Shown here one piece after another: positions 1-64,000 of a DNA stretch of 64,000 nt. The position numbers and the translations under genes were made by a program. Source of the stretch: Rhodothermia bacterium (lineage in GTDB: Bacteria; Bacteroidota; Rhodothermia; Balneolales; Balneolaceae); the NCBI GenBank assembly GCA_030427885.1, contig JAUICM010000003.1, forward strand, positions 248,001 to 312,000. The letters are read 5' to 3'. The stretch's first letter is position 1. Each line of letters begins with the position of its first letter. A model generated the notes under the pieces. The model worked only from the letters and a program-made list of their open reading frames with translations, had not been told where the DNA came from and searched no databases.

Positions 1-371
1 AGTCCACAAGCATCCCGCTGCCGATGCATCATATATAGTAAAGAAGCTGCAAAATGAGTTCCATACCTAAGTTTACTCCATTCCCCAAAATGCTTGAACT
101 GCATAGAAGAACTCGTGTCCAGCAAGACATAACAACGCAGGTTCGTTTCCTCTTCATACTGTTTTACATAGAAACGTTCCTTCTTTCCATACGCCTTCCA
201 ATCTATGTGCTTAAAATCATCACCAGGGTTATATGGCCGGTGTTCTGCAAACTCCACACTAAATCCATGATAGGGACTTCTGTGAAGGCCAGAGATAAAT
301 CCCTCAACAATCTTTTTCGCCCTCAACTCGAGCGATGACAATTTTGATAGTATGTCTGGTTTAATGATCAT
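1..371 (-). CDS. DUF58 domain protein, N-terminal part (runs off left edge)
   Basis: The frame opens with ATG at 371, is preceded by an in-frame stop, and stays open to base 1, giving 123 residues of a protein whose C-terminus lies outside the window. The translation shows the DUF58 signature in order: an acidic-aromatic stretch with EHRPYNPGDDFKHIDW, then KERFYVKQYEEE, then LLDTSSSM, which resembles the start of a von Willebrand A/MIDAS fold. DUF58 proteins are usually encoded beside MoxR AAA+ ATPases and BatA-type proteins and are thought to act in envelope or complex assembly; that context is off the edge here. It is divergent from the porin at 547. Confidence 0.85.
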   Translation of the reverse strand, partial: MIIKPDILSKLSSLELRAKKIVEGFISGLHRSPYHGFSVEFAEHRPYNPGDDFKHIDWKAYGKKERFYVKQYEEETNLRCYVLLDTSSSMQFKHFGEWSKLRYGTHFAASLLYMMHRQRDACG

Positions 372-419
372 GGCTAATGGTAAAACTTATTCTCAACAAA
401 ATTGAAATTCTTTTATTTG

Positions 420-429
420 GAAGCGCTTC
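420..429. promoter_or_regulatory. Candidate operator palindrome GAAGCGCTTC
   Basis: A perfect 10-bp palindrome lies in the divergent intergenic region between the DUF58 gene and the porin. The core AAGCGCTT resembles LacI-family operators. The same 8-mer core recurs at 62731 upstream of the large TonB receptor. No regulator of that type is encoded in the window, so this is only a candidate. Confidence 0.2.
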
Positions 430-546
430 TTTCCTAACACACTGAAAAAACTTCACATATTATTCTTATATGAAGACTAATGTCGAATGTAAATAAAAAG
501 TATTTACATTTATTCATCAATTGAAAGACGGACTCTAAGACAAACA

Positions 547-1716
547 ATGAAGTTATTAAAACCTGTTTTCACAGCATTTATTCTTGTAACACTCTCCTTT
601 ACAACCCGGGCACAAACTATTGAACCAAGTATTGGTTTTTCTCCTGAAAAGGGTTTGAACATAATAAGTCCGGACAGCTCAATGGGCTTCAAGATCGGAT
701 TCCGGCTTCAACAGCAATTTGTTCTCACTGCACCTTTTTATGATGAATCAATTTCCGCTGAGTATCTTATCAGGCGGGGAAGAGCCCAATTCAGAGGATT
801 CATTTTTCATGGGAAAATGGATTACTTCATTCAACTTGGCATGGACAGGGGGACTGTAAGACTACTCAATGCAGAGTACCGATGGAAACCCGATAAACAC
901 ACTCAAATTGCTTTCGGTCAATTATTTCCTCCATCAGGTCGCCAATTCCATACTGTCTCAAAGGTATTTCAAATGATCGACCGGTCTCCTGTAAGCAGAT
1001 TCTTTTTTATGGGTTGGGATCTTGGAGTTCGAATCGACAAAACCTTCCCTGTTTCTAAATCATTTGCCTTTAAAGCCGCTGGTGCTGTAACTCATGGTGA
1101 AGGCATGAATACCAAAACTGCAAAAGGGGGCTGGGCTTACACCGCCCGCCTGGACCTTCTCCCTTTTGGTCTGTTTAATAAAGGGGGCGATTATTCCGAA
1201 AGTGACCTATTCAGAGAACCCACTCCTAAACTGGCTTTGGGTACTGCATACTATCTCAATACTGATGCTTTTACCGAATACGGTAATCCTGCATGGGATG
1301 GGCTGGAAGACAATATTGGTATTTATTATGCTGATTTCGTGTTTAAGTACAATGGGCTTTCTCTACTGGGAGAATACATCAATCGTACCGTAGATAATGA
1401 AATGATTAATATAAATGGCACTATTATGTATTCTGACATTATAAGCGGAGATGGTTTCAACATTCAGGGTGGTAAATTTATTTCAGAAACAGTTGAGCCA
1501 ACATTCAGATTCAGCCTGCTTAACCCAAACACAAAGGCTCAAAGTTTTAGAAGCAATTTTACCAGACAGGAAAAATATACGCTAGGACTGAACAAATTCT
1601 TCATTGGGCACACTTTGAAACTACAAAGTGAGATAGGATATGTCCGGGATACCTATCCTGGAGATCAAATTCAGGATTACCTCGAATTCCTTGTTCAATT
1701 CAGCCTCAGTTTCTAA
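547..1716 (+). CDS. Outer-membrane porin, OprO/OprP (phosphate-selective porin) family
   Basis: A 389-residue protein with an N-terminal signal peptide (hydrophobic residues about 8-20, likely cleavage near RAQ-T) followed by alternating beta-strand sequence ending in aromatic FSLSF, typical of outer-membrane barrels. Recognisable porin O/P features are RRGRAQFRGFIFHGKMDYFIQLG near residues 76-98, GQLFPPSGRQ, and ATGAVTHGEG-like AGAVTHGEG. The family forms trimeric anion-selective channels, but the substrate cannot be read from sequence. The DASS permease gene starts 18 nt downstream, so the pair probably moves one anionic substrate across both membranes. Confidence 0.8.
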   Translation: MKLLKPVFTAFILVTLSFTTRAQTIEPSIGFSPEKGLNIISPDSSMGFKIGFRLQQQFVLTAPFYDESISAEYLIRRGRAQFRGFIFHGKMDYFIQLGMDRGTVRLLNAEYRWKPDKHTQIAFGQLFPPSGRQFHTVSKVFQMIDRSPVSRFFFMGWDLGVRIDKTFPVSKSFAFKAAGAVTHGEGMNTKTAKGGWAYTARLDLLPFGLFNKGGDYSESDLFREPTPKLALGTAYYLNTDAFTEYGNPAWDGLEDNIGIYYADFVFKYNGLSLLGEYINRTVDNEMININGTIMYSDIISGDGFNIQGGKFISETVEPTFRFSLLNPNTKAQSFRSNFTRQEKYTLGLNKFFIGHTLKLQSEIGYVRDTYPGDQIQDYLEFLVQFSLSF

Positions 1717-1734
1717 ACCTTAATAATTAATGCA

Positions 1735-3135
1735 ATGAAGCTCTCTATAAAACAATTTTACGGACTTATACTTGGCATTATTGGATTGATCATTCCTTTT
1801 TTCCTGAATATTGAGGGACTGTCGGAGGCCGGACATGTGGCCCTGGGTATCTTCTTCCTTGCAGCCGCTTTTTGGATGCTTGAGCCATTTCCCATTTACG
1901 CCACTTCGGTTTTGGTGATTTTCCTTCAGGTTATCCTGTTAAGTAAGGAAGGTTTTCTTTTCCAGTCTGCAACGGAAACCTATACTCCTGATTCCTATAC
2001 CGCATTTATGGGCACACTTGCTAACCCGATCATCATTCTTTTTCTTGGCGGATTTGTCCTGGCCGATGCTGCAGTAAAATATAATCTCGATAAAAACCTT
2101 ACCCGTCTTCTTCTAAAGCCATTTGGTACTAAACCTGCTTTTATCCTTCTGGGGTTGATGGTAGTAACCGGATTGCTTTCAGCTTTTATGAGCAATACCG
2201 CCACCACCGCAATGATGATGACTGTTATCCTTCCGATCATTGCACAAACAGACCTTAAAGACCCTATGCGAATCGGAATTGCCCTTTCTATTCCTTTTGC
2301 AGCAAACATTGGTGGGATAGCCACTCCTATTGGCACCCCTCCCAATGCAGTGGTTATCGGGGCTCTTTCACAACAAGGTGTAAACATTCCATTTGGGGAG
2401 TGGATGATACTTGCTGTTCCACTGGTGATTATCATGCTGATATTTGCCTGGCTGTTGCTCCTTTTTATGTTCAAACCTTCTACTGATACCATCGCACTTG
2501 ATATGAGTGGAAAGTTTAATAAGTCTAAAAATGCGCTGATGTTATATGGTATTTTTGTAATCACTGTTTTTCTATGGGTGACTGAAAGTTTTCATGGAAT
2601 TAAAAGTGCAATCACCGCATTGATACCGGTAGTATTTCTGACCCTTACCGGAGTTGTATCAAAAGATGATATAAGAAAATTGCCCTGGGAAGTACTTTGG
2701 CTGGTAGCCGGCGGTATCTCTCTCGGTATCTCCATGAAAAGTACAGGACTTGCTGAATGGATTGTTACCAGCATAGACTGGAGTTCATTCGGTACACTAA
2801 TGTTGATCCTTGTATTCAGTGCCGTTGCGATCCTGATGTCGAATTTCCTGTCAAATACTGTTACTGCAACCCTGCTCATCCCATTAGCAGTGAGTCTTGC
2901 CACATCGGGTATTGCAGGCGAAGGATTCAGTCTTATCATCATTAGTCTTGTGATCGGAGTAAGTGCGAGTCTTGCCATGATGCTTCCGATTTCCACCCCA
3001 CCCAATGCCATTGCCATGAGCACAGGCTCGCTCGAAACCAGAGATATGGCCAAAGCTGGATTCGCAGTCGGAGTAATGGGCATTGTTGTGATCGTTGTAT
3101 ACGCACTCTTTTACTGGCCACTAATCATAAACTGA
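1735..3135 (+). CDS. SLC13/DASS family anion:Na+ symporter
   Basis: A 466-residue, highly hydrophobic inner-membrane protein with 11-12 predicted transmembrane segments. Both inverted-repeat signatures of the divalent anion:Na+ symporter family are present: SNTATTAMMM near residue 152 with TPIGTPPNAVV near 201, and SNTVTATLLIP near 375 with LPISTPPNAIAM near 421. SNT motifs bind Na+ and the carboxylate substrate in the VcINDY/CitT families, so di- or tricarboxylates are the first guess, with sulfate or phosphate possible. It sits 18 nt after the porin and 10 nt before the response regulator. Long antisense frames through this gene are composition artefacts. Confidence 0.88.
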   Translation: MKLSIKQFYGLILGIIGLIIPFFLNIEGLSEAGHVALGIFFLAAAFWMLEPFPIYATSVLVIFLQVILLSKEGFLFQSATETYTPDSYTAFMGTLANPIIILFLGGFVLADAAVKYNLDKNLTRLLLKPFGTKPAFILLGLMVVTGLLSAFMSNTATTAMMMTVILPIIAQTDLKDPMRIGIALSIPFAANIGGIATPIGTPPNAVVIGALSQQGVNIPFGEWMILAVPLVIIMLIFAWLLLLFMFKPSTDTIALDMSGKFNKSKNALMLYGIFVITVFLWVTESFHGIKSAITALIPVVFLTLTGVVSKDDIRKLPWEVLWLVAGGISLGISMKSTGLAEWIVTSIDWSSFGTLMLILVFSAVAILMSNFLSNTVTATLLIPLAVSLATSGIAGEGFSLIIISLVIGVSASLAMMLPISTPPNAIAMSTGSLETRDMAKAGFAVGVMGIVVIVVYALFYWPLIIN

Positions 3136-3145
3136 ACGGATTACT

Positions 3146-3643
3146 ATGGAACCACAAATATATATCCTGGTTGTTGAAGATGAGCTCGAAGTTATGGATG
3201 CTCTCGTGAATGATCTTGAAAAGTTCGAAGATACTTTTCCGGTCGAAACTGCGAATACTTCAGAAGAAGCAAAGCGTGTTACAGAACAGATTTACGAATC
3301 GGGAGGTGAAGTTGGACTGATTCTTTGTGATCATGTACTACCCGGTGAAAATGGGGTAGACTTCCTGATTTCGTTGCAAAGTGACGATCGTTCACAAAAA
3401 TCACGAAAAGTTCTTGTAACTGGTCAGGCTGGTCTGGAAGACACAATTCAGGCCATCAATAATGCCGACCTGAATTACTATATTGCCAAACCATGGACAC
3501 GGGAGAAACTCCATGAAGTGGTAGTAGATGAATTAACTGAGTACGTTATAAAACAAGAATACGATCCTATGAAGTTCATGTCGGTTTTGGATAGTATCCG
3601 GCTAGCTGATGTGATCAGAAGTGGGCGTATTACGGATCGATAA
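3146..3643 (+). CDS. Single-domain response regulator
   Basis: A 165-residue CheY-like receiver with no DNA-binding or enzymatic output domain. The acidic pair is at E11/D12, the phosphoacceptor is Asp62 in LILCDHVLPGENG, the switch Thr is T92 in VLVTGQ, and the conserved Lys is K115 in a KPW variant of the KP motif. About 35 residues follow the receiver and match no known output domain. It ends 1 nt before the histidine kinase, so the two are almost certainly a cognate pair. Signal output is probably by protein contact or a phosphorelay. Confidence 0.9.
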   Translation: MEPQIYILVVEDELEVMDALVNDLEKFEDTFPVETANTSEEAKRVTEQIYESGGEVGLILCDHVLPGENGVDFLISLQSDDRSQKSRKVLVTGQAGLEDTIQAINNADLNYYIAKPWTREKLHEVVVDELTEYVIKQEYDPMKFMSVLDSIRLADVIRSGRITDR

Positions 3644-3644
3644 C

Positions 3645-5069
3645 ATGAAAAAAGGCACGATCATAAATGACCGGGACGTTACGCTGCGATTTATTCGTCG
3701 TGCCATTGATGAAACCGAAGAACTCCGCGAGCATGTAGTAAGCTTTGATAAAGATGAAGTTCTTTTTGAGCAGGGATGCAATCTCCATCACTTATATCTG
3801 CTCCTTGAGGGTTCTGTCCGCCTTAACCGTATGAATAAAGACGGAACCTCTCTTGATCTGCTTACCCTCGAAAATGGACACTATGTAGGTCTTGTCGCTT
3901 TTGCGACCGGGAATAAATCTATCACTTCAGCCATTGCAAATGAACATACCTCTGCACTGAAAATAGAACAAGGTGAATTTGAGCAGTACATGAATGATCA
4001 CCCCCGTCTGAGTCACCCTCTGCAACAGCTAATGGTGAGTAATATGACTGAGCGTTTTATGAAGAATGTGGTTCTGGAATCCAAAATGCATTCTTTAAAT
4101 AAAGAACTCGAACAAGAAGGGGAACAACTAAAAAAGGCGTATCAGCAACTGGAGGAATCACATCAAAAACTGGTTCATCAGGAAAAAATGGCCACTTTGG
4201 GAGAACTGGTCGCGGGTTTTGCCCATGAAGTAAATAATCCGGCGGCAGCACTCCTGCGTTCTTCAGAAGCATTGAAGGAGAATTTTCTGAACCTGGAACA
4301 ATCTGACCCTCGTGCAGCTATTTTCAGTATTGGCCTTGATTCAGAGCCCCTGAGCAGCGATGAGCAACGGAAACGAATGATTGAAATTCACAATAGATTT
4401 CCATGGGTTGCTGAGCGATCTACTATCCGTAAGCTGGCACAAATGCCTGATTCTGCTCACAAGATCATTCAGGAAAACCGAAAGAAAATTCCTATTGAAA
4501 CACTTACACAGCAGTTTGAAGCCGGTAAATTCATCCACAACATTCAGGTGGCAAGCGAACGCATTGCCAATCTGGTTCGGAGCCTCAAAAGCTACAGCCG
4601 ACAAGATAACAACGAAGCCGAAATGATGGATATACGGGAAGGAATCAAGGATACTATTCTTATTCTTACTAACCGGCTGAAATTTCTGGATGTAACACTG
4701 GACCTCAAAGAAATTCCTAGCACATGTGGCAAACTCGGTGAATTGAACCAGGTCTGGACCAATATCATCGTAAATGCCTGCGATGTGCTTGAAAATGGAG
4801 GTAAACTTAGCATTTCCACATATTCTGAAGGGGATTACAAGATTGTAGTAGCTATCTCTGACAACGGTCCCGGCATCCCCCCCGAAATACTGCCACGTAT
4901 TTTTGAACCTAATTTCACCACTAAAAATCAAGGAGCCGAATTTGGCCTCGGCCTTGGGTTGGCAATCTCAAATGAGATCATTCGTCAGCATGGCGGATTC
5001 ATCAAAGCGAGTAATAAAGAAGAGGGTGGTGCCTGCTTCAAGATCATACTACCTGTTAAGGACTGCTGA
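3645..5069 (+). CDS. Soluble histidine kinase with N-terminal cyclic-nucleotide-binding-like domain
   Basis: I place the start at the ATG at 3645 (MKKGTI...), just after the upstream stop, not at the GTG at 3621, which would overlap the regulator gene by 23 nt. The 474-residue protein has a cNMP-binding-like barrel (about residues 30-135), a helical linker with coiled-coil character (about 140-180), an H-box with the probable phosphoacceptor His194 (GFAHEVNNP), and a HATPase domain with N-box NIIVNACDVL, G1 DNGPGIP and G2 GLGLGLAIS. No transmembrane segment is seen, so it should sense a cytosolic signal. The barrel lacks an obvious canonical phosphate-binding cassette, so the ligand is uncertain. 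Confidence 0.85.
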   Translation: MKKGTIINDRDVTLRFIRRAIDETEELREHVVSFDKDEVLFEQGCNLHHLYLLLEGSVRLNRMNKDGTSLDLLTLENGHYVGLVAFATGNKSITSAIANEHTSALKIEQGEFEQYMNDHPRLSHPLQQLMVSNMTERFMKNVVLESKMHSLNKELEQEGEQLKKAYQQLEESHQKLVHQEKMATLGELVAGFAHEVNNPAAALLRSSEALKENFLNLEQSDPRAAIFSIGLDSEPLSSDEQRKRMIEIHNRFPWVAERSTIRKLAQMPDSAHKIIQENRKKIPIETLTQQFEAGKFIHNIQVASERIANLVRSLKSYSRQDNNEAEMMDIREGIKDTILILTNRLKFLDVTLDLKEIPSTCGKLGELNQVWTNIIVNACDVLENGGKLSISTYSEGDYKIVVAISDNGPGIPPEILPRIFEPNFTTKNQGAEFGLGLGLAISNEIIRQHGGFIKASNKEEGGACFKIILPVKDC

Positions 5070-5190
5070 CAGCACATTCCTGTTATAAAACGGTATTCAG
5101 TGTTCTAAGGCTACTTTTTACAATCTATTCAGGTTTTTTGATGTTTTAAGTCTGGTATATGGCTTATCTTTCTTCACAATTTTTTCATAA

Positions 5191-5652
5191 TTGAGTCGAG
5201 CTAAACAGACATATCGATCCCTAATAGCCATTATGAGTATTTGTGTGATGCTCTGGAATATCTTTGGCTGGACTGCCCTTGAGATGGCAAAAGAACACAT
5301 GCATCATGAGAACAGCTATTGCAGTATCGGGTATTGTACGTGTAAGGTTGAAGATGGAGTTTCCATCTGTACCTGTCACCACCATGAACTGCGAGCTAGA
5401 AATGCAGACGATGTAAATGACGGTCTTAATATCTCGGATGCTGATGACACCATTAACGTCTGTTACTTTGAGAAACCTCATCAGAAACCAAAAGAAACAC
5501 TTACTGTAGCCTCCTTTACTGAGATAAAGGCTTTTTTCTATGAAAAAGCAATTGAACCGGGCTTTACAGAACTTCCTTCACAAACCGGTTATATAGACGT
5601 CTTTCCCGGCAACAGCCATGTAGACGACCTTTTCCGCCCTCCCCAGGTGTAG
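5191..5652 (+). CDS. Cys/His-rich exported small protein of a copper-type cluster
   Basis: A 153-residue protein I cannot assign to a named family. The likely start is TTG at 5191, directly after a stop; it supplies basic residues (R3, K5, R8) before a hydrophobic stretch (about 10-33), giving a plausible signal peptide or membrane anchor. ATG at 5233 is the alternative but loses those charges. Just after the hydrophobic stretch are HMHH, then Cys residues in CSIGYCTC and ICTCHHHE, a dense soft-metal ligand pattern. The Met/His lipoprotein and OprC-like receptor follow 50 nt after each gene, so copper sensing or binding is a reasonable inference. The start codon is uncertain. Confidence 0.65.
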   Translation: MSRAKQTYRSLIAIMSICVMLWNIFGWTALEMAKEHMHHENSYCSIGYCTCKVEDGVSICTCHHHELRARNADDVNDGLNISDADDTINVCYFEKPHQKPKETLTVASFTEIKAFFYEKAIEPGFTELPSQTGYIDVFPGNSHVDDLFRPPQV

Positions 5653-5702
5653 TTTTCTTTCCCCGGATTTAAAAGAAAACCAAACACCTAATTCATATAA
5701 CT

Positions 5703-6509
5703 ATGTTTAAGAATTCTATTCTAAAGAATATTTCTATTGTATTACTATTAACCGTTGTAGCTATTTCCTGTGATGATAGCGGCAGCGATAATCCTGAACT
5801 TGAAGCAACTCCGATCGTTACCACTATGATCGATGGCTACCAGGTAGAACTCCTATCTGACAACGACCTGAGAACCGGATACAACAACCTTTACTGGAAG
5901 ATCACCAAAGACGGATCTTCTGTTGATATTGCACAGATCTCAGCAATGCCAATGATGCACATGACCCAAATGAGTCATTCCTGCCCATATACAAGCCCTG
6001 AAATGATGGAGGAGTTCAGTGATTACTACCAAAGCTCTGTAAACTTCATTATGCCTTCAGGTGAAATGGGCTCCTGGGATATCATGCTTGAATTCACTAC
6101 TTCGGATGACATGACTGTATCTGGTACTGTAGATATCGAAGTTGAATCATCATGGATGATCACCAGTGCTCAAAGTGGCGATGGTAATACATACTTCATA
6201 ACCTGGTATGCACCAACCAGTCCAAAAACTGGCAATCAGGATCTGAAATTCATGGTACACAAAAGAGAAAACATGATGTCATTCCCAGCTGTGGACGATG
6301 CTGAACTATCGGTATATCCATTCATGGATATGGGTGGTGGAGAAGGCCATTCTACTCAGTTCGAAACTCCTACCACAAAAGGGGATGGAATGTATGAAGG
6401 CTCCATTAATTATAGCATGAGCGGAACCTGGACCACCGAAGTACAGGTCATGACCAGCACGGATACAACTTCTGCTGTTACCTTCGAGTACAGCGTAATA
6501 GCTCAGTAA
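5703..6509 (+). CDS. Met/His-rich lipoprotein, YtkA/FixH-like
   Basis: A 268-residue protein with a lipoprotein signal: hydrophobic segment then VAISC, with Cys23 as the acylated residue. It shows two beta-sandwich-like halves; each ends with a strand set such as SGTWDI/SGTW-TEVQV, as in YtkA-like/FixH proteins. The first half carries PMMHMTQMSHSC near residues 82-93 and further Met clusters (SPEMMEEF, MMSF, MDMGGG), typical of Cu(I) ligands. It lies between the Cys/His-rich protein and the OprC-like receptor. A periplasmic or surface copper-binding partner for the receptor is inferred, not shown. Confidence 0.7.
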   Translation: MFKNSILKNISIVLLLTVVAISCDDSGSDNPELEATPIVTTMIDGYQVELLSDNDLRTGYNNLYWKITKDGSSVDIAQISAMPMMHMTQMSHSCPYTSPEMMEEFSDYYQSSVNFIMPSGEMGSWDIMLEFTTSDDMTVSGTVDIEVESSWMITSAQSGDGNTYFITWYAPTSPKTGNQDLKFMVHKRENMMSFPAVDDAELSVYPFMDMGGGEGHSTQFETPTTKGDGMYEGSINYSMSGTWTTEVQVMTSTDTTSAVTFEYSVIAQ

Positions 6510-6559
6510 TCTTTCAAAGATCCGGGACAGGTGAACGCCTGTCCCGGCATTTTAACATT

Positions 6560-8767
6560 ATGAAGATCTTAAAGCTCTTACTGTTTATTAGCCTGATTTC
6601 ATCTGTCGTTTCTAATGCACAGGACAAAACTCTGTATGTTTTCGACTCAATGAAGAAAACTCCTCTACAGGATGTCCATATCATGGATGCATCATCAATG
6701 ATCGGCTATACCGATTCTGATGGATCTGTTTCTGTTCCTTCTGATATCCGGGATCTCACCATCCATTTTGTGGGGTACAGAACATTGAAATTTTCCATGA
6801 CCCAGCGAGTTGATACAGCCTATCTGGTATCGGCTGTATATCAGATGCAGGACGAATTGGTGGTATATGCAGGCGATATGGGCGAACCTGATGTTAGAGA
6901 CTACAACAATAATTCATCCCATCTCACCCTCGACCGTATGCTGAATAATGTGGATGGAGTCTCAATGATCCAGCGGGGTGCATTTGCCTGGGAACCAACG
7001 ATTCGTGGTCTTGATGATCAGCGTATCAATCTCACTATTGATGGCATGCAGGTCTTTAAGGCCTGTGTGGATAAGATGGATCCGGTGACCGCTTACGTGG
7101 AAAGCGATAATCTTTCAAAACTAGAGATCGACAAGAGTGGTACGGGTGTTGCTGAAAATGGAAATGGTAAATCCAGTATCAATCTGGTTACTAAAAAACC
7201 TGACTTTGCTCCATTCAAGTTCAATATCAAATCCGGACTTCGATATCCCGATTATTACAGAGTACTGGCCGTTAATTCCGATATTTCAAAAGGAAATCAC
7301 GCAATTCGTTTCTCTGGGAGTATTAAACAAGCTGATAACCTTGTTGCTGGAAATGACTCTACTATCAATAACTCGGGCTTCAATAAAGTTAACCTGAATC
7401 TGGCGTACAGGCTCAGAACTCCTTCCAGAAATGTATTGGATGTGAACTACATCTTTGATGATGCCCGTAACGTTGGATATCCGGCATTGCTAATGGATGC
7501 AACCCGTGCTCTGGCCAACATGCTGCGGGTACAGTATAGCTGGATGAATGAAAATTCTGATATCCCAACTACTTCACTGTTGGTATACGGAAATGTTATA
7601 AACCATCAGATGGATGATTATAGCAGAGATGTGGCCAACCGTCCCGTTATGCGAAATATGCATATGCCTATGGATGGAAACACCAACACAGCTGGACTTA
7701 AACTTAGCCGTAATCTTTACATCCGTAATCAACCAACATCGTTGTTTGTGGAAGGATACCTTTCCAAAGCTTTTGGTGATATGAAGATGGAAAGTCTGTT
7801 CGACATACCGGACATGTATATTACCAACCTCGGTGATATTTATACCGGAAGTGCCCGCATTGGTGCTAAATCCAGTTTCTCGCTTTCCAACTCGTTGCTG
7901 CTAAAGCTGGAAGAAAGCCTAGAGTTTAACAGAGTGGAACTAACCAATGATGGAAACAGATCCTTTTTTGAAGGACTCTATGGAAAGGAAGTAAATCCGC
8001 GAGCGAGGTTTTTGTTTTCAAGTTCAGCAAATCTGTTTTGGTTCCCCACAACGGAAAACCTGAACTTCAGCTTTAAAGCTGTGTATTCTCAGCGACAGGC
8101 AAACTACATTGAGCTGTACGGGCATTATATCTACAACTATGTTGATGGCTATTTCTATGATGGAAATCCCTTCCTCAATCCGGAAACTACTCTGAACCTA
8201 GAGGTGGGCTCACAATACCAGATCGCCGATAATGCACTTTCAGTATCTGTGTATTACAAGCAAATGTACCAATACATATCCGGTATCATTGATGGAAGCA
8301 TTTCAAACCAGTTCTTCCAGTTCAAACGGTATGAGAATGTAGGGGATGTATACATGACGGGCTTTGAACTAAGGTGGCTTCGAAACTGGAGTAACTCTTT
8401 TTCCAGCGATGTGAGAACAGCTTATACCTACGCCCAGAATACAACTCTTAATGAACCCCTTCCACTGATCCCTCCTTTGCATGGATCAGTAAGTACCTCG
8501 TATGCTGGCAAAGGATTTTCCCTTTCAGGAATTCTTGAATGGGCAACCGAGCAATCAAGGATCGCCAATCAAACAACCATTGAAGACCAAACGGATTCCT
8601 TTGCAGTTCTGAATTTTGAGCTAAGCCGGAAATGGCTGAATAATAGTCTGCGTTCAACGCTCAGTGTGCACAATGTGTTTGACCATTACTACAATCAACA
8701 CACCAGCATTGGCAATATCCCCGAGAGCGGGCGAAGTTTTATGCTTACTCTCACTTATGATCTTTAA
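6560..8767 (+). CDS. TonB-dependent receptor, OprC/NosA-type copper receptor
   Basis: A 735-residue receptor with a signal peptide (cleavage near SNAQ), a short carboxypeptidase-regulatory-like domain (about 22-95), a plug domain (about 110-215) and a 22-strand-type barrel ending in LTLTYDL. The key feature is the plug motif KACVDKMDP, whose Cys169 and Met173 form the CxxxM arrangement known from Pseudomonas OprC. In addition NHQMDDYS puts His349 and Met351 in the OprC HxM position, and a Met/His patch (M367 to M371) follows. The gene is the last of a three-gene set with two metal-ligand-rich exported proteins. Copper uptake is therefore the best call. Confidence 0.82.
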   Translation: MKILKLLLFISLISSVVSNAQDKTLYVFDSMKKTPLQDVHIMDASSMIGYTDSDGSVSVPSDIRDLTIHFVGYRTLKFSMTQRVDTAYLVSAVYQMQDELVVYAGDMGEPDVRDYNNNSSHLTLDRMLNNVDGVSMIQRGAFAWEPTIRGLDDQRINLTIDGMQVFKACVDKMDPVTAYVESDNLSKLEIDKSGTGVAENGNGKSSINLVTKKPDFAPFKFNIKSGLRYPDYYRVLAVNSDISKGNHAIRFSGSIKQADNLVAGNDSTINNSGFNKVNLNLAYRLRTPSRNVLDVNYIFDDARNVGYPALLMDATRALANMLRVQYSWMNENSDIPTTSLLVYGNVINHQMDDYSRDVANRPVMRNMHMPMDGNTNTAGLKLSRNLYIRNQPTSLFVEGYLSKAFGDMKMESLFDIPDMYITNLGDIYTGSARIGAKSSFSLSNSLLLKLEESLEFNRVELTNDGNRSFFEGLYGKEVNPRARFLFSSSANLFWFPTTENLNFSFKAVYSQRQANYIELYGHYIYNYVDGYFYDGNPFLNPETTLNLEVGSQYQIADNALSVSVYYKQMYQYISGIIDGSISNQFFQFKRYENVGDVYMTGFELRWLRNWSNSFSSDVRTAYTYAQNTTLNEPLPLIPPLHGSVSTSYAGKGFSLSGILEWATEQSRIANQTTIEDQTDSFAVLNFELSRKWLNNSLRSTLSVHNVFDHYYNQHTSIGNIPESGRSFMLTLTYDL

Positions 8768-8771
8768 CAGG

Positions 8772-8794
8772 CAGAATAAGTACTATTTATTCTG
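8772..8794. terminator. Weak bidirectional hairpin between convergent genes
   Basis: An 8-bp perfect inverted repeat, CAGAATAA and TTATTCTG, with a 7-nt loop, lies between the stop of the copper receptor and the end of recQ, overlapping the last recQ codons. It lacks a clear T-tract on either strand, so termination is only likely. Confidence 0.3.
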
Positions 8795-10954
8795 AGCCAG
8801 ATAGTACAATTGAAGTACTCTCAGTTCATCATAACCGATCTGCTTATTCAAAAGATCATACACGGGCCGCAACATCAGCGGCCCTTTCTTTTTAAAAGCT
8901 TTAAGTACCTGATCTCTTTGCCGATCTGATAATCCTGAGGCTTCAAGTAATCCATCCAGGCGAAGATCATTATCCTCATCCAGGAATTTCTTTAGATGTG
9001 TAAGGATAGTGACTTCTTTTACACCGTGTTCTTCAGCCAACAGTGAAATAGACTGACCATCATTAAATGCCTCTCCGATCAGATCATGCTTCTCAGTGCT
9101 TTTCGTTTTCTGAACACGCTTTTGTAACGACTTCTGTCGCTCTTCGATCCCATGTTTGGCTGTAAAGGTTTTGATGATGCCCACAAATGCATCGCCAAAT
9201 TTTTCCTTTTTTACTGATCCTACACCGTAAAGTGCTTCCAGATTATCCTTTGATTGCGGAAAATAATAGGCCATTTCGATAAGGGTGGTATCCGGGAAAA
9301 TCGCGTAAGGTGGTACATCATCCTCATCGGCCAGTTCTTTACGCTTCTGGCGGAGCAACTCAAATAACTCCTCATTGTATTCATTCTCGATCTCTGATGA
9401 AGTTCTGGTCACTTCCTCTCCTGAGATAGAAGTACTGGTGCGATCGAGTGTACCAAATACATTTTCGGAGCCATCCAGAACGGCCAGTGCAGGCTTTTCG
9501 ATCTTCAGACTCCCAAACTCTCCTTTACTCACAAAATTCTGACGGATCAACAATCTGGAAAGCTGAATCCATTGGTCTTTGCTCCACTCGTTACCTACCC
9601 CATAGGTTGAAAGTTTATCGTGATCGTTTTCCAGCACCTTCTGATTCTTCGACCCACGAAGAATATCAACTATATGGTTGGCTCCGAATTTCTCTTCACT
9701 TCGTATTACACAGGATAAAAACTTCTGCGCCTGAAGCGTCAGATCTTCAACATCAGCATCCACAGAAATACAGTTGTCGCACATCCCGCATTTTTCGTCT
9801 CCATACTCTTCCCCGAAATAACTCATCAATGGCTTTCTTCTGCACTCTGTTGATTCCAGAAACTTCAGCAGGTCGTCAAGGTGCCCCTCAGCAACCTTTT
9901 TCTCATTCTCACTTTTTTTGTTAATGAAGTATTTGATCTTCTGTGTATCAGAATAGCTGAAGAGTAATATACAATCAGACCTCAGGCTATCTCTTCCTGC
10001 ACGACCTATCTGCTGATAATATGACTCTATATTCTGAGGCATATCATAGTGAACCACATAGCGCACATTCGGTTTGTTGATCCCCATCCCAAATGCAATT
10101 GTTGCCACGATAATACGGACATCATCCCTGATAAAAGCACGCTGATTGATGGCCCTGTCTCTGGCTCCAAGTCCGGCGTGGTAGGGTTTCACAGAATATC
10201 CTTCCTGTTCCAGCAAATAGGCCAGATCATCTACCTGCCGGCGAGAAAAACAATAAATGATTCCGGACTGATTTTTTCGGGTATACAGAAAATCCAGTAG
10301 TTGATTCTCCGGATCTTTCTTATCAACCACTTTCAGGAACAGATTTTCACGATCGAAGCTGGAAATAAAGGCTTCTGAGTCCTCGAGGTTCAGACTGTTC
10401 TTGATGTCTTCCTGAACCCGGGGCGTCGCTGTTGCTGTCAGTGCGATACAAACCGCCTCAGGGAAATCCTTTCTGACCTCTGCCATTTGACGATATTCGG
10501 GTCTGAAATCATGTCCCCATTCCGAAATACAATGTGCTTCATCAATAGTGAAGCAATCGACAGTAAGATCTTTGAGCATCTCACGGGTTCGCTCCATCAT
10601 CAGTGTTTCCGGAGCCAGGTAAAGAAGCTTAACATCTCCATTCACGATCTTCTTTACATTGTACTCATAAGCTTCAGGCTGAAGAGAGCTGTTCAGGTAA
10701 ACCGCTGGAATATCATACTCCCGCAATTGCTCCACCTGATCCTTCATAAGGGAAATAAGTGGTGAAACCACAATGGTCATCCCGTCAAAGATCATAGCTG
10801 GGATCTGGTAACACAGCGATTTACCTCCACCAGTTGGCATGATAACCATTGCATCTTTTTTATCTAACACCTGGGTTATCGCAGCTTCCTGCTGAAGGCG
10901 GAACTCATCATACCCAAAGGTCTCTCTTAAAATTTTCTTTGCTTCCTGGATCAT
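8783..10954 (-). CDS. recQ: ATP-dependent DNA helicase RecQ
   Basis: A 723-residue superfamily 2 helicase for recombination and replication-fork repair. Walker A is MPTGGGKSLCYQ (lysine 45), the DEAH box is at 138-141 followed by the RecQ-specific CISEWGHDFRPEY aromatic loop, and motif VI contains QQIGRAGRDS. The Zn-binding RQC region keeps its four cysteines (STECRR...CGMCDNC). An HRDC domain is seen at about 520-600, and a C-terminal helical extension follows. All three classical RecQ modules are intact. It is convergent with the copper receptor; 221 nt separate it from carB. Confidence 0.96.
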   Translation of the reverse strand: MIQEAKKILRETFGYDEFRLQQEAAITQVLDKKDAMVIMPTGGGKSLCYQIPAMIFDGMTIVVSPLISLMKDQVEQLREYDIPAVYLNSSLQPEAYEYNVKKIVNGDVKLLYLAPETLMMERTREMLKDLTVDCFTIDEAHCISEWGHDFRPEYRQMAEVRKDFPEAVCIALTATATPRVQEDIKNSLNLEDSEAFISSFDRENLFLKVVDKKDPENQLLDFLYTRKNQSGIIYCFSRRQVDDLAYLLEQEGYSVKPYHAGLGARDRAINQRAFIRDDVRIIVATIAFGMGINKPNVRYVVHYDMPQNIESYYQQIGRAGRDSLRSDCILLFSYSDTQKIKYFINKKSENEKKVAEGHLDDLLKFLESTECRRKPLMSYFGEEYGDEKCGMCDNCISVDADVEDLTLQAQKFLSCVIRSEEKFGANHIVDILRGSKNQKVLENDHDKLSTYGVGNEWSKDQWIQLSRLLIRQNFVSKGEFGSLKIEKPALAVLDGSENVFGTLDRTSTSISGEEVTRTSSEIENEYNEELFELLRQKRKELADEDDVPPYAIFPDTTLIEMAYYFPQSKDNLEALYGVGSVKKEKFGDAFVGIIKTFTAKHGIEERQKSLQKRVQKTKSTEKHDLIGEAFNDGQSISLLAEEHGVKEVTILTHLKKFLDEDNDLRLDGLLEASGLSDRQRDQVLKAFKKKGPLMLRPVYDLLNKQIGYDELRVLQLYYLAQNK

Positions 10955-10995
10955 TGATTTATTTGATTAATTATCTCAATAGAATTTTAAAATTT

Positions 10996-11014
10996 TCCCC
11001 TCCATGGGAGGGGA
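10996..11014. repeat. Short G/C palindromic repeat
   Basis: TCCCCTCC and GGGAGGGGA form an 8-bp inverted repeat in the otherwise featureless 221-nt gap between recQ and carB. Related CCCTC/GAGGG palindromes occur at about 15212-15235 and 20880-21018, so this looks like a scattered intergenic repeat family. Confidence 0.5.
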
Positions 11015-11175
11015 AGACCTCATTACTGATTTGCTTGACTTTTCTGATTGCATTGAACATCCTATTTTATTACATATTTCATACATGTAAGACTGACTCT
11101 GTGGCAATTCCTTACAAGAAAAATTTATTGTGATTCAAATCGGAGAAAGCAAAGCAATCAATATAATAAGCGATC

Positions 11176-14004
11176 CTATTTACTGAGATACAGGTTTTTA
11201 AACTCGAATGGTTTCTTGAAATGTTCGTCGTTGAAGTCTTTGGCAAAGTAAATGGCTTCACCTGTTGATTTCATTTCAGGACCCAATTCCTTTTTAACTC
11301 CAGGGAATTTGTCGAATGGGAACACCGGTTCTTTGATGGCCCACTGATCGAGTTTGGATTCCAGATCGAAGTCTTTGAGTTTTGCACCCAGCATTACCTT
11401 GACCCCAATGGCAGCCTCAGGCCGTTGCGTTGCCTTGGCAAGGAATGGAATTGTTCTGGTAGATCGAGGATTCGCCTCCAGTACATACACCTGTTCTTCC
11501 TTAACGGCATATTGCACATTCAGGAAGCCCTCGATATTCATAGCGTCCGCTATCTTTTCCTGATACTCCTCGATGGTTTTGATCACTTTATCGCTTAATG
11601 AGTAAGGTGGAAGAACCGCAGTCGAATCACCGGAGTGAACACCTGCGGGCTCGATATGTTGCATGATCCCTGCGATGTGCAGCTGCTTTCCATCATACAC
11701 TGAATCCACATCAACCTCTATCGCATGCTCCAGGTATTTATCGATCAGGAATGCATTTTCGGGATGCGTTTTTAGGATACGATCCACATAACGGCGTAGT
11801 TCCTCTTCTTTAACCGCGATTCTCATGCCTTGTCCACCTAGCACATAACTTGGGCGGATAAGCACCGGATATCCGATCCTGTCTGCGATCTTCAATGCTC
11901 CATCCACATCAACAGCAGTACCATATTCAGGGAATGGGATCTTTAGTTTCAGAAGAAGGTCTGAGAAACTTCCGCGGTCTTCCGCAAAGTCGATCATCTC
12001 AAATGCCGTTCCAAAGATCTTGATCCCAGCTTCAACAAATCGTTTTCCAAGTTTCAGGGCTGTCTGGCCACCCACCTGGAGGATCACTCCTTCCGGCTTC
12101 TCATGTTCGATGATATCCAGAACACGTTCCCAATATACCGGCTCGAAATAAAGTTTGTCAGCTATATCAAAATCCGTTGAGACCGTTTCAGGGTTACAGT
12201 TGATCATGATCGCTTCATAACCCATTTCCTTCGCTGCAAATACAGCGTGAACACAGGAGTAGTCAAACTCTATACCTTGTCCGATCCTGTTCGGTCCGCT
12301 TCCCAGGATCACAACTTTCTTCTTATCGGTAACCTCGCTTTCATTCTCACCTTCATAGGAAGAGTAGTAGTATGGAGTTTTCGCCGGGAATTCCGCCGCG
12401 CATGTATCTACCAGTTTGAATGCTGGTTTCAGACCCAATGAAATTCTCTTTTCACGAACCTCGAAGTCGGTTACTTTTTCACCGGACTTACTTAGCAACC
12501 AGGCGATCTGGGTATCTGAAAAACCTGCCTGTTTCAGCTCAAAAAAGTCATCTTTAGAAAGCTCATCCAGATTCATTCCTTCCGTTCGGTTTTCCAGTGA
12601 AACCATATACCTGATCTGCTGCAGGAACCAGGGATCAACTTTAGTGATATCGGCGATCTCTTCTACGGATGCTCCTAATTTAAATGCATTTCTGATCTGC
12701 AAAGAGCGGTCCCAGTATGGTTTCATCAGGCGTTCACGCACTTCTTTTCGGTTGATCTCTTCATAACCATCAGCACCAAGCCCGTCTCGGCCAACTTCCA
12801 TCGACTGCCAGGCTTTGTTCAGCGCTTCAGGGAAATTCCGGCCGATACTCATTACCTCACCAACCGCCTTCATTTGTGTTGAAAGCTCTTCATCCACTCC
12901 CGGGAATTTATCAAAGTTGAAACGAGGCACTTTACACACCACGTAATCGATCGATGGCTCAAAACAGGCTGATGTATTTCCGGTGATCTGATTTTTCAGC
13001 TCATCCAGTGTGTACCCGACAGCCAGTTTGGTTGCTACTTTCGCGATCGGATATCCGGTTGCCTTTGATGCCAGAGCTGAAGAGCGACTAACACGCGGGT
13101 TGATCTCGATAGCCACAAAACGATCGCTTCCGGGTTCCACCGCAAACTGAACATTACATCCTCCGGCAAAAGTACCGATCGAGCGCATCATCTTGATGGC
13201 CGCATCACGAAGAACCTGCAGTTGTTTGTCGGTCAGGGTTTGTGTTGGTGCCACAGTCACTGAATCACCTGTATGCACACCCATAGGGTCCATATTTTCG
13301 ATAGAACAGATAATTACCACATTATCGTTGGCATCCCTGAGCAACTCCAGCTCATATTCTTTCCAGCCGAATATGGACTCCTCAATAAGTACTGAGTGCA
13401 CCGGGCTCATTTCTAATCCACGAAGCACTTTCTGATCAAATTCGTCCTCATTCCAAACGATACCTCCACCAGCACCCCCCATGGTAAATGAAGGCCTGAT
13501 CACGATCGGAAGTCCACCAAGTTCTTCCTTGATCTCTTTGGCATCCAGCAAAGACTCCGCCTGTCGGCTCCGACACTGCATGATCCCTATCTCTTCCATT
13601 TTGTCACGGAACAGTTGACGGTCCTCCGTTAATTCAACGGCATCAATGTCTACCCCGATGATCTGGATCCCATTAGCCTTCCAGAATCCTTCTTTTTCAA
13701 GATCACGTGCAAGGTTCAGACCGGTTTGCCCCCCCATCGTTGGAAGTACTGCATCCGGTTTTTCCTTGGCTACAATTTCTTTGATCGAATCTGTAGTCAT
13801 AGGCAGCATGTAGATCGCATCAGCCATGATGGGATCAGTCATTATCGTAGCCGGGTTTGAATTGATCAGGACGATCTCATAGCCCTCTTCCTGAAGTGAA
13901 CGGCAGGCTTGTGATCCTGAATAATCAAATTCGCAGGCCTGACCAATTACTATTGGTCCGGATCCTATGATCAGTATTTTATGTATATCGTCGCGTCTTG
14001 GCAT
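11176..14004 (-). CDS. carB: Carbamoyl-phosphate synthase large subunit, short form without MGS domain
   Basis: A 942-residue synthetase subunit that makes carbamoyl phosphate from ammonia, bicarbonate and two ATP for arginine and pyrimidine synthesis. Both duplicated halves are present: the first opens with [20 protein letters not shown], and the second has [19 protein letters not shown] near residue 560. Each has an ATP-grasp fold ([24 protein letters not shown]). The protein ends about 20 residues after [18 protein letters not shown], where E. coli CarB (1073 aa) continues into the MGS-like allosteric domain that binds UMP and ornithine. That domain is absent. It follows carA by 53 nt. Confidence 0.95.
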
Positions 14005-14057
14005 TTTTGGTACGGTGTTTTTTTGTGTCTTAGTGAGTGTTAAGCTGGAATTCCTTT

Positions 14058-15161
14058 TTATTCTTTCATCATGTCGATGAACTGATCGAAGAGATACGCT
14101 GAGTCATGCGGCCCCGGAGATGCTTCCGGGTGATATTGCACACTGAAACCGGGAAATTTCTTGAAACTCAGGCCTTCCACAGTGTTGTCATTCAGGTTTA
14201 TGTGTGTAACCTCTGCGATGGCTTCGTCAACACTGTCTTCTGTTACTGCAAATCCATGGTTCTGGGTTGAGATCTCAACCAGTCCTGTTTTCAGGTTCTT
14301 TACCGGATGGTTTGCTCCACGGTGCCCAACAAACATTTTCCCAACTTTGATCCCTTCGCTAAGGGCCATGAGCTGATGTCCCAGGCAGATCCCAAATAAA
14401 GGTTTCCCTGTTGATTTCGCGTACTCAACGATCTCAAGTGCATATTCTCCGGTAGGGTTTGGATCTCCAGGTCCGTTTGAGAAGAAAAACCCGTCGGCTT
14501 CCCAGGCTTTAACTTCTTCGAGAGAGGCCTGAGCCGGAAATACTCTCAGAGTACATCCTCGTTTAACCAGGCTGTTTATAATGTTTTGTTTGATTCCATA
14601 ATCAAACGCAGCCACGCGGAATTTGGAATCTCCCTCCGGATGAAATGTCTGAGCTTCTTCTCTGGTGACTTTTGTGGCCAGTTCAAGACCTTCCATATCA
14701 TCCCAGTCTTTTGCCATTTGAACCAGTTTGTCTTCATCCAGTTCGGTGGATGATATCACGGCATTCATCACCCCTTTTTCGCGGATGTGGCGAACCAGAG
14801 CTCTGGTGTCAACTCCCGAGATCCCTGTGATCTCGTTATCCTCCAGATATTCCTGAAGACTTCGGTCGGCCATTGAATTACTAAACTCCCAGGAAAAAGA
14901 ACGACAGATAACACCGGCAACCATTACTTTGCGGTGTTCATCATCACGATCCATAGTTCCGTAATTCCCGATATGGGGATAGGTCATCATCATGAGCTGA
15001 CCGTAATAACTTGGATCAGTAAAAATTTCCTGGTAGCCGGTCATACTGGTATTGAAGCATAATTCGCCTCCGGTAATTCCGTCGTGTCCGATCGCCCAGC
15101 CGTGAGCAACCGTTCCATCACTTAGTGCAAGGATGGCTTTTTTTCTTAGATACAATGACAT
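14058..15161 (-). CDS. carA: Carbamoyl-phosphate synthase small subunit (glutamine amidotransferase)
   Basis: A 367-residue glutaminase subunit that supplies ammonia to CarB. The N-terminal CPSase small-chain domain includes [21 protein letters not shown], and the class I amidotransferase domain has nucleophile Cys259 (FGICLGHQL) with His344 and Glu346 (QYHPEASPG). The oxyanion segment NGPGDP is intact. Start ATG at 15161 gives the usual N-terminus ([11 protein letters not shown]). The gene is the first of carAB, and the 381-nt stretch upstream holds two terminators and an Arg-rich ORF. Confidence 0.97.
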
Positions 15162-15164
15162 GGT

Positions 15165-15389
15165 CTAGATTTTGTTTTGAATGATGTGAAAGAAGTCTGA
15201 TTGACCCCGCCTATTATTCCCTCCCGGTGAGGGGAACTCCTTTATTGGTATTGCTCTTTTAAGCGGACTAAGGAGCGTGTTTGACTTGTGATCGATTAAA
15301 GAGCCAAACGTGAGTTGCCAATCAAAAAAAATCCGACTACGAATATCGCGCCGGATTTTTGAATTTATATGATCTATAAAAAAATACAT
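15165..15389 (-). CDS. Candidate leader ORF of carAB (74 codons, Arg-rich segment)
   Basis: An ORF starting at ATG 15389, with AAAGGA about 10 nt upstream, runs through the carA leader and stops with TAG, three nucleotides before the carA ATG and in the same frame. Residues 10-20 read NSKIRRDIRSR, four Arg codons (CGG, CGC, CGT, CGG) in eight, and these codons lie inside the terminator hairpin at 15327-15360. Its start codon lies in the 3' arm of the other hairpin (15384-15429). This resembles a translation-coupled or attenuating leader peptide responding to arginine. The rest of the ORF looks like no known family, so it may be a chance frame. Confidence 0.35.
   Translation of the reverse strand: MYFFIDHINSKIRRDIRSRIFFDWQLTFGSLIDHKSNTLLSPLKRAIPIKEFPSPGGNNRRGQSDFFHIIQNKI
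15327..15360 (-). terminator. Leader terminator upstream of carA
   Basis: The arms AAAAATCCG and CGGATTTTT are exact inverted repeats around a 16-nt loop, followed on the minus strand by eight T residues. It sits 166 nt upstream of carA on the same strand and overlaps the Arg codons of the leader ORF, so it could be an attenuator as well as the end of the upstream transcript. Confidence 0.7.
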
Positions 15390-15429
15390 CAGCTTTGCGT
15401 CCTTTTTTTGGTTCGCATGGCTGATGTAT
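15377..15429 (-). terminator. Rho-independent terminator after the amidinotransferase gene
   Basis: ATACATCAGC and GCTGATGTAT form a perfect 10-bp stem on the minus strand, with a 26-nt internal loop that can pair further (GCG/CGC), followed by seven T residues. It lies 114 nt downstream of the amidinotransferase stop. A second terminator follows 20-30 nt later. A TAGCTTTG box (minus strand, 15430-15437), matching the Bacteroidota -7 consensus, abuts this hairpin, so transcripts starting there would lack its 5' arm. Confidence 0.75.
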
Positions 15430-15542
15430 CAAAGCTATGGATTGCTATACTTTTTATTTCTTCTGAAGCTTTGTTTAAAGTTCGCCTAAGATACGAAGTG
15501 TGGGAATTGGATTCAATTTGATATCAGGATTTAATTGAATTA

Positions 15543-16439
15543 TTACCACAAAAGCATCTTCATACAGAAAACACTTCCCCCACTTTTAAGGTATTCGGCC
15601 GTGCTGACCTCGTGAATTATAAAACCAACTTCTTCCAAAGCTGAGTTTACTTTATTACATCCTTCCTGTATCAACACATTCTCGCCATCGGGGCAGGTAG
15701 CATTACAAGCAAAAAGTTCTTCGGCTTCATATTTGTCGGCCTCTATAACTACAGGGAACATAGCCCGAATTAGGTTCAAACCCTCCTCTGAGAATGCTTT
15801 GGGGTAGATCAGGGCGGTTTCTTCATTCAATATACATAGGCAGGTATCAAGATGATAGAACTTCTCGTTCACCAACTCCAGTGCAATGACCGGGGTTTTA
15901 AAAGTATCCGATATATGGCTATATACATCCATGGACGAGCGGTATCCATATCCTCCCCAGATCAATCTTTTTTTGTGATGCCATATTGCATCGCCCATGC
16001 CTTCAAAGTCAGTGAATTTCGACTCGTCGAGGTGAACCACATCATAGCTGCTATCTTCATACACTTTCTGAATAAACGGTACTTCCCCTTTCCGCTCAGG
16101 TGCATGCATCACACTCATCACAACCTGTTTCACCCCATCTGAAGTAATATTGGGTAAACTCTGATTCGCACAAAAAACCATATCAGGATAGCCCTCAGCT
16201 CCCTCAACTTCATGTACATAAAGTCCTAATTTGCGATAGGTTTCTTTTATAACAGCCCATTCTCTGAATGCAGCTTCCTTATCCACATCACCAATATTTC
16301 CCTTCATATGTGGATTTATAATGTACTCTACATCGAAGTGTCCGGGTGTAACCACCATAACCTTGCCGGGAACCGGCATAGATTCCAGGTCAACCAAACT
16401 AAAATCCAGCTGTGAAAGGCTTGTTATTACCTTCGCCAT
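15543..16439 (-). CDS. Amidinotransferase/dimethylargininase-fold hydrolase
   Basis: A 298-residue protein of the guanidine-modifying (GME) superfamily. The pattern seen is PDMVFCANQ (acidic substrate-binding segment), MGDAIWHHKKRLIWGGYG with YRSS, the catalytic-His region FYHLDTCLC, and a C-terminal catalytic Cys292 in GGSVFCMK. This order fits dimethylarginine dimethylaminohydrolases and related arginine or ornithine-handling enzymes. The exact substrate is not decidable here. It ends 381 nt upstream of carA, whose pathway feeds arginine, which may or may not be meaningful. The SGNH hydrolase gene lies 12 nt upstream on the same strand. Confidence 0.8.
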   Translation of the reverse strand: MAKVITSLSQLDFSLVDLESMPVPGKVMVVTPGHFDVEYIINPHMKGNIGDVDKEAAFREWAVIKETYRKLGLYVHEVEGAEGYPDMVFCANQSLPNITSDGVKQVVMSVMHAPERKGEVPFIQKVYEDSSYDVVHLDESKFTDFEGMGDAIWHHKKRLIWGGYGYRSSMDVYSHISDTFKTPVIALELVNEKFYHLDTCLCILNEETALIYPKAFSEEGLNLIRAMFPVVIEADKYEAEELFACNATCPDGENVLIQEGCNKVNSALEEVGFIIHEVSTAEYLKSGGSVFCMKMLLW

Positions 16440-16451
16440 ACTTTACCAACT

Positions 16452-17411
16452 CTAATTATTTTCAGATAAGAACAGACGGTCGTTCAGTAAATATTCTTCT
16501 ATTGTTCTGGCAACATAGATATGTCCTTCTGGGTTCCAATGCTGCCCGGCCAGTCTGTAGACATGCTTGTTCTCTAAATTTATGAATTCAACTCCTTCCT
16601 TTTCTAAAAAACTTTCCATCAGCGGATATTTTTTCTGAAAACCAACCACAAGTGTACTCCCTTTAGATTGAACATATTGATTCATTTCCTTCATGATTTC
16701 AAAGGTAGGGTCTTCTTTCTGTTTAACTTTAGAATGATACGTAGCATAATAGGACTTCATAGCCAGGCGAATGAGAAAGGATCTTTTCAGGACACTTTCA
16801 TTAATAAAATACCGAATCCCTTTTGGTACCGGGTTTCCCTTCAACTCAATTGAATTCCCATTAAGCTGATAATATGGTTTGTAATAACCACCATACCTTA
16901 AATTCATTAAATTATATAGCTTATCATTGGAAGTGCAATAAACCAGAAATACAAGATCAGGCTTATACGTATCGAACTCTTCCTTCAGCAGTATTAGTTC
17001 CTGGTCGCTTCCATATCCGCTCACTCCCAGATTATATACGTCCCATTCGATAAGACTACTCCGAAGCAGGTCTGAAAAGCGCTCCTCCTGCTCTACATCA
17101 TATCCCCATACAAAAGAATCCCCCAGAAACATGATCCGGTTAGCTTTCTCAAATAGAGGTTCCGCATCTCTGAATCCTTGAGTGTTATGACTGACCCTAA
17201 TGCTTATGCTTCCCTGATAATCTCCCTTAGAGCTTTTCCTCGGAACCCAGCCTTTGGTTTTGTCATATTGATATAACAATTCCCTTTCATCTGCCGGCAG
17301 CGAAAGCTCTTCCTTCATAAGAACTCTTAGCATCACTTCTGATACTAACAGACATATCACTATTGGTACCACTATCAGTAGTACATTACCCAGACTTTTG
17401 GCTGACAACAC
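16452..17411 (-). CDS. Membrane-anchored SGNH/GDSL hydrolase
   Basis: A 319-residue protein with one N-terminal transmembrane segment (about residues 8-28) followed by an extracytoplasmic SGNH hydrolase fold. Block I is MFLGDSFVWGYDV with the Ser nucleophile, block II GVSGYGSDQE supplies the Gly, block III is TSNDK, and block V is HWNPEGH with the usual Asp replaced by Asn before the catalytic His. Such enzymes deacylate or acylate polysaccharides, peptidoglycan or lipids. The start is GTG at 17411, supported by a strong Shine-Dalgarno sequence 5 nt upstream. It is likely cotranscribed with the amidinotransferase gene 12 nt downstream. Confidence 0.82.
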   Translation of the reverse strand: MLSAKSLGNVLLIVVPIVICLLVSEVMLRVLMKEELSLPADERELLYQYDKTKGWVPRKSSKGDYQGSISIRVSHNTQGFRDAEPLFEKANRIMFLGDSFVWGYDVEQEERFSDLLRSSLIEWDVYNLGVSGYGSDQELILLKEEFDTYKPDLVFLVYCTSNDKLYNLMNLRYGGYYKPYYQLNGNSIELKGNPVPKGIRYFINESVLKRSFLIRLAMKSYYATYHSKVKQKEDPTFEIMKEMNQYVQSKGSTLVVGFQKKYPLMESFLEKEGVEFINLENKHVYRLAGQHWNPEGHIYVARTIEEYLLNDRLFLSENN

Positions 17412-17416
17412 AACAG

Positions 17417-17425
17417 CCTCCTTTT
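17417..17425 (-). promoter_or_regulatory. Strong ribosome-binding site deciding a GTG start
   Basis: On the minus strand AAAAGGAGG lies 5 nt before GTG 17411 and 8 nt before the next in-frame TTG. No ATG is within range, so the SGNH hydrolase gene uses a non-ATG start compensated by an unusually complete Shine-Dalgarno sequence. Confidence 0.7.
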
Positions 17426-17555
17426 AATTCCCCTGGAAACTTCTTCGGGTTCGCCAGGAACTTGTTTTAAATTTGGCGATATGGATTGGAAGAAAGGAGT
17501 TTATTTCTCCCTATATTTCCGCTCCGTATTATTCAAAGAGTAAATCAAAGCCAAA

Positions 17556-18749
17556 ATGTCTCAAAAAAACATTGTTGTAGCCTTTGGGGGTGTTTCACCT
17601 GAACATGAAGTGTCTGTACTCAGTGCAATGCAGGTACTTTCAGCCCTTGAGGATTCTTCTTATTCAACTATTCCTCTGTATATCACAAAATCGGGACGCT
17701 GGCTTACCGGTGAGCTGCTTAAAGACCTTAGTAATTACAAAGATCTCCCAAAACTTGAATCTCAATCTCATGCATGTGCGTTTGTAAAAGATGATATCGG
17801 GCGAACTTTGCTTAAAGAGCAGGACTCAAAAGGCTTGTTTGCTAAACCGAAATCATTCCCCGTGTATTCTGTAATATGTGCATTCCACGGGAGTGAAGGC
17901 GAAAACGGTTCTTTCCAGGGAGTGTGCGAAATGTTTAATATTCCTTATTCAGGAAGTGGGGTTTTAGGCTCATCTGTTGGCATGGACAAAGTGAAAGCGA
18001 AGCAACTTTGTGAGGCCAACAGTATTCCCGTTACTTCGAGTCTCGATTTTTATGAGAAAGACTGGGAAGATCATCAGGAGACCATTTTGAATGAAGCCGA
18101 ACTACTTGGCTTTCCTTTGGTAGTTAAGCCTTCTTCATTGGGTAGCAGCATCGGGGTTAAAAAAGTGGGCGATCGTGACGAATTGATCGAAGCCATTGAA
18201 ACGGCCTTCCGGTATGATGCACACCTTTTGGTTGAAGAAGCCATTCATCCGCTTATGGAGATCAACTGCTCTGTTCTGGGAACGGCTGAAGATTGCCGTG
18301 CCAGTGTATGTGAACGACCCCTTGGCACGACCGAAACTCTTTCCTTTGAAGATAAATACCAAAGCGGGGGTAGTGCGGAAAAAGGGATGGCTTCAGCCGA
18401 CCGTGTTATTCCGGCTGATATCTCATCTGAGTTAACAGAAACAATCCGCACAATGGCCGTTCATACCTTTAAAACCTTTGATGCTGCCGGTGTGGCCCGG
18501 CTCGATTTCCTTGTTAATGAAGAAACTGAAGAAGTCTACTTTAATGAGATCAACACCATCCCGGGTTCATTTTCTTTCTACCTCTGGGATAAATCCGAGA
18601 TCAGTTTTAAAGATCTGATGGAAGAATTGATCGGGATCTCACTCAAACGTCACCAGGCAAAGAACGGACGGATCAGAAGTTATGAAACCAATCTTCTGAG
18701 TGAAAAAGCCGCAAAAGGCATAAAAGGCTTAAAGGGAACTAAAGGATAA
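17556..18749 (+). CDS. ddl: D-alanine--D-alanine ligase
   Basis: A 397-residue ATP-grasp ligase that joins two D-Ala for peptidoglycan precursors. Signatures include VAFGGVSPEHEVSVLSA at the N-terminus, VICAFHGSEGENGSFQG, the ATP-grasp PLVVKPSSLGSSIGVKKV with basic residues, and FNEINTIPGS near the C-terminus (metal-binding E and N). It is longer than the E. coli enzyme (306 aa) because of an insert at about residues 60-100 and a C-terminal tail of low-complexity Lys/Gly. NadK follows 20 nt downstream. Confidence 0.93.
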   Translation: MSQKNIVVAFGGVSPEHEVSVLSAMQVLSALEDSSYSTIPLYITKSGRWLTGELLKDLSNYKDLPKLESQSHACAFVKDDIGRTLLKEQDSKGLFAKPKSFPVYSVICAFHGSEGENGSFQGVCEMFNIPYSGSGVLGSSVGMDKVKAKQLCEANSIPVTSSLDFYEKDWEDHQETILNEAELLGFPLVVKPSSLGSSIGVKKVGDRDELIEAIETAFRYDAHLLVEEAIHPLMEINCSVLGTAEDCRASVCERPLGTTETLSFEDKYQSGGSAEKGMASADRVIPADISSELTETIRTMAVHTFKTFDAAGVARLDFLVNEETEEVYFNEINTIPGSFSFYLWDKSEISFKDLMEELIGISLKRHQAKNGRIRSYETNLLSEKAAKGIKGLKGTKG

Positions 18750-18769
18750 GATCATTACCTTAGGGTATT

Positions 18770-19639
18770 ATGAAATTCGCCATTGTAGCAAATCCTACCA
18801 AGTATCAGGTTAAAGAAGTTATTCACTCTGCGTTGAAATGGGCTGAGGGGAAAGATGCTTCCTTGTTCATTAAAGGTGAAGTAGCCGATCAGGTAGGTAT
18901 TGGAGAATCTTCCGTTTTGATCAAAACATCTTCAGATGAAGAGTCTATTGAAAAGTCTGATATAGTTTTGGTAATGGGTGGCGATGGTACCATTCTGTAC
19001 ACCGCGCGAATATCACGTCGCTTCGGAAAACCGATCCTTGGGATCAACAGCGGACGGCTTGGATTTATGACCAATATTCAAAACGAGGAACTTGAACGTG
19101 CACTTAATCAGGTTCTTGCTGAAGATTATACATTAGATAAACGCCATTATCTTAAAGCTACAGACAGTCAGGGTAACCAGTTCTTTGCACTGAATGAATT
19201 CCTGTTCACAAGAAAGGATACCACATCCATGGTCAACATCAGTGCTGAATATGATGGCAACTTCATCAATACCTATTGGGCAGATGGTTTGATTGTTTCC
19301 TCTCCAACAGGTTCAACCGCGTATAATCTGTCTTCCGGCGGACCAATTGTTGCCCCCGGTTCAGGAGTTGTGCTTGTTACTCCCATCAATCCCCATACCC
19401 TTACAACACGTCCTTTGGTACTAAGATCGGATAATCCCCTCAAGATCACTGTGAAGCAACAGGAAAGCGGGATCATTTTTTCTTATGACGGAGTGATATC
19501 AGATGTTACCGAACTTCCGTTTGAAGTTGAGATCGTACATTCCAGACAGTCATTTAACCTGATCCATCTGCCTGGCCAGAACTACTTCGAGACGCTCAGA
19601 AAAAAACTGATGTGGGGACAGGACTCCCGAAGAAATTAA
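18770..19639 (+). CDS. nadK: NAD kinase
   Basis: A 289-residue kinase that phosphorylates NAD to NADP. The diagnostic GGDGT motif is at LVMGGDGTILYTAR, followed by GINSGRLGFMTN, the NE/D-type loop ALNEFLF, and SPTGSTAYNLSSGGPIV in the second domain. Length and order are normal for the family. It starts 20 nt after ddl, and an AT-rich inverted repeat lies downstream. Confidence 0.95.
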   Translation: MKFAIVANPTKYQVKEVIHSALKWAEGKDASLFIKGEVADQVGIGESSVLIKTSSDEESIEKSDIVLVMGGDGTILYTARISRRFGKPILGINSGRLGFMTNIQNEELERALNQVLAEDYTLDKRHYLKATDSQGNQFFALNEFLFTRKDTTSMVNISAEYDGNFINTYWADGLIVSSPTGSTAYNLSSGGPIVAPGSGVVLVTPINPHTLTTRPLVLRSDNPLKITVKQQESGIIFSYDGVISDVTELPFEVEIVHSRQSFNLIHLPGQNYFETLRKKLMWGQDSRRN

Positions 19640-19640
19640 A

Positions 19641-19717
19641 AATTAAGAATGATTCAATTAAGAATGTCATCAACATCTTCATTTATTCTACATTCTTAAT
19701 TCTTAATTCTTAATTTC
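19641..19717. repeat. AT-rich inverted repeat with tandem TTCTTAAT units
   Basis: AATTAAGAATG occurs twice in the 5' arm and matches ACATTCTTAATT at 19690-19701 as a 12-bp perfect stem with a 22-nt loop; the 3' arm continues as three tandem copies of TTCTTAAT. It may act as a terminator or mRNA 3' end after nadK, but it could be a slipped-strand repeat only. Confidence 0.5.
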
Positions 19718-19777
19718 AAACCTAATTGAAGAGACGCAAGTTTTTAAACACAGATTAACTTTAAACAATATCCAATC

Positions 19778-20734
19778 ATGAAAGTAACAGTTGTAGGAGC
19801 TGGAGGAAACGTAGGGTCAACCGTAGCATTGAGTGTAGCCCAGCGCGACTTCGCAAATGAAGTAGTAGCCGTAGACCTTGAAAGAAAAGACGGCGATAAA
19901 ACCTTCTATCCATCAAAGGGACGTGCACTGGATCAGTGGGAAGCTTCTCCGATCCACTTATTCGATACCAGAATTAAAGGCACCACTAATTACGAAGACA
20001 CTGCAAACTCAGACGTTTGTGTGATCACTGCTGGTGTTCCACGTCGACCAGGCATGAGCCGTGATGACCTTCTCGGGATCAACGCTAATATCGTGAAGAG
20101 CGTAACCGAGCAGCTTGTAAAATACTCTCCTGATACGATCATTATTGTGGTATCAAATCCTCTTGATGTGATGGTACAGGTTGCCAAAGATGCTTCCGGA
20201 CTTCCTTACGAAAAAGTAATGGGAATGGCTGGTATTCTTGATACGGCCCGTTACCGTGCTTTCATCGCTGAAGAATTGAATGTATCTCCTAAAGATATTC
20301 AGGCATTACTGATGGGTGGCCACGGTGATACCATGGTTCCGCTACCACGTTTCACTACCCTTGCTGGTATGCCTGTCACGCATTTTATCAAAGAAGAAAG
20401 ACTGAACGAGATCGTTGACCGCGCTAAGAAAGGTGGTGGAGAGCTTGTTGGCCTGATGGGAACTTCAGCATGGTATGCACCGGGTGCCGCCGCTGCTCAG
20501 ATGGTGGAAGCTATCATGCTAGACCAAAACAGAATTTTCCCGGTTTGTGCTCACATCGACGGCCAGTACGGTATCGATGATCTTTACATCGGTGTTCCGG
20601 TTAAACTGGGCAAAGGTGGAATTAAAGAAGTAATTGAAGTTGAATTAACCGATTCAGAATCCGATCTTCTTAAAGAATCAGCCAAAGCCGTTCGCGGTAC
20701 CTTGGATGAATTCAAAGCACTAATGAATAAGTAA
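19778..20734 (+). CDS. mdh: Malate dehydrogenase (LDH-like type)
   Basis: A 318-residue NAD-dependent oxidoreductase interconverting malate and oxaloacetate. It has a Rossmann motif GAGGNVGST at 7-15, an Asp at the end of strand beta-2 (VAVDLE) for NAD specificity, the substrate-loop Arg pair in GVPRRPGMSRDDL, the SNPLDVM segment and the catalytic His in GGHGDTMVP. Double Arg in the loop distinguishes malate from lactate dehydrogenases. It is a monocistronic gene followed by a strong terminator. Confidence 0.96.
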   Translation: MKVTVVGAGGNVGSTVALSVAQRDFANEVVAVDLERKDGDKTFYPSKGRALDQWEASPIHLFDTRIKGTTNYEDTANSDVCVITAGVPRRPGMSRDDLLGINANIVKSVTEQLVKYSPDTIIIVVSNPLDVMVQVAKDASGLPYEKVMGMAGILDTARYRAFIAEELNVSPKDIQALLMGGHGDTMVPLPRFTTLAGMPVTHFIKEERLNEIVDRAKKGGGELVGLMGTSAWYAPGAAAAQMVEAIMLDQNRIFPVCAHIDGQYGIDDLYIGVPVKLGKGGIKEVIEVELTDSESDLLKESAKAVRGTLDEFKALMNK

Positions 20735-20772
20735 ACAAACGAGGACTAAGGTCTTCACTACTTGCACATTTG

Positions 20773-20808
20773 ATCCCTCACATGATTTTCATGTGAGGGA
20801 TTTTTTTT
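20773..20808 (+). terminator. Strong rho-independent terminator after mdh
   Basis: A perfect 13-bp stem (ATCCCTCACATGA paired with TCATGTGAGGGAT), a 3-nt loop and a run of seven T residues lie 38 nt after the mdh stop codon. Confidence 0.92.
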
Positions 20809-20879
20809 ACCGGTTTTAAAATGGGCTGCTAATACTTAGTTAATCATTATTAGTTAAGTTTGTCATGTTTACCCAAAAG

Positions 20880-21018
20880 GAAGTCTCCCCTTGAGGGGAG
20901 ATGAAAAGTTGAACTCGTTCTTCAACTTTTCTGAGGGGTGTTCACAGCACGCAATGCTATCCGACACCCACCGTCTTTTGAGCAAGCAAAAAATGCCACC
21001 TCCCTCAAGGGAGGGCTT
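20880..21018. repeat. Composite palindromic intergenic repeat (REP/MITE-like)
   Basis: This 139-nt stretch fills most of the mdh to acid phosphatase gap. It contains CTCCCCTTGAGGGGAG at its left end, an inverted pair AAAAGTTGAA/TTCAACTTTT, a GGGGTGT...ACACCCACC pair, and CCTCCCTCAAGGGAGG at its right end. Nested inverted repeats bounded by near-matching palindromes suggest a short mobile intergenic element. The palindromes resemble those at 10996 and about 15212. No ORF is credible inside it. Confidence 0.55.
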
Positions 21019-21037
21019 AACAATCCAAGGTCTGAAT

Positions 21038-21826
21038 ATGAAGCGATCCTACTTACTACTTACTCCCTTGCTCTTTCTGGCATGTTCCACTACAAAACCT
21101 GTTGAGCAAAGTCACCCGACTTTACAGGCTACCCTTTGGGTTCAGAATGCCGTGGAATATGATGCACTCACCAGAATGGCGTATCAAACAGCTGCCACAC
21201 ATCTTAATGAAGCACTGGAGGAAAAGACCTGGACTGCATCGGTTGAACAAAAGGGTCAAAAAGTAGAGAGTCTCCCGCCAGCCATCATCCTGGATATTGA
21301 TGAGACCGTACTCGATAACTCTCCATTCCAGTCCAGAATGATCGCCCTGAATTCCAGTTATGATCCGGTTGCATGGGAAGAATGGGTACTTGAAGGAAAT
21401 GCAGATGCCGTTCCCGGAGCTGTAGAACTTACCCAAGCAGCGAATGATCTGGGGATCACTGTGTTTTATCTGAGTAACCGTGAAGCAACTACAGAAGAAG
21501 CCACGCGCGCTAACCTGAAAGAACTGGGATTTCCTGTTTCTGAAGACACGGATGTCGTACTCCTGAAAAATGAACAGCCCAACTGGACCTCCTCAAAAAT
21601 CGAACGCCGGAAAGTAATTGCATCCAAATACCGAATACTTATGTTATTCGGAGATGATTTCAATGATTTTTTGCCTGCCAAGGGAATGACAAAAGCGGAA
21701 CGTGATGAGCTTCTCGTTCAGTACAAATCTAACTTTGGATTGAAATGGTTTGTTCTCCCAAATCCGGTATACGGCTCCTGGACGGGAACCAATGATAAAC
21801 CTATCCTTAATCCCAAAAACAAATAA
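21038..21826 (+). CDS. Class C acid phosphatase, lipoprotein e(P4) family
   Basis: I place the start at ATG 21038; the upstream extension to 20891 runs through the palindromic repeat. The resulting 262-residue protein has a lipoprotein signal MKRSYLLLTPLLFLAC with Cys16. The HAD motif I is ILDIDETVLDN (nucleophile Asp and general acid Asp), motif II is FYLSNRE, and motif IV is LMLFGDDFNDF. Family members dephosphorylate nucleotides such as NMN and 5'-nucleotides at the outer membrane. The oxidoreductase gene begins 2 nt after its stop, so both form an operon. Confidence 0.9.
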   Translation: MKRSYLLLTPLLFLACSTTKPVEQSHPTLQATLWVQNAVEYDALTRMAYQTAATHLNEALEEKTWTASVEQKGQKVESLPPAIILDIDETVLDNSPFQSRMIALNSSYDPVAWEEWVLEGNADAVPGAVELTQAANDLGITVFYLSNREATTEEATRANLKELGFPVSEDTDVVLLKNEQPNWTSSKIERRKVIASKYRILMLFGDDFNDFLPAKGMTKAERDELLVQYKSNFGLKWFVLPNPVYGSWTGTNDKPILNPKNK

Positions 21827-21828
21827 GT

Positions 21829-22812
21829 ATGAATATAGATGAAGTTCAGTGGGGAATAGTTGGATGCGGTGATGTTTGTGAGGTGAAAAGCGGACCCGGA
21901 TTTTATAAAACAGAGCACTCCAGTCTTGTAGCAGTTATGCGCCGGAATGCGGAAAAAGCGGAAGACTTCGCGAAACGCCATAATGTTCCCAAATGGTATT
22001 CAAATGCTGATGACCTCATCAATGATCCCGATGTGAATGCCATCTATGTTGCCACTCCTCCCTCCTCACACATGGAATACGTGATCAAAGCTGCGGAAGC
22101 CGGTAAACCGGTGTATGTGGAAAAACCGATGGGCCGCTCTTTCCTTGAGTGCCAGCAAATGATCAAAGCCTGTGAACAGGCCGGGGTTCCACTTTTTGTG
22201 GCTTATTACCGAAGAATGCTTCCCTATTTCCTTAAGGTAAAAGAACTACTCGATTCGGGTGTAATTGGAAATCCCTGTTTAGTAAATATCACCTTGTTCA
22301 AGTCTCCAAAAGACGATGATAACGACCCTTCTTCAAACTGGAGGATCGATCCCGAGATCTCAGGTGGCGGGCATTTTCATGATCTGGCTTCCCATCAATT
22401 AGACCTCTTGAGTTACTTTTTTGGTGAAATAGATCAGGCTTCTGGAGTTGCAAATAGTGAGCTTTTACCAAACCCGGGTGAGGATAGCATCTCTGCTTCT
22501 TTTCAATTCAAATCGGGTTTGATAGGAAACGGGATCTGGACATTTACCTGTCTTTTCGACCAGTTTAAAGATGAAGTTCTCGTTATGGGCGATAAAGGGC
22601 GGATATCATTCGGCTGCTTCAGTGGCGATATTCCGATTGTTCTGGAAACCGAATCAGGCCGGGAGGAGTTTTCCGTTCCTTATCCTGAACACGTACAGCA
22701 GCCACTAATACAAACGGTAGTGGATGAATTGAGAGGAGTGGGTAAAAGCCCGAGTACGGGAACTACGGGAGCTCATGCCAACTGGGTGATGGATCGAATC
22801 CTGGGTAAATGA
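21829..22812 (+). CDS. Gfo/Idh/MocA family oxidoreductase
   Basis: A 327-residue NAD(P)-dependent oxidoreductase. The N-terminal Rossmann fold starts with WGIVGCGDV, continues through AIYVATPPSSH and contains the catalytic-lysine motif VYVEKPMG. The C-terminal beta-sheet domain carries GGGHFHDLASHQLDLL with the conserved HDLxxHxxD arrangement. Substrates in this family are usually sugars or inositols, but none is assigned here. The gene lies 2 nt behind the e(P4)-type phosphatase. Confidence 0.88.
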   Translation: MNIDEVQWGIVGCGDVCEVKSGPGFYKTEHSSLVAVMRRNAEKAEDFAKRHNVPKWYSNADDLINDPDVNAIYVATPPSSHMEYVIKAAEAGKPVYVEKPMGRSFLECQQMIKACEQAGVPLFVAYYRRMLPYFLKVKELLDSGVIGNPCLVNITLFKSPKDDDNDPSSNWRIDPEISGGGHFHDLASHQLDLLSYFFGEIDQASGVANSELLPNPGEDSISASFQFKSGLIGNGIWTFTCLFDQFKDEVLVMGDKGRISFGCFSGDIPIVLETESGREEFSVPYPEHVQQPLIQTVVDELRGVGKSPSTGTTGAHANWVMDRILGK

Positions 22813-22843
22813 TCTTCTTATTAAAATTTAGGTACCATCTTAC

Positions 22844-23662
22844 CTAACTCGGGGAGCTTACAAGTACGATATTTTCAGCCACCAAACCCTTATCGTTTTC
22901 TACCACATCGAATTCGAAGATCAGTTCCCGACTTGGAAGAGAAGCGGGATCGATGTCATCCTCAAACTGTGAGATATGAGCAAATACTGTTTTATATGGT
23001 GATTCTTCATCACGTGAGTCGGTGATCCAAAGCTTATCATTCAGCTTTACCAGGAAGCGCATGAATCCATATCCATCGTGCTGGGAAAAGTCGTAGCAAA
23101 CCCCTCGAACTCTGGAGCCAGGTTTCCCCCAACTATATGGAGATTCAATAGGTAAGATCTTTGGTATCAGATAGCCGGATACATAGGAATCCACTGCTTT
23201 TTTCAGGCTGCAGGATACATTATCAAAACCAACCAATTCTACTTTACATCCTTTATCCTGAATAGCATTAACCACCGAACAATAGCTTCCGTTGCTGGTC
23301 AGTAAAACGATCTTACCTAAATGATCGGACTGTACCATCATATCCACCGCCATATCCATATCGATGGTGGATTTACTGATCTTGTCTCCGGTCTCGTGAT
23401 TTGTGTAGGTCTGAACCGGTTTTTCGGTCACTTTATATTCAAAGTCCCGAAGCATTTCGCAGAACCGGGCCGTCTTTTTCCGATAGTCTGTATCCGTTTT
23501 GATCCGGTCTTCATCATAAGAAAGGTAGACATTCATTCGTGATGCTATACCCCCACATCTGCACGAAAATTTTCGGAGAATATCGTACCGGAGTCCGTAT
23601 CCCCCGTTCATAGTTACATTAACGGCATCTACATAGATTCCAATCCTGTAATCATTGCTCAT
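22844..23662 (-). CDS. NYN domain protein with C-terminal cold-shock-like domain
   Basis: A 272-residue cytoplasmic protein. The N-terminal half matches LabA-like NYN/DUF88 RNase domains: an early acidic strand IGIYVDAVNV (Asp12), an acidic cluster DMDMAVDMM (101-109), and VLLTSNGSYCSVV where the family normally has an SGDxDF motif; here both of those Asp residues are gone. The C-terminal part from about residue 183 (RGVCYDFSQHDGYGFMRF...VFAHIS...VVENDKGLVAENI) resembles a cold-shock OB fold. RNA binding is likely; nuclease activity is doubtful. It is the last gene of the HIT-aroQ-flippase run. Confidence 0.8.
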   Translation of the reverse strand: MSNDYRIGIYVDAVNVTMNGGYGLRYDILRKFSCRCGGIASRMNVYLSYDEDRIKTDTDYRKKTARFCEMLRDFEYKVTEKPVQTYTNHETGDKISKSTIDMDMAVDMMVQSDHLGKIVLLTSNGSYCSVVNAIQDKGCKVELVGFDNVSCSLKKAVDSYVSGYLIPKILPIESPYSWGKPGSRVRGVCYDFSQHDGYGFMRFLVKLNDKLWITDSRDEESPYKTVFAHISQFEDDIDPASLPSRELIFEFDVVENDKGLVAENIVLVSSPS

Positions 23663-23706
23663 AATTGTTGTCCCAAATAACTCGGTGAACTTTAAAAGGC
23701 GCTCAC

Positions 23707-25188
23707 TTACTTCTCATCGCCCAAAGCCGGTATGGTTTTCCGGCCAAAACTAATAATACTGATCACTATAATTCCTAGTGTAAATAATACAACCGACGCC
23801 GCAATGTCTGAAAAATTCAGGTCATTTAAAAAAGGCTTTACAAAAATTGTTATGCCTGTAACTCCAACTACTGCAAAACCTTGCCAGAGTTTATATGGAA
23901 CACTAAACGACCTTGTGGAATAGCTATAAATAAGCAGGGCCATAACCAGATAACTAACGAGAGTAGCTGTGGCGGACCCCATCATTCCGTAAATCGGTAT
24001 AAGGATCAGGTTCAGTGTTATCGTAACTACCGCTCCGATCAATGTGATCTGAGCCAGTTTCTTTGTCTTCTCCCCGATAAAGATCCCTGCAGAGAAATTG
24101 ACATACCATCCCTGAAACCAGTACGCCATGAGCAATAACGGAACAACCGACAAACCCATCCAGTATTCCTGACCGATCAGGTACGCGTCCAGGATCGGAA
24201 TCTTGATCGCTACGATCTGATCTATAAACAATGAAACTCCTAAAAATATTACCGCAGCTCCAACATTGAAGTAGGTAAAGGTCTGAGCAAATAACTCAGG
24301 TGCATCCTCTTGGTCAGAATGCCTCATAAAAAAAGGTTGCCAGGCCATCCTGAACATTTGAACCAGTAAAAGCATGAACACGGCCAACTTATAACAAGCG
24401 TTGTACACTCCTACAATATGCTCCGCTGAATATGCCTGTCCATAAATGTGGTATATGGCTGATTCCGACATATTATTCAGAAAGAACCGGTCGAGCATTT
24501 CATTTATCACATGACCTATTCCCGCCGGAATAAATGGCAGGCCAAAACCAAGAGCCTTGTTTAGTACCTCTCTGTCCCAACTTCCTGCAAACATCGGGAT
24601 CGTGACTACCCAGATAACAAAAGCTGTTATAACAGATGCGGCCAGGTTACTTATGAATACCGCTTCAACCCCGAATCCTCTTCCTAGTATCAGGTAAAAA
24701 TTCAGCACGATCTGAATGATCACATTTCCGGTTTTAAGAACAGCAAATAGTTTAGCTCTTTGTGAGAGTCGAAGTTCGGCAAACGGTACAATTGAAAGTG
24801 TATCGAAGAAGAGGATCCCGAGCATCATTTCGAAGATCATTCTGCTATCACCACTCAGACCCAGCTCAGGTGTAAGCAATGGTTTCAATATCCAAAGCAA
24901 CAGAATCAGTGTTGCAGAAGAACCAAACAGAAATAATTGAAGGGTTTTGAAATAGCTCTTAGCCTGATCCCTGTCTTTCCCATACCGGATATAGGAAGAT
25001 TCCAGTCCGATCGTGAAAAGTACATTCAAAAATGCAATGGCGGCGTATACGAGGCCAACAACAGCATACACTTCCGCTTCAAAAACATCGGTATAAAATG
25101 GAACCAGGAGATAGTTCAGGAAGCGGGCAAAGACACTACTTATCCCGTAAATGAGGGTATCAGAAAAAAGCTCTTTAAGTTTTTTCAA
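23707..25188 (-). CDS. Polysaccharide/oligosaccharide flippase (Wzx, MOP superfamily)
   Basis: A 493-residue polytopic membrane protein with about 14 transmembrane helices and the N-terminal signature TLIYGISSVFARFLNYLLVPFYT, typical of lipopolysaccharide or teichoic acid repeat-unit flippases (MATE/MVF relatives). It would move undecaprenyl-linked glycans across the inner membrane. No glycosyltransferases are adjacent, so its substrate is unknown. Its ATG overlaps the aroQ end by 4 nt. Confidence 0.88.
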   Translation of the reverse strand: MKKLKELFSDTLIYGISSVFARFLNYLLVPFYTDVFEAEVYAVVGLVYAAIAFLNVLFTIGLESSYIRYGKDRDQAKSYFKTLQLFLFGSSATLILLLWILKPLLTPELGLSGDSRMIFEMMLGILFFDTLSIVPFAELRLSQRAKLFAVLKTGNVIIQIVLNFYLILGRGFGVEAVFISNLAASVITAFVIWVVTIPMFAGSWDREVLNKALGFGLPFIPAGIGHVINEMLDRFFLNNMSESAIYHIYGQAYSAEHIVGVYNACYKLAVFMLLLVQMFRMAWQPFFMRHSDQEDAPELFAQTFTYFNVGAAVIFLGVSLFIDQIVAIKIPILDAYLIGQEYWMGLSVVPLLLMAYWFQGWYVNFSAGIFIGEKTKKLAQITLIGAVVTITLNLILIPIYGMMGSATATLVSYLVMALLIYSYSTRSFSVPYKLWQGFAVVGVTGITIFVKPFLNDLNFSDIAASVVLFTLGIIVISIISFGRKTIPALGDEK

Positions 25189-25622
25189 TCTTTAGTTGAG
25201 GATAGTTTTTCTACGGCATTGATACCAAGCACGTAACTGAATTTCCCGAAACCGGTGATGATGCCATCCATGACCTCACCTGTTAACGACTTCTCCCGAA
25301 ATTCTTCGCGTGCATGAATATTTGATATGTGTACTTCAACCTTTGGGTAGTCGATTGGTTCCAACGCATCTCGTAGTGCAACCGAAGTATGAGTATAGGC
25401 ACCCAAATTAGACACCAGTCCCTGAGTTCCATTCTTCATGGATTCCTGCAGTTTGTTTATGATTTCGCCTTCAATATTACTTTGAAAGAACTCCAGATCA
25501 TGATCAGGAAATTCATTAGCCAGAAAAGCATTTAATTCATCCAGTGTGCCTGTTCCATACACATTCACGTTTCTGGTACCCAACAGGTTAAGGTTTGGTC
25601 CGTTGATTACAAGTATTTTCAT
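25185..25622 (-). CDS. aroQ: Type II 3-dehydroquinate dehydratase
   Basis: A 145-residue enzyme of the shikimate pathway converting 3-dehydroquinate to 3-dehydroshikimate. Signature blocks are INGPNLNLLGTR, the loop VYGTGTL with the catalytic Tyr, SNLGAYTHTSVALRDAL, and VEVHISNIHAREEFREKS carrying the catalytic His. Length is typical. It overlaps its neighbours by 4 nt on each side. Confidence 0.95.
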   Translation of the reverse strand: MKILVINGPNLNLLGTRNVNVYGTGTLDELNAFLANEFPDHDLEFFQSNIEGEIINKLQESMKNGTQGLVSNLGAYTHTSVALRDALEPIDYPKVEVHISNIHAREEFREKSLTGEVMDGIITGFGKFSYVLGINAVEKLSSTKD

Positions 25623-26017
25623 TTTTTGACCGCCTTACTGATAAGAGTTACTAATTCTTTCATTCTGTCTTCACTCACTTCTGTTTTCCGGCCAAGACTC
25701 ACAGGCTGACCCTCGAAGTAGATCGGAATAAGATGGATATGGGCATGAGGTACTTCAAGACCTTCAACTATGATCCCTGTTCTCAATGTACCAAGAGATT
25801 CATCGATCGCATGTGCTATTTTCTTGGCAAACGAAGTTAACCCGGCCAGAACCTCGTCTTCCAGATCAAAAAGGTAATCCACTTCTTTTTTTGGAACTAC
25901 CAGTGTGTGTCCCTCTGCAATAGGATTGATATCCAGAAATGCGAAGAAATTTTCATCTTCAGCCACTTTGTAGCAGGGGAGTTCTCCGTTAATTATCCGG
26001 GTGAATATACTTGCCAT
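25619..26017 (-). CDS. HIT family (histidine triad) nucleotide-binding protein
   Basis: A 132-residue protein with the histidine triad PHAHIHLIP, preceded by LDINPIAEGHTLVVPKK, as in Hint-type phosphoramidate or dinucleoside hydrolases. It is the first gene of the HIT-aroQ-flippase-NYN run, divergent from a thioredoxin-fold gene with 60 nt between the starts. Confidence 0.92.
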   Translation of the reverse strand: MASIFTRIINGELPCYKVAEDENFFAFLDINPIAEGHTLVVPKKEVDYLFDLEDEVLAGLTSFAKKIAHAIDESLGTLRTGIIVEGLEVPHAHIHLIPIYFEGQPVSLGRKTEVSEDRMKELVTLISKAVKK

Positions 26018-26077
26018 CTTTTCTTCAATTTTAAAACTATCTTTCCGAAAGATACTATCTCAACAACAGAATTCCTT

Positions 26078-26584
26078 ATGTCGGGAACAAGGCAATTTTA
26101 TTTAATCGTCTTCACATGTATTTGGAGCCTTACCTCCGTTTCTCGGCTCATGGCTCAAGGCAGTGACATAATTGGCAGCACCTCTGCTGAGGAAGTACGC
26201 GCAGAACACCGCATTTTTGATATTTACACGAAGCGATATGAGCCAGATTCCTCCGCTATTTCATATTTGTCCGAGATTAAATTTCCAGTTTATATCTCGG
26301 TGATTTTCGGCACCTGGTGCCATGACACAAAGAAACATTTGCCTTCTTTTTTCAAGATCATAGAGGAAGCATCGAACCCCAATATCGGTGTTGCTTATAC
26401 AGGTATATCCAAGGATAAAAGCCAACCTGAAGGGACTTATGAACGTTTTAACTTGACGAATACTCCAACTTTTATTATTTATTACGAGGAAAAAGAAATT
26501 GGAAGGATAGTTGAGCAGCCGGATCTCAGATTAGAAGAAGAGTTGGTGGAGATCATTCGCTCCGGTTTACAAACAGACCGATAA
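26078..26584 (+). CDS. Exported thioredoxin-fold protein with WCxDT active site
   Basis: The start is taken at ATG 26078, giving 168 residues; a longer frame to 25907 overlaps the divergent HIT gene and lacks a signal peptide. The N-terminus has a hydrophobic signal (about residues 5-22, cleavage near RLMAQ). The thioredoxin fold shows ISVIFGTWCHDTKKHLPSF with only one Cys (WCHDT in place of WCxxC), and the cis-Pro segment NTPTFIIYY. Loss of the resolving Cys argues for a monothiol or non-redox role. No operon partners are seen. Confidence 0.75.
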   Translation: MSGTRQFYLIVFTCIWSLTSVSRLMAQGSDIIGSTSAEEVRAEHRIFDIYTKRYEPDSSAISYLSEIKFPVYISVIFGTWCHDTKKHLPSFFKIIEEASNPNIGVAYTGISKDKSQPEGTYERFNLTNTPTFIIYYEEKEIGRIVEQPDLRLEEELVEIIRSGLQTDR

Positions 26585-26659
26585 GAACTTTTTAACTTTT
26601 TCAGTCATTTTTTGATTGAAACTATACACCTAAAAGCCTTATCTTTGGGTTCTGTGACC

Positions 26660-26732
26660 GAACCGGTAGCTCAGTTGGTAGAGCAACTGCCTTTTAAGCC
26701 GTGGGTCGTGGGTTCGAGTCCCACCCGGTTCA
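26660..26732 (+). tRNA. tRNA-Lys (anticodon TTT)
   Basis: A 73-nt cloverleaf: acceptor stem GAACCGG/CCGGTTC with discriminator A, D arm GCTC-AGTTGGTA-GAGC, anticodon loop CTTTTAA (TTT) and T arm GTGGG-TTCGAGT-CCCAC. The third base pair of the anticodon stem is a U.C mismatch. The 3' CCA is not encoded. Confidence 0.95.
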
Positions 26733-26779
26733 CACATATATATCCCCAAAAGAGTTCATATTGACTCTCTCTTGACCAG

Positions 26780-26810
26780 CCCCGTTCGATTGATCTCGGA
26801 CGGGGTTTTT
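26780..26810 (+). terminator. Terminator after tRNA-Lys
   Basis: CCCCGT and ACGGGG form a stem with additional partial pairing in the interior, followed by five T residues, 48 nt after the tRNA. Confidence 0.75.
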
Positions 26811-26853
26811 ATTTACGCATTATCCTCATCCCCTGCGGTTAAGAAATGATTAA

Positions 26854-28782
26854 TTAAATAGTGACTACGGGTCGCAGTTTCTCAAACCTTTTCGGGCCAA
26901 TCCCTTTGATATTGATCAATTCATCCACTGCCTTAAACCCACCATTGGTTTCACGGTAATCAATGATACGCCTGGCATAGGTTTCTCCAATTCCCGGCAG
27001 TAGCTCCAGTGTTGCCTGATCAGCAGTATTTATATTGATCGGGTAAACAACCTCGACCGCATCTCCCTGTGAAGCTTCCTTACCTCTTGGGACACGTGTA
27101 CCCACTTTTTCCGGGCTTTTCCACATCCCTTCTTCATTCACTCGTGCTGTTGCTTCATACTTCTTAAACTTTTCAACTGAATCCGGATCCTGGCGATAAT
27201 ACACAGAGTAAGTTCCATAGCCGCGCTCAAGGATCAATTTGTTAAGTGGAATCGCCTCCCCGTCAATATCAACTTCTACATACGCGCGGTACGCACCATA
27301 TCGCGATTCCGGTTCAGTTCCGTCATACCCTTTTATTCTCACTTTTCTGCCCTCCAATACATTCCGGAGGTAGTCGGCCGATGGACCCGCAAAATAATCT
27401 GCAGAATCTCTTCCCGAGAATATCGAGGGTATATCCACACCCAGTAATCGTACCGGGTACCCAAATCCCGGCATAACTTCTACCTCAAAATAACTACCGT
27501 CTCTTATTGCATAGACTTCATGCCAAATACCAACTTCAACAGGTGGAGCAGGTGCTTCCAGTTTTCCCTCAGCACGCTGCATGGCTCCTTCAAAATCCAG
27601 TGCATACTGAGCAGCTATTGTATCCGAAAAAATGATCAGCAGATTTTCGTCATTATTGTATTCTGCATTATTGGAGAAATTGTAAGATCCAGTCACCACA
27701 ACAGCCTGATCTTCATCATTCGGATTATCAGCATCAATCACCATCACTTTATGGTGCAATTTCCTGGTTTCCCTCGCAGGTAATATCTTTCGGTTTCCTA
27801 TTTGTGCCTCTGGCGAACCCCAAATGTCTCCCGCATTCCTGTATCTGCTATAAAAACCCGGATCGATAACTCCTTCCAGTGTCACATCGGATGTATCCGA
27901 TATGCTCCACATTGCTTTGCTGATAGGAATATCCGGAGTGATGGAAAAAGCCTGAAATTTGATATCTGATTGTGCTTCATTCTCAAGAAGCTCGACCAGA
28001 CGATCACTTATGCTGGGTTTTGTGTCAGATCTGTTAACCGGTGCAAAGTAGATCTCTACCCTGGTGCCCCCCACATCAAAAATATGCTCGCTTACATCGT
28101 TCTTATCTTTGTGGAACCTGGATTTTAAAGGATCCGGTTCATCAACATCTCCGCCCCACATTTGCTCAAATTCTTCGGTATAAACTTGCGCGACATCAGC
28201 ATCTTTAATAACAACCACATTGTTGGTGTTATAAGCTCCGGTATAGGTCAGATTTGTAGATCCGGTCCATACAATATCGTCCCCTGTTGAAGGGGATAGT
28301 TTATCGATGACTGCAAACTTATTGTGCATATCGGCACCAGCATTCACCAGCCGGTGATCGGTAATATCCGTGGCCGATCTGTAAATATCGCCGTCATCAT
28401 CAATTGATATAATTCCTGCATTTCCAAGGGCCAGCCACATGGCCTCATCCACCAAATAACCATCGTTCCTGTTGTGATTATCTGTCACTACCCGAATTCG
28501 AACTCCCCTGCTTTTAGCCTGAACAAGGGCATCAGAAATTCGGGGATTCTCCAGGTCATATATGCACAGGTCAACGCTGGTTGAGGCGCTGTCAATCAAA
28601 GAGACCAAGGTTCCGATCAGATCCCAGCTGTGATTACTTTCTATACCGGGATATTTGTCTGTTTCTCCGGCAGGCATATTAAAGTACACTTCTATCCATT
28701 CAGAGCTATAAGTCTGTGTATGCGCTTCGTTTACAATGAGGAGGAAACAAGCTGATAAAAGTAGGAACCTCTTCAAACACAT
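26854..28782 (-). CDS. Secreted PLD-like / SNase-like / helix-hairpin-helix fusion
   Basis: The start is ATG 28782, 6 nt after AAAGG; the TTG at 28812 is less likely. The 642-residue protein has a signal peptide (cleavage near AHTQ). A phospholipase D superfamily domain holds two HxK...D motifs (H153/K155/D160 and H343/K345/D350). Next comes a staphylococcal-nuclease-like domain at about 440-565 (VRLLGVDIP, SRYGAYRAYV), then a ComEA-type helix-hairpin-helix domain at about 585-642 (ININTADQATLELLPGIG). Each module alone would support a secreted nucleic-acid-degrading enzyme; together they suggest an extracellular nuclease. Nucleolytic activity has not been shown. Confidence 0.85.
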   Translation of the reverse strand: MCLKRFLLLSACFLLIVNEAHTQTYSSEWIEVYFNMPAGETDKYPGIESNHSWDLIGTLVSLIDSASTSVDLCIYDLENPRISDALVQAKSRGVRIRVVTDNHNRNDGYLVDEAMWLALGNAGIISIDDDGDIYRSATDITDHRLVNAGADMHNKFAVIDKLSPSTGDDIVWTGSTNLTYTGAYNTNNVVVIKDADVAQVYTEEFEQMWGGDVDEPDPLKSRFHKDKNDVSEHIFDVGGTRVEIYFAPVNRSDTKPSISDRLVELLENEAQSDIKFQAFSITPDIPISKAMWSISDTSDVTLEGVIDPGFYSRYRNAGDIWGSPEAQIGNRKILPARETRKLHHKVMVIDADNPNDEDQAVVVTGSYNFSNNAEYNNDENLLIIFSDTIAAQYALDFEGAMQRAEGKLEAPAPPVEVGIWHEVYAIRDGSYFEVEVMPGFGYPVRLLGVDIPSIFSGRDSADYFAGPSADYLRNVLEGRKVRIKGYDGTEPESRYGAYRAYVEVDIDGEAIPLNKLILERGYGTYSVYYRQDPDSVEKFKKYEATARVNEEGMWKSPEKVGTRVPRGKEASQGDAVEVVYPININTADQATLELLPGIGETYARRIIDYRETNGGFKAVDELINIKGIGPKRFEKLRPVVTI

Positions 28783-28861
28783 AGTGAACCTTTGATTATT
28801 ATTAATTATCAAATTAATGTATTTTTCATTACTGCAAAGTTAAAACATCAGTAGATCATCT

Positions 28862-29170
28862 ATGAAACTAGAGCTTTTAAATCCCCTCCGATGGCGAAAG
28901 TCTTTTTTAATATTTCTATTAGGTGCATTTGTTGTTGTATGGTTTGCATTTATTGATTCTTACAGTATTAAGACAAGATGGGAGTTGGAAGAAAGAAAAG
29001 ACGAACTTAAAACCCGAACAGAAGAACTTGCTGAGAAGTCGGAAGGTTTGAAGCAAAAGACGGAGTCTCTTGAAAACAACCCGGCATTACTGGAAAAAAT
29101 TGCAAGGGAAGAATATGGGATGAGAAAACCGGGTGAAACAGTTTATAAGATCAAACCCTCAGAAGAATGA
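28862..29170 (+). CDS. FtsB/DivIC-like septum formation initiator
   Basis: A 102-residue bitopic protein: cytoplasmic N-terminus, a transmembrane segment (about 15-32) and an extended coiled coil of Glu/Lys heptads (about 36-82), ending in IAREEYGMRKPGETVYKI, the conserved FtsB/DivIC tail. It would join the FtsL/FtsQ divisome complex in the periplasm. ROK kinase follows 63 nt downstream. Confidence 0.88.
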   Translation: MKLELLNPLRWRKSFLIFLLGAFVVVWFAFIDSYSIKTRWELEERKDELKTRTEELAEKSEGLKQKTESLENNPALLEKIAREEYGMRKPGETVYKIKPSEE

Positions 29171-29233
29171 TACTGATTTCGGAGTATTATTTACGTCTTT
29201 CCTGTAAAGGAAATGTTACTTAATTAATTTTGG

Positions 29234-30178
29234 ATGAAAGCAATTGCGATTGATCTTGGCGGCACCAATATAAAAGCGGCCGTTGTTGATAAAGAAAAGG
29301 GGATTATCGAGCAGACAAGCACCCCAACCAATGCGGAGTTAGGAAAAGATCTTTTACTGGACAGAATAGCTGGCACGATTGAGGAATTAGCTCAACGTGA
29401 AGGTGCTATTGGTATAGGCATGGGATTACCGGGAATGGTAAGTATCGATCAAACCACGGTTTTTCACCCCCCTAATCTCCCGGGCTGGGAGCAGGTTAAT
29501 GCTGCTGAAGAGATCTCAAAGCGTACCGGTATGCCTTGCAGGATCGAAAACGACGCCAACATTGCCGCAATAGGTTCTATGCATTTCGGTGTTGGTAAAA
29601 AGTACGATAGCTTCATCATGATCACGCTGGGAACCGGAGTTGGCGGCGGTATCATTATCAATAACAAATTGTTTAAAGGCACTCGTGGAATGGCCGGAGA
29701 ACTGGGGCATGTGATCATTGATTACCATGGACCTCTTTCCAATAGCGTTACCAGAGGAACTATCGAAGCCTATCTCGGGCAGCGCTTTCTGAGCCGCTTT
29801 GCTTCGGATATGATCATTCAATACCCAGGTAATGATCTTTACAGGAAATTTAATGGCAACTTTGATAAGCTGGAACCTATTGACCTCACCCAGGAAGCAA
29901 ACAGAGGAAATGATCTTGCCATCGAGATCCTCGAGAAAACAGGACAGCGACTCGGGTATGCGATCATTAATTATATGCATATCCTGGATATTCGTAAGTT
30001 CGTACTTAGCGGAGGTGTTTCTAAAGCCGGCAAGTGGTTGTTCGAGCCTGCAAAAGAAATTGTACGAAAACATGTAATGCCTCCGTTTTTAGATGGATTT
30101 GAGCTAGTTTATGAAGATCTTGGAAACGACAGCTCATTATTAGGTGCAGCAGGGCTTGCCTTCGATTCTTTTTCTTAA
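29234..30178 (+). CDS. ROK family sugar kinase lacking the zinc-binding cysteines
   Basis: A 314-residue sugar kinase fold: AIDLGGTNIKAAVVD (phosphate 1), IGMGLPGM, catalytic Asp in IENDANIAAIG, and ITLGTGVGGGII. In classical ROK kinases the CxCGxxGCxE motif binds zinc; here the segment after GHVIIDYHG reads LSNSVTRGTIE, so all three Cys are replaced while the Glu stays. Glucose is the commonest ROK substrate, but it is not assigned. LptD follows 12 nt downstream. Confidence 0.85.
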   Translation: MKAIAIDLGGTNIKAAVVDKEKGIIEQTSTPTNAELGKDLLLDRIAGTIEELAQREGAIGIGMGLPGMVSIDQTTVFHPPNLPGWEQVNAAEEISKRTGMPCRIENDANIAAIGSMHFGVGKKYDSFIMITLGTGVGGGIIINNKLFKGTRGMAGELGHVIIDYHGPLSNSVTRGTIEAYLGQRFLSRFASDMIIQYPGNDLYRKFNGNFDKLEPIDLTQEANRGNDLAIEILEKTGQRLGYAIINYMHILDIRKFVLSGGVSKAGKWLFEPAKEIVRKHVMPPFLDGFELVYEDLGNDSSLLGAAGLAFDSFS

Positions 30179-30190
30179 CTAATCCAAAAT

Positions 30191-32863
30191 ATGCTTGATG
30201 CGGTTCAGAAACATACAGGTAGATATGTATTCAGTATTTTCCTGGTTTGGATTCTGTGTTCAGCATCTGTGGCAGCATTTCAGATCAGCCCTCAAAAAAA
30301 GGATACATCCAAAGCTTCGGTTCCAGCCGGTACTGTAGCTCCCCAACAGAAAACCAGTAATATTAAGGATGCAGTTCAGTTTCAATCGAACGACTCCTTG
30401 ATCGTCGACTTCAGAAACGGGCGAACGGCCACACTCTATGGATCAGCTAAGGTTTCGCATGATGCCGGCACTTTGACCTCGGGAGCTGTTGAGATGGATC
30501 TGAACACCAGTACCCTCAAGGCAACCTCGGAAACACCGGAAGACACTCTGTCGCTGCCTGTTCTTACCCGAGATAGTGAGGAAATTCGAAGCAACCGTAT
30601 TCTCTTCAACTACAAGACTAAAAAGGGGAAATTCGAAGCAGCCAGAATCAATGTTGGGGAAGGGCACCTGATCGGTTCGAAAGTTAAAAATGTGAGTGAG
30701 TCCGAGGTGTTCATCGAAGATGGTATTTACTCAACGTGTCCACCCGATTATTTGTATTACTATATCAAAGCGAAGAAAATGAAGGTGGTTGATCAGGATG
30801 AGATCTTCTTTGCTAATGCCCGTATCTATATCCTTGATATTCCATACCCTATCGTTTTCCCCTTTGGCTATGTGCCAACCGATATCAAAAAACAGCGATC
30901 CGGCCTGCTCACCCCAACTTATGTTTTTGATGCGAAGTCGACTCGCGGGATAGGGCTTAATAATGTGGGCTGGTTTCAATATTTCAACGATTACCTCACT
31001 TCACAGGCTAGTGTAGATATCTATACTTCAGGGTCATTCTACCTGGATACGCGAACACAATACCGCAAAGCAGACAGTTTCAGCGGATCAATCGGGATTG
31101 GGTATTCCAGGGAGCAGGGTCTTGAACCAACAGATCCTGATTTTTCAAGAAGGGTCAATAAATCTTTAACGATCCAGCATAATCAGGATATCTCACCCTA
31201 TGCTAATTTATCCGCCAATGTGAATATCCGTACAGCCGACTATTATCGAAGAAACTCTTTTGATATAAATGATAAAGCCCAGACCTCATCAACTTCCCGG
31301 GTCGGATACAATTTTAACCAACCGGAAGGTGTCTTTAAATTTGGATCCTCCGCTCAGTTAACTCAGAATTTCTTTAAAAACTCGACCACATTGGGACCGG
31401 AAGCTACTTTCAGTACCAAGCGATTCACTCCGTTTCAAAATACTGGTCCCAGCAATTCCTCTCCACGTTGGTACGAGAGCATTACCATGAATTACACCAA
31501 TAGCCTTAAATCCAGATTTGATTATAGCCCTATCGATGCTGATTCTGCTGAGACTACTTTTTACGAAGCACTAACAAACCCGGACCTTTACCGGGAAGCC
31601 ACCGGTGATAACGACTACATTCAGGGTGCCATGAAACAAACAGCTACTGCAACTGTTGGAAGGCTCCTTAACAGTACTTTCATCAATTCTTCTCTTAGTG
31701 GGTCTTACAACGAATACTGGTACCCAACTTCGACTCTGAAATATTTCAATCTGGATTCGAACAGAATTGAAACCCAAAAAGAGATCGGTTTTCGGTCGGC
31801 ACGTGATTTCAGTACCAGCCTGAGTTTTTCAACCACGGTTTATGGTATTTCGAACACAAAAATAGGCAATCTCCAGGGATTCAGACATACCCTTACTCCA
31901 TCGATATCACTCAATTATCGTCCTGATTTCAGTGATGATAAATGGGGTTATTACAGAACTGTCCAGGCTGATTCTGCAGGAACTAAAACTCAGAAATACA
32001 GCATTTTTGAAAATGCATTGATCCCCGGTCCCGGCAGGGGTGAGCAGCGCTCGATCTCTTTTGGTTTACGTAATGTATTTGAAACCAAGATCGTGAAGCG
32101 CGACACCACCGGTGAAACCTCTGAGACAAACCTAAAACTTATTGACAATTTATCCCTGAACTCTTCCTATAACTTCGCAGCTGATAGTTTAAAACTTGCT
32201 CCGCTCACTACTTCCCTTTCTTCGCGGGTTATAAAAGGGATAAGCCTTAGTGCTTCTGCAAACTTCTCATTTTACCAAAGAGACAGCCTGGGAAGACAAT
32301 TCGATCGTTTTCTGATCGAGGATGGTGGAAAAATGGCACAGCTTGAGAATTTCCGGTTAAGTGCCACAACTTCCTTCAGGGGAGGAAAAAGTGTTTCTGT
32401 ATTCACTCCGGTTTACCGCCGGCAATATGATCCCTATAACCAATCCAGGTTTAACCCTATCGACCCAAGATTCGGTTTCGTACCTATTGATCCACTTAAT
32501 TCCCCATGGAGCTTCAGTCTTAATTTCAGCTATTCCTGGCGATATAATTTTGATGATTCTCCAACCAGGAGTGCAACTTTGAATGCCACCAATATTACTT
32601 TCAATCTAACACCAAAATGGCGCTTTAGCACTCAGATCGGTTATGACTTTATTCAGAAGGAACTAACGCCGTCTCAGTTTAACCTTACCAGAAACCTGGA
32701 ATGCTGGGACCTTTCATTTCAGATCAAACCGTTTGGCGATGACCAGTATTACTTCTTCCGTTTAAGCGTGAACAGTGCGCAGATCCAGACGCTGTTCCAG
32801 AAACTACCAATTCTTAAGAATCTGGAAAGACGATCCACCCCAACCGGAAAGGGATACAACTAA
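30191..32863 (+). CDS. lptD: LPS-assembly protein LptD (OstA family)
   Basis: An 890-residue outer-membrane protein that inserts lipopolysaccharide into the outer leaflet. A signal/TM-like N-terminus (about 10-30) is followed by an OstA-type beta-jellyroll (about 65-200, with repeats such as RTATLYGSAKV and LTSGAVEMDL), then a family segment DGIYSTCPPDYLYYYIKA and IPYPIVFPFGYVP, and a large C-terminal barrel rich in aromatic strands. The C-terminal end overlaps the convergent ribE gene by 4 nt. It follows the ROK kinase closely, which is probably incidental. Confidence 0.9.
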   Translation: MLDAVQKHTGRYVFSIFLVWILCSASVAAFQISPQKKDTSKASVPAGTVAPQQKTSNIKDAVQFQSNDSLIVDFRNGRTATLYGSAKVSHDAGTLTSGAVEMDLNTSTLKATSETPEDTLSLPVLTRDSEEIRSNRILFNYKTKKGKFEAARINVGEGHLIGSKVKNVSESEVFIEDGIYSTCPPDYLYYYIKAKKMKVVDQDEIFFANARIYILDIPYPIVFPFGYVPTDIKKQRSGLLTPTYVFDAKSTRGIGLNNVGWFQYFNDYLTSQASVDIYTSGSFYLDTRTQYRKADSFSGSIGIGYSREQGLEPTDPDFSRRVNKSLTIQHNQDISPYANLSANVNIRTADYYRRNSFDINDKAQTSSTSRVGYNFNQPEGVFKFGSSAQLTQNFFKNSTTLGPEATFSTKRFTPFQNTGPSNSSPRWYESITMNYTNSLKSRFDYSPIDADSAETTFYEALTNPDLYREATGDNDYIQGAMKQTATATVGRLLNSTFINSSLSGSYNEYWYPTSTLKYFNLDSNRIETQKEIGFRSARDFSTSLSFSTTVYGISNTKIGNLQGFRHTLTPSISLNYRPDFSDDKWGYYRTVQADSAGTKTQKYSIFENALIPGPGRGEQRSISFGLRNVFETKIVKRDTTGETSETNLKLIDNLSLNSSYNFAADSLKLAPLTTSLSSRVIKGISLSASANFSFYQRDSLGRQFDRFLIEDGGKMAQLENFRLSATTSFRGGKSVSVFTPVYRRQYDPYNQSRFNPIDPRFGFVPIDPLNSPWSFSLNFSYSWRYNFDDSPTRSATLNATNITFNLTPKWRFSTQIGYDFIQKELTPSQFNLTRNLECWDLSFQIKPFGDDQYYFFRLSVNSAQIQTLFQKLPILKNLERRSTPTGKGYN

Positions 32864-33465
32864 GCCTTGCCTTTATCCAGATTAGCAAGATACTTTACGA
32901 CGTATTTTCCGATCACATCAAATTCCAGATTTACCTTATCACCGATTTTTTTGGTGTGCAGATTGGTATGCTCCCAGGTATAGGGTATGATCGCTACAAC
33001 GAATTCATTGCCTTCTTCTCGTGCTATGGTCAGGCTTATTCCTTCCATGGTGATACTTCCCCGGCCAACGATCATATTAGAGAACTCATCCGGATATTCC
33101 ACCCCTATCAACCATCCCGTTTCTTCTTTTTCCATGGAGCTGATAGTGCCGGTAATATCCACGTGACCTTGCACCAGGTGGCCTTCAATTCCTTTCTGAA
33201 GAGTCAGTGATCTTTCCAGATTTACTTCCGTTCCTTTTTGAAGATCACCCATGGAAGTTTTGCGCAGCGTTTCTTCAACACTTTGAACGGTAAATGTGTT
33301 AGGGCCGAATGCAGTAACGGTATGGCATGCTCCATTTACTGCAATGCTCTCATCCACGTGGCAGGTATCCGCAAATGAGCAGGATATTCTAAACTCCATT
33401 CCACCGCCATTCAGGCTTTTTGCCTCTTCAACAATTCCTATCTCTTGTACAATTCCTGTAAACAT
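32860..33465 (-). CDS. ribE: Riboflavin synthase alpha chain
   Basis: A 201-residue enzyme dismutating two 6,7-dimethyl-8-ribityllumazines to riboflavin. The internally duplicated lumazine-binding domains begin with MFTGIVQEIG and GHLVQGHVDITG; the conserved SIAVNGACHTV and SITMEGISLTI segments occupy matching places. It lies 9 nt after ribD on the same strand. No FMN riboswitch is seen upstream of either gene. Confidence 0.94.
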   Translation of the reverse strand: MFTGIVQEIGIVEEAKSLNGGGMEFRISCSFADTCHVDESIAVNGACHTVTAFGPNTFTVQSVEETLRKTSMGDLQKGTEVNLERSLTLQKGIEGHLVQGHVDITGTISSMEKEETGWLIGVEYPDEFSNMIVGRGSITMEGISLTIAREEGNEFVVAIIPYTWEHTNLHTKKIGDKVNLEFDVIGKYVVKYLANLDKGKA

Positions 33466-33474
33466 AATTATCCT

Positions 33475-34605
33475 TTATAAGTATCCGGTTAACAACATAT
33501 CATCACCAACTTTGGTCCATGTGACCTCTTTCAGATCGAGGATATCCCTCATTCTGTTAATTCCCAGATCAAGAAATGAACGGGTACCGCCTCCCAGCAT
33601 TTTAGGAGCGATAAATAATTCGATCTTATCCACTAGCCCTGCTCTAAGTAAAGCGGATGACAATTGCTGCCCTCCTTCCACCAAAACAGAGCTTATCCCA
33701 ATTTGACCAAGTTCTTTGAAGGCTTGATGAAGATCGATATGCCCGTCTTTCTTTGAGACCTGTATGATCTCACCCCGGAAGTAATTATGCTGCATCAGTT
33801 TTAGCATGGGGTCGGCATCGGTTTCAGAAGCCTTCTTATTCCAGGTTAAAATGATGGTTTTATCTTCATGCTTATCGGAAAAGAGATTCAACTCTCTGGG
33901 CAATTCATAGGGCCCGTCAATAACGATTCTTTTGGGCTGCCGCCCTTTCACATGGCGAACCGTTAGACTCGGATTATCAGCCTGAGCTGTGGTTCTTCCT
34001 ACTAAAACAGCATCGTACTCAGTCCGCCATTTATGTACCAGTTTCCGGGAAGCTTTTCCTGATATCCATTGGGAATCCCCATCTGGTGCCGCCAGATATC
34101 CATCTGCGGTCTGTGCTACTTTCAAAGTGATGAAGGGCCTTCCAAAAGTCTGATGGTGAATAAAAAATTCATTCAGTAGTTCAGCTTGTTCTTTTAAAAC
34201 TCCGATATCAACATTAATACCTTTATTGCGAAGTTCAGAGATACCTTTTCCATCCACTTTGGCATTGGGATCCTGATGTGCCACCACTACTCTTTTGACC
34301 GGCAGTTTACTTAGCATAGTGGAACAAGGAGGTGTTTTTCCAAAATGAGAGCACGGTTCAAGAGTAACATATACGGTGGCGCCTTTCAGCTGCTTTTTAT
34401 TTTTTACAGAATTCACTGCATTTACTTCAGCGTGTGCCTCTCCATATTTTTGATGATATCCTTCGCCAATAAGCTCGCCTTTCTCTGAAACGATCACACA
34501 ACCTACCATAGGATTTGGAGAGACATGGCCCTCTCCCTTAACGGCAAGCTCAAGCGCCTGCTGCATCCAATATTCATCGTTATGTTGATCCGTATTTTTG
34601 ACCAT
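33475..34605 (-). CDS. ribD: Bifunctional riboflavin deaminase/reductase RibD
   Basis: ATG 34605 is chosen over TTG 34620. The 376-residue protein has an N-terminal zinc deaminase domain (HAEVNAV with the catalytic Glu; EPCSHFGKTPPC with two zinc Cys) and a C-terminal reductase domain (about 145-376) with TLKVAQTADGYLA, DAVLVGRTTAQADNP, and VEGGQQLSSALL. It makes the pyrimidine intermediate of riboflavin from GTP-derived precursors. The ribE gene follows 9 nt later. Confidence 0.94.
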   Translation of the reverse strand: MVKNTDQHNDEYWMQQALELAVKGEGHVSPNPMVGCVIVSEKGELIGEGYHQKYGEAHAEVNAVNSVKNKKQLKGATVYVTLEPCSHFGKTPPCSTMLSKLPVKRVVVAHQDPNAKVDGKGISELRNKGINVDIGVLKEQAELLNEFFIHHQTFGRPFITLKVAQTADGYLAAPDGDSQWISGKASRKLVHKWRTEYDAVLVGRTTAQADNPSLTVRHVKGRQPKRIVIDGPYELPRELNLFSDKHEDKTIILTWNKKASETDADPMLKLMQHNYFRGEIIQVSKKDGHIDLHQAFKELGQIGISSVLVEGGQQLSSALLRAGLVDKIELFIAPKMLGGGTRSFLDLGINRMRDILDLKEVTWTKVGDDMLLTGYL

Positions 34606-34654
34606 GCCGAAAGTTACCAAGCTGACAGCAGCATAAAAACTTAAAGAAATAAAA

Positions 34655-34681
34655 AAGGGCGGAAATCAGATTCCCGCCCTT
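34655..34681 (-). terminator. Terminator after the PpiD-like gene
   Basis: AAGGGCGG and CCGCCCTT form an 8-bp stem with an 11-nt loop, and the minus strand continues with a T-rich tract. It lies 23 nt after the PpiD-like stop, isolating that gene from ribD. Confidence 0.9.
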
Positions 34682-34703
34682 CAAATAAAAAAACTCTTTT
34701 TAC

Positions 34704-36476
34704 TTACCGAACCAGACGGTTTCTGTTGTCTTCGATATCAGCTTCTTTTTTGAGTTCATCGAGCCATACTGAGAGGTATCTCTCATTAATTTTTTGCTCG
34801 AGGTCTCCTCGTATGGTAGATGCAGTTGCTTCATCAAGCGTACTGTTATTAGGTTCAGTAATACTCTTCACTTCAACCACATATACTGCAGAAGCACCTT
34901 TAACAGGACCTGAAACTGTGCCCTCAGATAATCCAAAGATACTACCAATAACTTTTGGCTCACGTCCACCACCGGTTAGAACTGTGCTGCTTTTTGCAAG
35001 ATTCTCAACATCCATCACTGTTTTTCCATCTGCTTCAGCTAAAGCAGAAAGGCCTGGGTTAGCAGAAAGTAGTCCTGCTACTTTTTCGGCAGTGATTTCT
35101 TTTCTCTTCTCATTTTTAACCTGAGTCTCGATCTGGCTTCTTACTTCTGCCAGTGGGCGATATCCTTCTTTGGTCTTCTGAGTCATTTTTACAACGACGA
35201 ACTGAGTACCCAATTCGATCGGAGTTGAGATATCTCCTACATCTGCACCTGAAAGGAAGTTCATGGTTTGCTGGCTTGAACCCAACCCTGAAATAAAGGA
35301 GTTTCCTTTAGTTGCTGAAAGATCCATTACAGTGAGTCCTAGCCGCTCAGCTTCATCTTCAAAACTGGTTTCTTCAGATGCATAGAATTCAAAGTCATCT
35401 GCAGCTTTGGCTGCATTATCCACTGTTGAAGGAAGTGCTTCAAAGATACGGGACATTACTCCGAATTTAATTTCATCGCCTTTTTCAGCAATCTTCTTGA
35501 TCACAGCAACGCTTCCGCCCAGGTTGATCGGCTCAGTTACTTCGCCTACACTAACATCGAGTACCGGTGCATATTCTTCTCTGATCTCAGACTTTTTCAC
35601 AAAAACATTATTGAACCGAGTACTGCTCTGCATCTGTACTAGAAATACTGAATCATTTTCAGCAGCCTCGAAGTCGGGAACTAATTTTTCAACTTCTTCG
35701 ATGATAGCAGCGGTATCAGAACTTGTTGGAAGAGTACTGAATGCCACATATTTGGCACGATACGATTCATTCCTTTTATATCGCTCTTTATTGGCATTAT
35801 AATAATCTTCAACATCAGAATCGGAAACAGAGAGTTGAGCATCGTCAACTTCACTGTATGGGAAACGAACAAAAGAAACGGAAGCGAAGGTATTGCGTTT
35901 GTCAAATTCTTCCATGATCTCCTGATCGGTAACCTGAAGACCAGCAGTAATGAAATTTCTTAGTTTTTCCTGTCGCCGTTTTTGGCGAAGCTGAAGCTCA
36001 ATTGCAATAGCTTCCTGGGTATATTCGCCTGAAGAAAGCACGTTCTGAACGATGAATGGATCTATGGTTCCGTCTTCACGCGCAAAATACTGGCGGATCA
36101 GCGGATCCGGGTTATCACCATAAACCATATCAAGCAGCTCCTGATCTGATACTGTGATCCCAAGTTCATCCATTTTTTGTTCAAGCAATTTTGAACTTAC
36201 CAATTCATCCCAAACCTGCGCTTCATAAATAGCACGTGTTTCCGCGGTCATGGAAGAGCCCGTTTGCTGAGAATAGGCATTAGAATAGTATTGAACCCGG
36301 CTGTTGTATTCATCAAAGCTGATAGCTTCGCCATTTACTGATCCCAATGATCTTGGAGCCATGCTAAGCGCGTTTGGATCAAATACATCCATTACCACCC
36401 ACAGCAATCCGAATGAACCAATCAGAATCCACAAGATAACACCGGTGTTATCTCTAAATTTTCCCATTACACCCAT
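34704..36476 (-). CDS. PpiD-like periplasmic peptidyl-prolyl isomerase/chaperone
   Basis: A 590-residue inner-membrane-anchored protein with one N-terminal transmembrane segment (about residues 11-30), a SurA-N-like chaperone region (about 40-185, GSVNGEAISFDEYNSRV), and PpiC-type parvulin segments near residues 345-425 (VMSRIFEALPSTVDNAAKAADDF...DVGDISTPIELGTQFVVVKM). The organisation matches PpiD/SurA_N_3 proteins that assist outer-membrane protein folding. ATG 36476 has AGAGGA 8-9 nt upstream. It follows the MlaD gene by 134 nt. Confidence 0.87.
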   Translation of the reverse strand: MGVMGKFRDNTGVILWILIGSFGLLWVVMDVFDPNALSMAPRSLGSVNGEAISFDEYNSRVQYYSNAYSQQTGSSMTAETRAIYEAQVWDELVSSKLLEQKMDELGITVSDQELLDMVYGDNPDPLIRQYFAREDGTIDPFIVQNVLSSGEYTQEAIAIELQLRQKRRQEKLRNFITAGLQVTDQEIMEEFDKRNTFASVSFVRFPYSEVDDAQLSVSDSDVEDYYNANKERYKRNESYRAKYVAFSTLPTSSDTAAIIEEVEKLVPDFEAAENDSVFLVQMQSSTRFNNVFVKKSEIREEYAPVLDVSVGEVTEPINLGGSVAVIKKIAEKGDEIKFGVMSRIFEALPSTVDNAAKAADDFEFYASEETSFEDEAERLGLTVMDLSATKGNSFISGLGSSQQTMNFLSGADVGDISTPIELGTQFVVVKMTQKTKEGYRPLAEVRSQIETQVKNEKRKEITAEKVAGLLSANPGLSALAEADGKTVMDVENLAKSSTVLTGGGREPKVIGSIFGLSEGTVSGPVKGASAVYVVEVKSITEPNNSTLDEATASTIRGDLEQKINERYLSVWLDELKKEADIEDNRNRLVR

Positions 36477-36610
36477 AATAGGTATCCTCTAAATCGTACT
36501 TATAATTTTGATTTCAATTTCTTTGGATGAGGCAACAACAACCTCAAGTCATAAGCCTGCAAATATACGCGAATAGCAAAGTAATTGAAAGTCAGGCTTA
36601 GCTAAAATCG

Positions 36611-37546
36611 TTAAAATACCTCAACGAGACGCATATGCTTAAGGTAACGGCGGGGATCTTTTTCTATTCCCTTGATAAGTTCATTGAAATTGACAGTAAG
36701 ACTGTCAAGATTATTATACAATGACGGGTCGTTAACCATTTTACCGAGCGTACCTTCCCCGGTATCGATCTTGGAAAGAATACTGTTTAGTGAAGTGGTT
36801 GTTTCTTTTAGCTCTTCACTCAGAACCTCCAGATCCTGACTGAATGCTTCCAGGTTATCAATAAATGAAACCAGTTCGTCTTTTGATGAATCACTGATAG
36901 CACTCATATTTTTCAGGGTGTGGCGCGCATCCACAATTATAGAATCCACTTCCAGTTTTCTGCGCTCAAAAAGTTCTTTTACTACTTCGCTTGTTTGCTT
37001 GAGATTTGAGATGGTTTCACCGATTTCTCCCTTCTTTTCAGATTCAAGATCTTTGGCTGATCTTAGCAGCTTATTCACCAGGGTCAGCGTTGTGGTTACT
37101 GAATCAGCAATAGCCGTTCCTTTGTCAGAAAAAGTGTCCATTAAACCTGTTTTTCTTGTTCCTTCCAAATGATCTCCCCAATTGATCATTCGTTGATTTG
37201 AGGACTTGATAATGTTGATAGAAGAGTTTCCAAGAACATCAGGCGGAACTAACAATGCTTTGGAACCCACTGGAATCCTTATCATTTCTTCCTTGATCAC
37301 AAGTCTTACCGATATACTATCCACTTCCGGCATATAGGTCATTTTATCAACAGACCCTACTACAAAACCATTCAGGTAAACATTACCACCTTTAATCAGT
37401 TTCCCAACGTTATCGTATGAGGTATATAATATTTTCGGGCTGGAAAAGAACGGTTCATCCTTCATAATCCTGTACCCAAGATACCCGATCAGGATCGCGG
37501 TAAGAACCACCAGTCCGATTTTTACTTCGTTACTTAACTTCTTCAA
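36611..37546 (-). CDS. mlaD: MlaD-family MCE protein
   Basis: A 311-residue protein with an N-terminal transmembrane segment (about 9-27), an MCE/MlaD beta domain (about 38-115, SYDNVGKLIKGGNVYLNGFVVGSVDKM, SDRLVI-type strand, VPPDVLGNSSINI) and long helices rich in charged residues, as in Mla/Mce lipid-transport tunnels. It would bind lipids in the periplasm as part of MlaEFD. It follows mlaF by 9 nt. Confidence 0.92.
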   Translation of the reverse strand: MKKLSNEVKIGLVVLTAILIGYLGYRIMKDEPFFSSPKILYTSYDNVGKLIKGGNVYLNGFVVGSVDKMTYMPEVDSISVRLVIKEEMIRIPVGSKALLVPPDVLGNSSINIIKSSNQRMINWGDHLEGTRKTGLMDTFSDKGTAIADSVTTTLTLVNKLLRSAKDLESEKKGEIGETISNLKQTSEVVKELFERRKLEVDSIIVDARHTLKNMSAISDSSKDELVSFIDNLEAFSQDLEVLSEELKETTTSLNSILSKIDTGEGTLGKMVNDPSLYNNLDSLTVNFNELIKGIEKDPRRYLKHMRLVEVF

Positions 37547-37555
37547 ATTCTTCCT

Positions 37556-38299
37556 CTAGATTGCCTTTATTTTATACTCACTGGCCGTTATAAAGTCTAC
37601 CAGTGGTGGATAATCACTTTCTTTCATTTCGTCTACGGTGCCAAACCAGCTTAACCGCTGATCATCGAGAAATGCTACTTTCTCGGCGATGCTCAACACA
37701 CTATGCATGTCGTGCGTGATCACTATCGAGGTAATATCCATGGTATCAGCCATATTCAATATCAATTCGTTGATCTCATCAGATGTTTGCGGATCCAGTC
37801 CTGACGTAGGTTCATCATATAACAGGTATTGCGGTTTCAAAATGATTGCCCGGGCTAATCCAACCCGTTTTCTCATTCCACCAGATAATTCAGAGGTCTG
37901 CCTTTCTCCGGCTCCCCCTAAATTTACTAATTCCAGCGCTTCCTGAACATTTCTTCTTATCTCTTCTTCACTTTGATCGGTAAAGTAACGTAGTGGGAAA
38001 GCAACATTCTCAAATGTGTTTATGGAATCGAACAACGCTGCTCCCTGAAACAAGGTCCCAAAGCGCTTCCTGATCTTTCTTAGTTCAGAATATGAAAGTG
38101 TAAAGAGATCATGGTCATCAATATACACTTTTCCTGAGGTAGGGTATAACAATGCTGTTATATGCTTCAAAAGCACCGATTTGCCACAACCTGATTTACC
38201 GATCACGGCCAAAGTTTCGCCATCCTCAATATTGAAAGTAACATCTTTCCAGATAAGGTGGTCGCCAAACGATTTAGTAAGATTCTTTATCTCTATCAT
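37556..38299 (-). CDS. mlaF: MlaF-family ABC ATPase of retrograde lipid transport
   Basis: ATG 38299 is used (MIEIKNLTKSF); an upstream frame to 38347 would overlap mlaE. The 247-residue ATPase has Walker A GKSGCGKSVLLKHI, Q-loop in FGTLFQGAALF, signature LSGGMRKRVGLARAI, Walker B YLLYDEPTSGLDP and H-switch VITHDMHSV. It powers MlaE in maintaining outer-membrane lipid asymmetry. The gap to mlaE is 4 nt. Confidence 0.95.
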   Translation of the reverse strand: MIEIKNLTKSFGDHLIWKDVTFNIEDGETLAVIGKSGCGKSVLLKHITALLYPTSGKVYIDDHDLFTLSYSELRKIRKRFGTLFQGAALFDSINTFENVAFPLRYFTDQSEEEIRRNVQEALELVNLGGAGERQTSELSGGMRKRVGLARAIILKPQYLLYDEPTSGLDPQTSDEINELILNMADTMDITSIVITHDMHSVLSIAEKVAFLDDQRLSWFGTVDEMKESDYPPLVDFITASEYKIKAI

Positions 38300-38303
38300 T
38301 GAG

Positions 38304-39041
38304 TTACAATAGTATTGCTGCCAGCACAAAGTCGGCAAGGATAACATACATACAACTTAATACTGTAGCCTGAGTGGTTGCGTTCCCGACTCCTTCAGCG
38401 CCACCAAATGCAAAATATCCTTTAAAGCAGGATATCGATGTAATAACAAATCCAAATACGAGTGATTTCAGGATCCCAAATACCGCAGCCTCAGGGTTAA
38501 AAAAGCTTCTGGCACCGATCATGAACTCTGCGGATGGCAGTATTCCGTCCACCGCCCCGATAATAACTCCACCCAACACCCCGGTTACGGCTGCAAAAAC
38601 ATATAATACAGGGAACATGAAAATACCTGACAATACACGGGGAATAACCAGGAATGTTACCGAGTTGAACCCCATAGATTCCAGCGCATCGATCTGCTCA
38701 CTAACTCTCATTGTTCCCAGTTCTGTTGAGATCCTTGCTCCAACTTTACCTGCTAATACCAAAGCGCCTATTACTGCAGCCAGCTCAATAACAATAGATT
38801 GTGCTACAATAGAACCAACTATCGTCTTGGGAAAAAGATCCGTATCCAGCTGGTAGGCTGTTTGCAAGGTTAGCACAGCTCCTGTAAAAAACCCGGTCAA
38901 TAACATGATCGGGATAGACTCATATCCTATTTTTATAAATTCACTGAACAGATTCTTTCTATAGGTACTAAATTCTGTTATCGAACGTAGTGCCTGAAAA
39001 AGAAGTAGTGAATACTGGCCAAACTGTTTTATTGCTTCCAT
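38304..39041 (-). CDS. mlaE: MlaE-family ABC permease
   Basis: ATG 39041 is preferred over TTG 39047. The 245-residue permease has about five transmembrane helices with the family motif LVLAGKVGARISTELGTMRVSEQIDALE, where the Glu/Arg residues form the MlaE coupling segment, and FKGYFAFGGAEGVGNATTQ at the C-terminal end. Order mlaE-mlaF-mlaD on the minus strand gives a complete transport core; MlaB and MlaC homologues are not in the window. Confidence 0.94.
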   Translation of the reverse strand: MEAIKQFGQYSLLLFQALRSITEFSTYRKNLFSEFIKIGYESIPIMLLTGFFTGAVLTLQTAYQLDTDLFPKTIVGSIVAQSIVIELAAVIGALVLAGKVGARISTELGTMRVSEQIDALESMGFNSVTFLVIPRVLSGIFMFPVLYVFAAVTGVLGGVIIGAVDGILPSAEFMIGARSFFNPEAAVFGILKSLVFGFVITSISCFKGYFAFGGAEGVGNATTQATVLSCMYVILADFVLAAILL

Positions 39042-39147
39042 TAACAATTACTGAGATTCTCTCGAGCGGGGGGGTAATAATAAAGTTAAATTGTTCCTAA
39101 ATCATTTATTTATATTACGAAAGATTTCCACTAATTGTCATTTTCAC

Positions 39148-40134
39148 ATGTTAAAGCTTCGTAATCACATAGTGATACTTCTTTTTGCTGTTATGCCGGT
39201 AATTAGCCTTGCTCAAAGTGATAATTCTGTCATTTTTCGCTTCCTGGAAACTACTCCTTCAGCCCGGGCCGCCGCTTTGGGCGGAAATCATGTGGGTATA
39301 TATGACGCCAATTCTTCGCTCATTTATCTGAACCCGGCATATCTAACCCCTGAAACATCTAAAACATTCTCCGCTTCTTTTGTAAACTATTTATCCGACG
39401 CCCGTTTTGGCTTTGCTAACGGTGCTTATCATTTTGATGGGATCGGAACACTGGGTGTAGGAATACGATTTGCTGGTTATGGCGAAATGGATCTTTTGGA
39501 TGAGAGTGGCAACGATCTCGGTGATTTTAGTGCGAGAGACCTCTCTTTAACAACAGCTCTCAGTACGAGACTTACTGATAAACTTAGTGCCGGTGCAGGT
39601 GTGGATTTCATTCACTCTTCATACCACATCTATAATTCAACGGCCCTTTCTGCTTCTGGCGGCCTGTATTATATTGACAGAGAAAGCCGTTTCAGCGCCG
39701 GGCTTTCATTTCGAAATCTTGGTGAGCAGCTCAGCTATTACAACGGAAACCGAGAAGACCTGCCATTTGACATATCTCTTGGTATTTCCAAAAAACCAGA
39801 AAAATTCCCTTTTCAGATCAACCTTACTCTCCGGCAGCTGAATAACTGGGATATGAGAGTCTACGGAGAGGATTCTACACCCGGCTTTTTAGACAATGCA
39901 TTCCGGCATGTGATTTTAGGGGGGGAGGCAGCTCTGGGAGAAAATTTCCATTTCCGTCTTGGCTACAACCGCTATCTGCATGAACAGACTAAAACAGATC
40001 GCACCATTGATCTGGCTGGCGTAGGTATTGGAATTGGCATGAACATCAAAGGTATTATTGTTGATATCAGCAGAAGTTCCTACAGCAGAGTTGGAGGAAT
40101 CCTGCAGATCAGTATCCGATCTCAATTGAGATAA
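39148..40134 (+). CDS. porQ: Type IX secretion system protein PorQ-like
   Basis: The start is ATG 39148, with a signal peptide (cleavage near SLAQ). The 328-residue protein has the PorV/PorQ beta-barrel look: FLETTPSARAAALGGNHVGIYDANSSLIYLNPAYLTPET at the N-terminus, repeated short amphipathic strands, and aromatic C-terminal end. PorQ/PorV-type outer-membrane proteins are needed for anchoring T9SS cargo, consistent with two T9SS C-terminal sorting domains in this window. It is divergent from mlaE. Confidence 0.85.
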   Translation: MLKLRNHIVILLFAVMPVISLAQSDNSVIFRFLETTPSARAAALGGNHVGIYDANSSLIYLNPAYLTPETSKTFSASFVNYLSDARFGFANGAYHFDGIGTLGVGIRFAGYGEMDLLDESGNDLGDFSARDLSLTTALSTRLTDKLSAGAGVDFIHSSYHIYNSTALSASGGLYYIDRESRFSAGLSFRNLGEQLSYYNGNREDLPFDISLGISKKPEKFPFQINLTLRQLNNWDMRVYGEDSTPGFLDNAFRHVILGGEAALGENFHFRLGYNRYLHEQTKTDRTIDLAGVGIGIGMNIKGIIVDISRSSYSRVGGILQISIRSQLR

Positions 40135-40135
40135 T

Positions 40136-41215
40136 ATGGAGAACAGACTTTACTCTACCGTTGTTAGTAACCCTGCATCACTTCGGATCGGGCTGGCAAC
40201 CCTGGTGCTATTTCTCATATTTGCCTTTGGTACTATTGGATATCATTTGATTGAGGGCATGGCCTTTTTTGACGGCCTTTATATGACCTTCATCACAATA
40301 TCCACGATAGGCTTTACTGAGATCAAATCATTATCGATCGAAGGCCGGCTATTCACTATGCTCATTTTTGTAATGGGTATCGGTGTTATCTCATATATTG
40401 CATCACAAACCACTCAGCTTATTTTTGAAAGTGAACTCTTTCTGAAACGGGCCATGAAGAAAAAACTGGATAAGATGGATCAACATTATATCATTTGCGG
40501 CTATGGACGCATCGGTCACAGAATTGCGAAAGTTCTCACTGATGCCGGGCTGGATCTTGTTGTTATTGAAAACAGAGAATCCAGTATTCACAGAATTGAA
40601 AATGACCGACTTGTATATGTAGAAGGCAACGCCCAGGACGAGAACATTCTGGAAGAAGCGGGTATTAAAAAAGCCAAAGCCCTTATCTGTGCCTTATCCA
40701 GCGATCAGGATAATGTTTTTACCACTTTGCTTGCCCGCGAATTAAATCCGGACATCTTTATTCTGGTTCGTTCTAATGAAAATTCTAACCGGACTCGTAT
40801 TCTTAGAGCTGGAGCTGATAAGGTGATCTCACCCTATGATATTGGCGCGGACAGAATGGCAAACGTGATACTACGGCCTAACGTAGATAATTTTATTGAG
40901 TCCATGACGCGCAATGATGAACAGGACCACACTTTTGATGAAGTACTGATCACAGAAAATTCAGCATTATCGGGAAAAACACTCGCTGAAATTAACGCAC
41001 CTACTGAATATGACGTTTTAATTATTGCTATTATTCAGCAAACCAATGGAAAAATAAAATTCAATCCAAAAAGTACGGACAGGATTCATCACGGAGATTC
41101 ATTGGTTGTTCTTGGAGACCTTAGAAAGATTCAGATTTTCCGATCGGAAATGTGCAAAGATGACCGGTCATTGGCTGCAAGAGCTGAACAAATTGAAAAT
41201 GAAGACAACACCTAA
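40136..41215 (+). CDS. Potassium-channel-like protein with RCK/TrkA domains
   Basis: A 359-residue protein with two transmembrane helices (about 17-38 and 76-95) around a pore helix and selectivity-filter region TISTIGFTEIKSL. The usual TVGYGD is TIGFTE, so ion selectivity may differ. A Rossmann RCK/TrkA-N domain follows (IICGYGRIGHRIAKVL, GNAQDENILEEAGI), then a TrkA-C domain (about 275-345). The gene starts 1 nt after porQ and overlaps aroC by 1 nt. Confidence 0.88.
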   Translation: MENRLYSTVVSNPASLRIGLATLVLFLIFAFGTIGYHLIEGMAFFDGLYMTFITISTIGFTEIKSLSIEGRLFTMLIFVMGIGVISYIASQTTQLIFESELFLKRAMKKKLDKMDQHYIICGYGRIGHRIAKVLTDAGLDLVVIENRESSIHRIENDRLVYVEGNAQDENILEEAGIKKAKALICALSSDQDNVFTTLLARELNPDIFILVRSNENSNRTRILRAGADKVISPYDIGADRMANVILRPNVDNFIESMTRNDEQDHTFDEVLITENSALSGKTLAEINAPTEYDVLIIAIIQQTNGKIKFNPKSTDRIHHGDSLVVLGDLRKIQIFRSEMCKDDRSLAARAEQIENEDNT

Positions 41216-42399
41216 TGATTAGATATTTCACTGCAGGCGAATCTCATGGCCCCGGTTTGACGGGTATTGTAGAAGGGGTACCTGCCGGACTTCCTATTAC
41301 TGAAGATGAGATCGCAGAACATCTTGCACGCCGCCAACAAGGATATGGCCGTGGCGGGCGTATGGCTTTTGAAAAAGACCGGGCTGAAATTAGCTCGGGA
41401 GTACGCTTCGGTAAAACCATGGGTGGCCCGATAGCTATGTTCATGGAAAACCGTGCTTTTCAAAAAGATAAAGCCGGCTGGCCAGTTGTAATGAATAAAG
41501 AAACGGAAGCCGATGGAATTGAGAAAATCACCCTTCCCAGACCCGGTCATGCCGACCTTGTTGGAGTTCAGAAATATCGCTTTGATGATATTCGACCGGT
41601 AATTGAGCGTTCCAGTGCCAGAGAAACCGGTATGAGAGTAGCTTGTTGCAGTATTACCAGACAGTTTCTTAAACATTTTGGAATTGAGATCGGCGGACAT
41701 GTGCTCAGAATTGGCAGTGCGGGATATGAATCCTGGGACCAGATTCGTAAAATTTCAGATTCTATTGCCACAAACGGTGCAGAACAGGTTTATAAAACTG
41801 CGGATAAATCTGAGGTTCGCTGTCTGGATGCCGGCCTGACAGAAAAAATGATTGATGAGATCAAGAAATACAGAAAAGCAGGTTCATCCCTGGGTGGAGT
41901 TTATGAGATCATTGTTACCGGAGTTCCCGCAGGCCTGGGAAGTTACACCCACTGGGATCGAAAACTGGATGGGATGCTGGCTCAGGCGATCATGGGAACC
42001 CAGGCTATGAAAGGTGTTGAGATAGGTCTTGGTTTTGAATCCGGAGCGCGTCCGGGACATGAAGTTCATGACGAGATCATTCATGATGGAGAGACATTTA
42101 AGCGGAGTACCAACAGATCCGGAGGAATTGAGGGCGGAATGAGCACGGGCATGCCTATCATAATCCGTGGGGTTATGAAACCAATCCCTACTATGTTAAA
42201 TCCGTTAAATACGGTGGACATGAAAACACTTGAGAAAACAGAAACACGTTACGAACGTTCTGATGTTTGTGCATTACCAAGAGCTGTTGTAGTAGCTGAA
42301 AGTGCGATTGCACCGGTATTGGCAAATGCTTTTCTCGAGAAATTTGGTGGAGACTCCATCTCAGAGATTGAAGAACGATATAAAGAGTTCAAGGTGTAG
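41215..42399 (+). CDS. aroC: Chorismate synthase
   Basis: A 394-residue enzyme of the shikimate pathway making chorismate, FMN-dependent. Signature segments are FTAGESHGPGLTGIVEG, RRQQGYGRGGRM, SSARETGMRVA and RSGGIEGGMSTGMPI near residues 300-320. Length is normal. It overlaps the channel gene by 1 nt and the TPR gene by 1 nt, indicating translational coupling. Confidence 0.97.
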   Translation: MIRYFTAGESHGPGLTGIVEGVPAGLPITEDEIAEHLARRQQGYGRGGRMAFEKDRAEISSGVRFGKTMGGPIAMFMENRAFQKDKAGWPVVMNKETEADGIEKITLPRPGHADLVGVQKYRFDDIRPVIERSSARETGMRVACCSITRQFLKHFGIEIGGHVLRIGSAGYESWDQIRKISDSIATNGAEQVYKTADKSEVRCLDAGLTEKMIDEIKKYRKAGSSLGGVYEIIVTGVPAGLGSYTHWDRKLDGMLAQAIMGTQAMKGVEIGLGFESGARPGHEVHDEIIHDGETFKRSTNRSGGIEGGMSTGMPIIIRGVMKPIPTMLNPLNTVDMKTLEKTETRYERSDVCALPRAVVVAESAIAPVLANAFLEKFGGDSISEIEERYKEFKV

Positions 42400-42725
42400 T
42401 GACTTCAAATATTTCAAAACTGGCATCAAGAATTAAAGAGAATCCAGGGGACTCCTTCTCAAAGTTTGCCCTTGCCCTGGAATTATTAAAAACCGGTGAG
42501 CGTAATAAAGCACTCCTGCTATTTGAAAACGTTGTTAAAACAGATCCTGAGTATACCGGAGTGTACTATCACCTTGCAAAGCTATACACTGAAAATGGTG
42601 AGAACAAAAAAGCGTTTGATACCTATAAGAAAGGAATAGAAATCGCTGAAGCTGCAAAAGATCAACATGCTAAAGCAGAACTTCAGGGTGCACTTTTAAA
42701 TCTGGAATTAGAATTGGAAAGTTGA
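42399..42725 (+). CDS. Small TPR-repeat protein
   Basis: A 108-residue protein starting at a GTG that overlaps the aroC stop. It consists of about three helix-pair repeats (FSKFALALELLKTGERNKALLLFENVVKTDP; YYHLAKLYTENGENKKAFDTYKKGIEIA), a TPR scaffold without other domains. Its partner is unknown. It is followed 1 nt later by the LysM protein. Confidence 0.85.
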   Translation: MTSNISKLASRIKENPGDSFSKFALALELLKTGERNKALLLFENVVKTDPEYTGVYYHLAKLYTENGENKKAFDTYKKGIEIAEAAKDQHAKAELQGALLNLELELES

Positions 42726-42726
42726 T

Positions 42727-43680
42727 ATGAAGAAATTCTTTCTACTGATTATAATGATCTTATGTGGTACAAGTATTTATGCACAGGAACAAAAAACTTA
42801 TACCGTCAAACAGGGGGAAACCCTCTACTCTATCTCCAAAATATTGAATGTATCTGTTTCGGAGCTCCAGCAGTGGAATGAGCTCTCTGATGCCGGGCTC
42901 TCAATTGGCCAGGACCTGGTGTATTATATCACTCCTGAACCTCCAGAAGATATTGAGCCGGATCCACCTTCCGATCCACTCATCAATGTGAATGCTCCTG
43001 TTGAGAATACTTATTACACCATCAAGAGTGGTGATAATCTTTATAATATCGCCCGTGCTCACAATATGACAGTGAACGAACTAAAAGAACTTAATAACCT
43101 GAGCAGCGATGTGTTAAGCATCGGTCAGAAAATAGCTGTGAGGAAGAAAAGTGTGGCACCGGTAGTCTCTGAGTTTTCTGAGGAATCTGCTCCCCAGGGT
43201 ACTTTTGCACTTTATACCATTGAAAGCGGTGAGACACTAAGCTCGTTGTTGAGTAAATTCAAAATGACCGAACAGGAATTACAGGAGCTGAACCCTGAGA
43301 TCAATGTTGCCGGAATTGGACGTGGTCAACAGATCACGGTCTTACTTCCACCTTCGCGAAGCTTTGATAATCCTTATTTGAATAAGGCCGATCTTCAGGA
43401 CCTTGGCTCGGTTGGGGCGTCATCTTACACCCGTAACGAGTTTGGTAATTCTACCACTAACGGAGAACTGTACAATCCGGAAGAATTGACCGCAGCGCAT
43501 TCAAACATTGCTCTCGGTAGTATCATTTTCATCGAAAACCCTGAAAACGGATCCGGATTATATGTTCGTATCAACGACCGCATTACAGGTTCAGGGCTGA
43601 AACTTTCCTCGAAGGCATTCCGAATATTAGGGCTCCAGAATTCCGGAAATCCTAAAGTATCAATTTATACCGGCAGCTAA
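42727..43680 (+). CDS. LysM-repeat protein with RlpA-like double-psi beta-barrel
   Basis: A 317-residue exported protein (signal peptide cleaved near IYAQ) with three LysM repeats at about 24-68, 96-139 and 162-205, each with the YTVKxGETLYSISK-type pattern. A DPBB domain at about 240-317 is RlpA-like: TAAHSNIALGS keeps the His, and VRINDRITG keeps the NDR segment, but the family IDLS segment reads LKLS. The role is peptidoglycan binding with possible lytic transglycosylase activity weakened by that change. The CPBP protease overlaps its stop by 1 nt. Confidence 0.85.
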   Translation: MKKFFLLIIMILCGTSIYAQEQKTYTVKQGETLYSISKILNVSVSELQQWNELSDAGLSIGQDLVYYITPEPPEDIEPDPPSDPLINVNAPVENTYYTIKSGDNLYNIARAHNMTVNELKELNNLSSDVLSIGQKIAVRKKSVAPVVSEFSEESAPQGTFALYTIESGETLSSLLSKFKMTEQELQELNPEINVAGIGRGQQITVLLPPSRSFDNPYLNKADLQDLGSVGASSYTRNEFGNSTTNGELYNPEELTAAHSNIALGSIIFIENPENGSGLYVRINDRITGSGLKLSSKAFRILGLQNSGNPKVSIYTGS

Positions 43681-44405
43681 TGATCAACTCTGTAAAGCAA
43701 TATTTCAATAACACGCATAATCTGCTTTACAGCTTTCTGCTGAGTCTGCCTCTTTTTCTGATCTATGAGGGACTCATCCTTATCTCACAACCCAATGCTG
43801 ATCATATAGTACGGATAAGTGTGGATGTGTGGATGAAGTCTTTGTTCACCTATTTTGGTGTTAACGCAGTTTCAGTATCCCTTCTGGTAATGATGCTGCT
43901 TGGATTTTTCATTTTATATAAAGAACGGGAACGTTTAAAAGAGCTGAAGTTCAAATATTTTCCCGTTATGCTTATCGAATCTTTGATCTATGCGGTTGTG
44001 GTTGCATTCATAAGCTCTACACTCATTTCTCTTATCCTGAATTTCCAGGCCTCTGACCCTGTTGAGTCATTATCATATCTGCAAAAACTGGCACTTTCAC
44101 TCGGAGCCGGACTTTATGAAGAGCTATTCTTCAGGGTCATATTAGTTTCTGTATTCATTCTCATCTTTAATAAACTCTTCAATCATAAAAAGTGGGCTTC
44201 CTATATAGCAGCAGTTACACTTTCTGCGTTATTATTCAGTGCGATCCATTATATGGGCTCAATGGGAGATATGTTTACTCTCAATTCTTTTTTCTATCGA
44301 TTTCTTTTTGGCTTAATACTAAATGGCATATATATTTGGAGAGGGTTTGGAGTTGCAGCGTGGACGCATGCCCTGTATGATGTATTAGTAATTACTGTTC
44401 TTTAA
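43680..44405 (+). CDS. CPBP-family intramembrane metalloprotease
   Basis: A 241-residue polytopic protein with 6-8 transmembrane helices. The CAAX/CPBP motifs are present: EExxxR in YEELFFR (E147, E148, R152), a His-bearing helix LFSAIHYMG, and a second His in AAWTHALYDV. Family members cleave membrane proteins or signal peptides; the substrate is unknown. It ends the aroC-TPR-LysM-CPBP operon. Confidence 0.82.
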   Translation: MINSVKQYFNNTHNLLYSFLLSLPLFLIYEGLILISQPNADHIVRISVDVWMKSLFTYFGVNAVSVSLLVMMLLGFFILYKERERLKELKFKYFPVMLIESLIYAVVVAFISSTLISLILNFQASDPVESLSYLQKLALSLGAGLYEELFFRVILVSVFILIFNKLFNHKKWASYIAAVTLSALLFSAIHYMGSMGDMFTLNSFFYRFLFGLILNGIYIWRGFGVAAWTHALYDVLVITVL

Positions 44406-44528
44406 GTTAGATAGTCTCTACTACAACTATTTACTTTTTCTATTTATCTAACTGCTAAGAGTTTAGTACACTGGTATTGTATTTTATTAACTACGTATTT
44501 TTCTTAGAAGAACATTAATCTGATAGTT

Positions 44529-45095
44529 GTGGGTAAAAGTGGCCTTTCAAAACAAGAAGCTTTTAATGAGGAGATAATACCTCATCTGGATGCTTTATAT
44601 AATTTTGCCCTGAAATTAACCACTGACCCAAGTGATTCTGAAGATCTTGTACAGGATACCATTGTTAAAGCATTCCGCTTCTTTGACAGTTATGAAAAAG
44701 GTACTAATGCTAAAGCCTGGCTGTTTCGGATTCTGAAGAACTCCTTCATTAATAACTACCGTAAGAACCTGAAAAAACCTCAGGAGATCGATTATGATGA
44801 GGTATCGTCATTCTATGAGTCAATACGGGCCGAACGCACCGACACCAGTGACCTGGAGCATCTGATTTTTCGGGATCTGATGGACGATACTTTTTCTACT
44901 GCTTTAGCAAAGCTGCCGGAAGATTTCAGAACCGTTGTTCTTTTGTGTGATGTAGATGGCTTCACTTACGAAGAGATCTCGAATATGCTGGATGTCCCCA
45001 TCGGTACCATCAGGTCGAGGTTACACCGTGGAAGAAACCTTCTCAAAACCGAGCTTTACGAATACGCCAAGAAACGCGGCTATACTGACGACTAA
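44529..45095 (+). CDS. ECF-type RNA polymerase sigma factor
   Basis: A 188-residue sigma-70-family factor starting at GTG. Region 2 contains LYNFALKLTTDPSDSEDLVQDTIVKAFRFFDSYEKGTNAKAWLFRILKNSF, and region 4 has LPEDFRTVVLLCDVDGFTYEEISNMLDVPIGTIRSRLHRGRNLL for -35 binding. No anti-sigma gene is next to it; the next gene is a convergent histidine kinase. Confidence 0.95.
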   Translation: MGKSGLSKQEAFNEEIIPHLDALYNFALKLTTDPSDSEDLVQDTIVKAFRFFDSYEKGTNAKAWLFRILKNSFINNYRKNLKKPQEIDYDEVSSFYESIRAERTDTSDLEHLIFRDLMDDTFSTALAKLPEDFRTVVLLCDVDGFTYEEISNMLDVPIGTIRSRLHRGRNLLKTELYEYAKKRGYTDD

Positions 45096-45103
45096 GAACG
45101 AAT

Positions 45104-46465
45104 TCAGGATATTTGATTCAGCATGATCCGCATGGTAGTTCCTTCACCCAATTCTGAGCGCAGTACAAACACCTTACCTTTGTGATAATCTTCAATGATT
45201 CTCTTGGTCAAACTCAGGCCCAGACCCCATCCTCTCTTTTTTGTACTGAAACCTGGTTTAAATACATTCTTTGCATTGCGAGATTCTATTCCCGATCCGG
45301 AATCCTGTATGTCGATCACTATATGCCCATCTTCCTGATGAGATGAAACCGAAATGAACGAATCCCCGGTTTTATCCTTTAGCGCATCCATTGCGTTTTT
45401 TACCAGATTCTCCACTGCCCACTGGAACAGTTCAGGATTCAATTTTACCATCCCTTCCGCCTTAAGTGATTTTCTTACCTCAACACCTTTTCCAAGCCTC
45501 GGTAATCTTTTCTCCATATATCCGACAACCTCTTCCAGAACTGGTTTAACATCCATTTGGTTGAGTTCCGGCTCTGATCCGATCTTACCAAAACGTTCAG
45601 CCACTCCACTTAATCTTTGTACATCATTCTCGATCTCATTGATGATCTTATTGCCTGATTCATCATTTTTATACTCATCCCTGAACAAATGTATCCACCC
45701 AAATAAACTCGAGATCGGGGTTCCCAACTGATGTGCCGCTTCCTTAGCCATACCAACCCAAAGGTTCGATTGTTCGATTCTTGTAATACTTTTGTAAGTG
45801 GTATATCCAATACCCAGTAGTAGTGTTAGAATTGCGATCTGAATGTATGGTACATAGCGCAACAAACTTACCGTAGGGCTTTCTCCATAGTACACATACT
45901 GCACGATTCTGGTTGTCTCGAATTCGATAACGATCTCAATAGGAGGATTTACACTCTTCAGCTCCTCAACCAGTTCTGCTCTTTTAGTCCCGGTGTTAAT
46001 ATCTTCCGGATCAACATTAATGAAACTATATTCTACGGTTACATTTGGGGGAGTTGAATCAGAGGTGTATTCCTGATGTTGCGTGGCAATAGGATTATCA
46101 TTCTCATCTACCAATACAGCCGGACTCCTGAAATTATGATCTTCATCCAGGATCAATTCATCCGTAACAAAATCTCTGGAGTTTTTTAGTGATTCAACTT
46201 CACTGAGCATCGCGATTACACTGTCGCCAACAGTTTCATTTCTTCTGAGAATATCCTGCGCTTCAAGTAATAAAGAAGTCGCCCGTTGATGGCTGGGATC
46301 TGCATTGAACTCAATAGCTTTGGCCCATAATTCCACACTAACCCGCTCCTGTTCAAGTATCTTATTAACGAGATAATTGTTATAGATAAGAGTTCCTGCC
46401 CCTAGCAGAACCAGAAAAAGTACTAGAAAGATCTTGATCCAACCGGATTGTGCAAAGAGATTCAT
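45104..46465 (-). CDS. Membrane-bound sensor histidine kinase
   Basis: A 453-residue kinase with two transmembrane helices (about 10-28 and 205-222) enclosing a periplasmic domain of about 175 residues with no recognised fold. The HisKA H-box is AKEAAHQLGTPISSL with phosphoacceptor His245, followed by HATPase segments WAVENLVKNAMDAL, DSGSGI and GWGLGLSLTKRII. No response regulator is adjacent. A terminator separates it from clpX. Confidence 0.92.
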   Translation of the reverse strand: MNLFAQSGWIKIFLVLFLVLLGAGTLIYNNYLVNKILEQERVSVELWAKAIEFNADPSHQRATSLLLEAQDILRRNETVGDSVIAMLSEVESLKNSRDFVTDELILDEDHNFRSPAVLVDENDNPIATQHQEYTSDSTPPNVTVEYSFINVDPEDINTGTKRAELVEELKSVNPPIEIVIEFETTRIVQYVYYGESPTVSLLRYVPYIQIAILTLLLGIGYTTYKSITRIEQSNLWVGMAKEAAHQLGTPISSLFGWIHLFRDEYKNDESGNKIINEIENDVQRLSGVAERFGKIGSEPELNQMDVKPVLEEVVGYMEKRLPRLGKGVEVRKSLKAEGMVKLNPELFQWAVENLVKNAMDALKDKTGDSFISVSSHQEDGHIVIDIQDSGSGIESRNAKNVFKPGFSTKKRGWGLGLSLTKRIIEDYHKGKVFVLRSELGEGTTMRIMLNQIS

Positions 46466-46523
46466 GGCATTTTATTATTCCGCCTAAATATAGAAATGTG
46501 ATGGCAATCCCCTAAAACAAAAA

Positions 46524-46546
46524 ATCCCGCTCAAACCTGGCGGGAT
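46524..46546 (-). terminator. Terminator after clpX
   Basis: ATCCCGC and GCGGGAT form a 7-bp stem with a 9-nt loop, and the minus strand continues into a T-tract. It lies 9 nt after the clpX stop. Confidence 0.85.
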
Positions 46547-46554
46547 CTCTAAAA

Positions 46555-47808
46555 TTATGCAGAAGCTTTTTGCTTCTCGTACACTGGTGGGGCCTTCTTT
46601 TCAATGGTTTCTTTGGTGATAATACACCGTGCAATGTTCTTCATCGACGGCAGTGTGAACATAATATCCAGCATGGCAGCTTCCATGATCGAACGCAAAC
46701 CACGTGCACCAGTCTTTCGGGCTTTAGATTTTTTTACGATTGCCTTAAGTGCATCTTCTTCAAACTCCAGTTCTACATTCTCCATCTTAAACAGCTTCTT
46801 ATACTGCTTAGTGATCGCATTACGTGGTGTTTGCAGAATGTCGAGCATGGCATCATCAGAAAGCTCATGTAGTCCACAAATAACCGGTAGTCGACCGATC
46901 AATTCGGGAATCAAACCAAAATGCTGAAGATCTTCAGGTTCAACATGAGTAAATATTTCCGGATCTTCTTTATCAAACTTAACCTGATCCTGGGTATGAA
47001 AACCCATCGCGCTGGTAGAAAGCCTTCTGGAAATGATCTGCTCGAGACCGGCAAATGCTCCTCCACAAATGAACAGGATATTTGAAGTATCAAGTTGAAT
47101 AAAACTTTGCTCAGGATGCTTTCTTCCTCCTTTTGGTGGAATATTAGCTACTGTACCTTCCAGAATCTTCAGCAGGGCCTGCTGAACGCCTTCACCGCTC
47201 ACATCACGGGTAATAGAGGGGTTGTCACTCTTGCGGGCAACTTTATCCACCTCATCAATATACACAATCCCTCTTTTAGCCCGCTCTACATCATAATCGG
47301 CCGCCTGAAGAAGGTTACTCAAAATACTTTCAACATCTTCGCCTACGTAACCAGCTTCAGTAAGTACGGTGGCATCGGCAATGGTAAATGGAACATCAAT
47401 AACTTTAGCAAGCGTACGAGCTAGCAGGGTTTTACCACTACCTGTTGGCCCCAATAGTGCGATATTGCTCTTTTCGATCATGGTATCATCGATCTCGAGA
47501 CTTTCGCTGCTGATTCTTTTGTAGTGATTATAAACAGCTACGGAAAGGGTTTTTTTCGCCAGCTCCTGCCCGATCACATATTCATCTAGCTTGGCTTTTA
47601 TCTCAACCGGTTTCAGGAGTGGCTTGTAGCTTTTTTCGCGTCTTCGGGCCAGAGAAGCCAGATCGCTCTTGATTATGCTTGAAGCATCTTCAACACAACG
47701 ATCACATACATAAACACCCGGGCCAGCAACCATGCTGTTTACTTCCAGGCTTGAACGTCCGCAAAACGAACAATTTACGATATCGTTACTTTTTTCGTTG
47801 TTGCTCAT
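46555..47808 (-). CDS. clpX: ATP-dependent unfoldase ClpX
   Basis: A 417-residue AAA+ unfoldase for ClpP. The N-terminal zinc-binding domain has CSFCGRSS and VCDRCVE; Walker A is [13 protein letters not shown]; Walker B is VYIDEVDK. The sensor 2 and ClpX-specific GYVGEDVE and [10 protein letters not shown] loops are present. It follows clpP by 25 nt. Confidence 0.97.
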
Positions 47809-47833
47809 ACCTCAAAAATAATAAAAAATAAGC

Positions 47834-48484
47834 TTATTTAGCAGCTTCAGCGCGTGCGATCACATTATCAACCAAACCGTACTTTTTAGCCTCATCAGCT
47901 GACATCCAGTTATTACGGTCAGAGTCAGTTAAAATATCATCAAGAGATTTGCCACTATGATCAGCAATGATCTGGCTTAATTCCTTTTTAATGCGAAGGA
48001 TTTCTCTAGCCTCGATCTCAATATCACTGGCCTGACCCTGAACACCACCAAGTGGCTGATGGATCATGACACGCGCGTGTGGCAGGCAGCTTCTTTTACC
48101 TGCAGTACCTGCTGTAAGAAGTACAGCTCCCATACTTGCAGCCATACCCATACAAGTGGTAGCAACATCACATTTAATGTGCTGCATCGTATCATAGATC
48201 GCAAGACCGGATGATACCACACCTCCAGGGCTATTGATATACAAATTGATATCCTTTTCAGGGTCTTCTGATTCAAGAAATAGTAACTGAGCTACAATTG
48301 AGCTGGCAACCACATCATTGATCGGACTACCCAGAATGATGATGCGATCTTTTAAAAGACGAGAATAAATATCGTAGGCTCTCTCTCCACGGCTGGTGGT
48401 TTCGATCACCATAGGGATCAGGTTACTCTCGATCTCAGATCTGGAGTCAAAAACGGGTTGTTCGAAAATGGGTTGCTTAATCAT
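47834..48484 (-). CDS. clpP: ClpP protease proteolytic subunit
   Basis: A 216-residue serine protease. The catalytic Ser is 117 in MGMAASMGA, His142 in MIHQPLGG, and Asp189 in the TDSDRNNW segment. The [14 protein letters not shown] and [13 protein letters not shown] signatures are typical. It is followed by clpX and preceded by tig (15 nt), a conserved order. Confidence 0.97.
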
Positions 48485-48499
48485 AGCTGTAAGAATGAA

Positions 48500-49777
48500 T
48501 TATTTCTTTTTCTTCTCTTTCTTTTCCTGATACTTGCGATAGGCGTCTTTATCCAGCTCTGTGATCTTTACCTCATCCTGCAGCTTGTCTAAAACCTTAT
48601 TCTCCCTGATACTACTTCTGAGAGATTCAAGCATGTTAGGATTTTGAGCGTAATAACCTTTAAGCTGATCTACCGTTGCACCATAACGCGCAGCTTCGAT
48701 GGAAATGAACTCGTCGATATCTTCGGGTTTTATTTCGATATCTTCAAATGTTTCTTGTAGTTTTTGGCTAATAAAATACCACATAGCTTCACGCTTAGCC
48801 TGGTCGGTCATTTCAGCTTTGTAACTGTCTTCATCAAAGTTTTCAGGCAGGTTTCCACCATACTGCTGCTTCAACTGATTTACATACGAGCTTTTGACCT
48901 GCTCAACAAAGGCATCAGGTACTTCAAAACTGTGTGCATCAACTAACGCACTTACCACTTCATTATTGAACATGTCGTCTGCAGTCTGATCATAATACTG
49001 CTGCATCCTGCTTTTGATGAAGCTCTTGAACTCATCTTCGTTAGACGCTTCTCCATTACTGTTCTTTTTGATGAACTCTTCGTCCAGCTTTACCTTCAAA
49101 GGTTTCTGAACCTTTTTAAGGGTGATCTTCAGCTCATCCTCATGATCTCCATGAGGGATACTCATCTCAACAACATCACCGGCTTTCTTGCCTTTCAGTG
49201 CCTTCAGAAAATCTTTGGTTCCTTCATCTCTCAGATCCAGCGTCTGATCTTCATCAACATCACCATGATTCAATGACTCAACATCAACGATCACACGGTG
49301 GTCTTTAGTAACTTTGGCATCAACGTCTTCCCAGTTACTCTGACGCTCGAGTGTCCTCTCAATCTCTTCCTGAACCTCTTTGTCATCAACATCGTGAACC
49401 ATTTTGTTCACCTTGATCTTTTTGAGATCTGCCAACTCAACTTCAGGTTTCGCCCCGATCTTGAACACAACTTCAAGTTCATCGTTTTCCCACTGGAAAT
49501 CAATCATCTGAGTTTCACCAACAGGATTGTGTTCCTCAACTATGTCTTTTTCGAACACTTCCTGGATGTATTTGTTGATCTCTTCGATCTCGATATCGTT
49601 ACCAAACCTTTTCTTAACCATCGACATAGGCACTTTGCCTGGTCTGAAACCCGGAAGATTAATTCTACCCTGATAGTTTTTCAGGGCTTTATCGAATTTA
49701 GGTTGTAGTTCTTCCCGATTTGCTTTTAGTGTTACTTCTTTGTCTACAGAAGTAATCTCTTTTACAGAAATATTCAC
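48500..49777 (-). CDS. tig: Trigger factor chaperone
   Basis: A 425-residue ribosome-associated chaperone. The N-terminal ribosome-binding domain has INLPGFRPGKVPMSMVKKRFG (signature GFRPGK), followed by a middle region (about 145-240) where an FKBP-type isomerase would lie but is diverged, and a C-terminal helical domain (about 240-415). The tail ends in a Lys/Glu-rich stretch. Order tig-clpP-clpX is the usual one. Confidence 0.94.
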   Translation of the reverse strand: MNISVKEITSVDKEVTLKANREELQPKFDKALKNYQGRINLPGFRPGKVPMSMVKKRFGNDIEIEEINKYIQEVFEKDIVEEHNPVGETQMIDFQWENDELEVVFKIGAKPEVELADLKKIKVNKMVHDVDDKEVQEEIERTLERQSNWEDVDAKVTKDHRVIVDVESLNHGDVDEDQTLDLRDEGTKDFLKALKGKKAGDVVEMSIPHGDHEDELKITLKKVQKPLKVKLDEEFIKKNSNGEASNEDEFKSFIKSRMQQYYDQTADDMFNNEVVSALVDAHSFEVPDAFVEQVKSSYVNQLKQQYGGNLPENFDEDSYKAEMTDQAKREAMWYFISQKLQETFEDIEIKPEDIDEFISIEAARYGATVDQLKGYYAQNPNMLESLRSSIRENKVLDKLQDEVKITELDKDAYRKYQEKKEKKKK

Positions 49778-49840
49778 GAATGCTCCGCTTTTTTTGTGGA
49801 TTCAGTCAATAAAATAAACAGGATAAAATGGGTAGGAAAG

Positions 49841-49924
49841 TACGAGAGGGGGGACTCGAACCCCCACATCGGTTAAGATACTAGATCCTAAATCTAGCGC
49901 GTCTACCAATTCCGCCACTCTCGC
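49841..49924 (-). tRNA. tRNA-Leu (anticodon TAG)
   Basis: An 84-nt class II tRNA. The acceptor GCGAGAG/CTCTCGT carries a G.U first pair, the D arm has GGCGGAATTGGTAGACGC, and the anticodon loop TTTAGGA reads TAG. An extended variable arm TATCTTAACCGATG and T arm GGGGGTTCGAGTCCCCC are present. The CCA end is not encoded. Confidence 0.95.
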
Positions 49925-50047
49925 AAAATTCAGAGCTTGCAAAGATAGGGGGATTTGCTTTTAAAATCCACCTTGTAACCCCAAAAAAATCCACTCCGAT
50001 CTTTAAACTCTATTTGGCATTTCCTTTCTGTTTTTGAATTTTAAGGC

Positions 50048-50383
50048 ATGTACAACAACCTGCGACTCATATATATAACCACATCCAATATTGATCAGGC
50101 TAAAAGCATTGGAAAGGACTTGGTTGAGAACCGGCTGGCTGCCTGTGTAAATATCATAGAGGGGATGCACTCTATCTATCGCTGGAAAGATGAACTATTG
50201 GAAGAATCGGAATGTGTAGTTATTGCAAAAACTCACTATTCCAAGGTTAAGAAACTTACTAAACGGGTTAAAAAGCTTCATACCTATGACTGTCCTTGTG
50301 TGATCTCGCTAACTATAACAGAGGACGAAGGGAATGAGGATTATCTGAACTGGCTGCTTGACGAATCTAAGGATATGAACTAG
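50048..50383 (+). CDS. cutA: CutA divalent-cation tolerance protein
   Basis: A 111-residue small trimeric protein of the CutA family. Signature segments are LVENRLAACVNIIEGMHSIYRWKDELLEESECVVIAKTH and VKKLHTYDCPCVISL, close to the family consensus. Its function in metal tolerance is not firmly established. It overlaps the convergent cysH gene by 4 nt. Confidence 0.95.
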   Translation: MYNNLRLIYITTSNIDQAKSIGKDLVENRLAACVNIIEGMHSIYRWKDELLEESECVVIAKTHYSKVKKLTKRVKKLHTYDCPCVISLTITEDEGNEDYLNWLLDESKDMN

Positions 50384-51054
50384 GTGTGAAGCCCGCATTC
50401 TGATTTATCGGTTCCGCTCCACCTTCCATCTCGATGATCTCCTTTCTTTGTACAATGAGTACAGCCCACTGATGCAAAGCCTAAACCTTCCAATGGGTGT
50501 CTAGGCAAAGCATAGAATTCCATGTACTCATTTACCTGACTTTCAGTCCAGTCTATGATCGGGTAAAACCGGTATACACCTTTTCGCTTTTGAAGAATAT
50601 CCAGCCCGGTCCTGAAACTATTCTGATACCCGATCAAACCAGATACCCACACTTCATGATCCCCTAAAATACGTTCTACAGGTTGAATCTTATTATAATT
50701 GCAGCACAGATCCGGATCTGTTTTCCATAATTCGGAATGCCGGCTTTTCTGATTCAATTCGAATTCAGCTTTATGAGTAATTATGTTTAAGCCAAACCTT
50801 CGTATAAGCTCTTCTTTGTAAACATGAGTTTCAGGAAACAGGAACCCTGTATCTACGAAATGGATTGGGAAATTGGGCTTGATCCTGCTGATCATATGCA
50901 AAAGCACTACCGAAGTAGTTCCAAATGAAGTGGTGATCAGAACTTTTGACTTATACTTATTCAGGATATGAGCGATCCTCGCATCGATATGCGCTGACGA
51001 CAGAGACTCGTTGATCTTTTGCATTTTTACTGCTTCCATGCCACTAAACTGCAT
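50380..51054 (-). CDS. cysH: Assimilatory APS/PAPS reductase (CysH, Fe-S type)
   Basis: A 224-residue sulfate-assimilation reductase. The PP-loop is TSFGTTSVVLLHM; the iron-sulfur cysteines are the CC pair in DLCCNYNK and the CTHC pair, and the C-terminal catalytic motif is ECGLH. The double-Cys pairs indicate the [4Fe-4S] APS-reducing type. The start ATG 51054 is preceded by AGGA inside a hairpin. The gene is alone, with no cysDNC or cysJI nearby. Confidence 0.93.
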   Translation of the reverse strand: MQFSGMEAVKMQKINESLSSAHIDARIAHILNKYKSKVLITTSFGTTSVVLLHMISRIKPNFPIHFVDTGFLFPETHVYKEELIRRFGLNIITHKAEFELNQKSRHSELWKTDPDLCCNYNKIQPVERILGDHEVWVSGLIGYQNSFRTGLDILQKRKGVYRFYPIIDWTESQVNEYMEFYALPRHPLEGLGFASVGCTHCTKKGDHRDGRWSGTDKSECGLHT

Positions 51055-51058
51055 GATT

Positions 51059-51079
51059 TGTCCTGTTAAGTCAAGGACA
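51059..51079 (-). promoter_or_regulatory. Hairpin sequestering the cysH ribosome-binding site
   Basis: TGTCCT and AGGACA form a perfect 6-bp stem with a 9-nt loop, placed 4 nt before the cysH ATG. The 3' arm holds the only Shine-Dalgarno-like AGGA, so translation should depend on opening this stem. Confidence 0.55.
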
Positions 51080-51161
51080 GCATAGACTTAGGGACGTACT
51101 TATGTAACCGCTTTTCTGAGCAATAACATGGTTTTCATGGTTTAGAAAATCAGACAAGATT

Positions 51162-51177
51162 GAGAATTAACATTCTC
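51162..51177 (-). other. Leader stem-loop in cysH 5' region
   Basis: GAGAAT and ATTCTC form a perfect 6-bp stem with a 4-nt loop in the leader. A second short inverted repeat around CATG (about 51128-51140) lies between this and the gene. Both add to the structured look of the leader. Confidence 0.45.
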
Positions 51178-51206
51178 TTTACCCAGATCAGCGCGCAAAA
51201 ATATAT

Positions 51207-51241
51207 AAAAAAAAGCCTGCCCCCTTATTCGGGAGGCAGGC
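51207..51241 (-). terminator. Rho-independent terminator in the cysH leader
   Basis: A 10-bp G/C-rich stem (GCCTGCCTCCC paired with GGGGGCAGGC, one bulged base) with a 6-nt loop is followed on the minus strand by eight T residues. No minus-strand gene lies upstream for over 2 kb, so it must end a leader or small RNA transcript reading toward cysH. Confidence 0.8.
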
Positions 51242-51242
51242 C

Positions 51243-51746
51243 TGTATGTATTAACCTTATGCAGATATATAGGTTCTTTTAAATTTCTTTCTATGCAATA
51301 AGGCTAATTATTCTTCCCATTGTGGCTTTCCTCACCCATTAATATATAAAACAGTGAAATTATTGAAAAAAAATTGAGCAAAATAATTCAAGAATTTGAA
51401 CTAATTATTCCCCTAATCCAATAAATCATACTCATTATTTCAAAATTTTGGCTAATTATAATATTATTAATATTAGCTTTAACAAACATACTCCTTATGA
51501 TTTTTTTTGCTCAAATAATGGGCTCTTTTAACAAAACATGAAGCAAAAAATAAACTCCTTGAGTTCAAAATTTTATAAATTTTCTCGATTATGTCTGTTA
51601 TATTTTTGATATGTGAAAGCCCTTTCATATAATCGAATCTAAAATAAATGTATTCATAACACTTATAGTTAATTTAGCTTCCTTTAATTTTAATCGATGG
51701 CGCTTTGATGCTATAGGTAAATATTCAAATCAATTAAACTATAAAA
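51243..51746. other. AT-rich 504-nt intergenic region
   Basis: No credible ORF is present. The region holds the minus-strand promoter candidate described separately, a pair of inverted TTGAGCAA/TTGCTCAA sites (51374-51381 and 51507-51514), and a direct repeat GGCTAATTAT at 51302 and about 51450. It must also contain the promoter of the symporter gene at 51747, but I found no convincing pair of boxes for it. Confidence 0.5.
51483..51515 (-). promoter_or_regulatory. Bacteroidota-type promoter reading toward cysH
   Basis: On the minus strand TTTG is followed after 21 nt by TATGTTTG, matching the -33 TTG / -7 TAnnTTTG consensus known for Bacteroidota with its 17-23 nt spacing. Transcription would begin near 51475 and enter the leader terminator after about 230 nt. 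Confidence 0.5.
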
Positions 51747-53498
51747 ATGGGAACCTTAGCAACTTTAGACTGGATAGTAATTTTTGGTTACTTCCTAATC
51801 ATAGCCGGCCTTGCCTGGTGGGTCATAAAACAAAAAACTGATACAGCAGCAGATTATTTCCTTGCCGGACGGCATCTTGGCTGGATGATTGTTGGTACTT
51901 CTATCTTTGCCTCAAATATTGGATCAGAACACCTTGTTGGCCTGGCAGGGTCGGGTGCCACTGATGGTGTTGCCATGGCACATTATGAACTCCACGCCTG
52001 GTGTTTATTAGTATTAGGCTGGATCATGCTCCCTTTTTATATCCGCTCTAAAGTATTCACCATGCCTGAATTTCTTGAAAAGCGATTCTCACCATTGGCA
52101 AGAACTTTATTATCCGGGATCTCACTCGTCGCTTACGTTCTCACTAAGATTGCAGTTGGTATCTTTGCAGGCGGTATCGTATTCAGCGTTTTGCTACCTG
52201 ATGTTCACTTCCTGGGACTTAATAGCTTCTGGATCGGTTCAATACTAGTAATTTTATTTACCGGATTGTACACCATACTTGGGGGACTACGGGCCGTGGC
52301 CTATACCGAGGCGATCCAAACTTTGGTACTTGTTTTTGGGTCATTCCTGGTTCTGTATTTCGGCTTGAAAGCTATTGGTGGCTGGGATAATCTTTATGAT
52401 GTCGCTGGTGCTGAAATGTTCAACCTTTGGAAGCCGATGGTTCCCGATGGATTCGAGTCAACCTGGGCACCTGTCCTCGAGGAAGGAAGAATGGCCTGGT
52501 ACTTCAACACTAATTATCCATGGTTTGCAGTACTCTTTGCGGCACCTATTGTAGGACTATGGTACTGGACTACAGATCAATATATTGTTCAAAGAGCGTT
52601 GGGTGCGCCTGATGAGGCTGAAGGTCGCCGTGGTACCATTGCAGCAGCATTCCTTAAGATACTTCCTGTTTTCATTTTCATCATCCCTGGTATTATTGCT
52701 TTTGCACTAGCTAAATCCGGACAGATGGATGTTCTTCGTCAGCAACTTATTGATGATCAGGGAATGGTCATCAACCAGAATGCCCAGGCTGCCTTCCCGC
52801 TTTTGGTAGCACATATTCTTCCGGTTGGAGTCCGGGGAATCGTAGTTGCAGGATTACTGGCGGCTCTGATGAGTTCCCTTGCAGGTGTTTTTAATGCTTC
52901 CTCAACCCTGTTCACCATGGACTTTTATAAGAAATACCGACCTGACGCTCCGGAAGAACGTCTGGTATGGATGGGACGGATTGCTACTGTGATCATGGTT
53001 CTTATCGGATTGCTTTGGATACCTGTTATTCAGGGAAGTCGTGGCTTGTACGATTATTTGCAGGGGGTGCAGTCCTATGTGGCACCTCCTATCTTTGTGG
53101 TATTCTTCCTTGGAGTATTTAATAAACGCATGACCAAAGAAGGAGCTCTCTGGGCGCTCTGCGTTGGTTTTGCGCTAGGTATTTTCCGTTTAGCAATTGA
53201 TACTCCTGTTACCCTGATGGAAGGTTTCACTTATGAAACAGGATCTTTCCTTTGGATCGTCAACAATATGTTCTTCCAGTACTACAGTATGATCATTACT
53301 GCTGTTTGTATAGCTGTTATGTTTATTGTGAGCTACATGAATGAGCCTCCATCTTATGAGAAGATCTCCGGACTTACTTATGGAACTCTTACGGAAGAAG
53401 ATAAACGCTTATCCAGGGAAAGTCGCAACACATTGGACATTGTGCTTTCAGTATTACTGATTGTTGTTATAGGATTTATTTACATCTACTTCTCCTAG
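51747..53498 (+). CDS. Sodium:solute symporter (SSS family, SGLT-like)
   Basis: A 583-residue inner-membrane transporter with about 14 transmembrane helices. It resembles the Vibrio SGLT group: FLAGRHLGWMIVGTSIFASNIGSEHLVGLAGSG, a TM2-3 region with SKVFTMPEFLEKRFSP, and WYWTTDQYIVQRALGA. Sugars are the likely substrates. It is divergently placed from cysH with a long AT-rich upstream region, and is followed by a strong terminator. Confidence 0.88.
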   Translation: MGTLATLDWIVIFGYFLIIAGLAWWVIKQKTDTAADYFLAGRHLGWMIVGTSIFASNIGSEHLVGLAGSGATDGVAMAHYELHAWCLLVLGWIMLPFYIRSKVFTMPEFLEKRFSPLARTLLSGISLVAYVLTKIAVGIFAGGIVFSVLLPDVHFLGLNSFWIGSILVILFTGLYTILGGLRAVAYTEAIQTLVLVFGSFLVLYFGLKAIGGWDNLYDVAGAEMFNLWKPMVPDGFESTWAPVLEEGRMAWYFNTNYPWFAVLFAAPIVGLWYWTTDQYIVQRALGAPDEAEGRRGTIAAAFLKILPVFIFIIPGIIAFALAKSGQMDVLRQQLIDDQGMVINQNAQAAFPLLVAHILPVGVRGIVVAGLLAALMSSLAGVFNASSTLFTMDFYKKYRPDAPEERLVWMGRIATVIMVLIGLLWIPVIQGSRGLYDYLQGVQSYVAPPIFVVFFLGVFNKRMTKEGALWALCVGFALGIFRLAIDTPVTLMEGFTYETGSFLWIVNNMFFQYYSMIITAVCIAVMFIVSYMNEPPSYEKISGLTYGTLTEEDKRLSRESRNTLDIVLSVLLIVVIGFIYIYFS

Positions 53499-53524
53499 AC
53501 AATTACCGAACTTACTAAACCAAA

Positions 53525-53560
53525 AAAGGCTCATGTGAATATTCGCATGAGCCTTTTTTT
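53525..53560 (+). terminator. Terminator after the SSS symporter gene
   Basis: AAAGGCTCATG and CATGAGCCTTT form an 11-bp stem with a 10-nt loop, followed by seven T residues. With A-runs on the other side it may act on both strands. Confidence 0.92.
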
Positions 53561-53582
53561 ATTTCTTAATTACAACCTGTTT

Positions 53583-55925
53583 TTAGGCCAGGGTTTTATT
53601 CCTATTCAGTATCAATATCAAAGCGATCAAAAGGTAAAAGGCAATTCCAAGAAAAAAAGCTGTTATAAAGCCCCACATCATTGACACAACTACTGCCAGT
53701 ATTGAACCGGTAATTGATAACGCTCCGTTGATACTGTACATCCATGGGATATATTGTTTCAATCCTTCCTTTTCCAGTAATCCAATGCATGTGGGAAAAG
53801 GAATCCCCAACAAAAGGCCAAGCGGTAAAATTAATAGAAAACTGATCACTCCTCTTTTAATTAGCGAGTCTCCTATTAAACCTTCGAGTATGAGTGGGTA
53901 TACTATAATAGCAAGGCTACCGATTACGATTATTAACGAGCTGATTACCAAAAGTAACTTAAACGGGCTTTCAAACTTCAGTTTGCTAACTCCCATACTT
54001 CCAAGCCCCATTCCTACTAATATTGAACACAAAAGTATCGAAAGAGAAATTGTTGGAGAACCCAGATATAATATTAGTTTTTGAAAAAGTGACAGCTCAA
54101 TCAGCATAAAACCTGATCCCAAGGCCATAAAGAAGAAAACATATTGCACTAATGTGCCTGTTTTTAAATCCGGCTTTGCTCTCTTAGCATAGAAAAAGGG
54201 AACTATTATTATTATCGAAATAAATATAAAAACAAATGTAAGCAGTGATTTAAAACTCTCTGGAATCCCTTTGTTGAGGTTGTAAAAATAAGGGTTATCA
54301 TCTTTTACAGCTTTTATGTTATACGCCTGAACATCAATTATCTCACTTAAGCTTTTACTGTCATCGCGGATATTATGTAGTAAACGGTTTACCAGAGTAT
54401 TTGGGAGTTCCTGCCATGTATATGGGATGTAGGTAAACTTGGGAAGTTCAGGTGGCAATTGCTGCAAAAAAGAAATTAGGTTTCCAATATTTTCTTCTTT
54501 AAATACTTGTTTTTTTATAACTATAGTAGGAGAATAATCAGCTTCGAGAATTTGAAAATGATTTAACGCCTCTTTCCTGCTTATACCAATCTCTTCGAAT
54601 GCTTTCAGAGTGGTAATTATCAGCTTACTAAGTTCCCAGGTATTATGAACAGTGAGTATCAACTCACCTTCAGGTGTTAAAACATCCAGATAGTCTTGTA
54701 TAGATTCTACTGTTAAGAGATAGTTCTCGCTTAATGCATAACTCTCGATGCTTTGAAGCTGTTGGGTGGAAGGAAGTGCCATTACAACTAAATCGAAAGT
54801 TCGACTTGTTTCTTTTACGTAATGCCTGCCTTCTGCCACCTGAATATTTACCTGAGGGAAATCAGTATAAATGCCTCCATTAAAGTCTGACTCCTCTTTT
54901 ACTATTTCAACAAAGTCTTTATTGATTTCGACTCCGGTAATAGATGCTACATCAGCTATTAAGCCTGTAAGAATTTCCTTTCCTCCTCCCGGACCTATTA
55001 CCAACATCGAATTCTTTTGATCCTCATCAAGCATAAGGAAAGGAACCGAGGTGGTAAACTGAAGCAAAAGAGTACTCAAGTAGGGATCAATCTTCTGTAT
55101 ATCACCATCGAATTGATACATTTGAGTCCCAGCAGCGCCATCAACAAAAATATGTTTTACCAGATCCTGATTGCTGTGCTCTACTAAATCAGACCTCCCA
55201 AAAACACTCCATTTAGATTTTATTATTGATGATTTTATACCGGGATCATCATAAACATGATAGATATCCTTTTCTTCAAAATAACCTATCGGAATTTTCC
55301 CCAGCCAATCCTTAGGAACAAATAAGGCTATTAGTGTTGATAATAGAATCCCCACTACGAATATTGAACCCGCTTTTAGCCACTTTTCTGAATAAAGCCA
55401 CAGTCCTGTCAGCGCAGCCGAAAGGATGATACTTACAACTAGAACTCCATTAACAGGTCCAACGAGTGGAATTAGAAGTAATGGCAATAATGAACCAATA
55501 GCCGCTCCGGCCAGATCTGCTGAGTAAATTTTATAGCTATCCGAAGAAAATGACTTAAATGCTTTTGAATAAAACCTTCCCGCAAAAAAGAACGGGAATA
55601 CTATAAATGAAAAGAATAGAAAGGGTGACGTCGCCGCTTCAATTTGTGTTACAAAAAATACAAACAGGATACAGCTTAAAACATGATAGATAACAGGTTT
55701 GTAAACCTCATTAGCAGCTGGAGATTCACCCTCATTACCCGATCTGCCAAAGTAATACTCGTAGACACCTCCCAAAGAAAGCCCCATTACTGCCAACGAA
55801 AGAATTGCAAATGCATAACTATTCACGAAAATCACCGATGAAATTCGTGTAGCTATAATTTCGAAATTAAGAACTGATGCTGATGTTAAGAACAGAACCA
55901 GTAAAACCTGGTTTATTTTTTTCAT
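53583..55925 (-). CDS. Membrane protein with SpeE-like domain (fused MFS/spermidine-synthase type)
   Basis: A 780-residue protein with about 6 N-terminal transmembrane helices, a soluble Rossmann domain (about 300-440) and about 8 C-terminal helices. The soluble part looks like spermidine synthase: LVIGPGGGKEILTG, GVEINKDFVEIV, and AEGRHYVKE. The position of the catalytic Asp reads LVVMALPST instead of a DxxDP-type motif, so polyamine synthesis is doubtful. It overlaps the PpiC lipoprotein gene by 4 nt, so the two are translationally coupled. Confidence 0.78.
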   Translation of the reverse strand: MKKINQVLLVLFLTSASVLNFEIIATRISSVIFVNSYAFAILSLAVMGLSLGGVYEYYFGRSGNEGESPAANEVYKPVIYHVLSCILFVFFVTQIEAATSPFLFFSFIVFPFFFAGRFYSKAFKSFSSDSYKIYSADLAGAAIGSLLPLLLIPLVGPVNGVLVVSIILSAALTGLWLYSEKWLKAGSIFVVGILLSTLIALFVPKDWLGKIPIGYFEEKDIYHVYDDPGIKSSIIKSKWSVFGRSDLVEHSNQDLVKHIFVDGAAGTQMYQFDGDIQKIDPYLSTLLLQFTTSVPFLMLDEDQKNSMLVIGPGGGKEILTGLIADVASITGVEINKDFVEIVKEESDFNGGIYTDFPQVNIQVAEGRHYVKETSRTFDLVVMALPSTQQLQSIESYALSENYLLTVESIQDYLDVLTPEGELILTVHNTWELSKLIITTLKAFEEIGISRKEALNHFQILEADYSPTIVIKKQVFKEENIGNLISFLQQLPPELPKFTYIPYTWQELPNTLVNRLLHNIRDDSKSLSEIIDVQAYNIKAVKDDNPYFYNLNKGIPESFKSLLTFVFIFISIIIIVPFFYAKRAKPDLKTGTLVQYVFFFMALGSGFMLIELSLFQKLILYLGSPTISLSILLCSILVGMGLGSMGVSKLKFESPFKLLLVISSLIIVIGSLAIIVYPLILEGLIGDSLIKRGVISFLLILPLGLLLGIPFPTCIGLLEKEGLKQYIPWMYSINGALSITGSILAVVVSMMWGFITAFFLGIAFYLLIALILILNRNKTLA

Positions 55926-57664
55926 TGTCCCTGTGATGCTGCCAATTCCGCTAATAAAGCAGTGTTTATTTCTACTGAATATTTATTCCGCAGTTTATTT
56001 GCGATTTCTTCACTGTATGTATTAAAATAGTAGGTATCGTATATCCTTTTCAATATTCTGGGATGTACATCACTCAACTGTTGGATATGCTCAGTTTGAA
56101 CATTTGCTGCTTTTATTACAGCATATTTTGTTTCCCCATTTTCTTCGAACTCAACGGGACCCGTAGTTTCACCTTCTGATAATTGAAATGCTTCTTTTCC
56201 AAAGTAAGGTGGTTCATTACTCATATAACTTTCAATATTTCCCTGCTTAGTTATGTAGTATGATTTTACGAGCCAACCATTAAACAGATCTTCAAATTCT
56301 ATCCCAGACTCCAATTTATCTACAGCACTTACAGCTTCAGTTTTGGATGTATACTCTTTTGCATAAATATTAACCTTATCCGGTTGATAAAAGAGAGTAT
56401 CCTTTGTCTCTTCATAAAAACTTTCAAGGTTCTGCTTATTCATTTCCGGAACTTTTGAAAAAATAAACTTTTCATCGTACAGTATTTCGTATTCAGAAAG
56501 TATTACATCGCTATCAGTATTCATGGATAGAATATTACTATCTAAACCCATGTCTTTTGCTTTCTGAACTATAAGCTCTGTACGTAATGCTTCATCGATG
56601 AACTGTTTCAGATCATCTGCAACCACATTTTGTGAAACATTTACTGTAAGAATGTTATTTAGCAGGTAAAGATATTTCTCCAGATCGAGTACACCATTCT
56701 CATATTCAAGTATCTTAAAATTATTACCCTCTTCAATAGCCTTACTTAGTGTCTCTTTATACTTATCCTGACTATAAAAACCATCTATCCTGGACCAGCT
56801 GACCAGTTGTCTCATTCCATCCGAATTCCATACATACTGGTTTTTATCAAGCAGTTTAGCTTTATCTCTGTCGTATTCTCTGAATCCACGTTCCGAATAT
56901 ACCTCTCGAAGATTTTCGAACAATTCACCCCTTATCTCTTCTAAAGGTTTTAGTTCAATATCCTTTACTTCATTTACTTTAACAATCCGGAACCTGTTTG
57001 TTGTTTCAATTACCCTTATAGTTCCTTCCGGCATCCTGAAAATAATCTGATTAGCAGGTGTTCTTGTACTTAGTTTCCAATTTAAAACAGGCATTCTCCC
57101 TTCTTTTTGATTGGTGTTTCTGTCTTCTGAAAACTTTTCAACCAGCTCTGAAAAATTACCTGCTGCTTCCGCAAGTTCTTTAATTTCTACCGCTTTTTCT
57201 TTTAGAGCTAAATTCTGCTCATCGGTATTTGATCTGTTTTTGTTTAAGACAATTTGTTGGTACGATACTTCCTTGCCTAGGCCCTCGTAATAGTCTGAAA
57301 TAACCTCATCAGTGATATATTTGCCGAGGTAAACTTTGTCGAAATACTCTACTATTAATTCTTCATTTATGACTCTTTGAATTCCTTTCATTAAGTCAGG
57401 ATCACGATTAAGTCCTAAATTAACAAAATCCAGTTGTTTAAGTTTCTTGGTTACAAGTTCTTCCAGTGCCTCTCCAAACCCTTTGTATTCTGAATCAGGA
57501 AACCTCATCCCAAAAAATAAGTCTTCGTGATACTTTCTCAGTTCTTGTACAGATATTTCATATTCATCAGCAACAATTGCAGCATAGTCCTGATTTTTAT
57601 TACTGCACGAAATTAATAGAACTAATAAAAGGGTAAAACCAACCTGAATTCCCTTGATTTTCAT
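55922..57664 (-). CDS. PpiC/SurA-type peptidyl-prolyl isomerase lipoprotein
   Basis: ATG 57664 (MKIKGIQ...) is preferred; an upstream ATG at 57688 sits on the tail of a terminator. The 580-residue protein has a lipoprotein signal LLVLLISC with Cys20. A SurA-N-like helical region (about 30-130) precedes a parvulin-like domain (about 130-235, SYQQIVLNKN, FSEDRNTNQKEGRMPVLNW, IIFRMPEGTIR), and a second helical and parvulin-like part (about 400-530) follows. It would act as a periplasm-facing folding factor, possibly for the SpeE-like membrane protein or outer-membrane cargo. Confidence 0.8.
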   Translation of the reverse strand: MKIKGIQVGFTLLLVLLISCSNKNQDYAAIVADEYEISVQELRKYHEDLFFGMRFPDSEYKGFGEALEELVTKKLKQLDFVNLGLNRDPDLMKGIQRVINEELIVEYFDKVYLGKYITDEVISDYYEGLGKEVSYQQIVLNKNRSNTDEQNLALKEKAVEIKELAEAAGNFSELVEKFSEDRNTNQKEGRMPVLNWKLSTRTPANQIIFRMPEGTIRVIETTNRFRIVKVNEVKDIELKPLEEIRGELFENLREVYSERGFREYDRDKAKLLDKNQYVWNSDGMRQLVSWSRIDGFYSQDKYKETLSKAIEEGNNFKILEYENGVLDLEKYLYLLNNILTVNVSQNVVADDLKQFIDEALRTELIVQKAKDMGLDSNILSMNTDSDVILSEYEILYDEKFIFSKVPEMNKQNLESFYEETKDTLFYQPDKVNIYAKEYTSKTEAVSAVDKLESGIEFEDLFNGWLVKSYYITKQGNIESYMSNEPPYFGKEAFQLSEGETTGPVEFEENGETKYAVIKAANVQTEHIQQLSDVHPRILKRIYDTYYFNTYSEEIANKLRNKYSVEINTALLAELAASQGQ

Positions 57665-57689
57665 TTGCGATCTTTTTGAGATTAACATT

Positions 57690-57722
57690 AAAAAAAGCCT
57701 TGGCTAAAATAACCAAGGCTTT
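57690..57722 (-). terminator. Terminator after the T9SS beta-helix gene
   Basis: AAAGCCTTGG and CCAAGGCTTT form a 10-bp stem with a 9-nt loop, followed on the minus strand by T residues running into the ATG at 57688. It separates the TonB receptor/beta-helix operon from the PpiC gene. Confidence 0.88.
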
Positions 57723-57749
57723 TAATCGAATATTGCTTAAAAACAATTT

Positions 57750-59609
57750 CTATTTCAGAAGTGTCATCGTTTTAGACACTGAGAAATCATTTCCGCGAAG
57801 TACATACATGTAAACTCCACTAGCCAGGTTACCAGCATCAAAAGTTACATTGTTTTGTCCGCTATTCACAAATTCATTGTTCAATAGAGTAGCAACCTCA
57901 CGTCCCAGCATATCATACACTTTCAAAGTTACACGCTGACTTGCAGGTAATTTGAAAGAAATATTTGTAGTTGGGTTGAATGGGTTTGGATAGTTCTGAT
58001 TTAAACCAATGAATTTTGGACTGTCTTCAAGCTCTTCAGCAGAAGTAATAGTTCCACCACTGTTAAGAGCAGCCCATATTGCAGTATACTCAGCATCTCT
58101 ATTCCAGCTTGCTTTCTGAGCTGGGAACCAGTTAAGGTCACCTACAGGTAAGCCTCCATATGCACCTGAAAGATAGGTGGTGTTAGAGTAGGAAAGATCA
58201 ACCGGAATTGGCCAGTCAGATATTGCAAAAGTTTCTCCTGATCCAGGATTCGCTTCTGTTCTCATATCTGTCATTACTAATGCGTTTGCATCAGGTAATG
58301 ATGCTACTGTGAATTCAATAAAGTCACCCAGGGCAGCACTTGCATCCAGCATACCGAAGTCTTCAGTAAATCCAGGATCGCCGTCCATATACCAGGTACC
58401 TTCAGAAAGTAGAGGCCAGGCATCATCATTGTCAAACATGGCCTGAGTTCTGGTATTCATAGTCATCATTGAATTGATAAGCTCTCCGTTAGAAGGGCCG
58501 CCAGTAACAGTATCAAGGAATGTTGCGTGCATTTCCTCTGTATCTGATACGATATCATCCAATTCTGAAGACCAATAAACAGCATTACCATCAACAAGAA
58601 TCTTTCTCAGATTTCCCCAGGTAGTTGAATCTGAATTCTGATACTCATCTGGAAGATAGATAGTTGCCACTTTATTGTTAGTTGCATTTAAAGTATCAAC
58701 GTTGATTATACCAGTTGGGAGCAGATCCTGATCAGTTTCTCCAACATCAAGACCTGGATAGTATGCCTGAACATTAGTGTTTACAAACAGGTTGTTTGTA
58801 ACAGTCCAGTCAATCTGGTAACCCATAGTTTCAAATACTGCATTCGAAATATTCACAAAAGTATTGTGATTGAATACGGCTTTCTTAACCGGGAAACTTC
58901 TGAACTTATACAACATACCAGCACCCATCACATGTGTTGAGTTCTCAACCCACATTGTATCTGTAGGGTTACTAACGTTGTCGTATACTCCACCATTTCT
59001 TCTACAGCCATTACCGTTCATATTCACGAAATAACTATTGAAGATTTTAAGGCTGTTATCTGGGTAGGTGTTAGACTGAACAAAAACCCAGTTGGTGTGC
59101 TCCATGTAAACGTTATCTAAGGTAAGAGTAGCACCAGATGCGCTAGCATCGAAGTATGTCCAACCTTGAGATTCGTTTGTTGAGTGGGCACCACCAATCA
59201 CATTCTTAATAGAAGTGTTTGTTGTGTAAGAAATGAATCCACCATTTCTGTTTGCGTCACCTACCTGTGTACCTATAAGGCGAGGAGGTGCTGTTTCAGA
59301 TGAACTCATTACATGAGGAGTTGCATCTTCCCCAGCAATGTGAAGTTCCCGATCAGTTGTTACTCCAACCGCACGTGTATGGAAATAAAATCCACCTTGT
59401 GTCAGTTCATAAACGCGGGTATCAGGTGCTAAAGAATCAATCTCAACAAGATCACCTAGCGAATTTGCTACGCTACCCATTGCTACGAAGTCTTTAACTA
59501 CTAATGTATCGCCCCTTGTTTCACTAACGAAATCAGCAACTACTTGTGCCTGAGAGGCTGAAATTCCCCCCATAATAAACACTATAATTAGTAGCGTTAT
59601 CTTTTTCAT
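57750..59609 (-). CDS. Secreted beta-helix protein with T9SS type A sorting domain
   Basis: A 619-residue protein with a signal peptide (cleavage near SQAQ). The middle (about 100-300) has repeated short Asn-rich turns (NVYMEHTNWVF, NSYFVNMNGNGCR, NHNTFVNISNAVFE, TNNLFVNTNV) characteristic of right-handed parallel beta-helices, as in polysaccharide lyases or binding proteins. The C-terminus (about 535-619) is a T9SS CTD: LNQNYPNPFNPTTNISF and KTMTLLK. No catalytic residues are recognised. It follows the TonB receptor by 51 nt with a good AAGGAGT. Confidence 0.82.
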   Translation of the reverse strand: MKKITLLIIVFIMGGISASQAQVVADFVSETRGDTLVVKDFVAMGSVANSLGDLVEIDSLAPDTRVYELTQGGFYFHTRAVGVTTDRELHIAGEDATPHVMSSSETAPPRLIGTQVGDANRNGGFISYTTNTSIKNVIGGAHSTNESQGWTYFDASASGATLTLDNVYMEHTNWVFVQSNTYPDNSLKIFNSYFVNMNGNGCRRNGGVYDNVSNPTDTMWVENSTHVMGAGMLYKFRSFPVKKAVFNHNTFVNISNAVFETMGYQIDWTVTNNLFVNTNVQAYYPGLDVGETDQDLLPTGIINVDTLNATNNKVATIYLPDEYQNSDSTTWGNLRKILVDGNAVYWSSELDDIVSDTEEMHATFLDTVTGGPSNGELINSMMTMNTRTQAMFDNDDAWPLLSEGTWYMDGDPGFTEDFGMLDASAALGDFIEFTVASLPDANALVMTDMRTEANPGSGETFAISDWPIPVDLSYSNTTYLSGAYGGLPVGDLNWFPAQKASWNRDAEYTAIWAALNSGGTITSAEELEDSPKFIGLNQNYPNPFNPTTNISFKLPASQRVTLKVYDMLGREVATLLNNEFVNSGQNNVTFDAGNLASGVYMYVLRGNDFSVSKTMTLLK

Positions 59610-59660
59610 ATTTACTCCTTTTTTAGTTTTTGAAGTGTTGATGTGTAAAAATTTTACTTA

Positions 59661-62600
59661 CTAGAACCCATATCTGATACCAATCTGGAACCTTCTGGGA
59701 TAGTAGGCTATTGATGACAGGTTTTGTTTCACCTCACCATCAGGTGCTCGTTTAAAGTCTCTGTATGTCTTAACTGGATTATGGAAAATATTTACCCCGT
59801 TCAGGAACAGACTGAGGCCATCAATTGGTAATTTCTGACGGATCGTAAAGTCCCAGTTGTAAACATTTCCTGTGAAGTTATCATCTTCAGGTCTGCCACC
59901 TATACCGGTTAGCACATTACCCTGCATTCTGAAGGATAGGCGTCCGGAGAAACCTTTATAGTCATAACCAAGGGCAATGTTAACAATATTATCTCCCTGC
60001 TGTATCAATCGTGCAGTTCTAACGGTATCAACCTGATAGTTTACAATACGTGGGAAAATACCTGAATTATCAACCGAGTCTTTTACAATTACCTGTGGGT
60101 AATCCATTTCCGAAAATACTTTGGTGTAATTTATATTAAACACTAAAGAATTGAATGGCTTTGGCAGGTACCAGAAGTTAGTCTGCCAATCAATTTCTAT
60201 CCCCTTTACATAAGCAGGATTCGGGTTATTATAACTAGTACCTATTCCGGCTGTCTGATACATCTCTCTGATATTATAATCTCTTTCCAGGCCTACAAAG
60301 TCGGCTGAGTCAGGGAAGAAACCACCTTCTGGCAACTGGTTATAAAATCTATTTATAGAATAGAATACATCTGTCAGTTTCTTAGTAAAACCTCCTATGG
60401 TAATAAGTCCCAACTTATTTGCGTGGAATGAAAAATACAGGTCCAGGTTTTGAGATGTAGTAGGTTTAAGAAGTGGGTTTCCTGCAGAACCACCGTTTCT
60501 ACCATCCATGTAAATGGAAGGAACAATAACATTATAATCTGGTCTGGATATAGACTCAGTGTAGGCAAAGCGAATATCAAACCAGTCGGTGGCCTGATAT
60601 TTAGCCTGAAAATTCGGAAACCACTGTCCAACAGTTCTGTTTACAGTATTAAGCGTATCTACATTCTGGCCCAGTCCGTCTACACTGTGAGTTACATATA
60701 CAAAATTGCCATCGAAGTCCATATTGTAACTTTCATACCTGGCACCTGTCAAAATGGAGAGTTTTTCACCAATATTGAAGTCAGCTTGTAAGTATCCCGA
60801 AGTTATCGTTTCAGTACCAGAATAATCGTTTCTCCATGAATCGGTTTGGTGCAAACCCGGAGCCCACAATGGAGCAGCCAGTCTTATATACCGATCCATT
60901 TTATCTACATCAATTGCATTACTCATGGTGTAACTTCCACCTAAGAAGTACTGCCCTCTGTTATCTTTATAATCGGGATCAAGCCAGTCGCGGTATTGCA
61001 ATCTATTATTTGGATCAGCACCAATACTTTGCATGTACTCTGCAGCTCCCTGGTTGTTAATAGGCTCACCTAAACGGGCATAAAATCGTGTGTAATCATT
61101 TTTCCTGTCACTCTGCTCTATTTTTCCACCTGCCTTAAACTTACCTGAAATCTTCTCGGATAGGGTAACAGGTACAGACAGATTTATATACGCAGTCTTA
61201 ATTTCTTCATCAAAATCTGTATCTCTGGTTTCCCCTAACTCCGAAAGCTCCGCCATGGAAGCATTATTTTCATTAAGCTGAATATCGAACACATCATACG
61301 GTGTCAATAATATCCTGTTATCTACATTTCTGTATCTATCAGAAAATGGATGTGTAGATGGATCATTTGCTACATAATTTGTTCTAAAATAGAAATCACC
61401 CCCACCATAACTTAAATCTGTTCTTCTTACAGAAAGTGATCGTGAAGCCCCCAGATCCAGTGTACTCGCACCTAATTTTTGTTCTACCTGAAGTGCATTT
61501 ACAAGCAATTTGTTACTGTTTATATCTCTTGAACTAGTATAGCGCCGGGCTGTATTCGCCAGATCCAAAAAATCCTGATGACTTGTGTAATCATTATCCC
61601 GGAGAGCGATCGTGTTTTGCAGAACTATTTTAGTATTTGGAAGTTTATAGTCCAATAAAATACTTCCACCACGCTCATCTGTAATACTAACCTGATCTGA
61701 GTACGTGAATGAATTCAAACTGTAAACAGCCTGTCCATACACCTTATTAATTTCAGAATAACGATCAACACGTCCAAAGCCTGCACTACCTACGTCACCC
61801 CCACCAGTTACTCTACGGGCATTCACCTGTATAAACGCCCCTAGCTTATTTTTAAAGAATCGATTACTAACACTACCCCATATTTGGTAGTTATCAGCTG
61901 TATGATCCTGAGTATTATAATCTCCCTGAAGCATGAAGTCACCATGAAGCCCTTCATCAGCTTCTTTCAGTCTTAAATTCACCACCCCACCAATAGCGCT
62001 CGCATCCATTTCCGGAGTCAATGCTTTGGTAACTTCAATTCCTGAAAGCATGTTCGAGGAGATAAAACCTAATCCAGTGGATCTGTTGTTAGCATCTGTT
62101 GACGGTAAACGTATTCCATTGACCATTACAACATTTTGCTTTGCCTGAATACCTCGAATTACAACCTTATCGCCACCCTCAAGTGAAATACCTGGAAGAC
62201 GACTCACTGCCGTTGCCGCACTAGCATCTGGTAGTTCCCTTATCTTTTCTGATGAAACAACATTCTTTATCTCTCGCGCAGTTAATTGCTCATTTATTGC
62301 CTGACGCTGACCCTGAGCCTGAGCGGAGATCACTACTTCTTCTCCTTCAATAGCTTCTTGTTCAAGCGCCACATTCACTTCTATTTTTTCACCGCTTACA
62401 ACTTCTATTTCAATCTCTTGAGGTTTGTACCCTATTGAGCTTATCACTAACACATAAGAACCAACAGGCACCCGGTTGATAATAAACTCTCCATCAATAT
62501 TTGTTGGAGACCCAAGACTTGTTCCCTGGATACCAACATTTACCCCTACAAGAAACTCTCCTGTACTAGCCTCACTAACAACTCCACTAATTGTTCCAAA

Positions 62601-62678
62601 TCTGGAGTCCTGAGCGAAAAGCGCTCCCGTAATAGTTACAAACGACAGTATTAAAACTGTGAAAAATTTTTTCCGCAT
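59661..62678 (-). CDS. TonB-dependent receptor, carbohydrate-type, no SusD partner
   Basis: A 1005-residue receptor with a signal peptide (cleavage near LFAQ), an N-terminal carboxypeptidase-regulatory domain (about 27-112, GTISGVVSEASTGEFLVGVNV), a plug (about 125-235, SEKIRELPDASAATAVSRLPG, RGIQAKQNVVMVNGIRLP) and a C-terminal barrel ending RRFQIGIRYGF. The plug style is that of carbohydrate receptors of Caulobacter/Xanthomonas type. The neighbour is a T9SS beta-helix protein, not a SusD lipoprotein. Substrate is inferred only from the xylanase on its upstream side. Confidence 0.86.
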   Translation of the reverse strand: MRKKFFTVLILSFVTITGALFAQDSRFGTISGVVSEASTGEFLVGVNVGIQGTSLGSPTNIDGEFIINRVPVGSYVLVISSIGYKPQEIEIEVVSGEKIEVNVALEQEAIEGEEVVISAQAQGQRQAINEQLTAREIKNVVSSEKIRELPDASAATAVSRLPGISLEGGDKVVIRGIQAKQNVVMVNGIRLPSTDANNRSTGLGFISSNMLSGIEVTKALTPEMDASAIGGVVNLRLKEADEGLHGDFMLQGDYNTQDHTADNYQIWGSVSNRFFKNKLGAFIQVNARRVTGGGDVGSAGFGRVDRYSEINKVYGQAVYSLNSFTYSDQVSITDERGGSILLDYKLPNTKIVLQNTIALRDNDYTSHQDFLDLANTARRYTSSRDINSNKLLVNALQVEQKLGASTLDLGASRSLSVRRTDLSYGGGDFYFRTNYVANDPSTHPFSDRYRNVDNRILLTPYDVFDIQLNENNASMAELSELGETRDTDFDEEIKTAYINLSVPVTLSEKISGKFKAGGKIEQSDRKNDYTRFYARLGEPINNQGAAEYMQSIGADPNNRLQYRDWLDPDYKDNRGQYFLGGSYTMSNAIDVDKMDRYIRLAAPLWAPGLHQTDSWRNDYSGTETITSGYLQADFNIGEKLSILTGARYESYNMDFDGNFVYVTHSVDGLGQNVDTLNTVNRTVGQWFPNFQAKYQATDWFDIRFAYTESISRPDYNVIVPSIYMDGRNGGSAGNPLLKPTTSQNLDLYFSFHANKLGLITIGGFTKKLTDVFYSINRFYNQLPEGGFFPDSADFVGLERDYNIREMYQTAGIGTSYNNPNPAYVKGIEIDWQTNFWYLPKPFNSLVFNINYTKVFSEMDYPQVIVKDSVDNSGIFPRIVNYQVDTVRTARLIQQGDNIVNIALGYDYKGFSGRLSFRMQGNVLTGIGGRPEDDNFTGNVYNWDFTIRQKLPIDGLSLFLNGVNIFHNPVKTYRDFKRAPDGEVKQNLSSIAYYPRRFQIGIRYGF

Positions 62679-62730
62679 ATCAATTCACATCTGACTTTTA
62701 AAAGTTAATATGTTTTTTCGCTCATATTAA

Positions 62731-62738
62731 AAGCGCTT
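62731..62738. promoter_or_regulatory. Candidate operator AAGCGCTT
   Basis: The palindromic octamer AAGCGCTT lies 53 nt upstream of the TonB receptor start. The flanks read GTGT-AAGCGCTT-TTAA on the minus strand, a partial LacI-type palindrome. The same octamer lies upstream of the porin at 421. Confidence 0.25.
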
Positions 62739-62781
62739 ACACACTTGAATATATCAATTGGCTCGATCTAAAAAAAAAAAT

Positions 62782-62822
62782 TTGAGCAATTTTTTTATAA
62801 AAATGCGCAACTTTTTGCTCAA
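62782..62822. promoter_or_regulatory. Inverted repeat TTGAGCAA-N25-TTGCTCAA
   Basis: Two 8-nt sites in inverted orientation lie upstream of the TonB receptor. The same pair of sites occurs upstream of the symporter gene (51374-51381 and 51507-51514), which suggests a shared regulator or only AT-rich chance. Confidence 0.25.
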
Positions 62823-62827
62823 CGAAT

Positions 62828-62857
62828 AAAAGTGCCTGAATCACATCAGGCACTTTT
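62828..62857 (-). terminator. Terminator after the GH10 gene
   Basis: AAAAGTGCCTGA and TCAGGCACTTTT form a perfect 12-bp stem with a 6-nt loop, 13 nt after the GH10 stop; the minus strand continues with T-rich sequence. Confidence 0.85.
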
Positions 62858-62870
62858 ACAATTACTCCCA

Positions 62871-64000
62871 CTATTTTATAAGTGTCATCCTCCTAACAGC
62901 CCTAAAAGAACCGGACTTAAGTTCATAAAAATATACACCTGAAGAAATACTTGATGCGTTAAAATTAACCGTATAGGTCCCTGCTATCTGATTCTTATTT
63001 ACCAGCGTTCGGATCAACCGCCCGGTAATGTCATATACTTTCAGAGTTACAAACTCGTTGTTGGGAACTGTATATGATATTTGTGTACTGGGGTTAAATG
63101 GGTTTGGATAATTCTGGGTTAGCTCAAAATCAGCGGGAATTTCTCCCTCTCCCAAGTCTTCATTACTTACGTTTAATACAACATTAGCAGTATCAACGTA
63201 TGCACGCAGCCATTCTAAGGCAGGTCTGATTTCATTATTGCTTCGAATTAGAAACGCTTCCTGGTCATTTCTCCACAACCCTGGTCTCCAACCCCACAGG
63301 GTTACCCCCATCACTTTGGGGTGTTCCCAAAATATTGGAAACACTCTTTGGTAACGTTGTAACTGTGCCTGATCTGATTGCTCATCAGTTCCAGCAGGAT
63401 TACCATCAAGATCCATTTCTGTAGCTTGTATTGGGAGTCCAGTTGCTCCTAACATATCCAGGGTTCGTTTTATATCACCTGAAGCCGAACCTGTTGAAAA
63501 GGCATGAGATTGAACACCAATAATATCGATCAAGCCCCGGTCTTTAAGATCCTCGATAATATTCAGATACACATTTGTTGCCCCAATATTTCCAACTATT
63601 CCATAATCGTTTATCATTAGTTTTGAATCCGGAAAATATTCCCTTGCCATTTCAAACGCTGTTATGATCCAGTCATGGCCTGTTTCTCCGGTACCACCCA
63701 ACGCTTCAATATAGTTTGCCTGACCACTTTGCCCATCCGGAAGCTGGTGACCATTAGAACCTTCATTTACAACTTCTACGTAATCTAGTTCCGGATATCG
63801 CTCTGCAACTGCAGCAAACCATTCTTCAATTTCCTCGAGCTGCTCTGCTGGCTCCAGATCATTAATCCAACCTGGCTGCTGCCCTCCCCATATTAGAATA
63901 TGAAAACGAATCGGAAAGCCGTTATCCTTGGCCAGGTCATACGCTGCATCCATACCGCCCCAGTTCATTTGGTCTCTGGTGCCTTCTACACTACCCCATT
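62871..64000 (-). CDS. GH10 endo-xylanase with T9SS sorting domain (N-terminus off the right edge)
   Basis: The frame is open to base 64000, where it reads WGSVEGTRDQMNWGG, the GH10 strand-3 segment, so the beginning lies outside. Catalytic residues are the acid/base Glu in DYVEVVNEGS (codon 63762-63764) and the nucleophile Glu in PIQATEMDL (63417-63419); LIWGGQQPGW, GVQSHAF and VTLWGW are other family marks. A T9SS CTD (LTQNYPNPFNPSTQISY...RRMTLIK) ends the protein. The enzyme should hydrolyse beta-1,4-xylan outside the cell. A terminator follows its stop. Confidence 0.93.
   Translation of the reverse strand, partial: WGSVEGTRDQMNWGGMDAAYDLAKDNGFPIRFHILIWGGQQPGWINDLEPAEQLEEIEEWFAAVAERYPELDYVEVVNEGSNGHQLPDGQSGQANYIEALGGTGETGHDWIITAFEMAREYFPDSKLMINDYGIVGNIGATNVYLNIIEDLKDRGLIDIIGVQSHAFSTGSASGDIKRTLDMLGATGLPIQATEMDLDGNPAGTDEQSDQAQLQRYQRVFPIFWEHPKVMGVTLWGWRPGLWRNDQEAFLIRSNNEIRPALEWLRAYVDTANVVLNVSNEDLGEGEIPADFELTQNYPNPFNPSTQISYTVPNNEFVTLKVYDITGRLIRTLVNKNQIAGTYTVNFNASSISSGVYFYELKSGSFRAVRRMTLIK

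Follow-up and report, generated by a model that had tools for sequence, protein, structure and literature searches.

A probable copper-acquisition operon of Balneolaceae combining an OprC-type receptor, a YtkA-type lipoprotein and a candidate copper-sensing leader ORF

To our knowledge, outer-membrane copper entry in Gram-negatives outside Proteobacteria is largely unknown, and many of these bacteria reduce N2O via the copper-rich NosZ. The described proteins closest to the receptor reported here are OprC (Pseudomonas aeruginosa) and NosA (P. stutzeri), which have in common with it the fold, the register of a CxxxM-HxM motif pair and part of a methionine track; in the OprC structure, the track residues Met286, Met341 and Met343 hold silver (PMC8610252). 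This receptor type has already been reported directly from Bacteroidota, namely G2EC70 (Bizionia argentinensis), an OprC-like receptor with CxxxM-HxM; the passages on this receptor name it a likely copper importer and describe neither leader nor lipoprotein partners, and the paper makes no mention of YtkA, nosZ, or NosA (PMC11213822). YtkA/CtaK (Bacillus subtilis) and CrdA (Helicobacter pylori) are envelope proteins with a copper domain of the YtkA type, and CtaK has been implicated in CuA assembly (PMC13344008).

Two nascent-chain copper sensors are relevant to the small ORF that heads the locus described below. CruR (DUF2946) is the leader of the bfrG/crtA operon in Bordetella pertussis, where binding of copper to the nascent chain lifts the stall at a RAPP motif, turning off the receptor gene; its own Cys-to-Pro-Pro spacing (45 residues) is kept within one or two (PMC9426467). 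In vitro work has demonstrated the CruR arrest, in which the P and A sites hold the two prolines; according to a survey of leaders with RAPP/RGPP, the Cu-related ones are missing in Bacteroidota (PMC12992588). In CutF (Rhodobacter capsulatus), also a nascent copper sensor, the stall opens a stem-loop over the start of the next gene, which copper thereby switches on, whereas an importer would need the reverse; Bacteroidota make up 19–40% of the 5,334 listed CutF-like proteins, and TonB proteins are among the frequent neighbours overall (PMC9973294).

We analyzed a 64,000-nucleotide window of a Balneolaceae genome (GCA_030427885.1, contig JAUICM010000003.1, positions 248,001 to 312,000), computing homology, motif register, gene linkage, Pro-Pro placement, and hairpin enrichment. 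Three same-strand ORFs, separated by gaps of 50 nt each, encode a leader of 153 aa with a TTG start (5191..5652, +), a lipoprotein of 268 aa (5703..6509, +), and an OprC-like TonB-dependent receptor of 735 aa (6560..8767, +). Upstream of the leader, Pfam matches identify a histidine kinase with a cNMP-binding domain, a response regulator, and a symporter, and a RecQ helicase lies downstream of the receptor on the opposite strand. Relatives of the window's genome with the operon belong to Balneolaceae; among named records, the closest receptor (68% identity) comes from a Balneolaceae MAG. We regard it as probable that the locus is a copper-acquisition operon under attenuation control by its leader ORF.

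The receptor has Pfam plug and barrel domains and contains KACVDKMDP (C169 to M173; 7064..7078, +) and NHQMDDY (H349 to M351; 7604..7612, +), the CxxxM and HxM halves of a putative copper site, with C169 as its sole cysteine. When the PDB was searched using phmmer, to which the motifs were not supplied, OprC was the first match (6fok, E 2.6e-16), and the alignment placed KACVDKMD over OprC GACPNRMD (C169/M173 on C143/M147) and NHQMDD over DHIMDN (H349/M351 on H323/M325). In the same register, M312, M367, and M369 fall on the OprC track residues Met286, Met341, and Met343. The four putative ligands are invariant in 16/16 relatives, and C169, M173, M312, H349, M351, M369, M371, M408, and M410 in all 38 aligned family members, 28 of which also keep M367; a pattern search found both motif halves in 88 of 91 receptor loci. 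The AF2 model of the receptor (mean pLDDT 86) has OprC in all of its 28 best PDB fold matches (TMt 0.81–0.86). The two motifs reported by an earlier sequence-only reading of this stretch are present in OprC register, as the alignment it had proposed shows, and OprC is the closest protein by both sequence and predicted fold.

Compared to OprC/NosA, the window's receptor shows ~18% identity over the fold alignment, has an extra N-terminal CarboxypepD_reg-like stretch, and is paired with a YtkA lipoprotein. Its best NCBIfam model is TonB-copper TIGR01778, but because it scores 141 bits against a curated cut-off of 472, the receptor is, on sequence grounds, a divergent OprC/NosA relative and not a member of the TIGR01778 equivalog. 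Like OprC, it would, we infer, bind ionic copper at the CxxxM-HxM site, fed by the methionine track, and use TonB energy to bring this copper through the outer membrane.

The second gene product, which is Met/His-rich, matches PF13115 (YtkA-like; 48.4 bits, gathering score 25.9) and has two YtkA/CrdA-like (Ig-fold) domains; no other YtkA protein was found in the window's genome. Its lipobox cysteine at position 23 is conserved in 85/87 lipoproteins, and invariant residues include P95, W125, M208, H216, M239, and W243. Fold matches of its AF2 model (pLDDT 93.8) were mostly generic Ig-like, and the Helicobacter copper protein CrdA matched one domain (TMt 0.71). In contrast to YtkA/CtaK and CrdA, the window's lipoprotein carries its two domains in tandem and is linked to an outer-membrane receptor. 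It may take over or store periplasmic copper and pass it to copper enzymes.

To describe this linkage we used 91 non-redundant receptor loci, 86 of which had enough flank for adjacency to be assessed. The lipoprotein adjoins the receptor in 85 of these 86 loci (an automatic count of 83/86, plus L074 and L082 from the locus listing), mostly from Bacteroidota and related phyla, and stands before the receptor, or after it in some flavobacteria. A plasmid search for OprC-type neighbours gave weak partial matches only. A leader of one of two modelled families was present in 61/83 receptor loci; its absence from the other 22 weighs against the attenuation reading. In Balneolaceae the first ORF always precedes the lipoprotein-receptor pair.

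These results bear on the sequence-only reading, which had described the locus as an exported Cys/His-rich protein and a Met/His-rich lipoprotein that, with the receptor, would form a self-contained copper-uptake set of no named composition, and had suggested a search for co-occurrence in other FCB genomes. An OprC-type receptor and a copper-domain lipoprotein are indeed kept together across the FCB group, both partner proteins have the stated composition, the second carries a lipobox cysteine, and a hydrophobic N-terminal segment was found in the first. The receptor-lipoprotein part of the proposed set therefore stands, whereas the first gene has the marks of a regulatory upstream ORF (uORF) instead of an uptake component, and 'self-contained' is too strong because neither an inner-membrane importer nor a TonB system is encoded at the three-gene locus.

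The leader ORF has no significant family match in Pfam or NCBIfam. A hydrophobic segment starts at residue 12 (mean KD 1.86 over 19 residues) and is followed by a Cys/His cluster spanning H36–H64 plus C91, with the pattern C-x4-C-x-C ... C-x-C-H-H. The eight homologues (147–158 aa) have in common the hydrophobic N-terminal segment, H38, C44, C49, C51, C60, C62, H63, H64, C91, and P150-P151, whereas the stretch between the cluster and the tail is barely conserved. The two Pro codons (5638..5643, +), a putative stall site two codons before the stop, are invariant in 8/8 homologues, which all end with (R/K)PP two or three residues before the terminus. The window's tail, FRPPQV, is not one of the RAPP/RGPP tails with demonstrated stalling, and this, like the reported lack of Cu-related RAPP/RGPP leaders in Bacteroidota, was counted against the attenuation reading.

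Similar to CruR, the leader is the first gene before a copper-related TonB receptor and combines an N-terminal hydrophobic segment (an export signal in CruR), a Cys/His cluster (a Cys motif in CruR), and a Pro-Pro a few residues before the stop. However, its cluster is different and lacks CXXC, and its tail is RPP (or HPP, TPPP), not RAPP; CruR has RAPP three residues before its end, where the leader has (R/K)PP, at the same place with different residues. Identity of the first ORF with DUF2946/CruR was rejected given the different motif and the lack of a Pfam match: PF11162 (DUF2946) matched neither the window's leader nor any of 26 members of the second leader family (see below). With respect to the CutF-like survey, the leader has its Pro-Pro within 15 residues of the C-terminus and a same-strand gene within 1000 nt, but its 153 aa exceed the length rule (<150 aa), and it lies outside the survey filter because proteins >150 aa were removed (PMC9973294); several homologues of 147–149 aa would pass.

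A second small-ORF family occupies the same slot across other Bacteroidota and carries a C-x9-C-x-G-x-C motif. Its Pro-Pro lies near the C-terminus in 58/58 members, mostly 2–5 residues from the end, and the spacing from Cys motif to Pro-Pro is 67 ± 2.7 residues (range 62–72, n = 58). Such family counts are not independent draws, because members are related by descent; for comparison, Pro-Pro in the last 12 residues was found in 0/87 lipoproteins and in 8/150 unselected genes, a number that may itself include some leaders. A third Cys-motif type (CCCSG...) with a Pro-Pro tail is present in the same slot at four loci (L057, L060, L068, and L077). A phylum search also placed the second family, its Pro-Pro tail retained, at the head of MbnP (PF20243) genes, other TonB receptors, and a barrel protein. 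Because leader-type ORFs keep their front place while the genes behind them change, they behave like regulators.

The junction between leader and lipoprotein contains a predicted stop-codon hairpin (5645..5689, +) in which AGGTGT-A-GTTTTCTTT (5' arm, 5645–5660, including the stop codon TAG at 5650–5652) pairs with AAAGAAAAC-CAA-ACACCT (3' arm, 5672–5689) across a loop at 5661–5671. The 3' arm ends 13 nt before the lipoprotein start. The helix is also kept in G187, another genome with the operon, where one pair has changed (GTGT/ACAC to GTAT/ATAC). A hairpin was scored when the minimum-energy fold held a helix of ≥12 pairs between the stop region and the final 50 nt upstream of the next start, and 123 further same-strand gene pairs, separated by 35–120 nt, served as controls; both the 12-pair threshold and the control test were chosen after hairpins had been seen. 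Under this definition, the hairpin was present in 11/13 Balneolaceae loci compared to 11/123 control pairs (Fisher 1e-8, the loci being related), in 9/11 after near-duplicates were dropped (Fisher 3e-7), and in 15/32 junctions of the second leader family (Fisher 4e-6). Single-locus hairpins scored only modestly better than shuffles (p 0.02–0.4). In a duplex test, which gave mixed per-locus scores, the mean z was −2.4 for Balneolaceae leaders, −0.9 for the second family, and −0.5 for controls. A mismatched-partner test agrees with the hairpin, but it shares composition effects. No consensus helix was recovered from the leader-lipoprotein junctions by MAFFT/RNAalifold because the variable loops were misaligned by MAFFT.

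Taken as a protein, the first ORF could be a third member of an uptake set, that is, an exported Cys/His-rich copper carrier or scavenger feeding the receptor or the lipoprotein. Its constant position ahead of the pair in Balneolaceae would fit this role, as would a hydrophobic N-terminal segment and the potential of the conserved Cys/His cluster to bind copper. We consider this unlikely, given that the middle of the leader is barely conserved while its terminal Pro-Pro is invariant, that its stop codon lies within a hairpin reaching the next start, that corresponding small ORFs head non-homologous operons, and that leader types with different Cys motifs substitute for one another in the slot. 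Moreover, CruR, the closest precedent, is undetected in proteomes (PMC9426467). The first ORF is instead probably a copper-sensing uORF of the CruR/CutF kind and not an importer part, a reading drawn from sequence features: only its N-terminal segment, Cys/His cluster, and terminal Pro-Pro are conserved, the hairpin around its stop codon extends to the lipoprotein start, and equivalent ORFs stand in front of unrelated copper-linked operons.

As a regulator acting in cis, the leader would join the place and logic of CruR to the geometry of CutF. We infer that the leader binds copper, that the ribosome stalls on it, and that the switch runs in the following direction. When copper is scarce, the ribosome would stall at Arg-Pro-Pro just before the leader stop codon. 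With P150-P151 occupying its P and A sites, the paused ribosome would, judging from its footprint size, shield the stop codon together with a large part of the 5' arm; the hairpin would then be blocked and the lipoprotein start, hence the operon, would be translated. Copper on the Cys/His cluster of the nascent chain would relieve the stall, the hairpin would form, and expression would fall. Compared to the long, Rho-terminated region of CruR (162 nt), the gap here is short (50 nt) and holds a stop-codon hairpin, and Rho termination is less likely for this reason.

Extending this logic beyond Balneolaceae, we tentatively suggest that the leader, YtkA lipoprotein, and OprC-type receptor may constitute an FCB-wide module under the control of arrest peptides that sense copper and belong to three or more Cys-motif families, with nothing in common but the Pro-Pro tail. 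On this view, the Balneolaceae stop codon, held in a hairpin arm gating the next gene, may act as a translational switch for copper starvation, unlike either CruR, which works by Rho termination, or CutF, which is on with copper. The parts are of known kinds. As the sequence-only reading had supposed, the combination seems to be unnamed: in the open-access literature we found no description of the leader-YtkA-OprC module or its linkage to nos genes, of the leader family in Balneolaceae, or of the hairpin at the stop codon, and module, family, and hairpin appear to be undescribed. If the leader senses copper, metal-sensing arrest peptides would be extended to a large group from which RAPP-type copper leaders were reported missing, and the hairpin would be a simple readout.

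The operon could also be a dedicated copper supply for N2O reductase, a NosA system of the FCB group. Genes of the nos cluster lie within ~5 kb in 27/91 loci (~30%), the pair sits inside a nos operon in L036 and L037 (NosZ, NosB, NosL, lipoprotein, receptor, NosD, NosF, NosY), and nosZ exceeded the cut-off in 11/16 genomes with a strong receptor match compared to 73/198 genomes of the phylum sample. As a general explanation this is improbable, since most loci are not beside nos genes, nosZ is absent from three genomes with the operon (the window's, which is 98.7% complete, G187, and G108), and OprC/NosA occurs in non-denitrifiers too (PMC8610252). For the window's organism a role in N2O reduction was rejected, the one proviso being a nosZ gene in the part that the assembly lacks. 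Because nosZ is absent and a COX2 (CuA) gene is present, the copper recipient in this organism is probably the CuA cytochrome oxidase; N2O reductase probably takes this place in many relatives. A conserved FCB-wide module with a predicted import function, often near nos genes, supplies concrete candidates for outer-membrane copper entry.

We give hardly any weight to import of another metal or metal chelate (e.g., zinc or heme) by the receptor: heme receptors and zinc receptors (ZnuD) are its next fold and profile matches, but they come after OprC in both sequence and fold, the four copper ligands are in register and invariant, and the partners (YtkA, MbnP-type, and Nos proteins) are all copper-linked.

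Just 5' of the operon, the window (3146-5069) carries genes for a response regulator and for a histidine kinase that contains a cNMP-binding domain. Such genes also adjoin the operon in the Balneolaceae genome G187 (locus L026) and are absent beside it in the remaining Balneolaceae loci inspected; because they are kept only in G187 among these other loci, they are probably unrelated to the operon. On the G187 contig C1, the same locus is found close to both ends (10055 and 3732739) with identical match scores, likely reflecting the overlap of an unclosed circular contig rather than a duplication.

Across the Bacteroidota, the second leader family (C-x9-C-x-G-x-C, followed by a Pro-Pro end) also heads MbnP operons and other TonB-receptor operons (L131-L160, e.g., L137, L149, and L159), and may be a marker of a cis-controlled copper regulon. 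A third type of Cys-rich small ORF (CCCSG...GCC) was found upstream of the lipoprotein (L057, L060, L068, L077, and also L059), with a Pro-Pro tail, either KPPQ or GPPE, in four of the five.

In some loci, MbnP and/or a di-haem CCP_MauG protein (an MbnPH-like pair; L034: 6706-8612, L032: 5019-5981) lies directly 5' of the lipoprotein and receptor, making a longer operon. Directly after the copper receptor, L032 (9278-11476) and L082 (7235-9541) carry another TonB receptor in the opposite orientation that matches the same profile.
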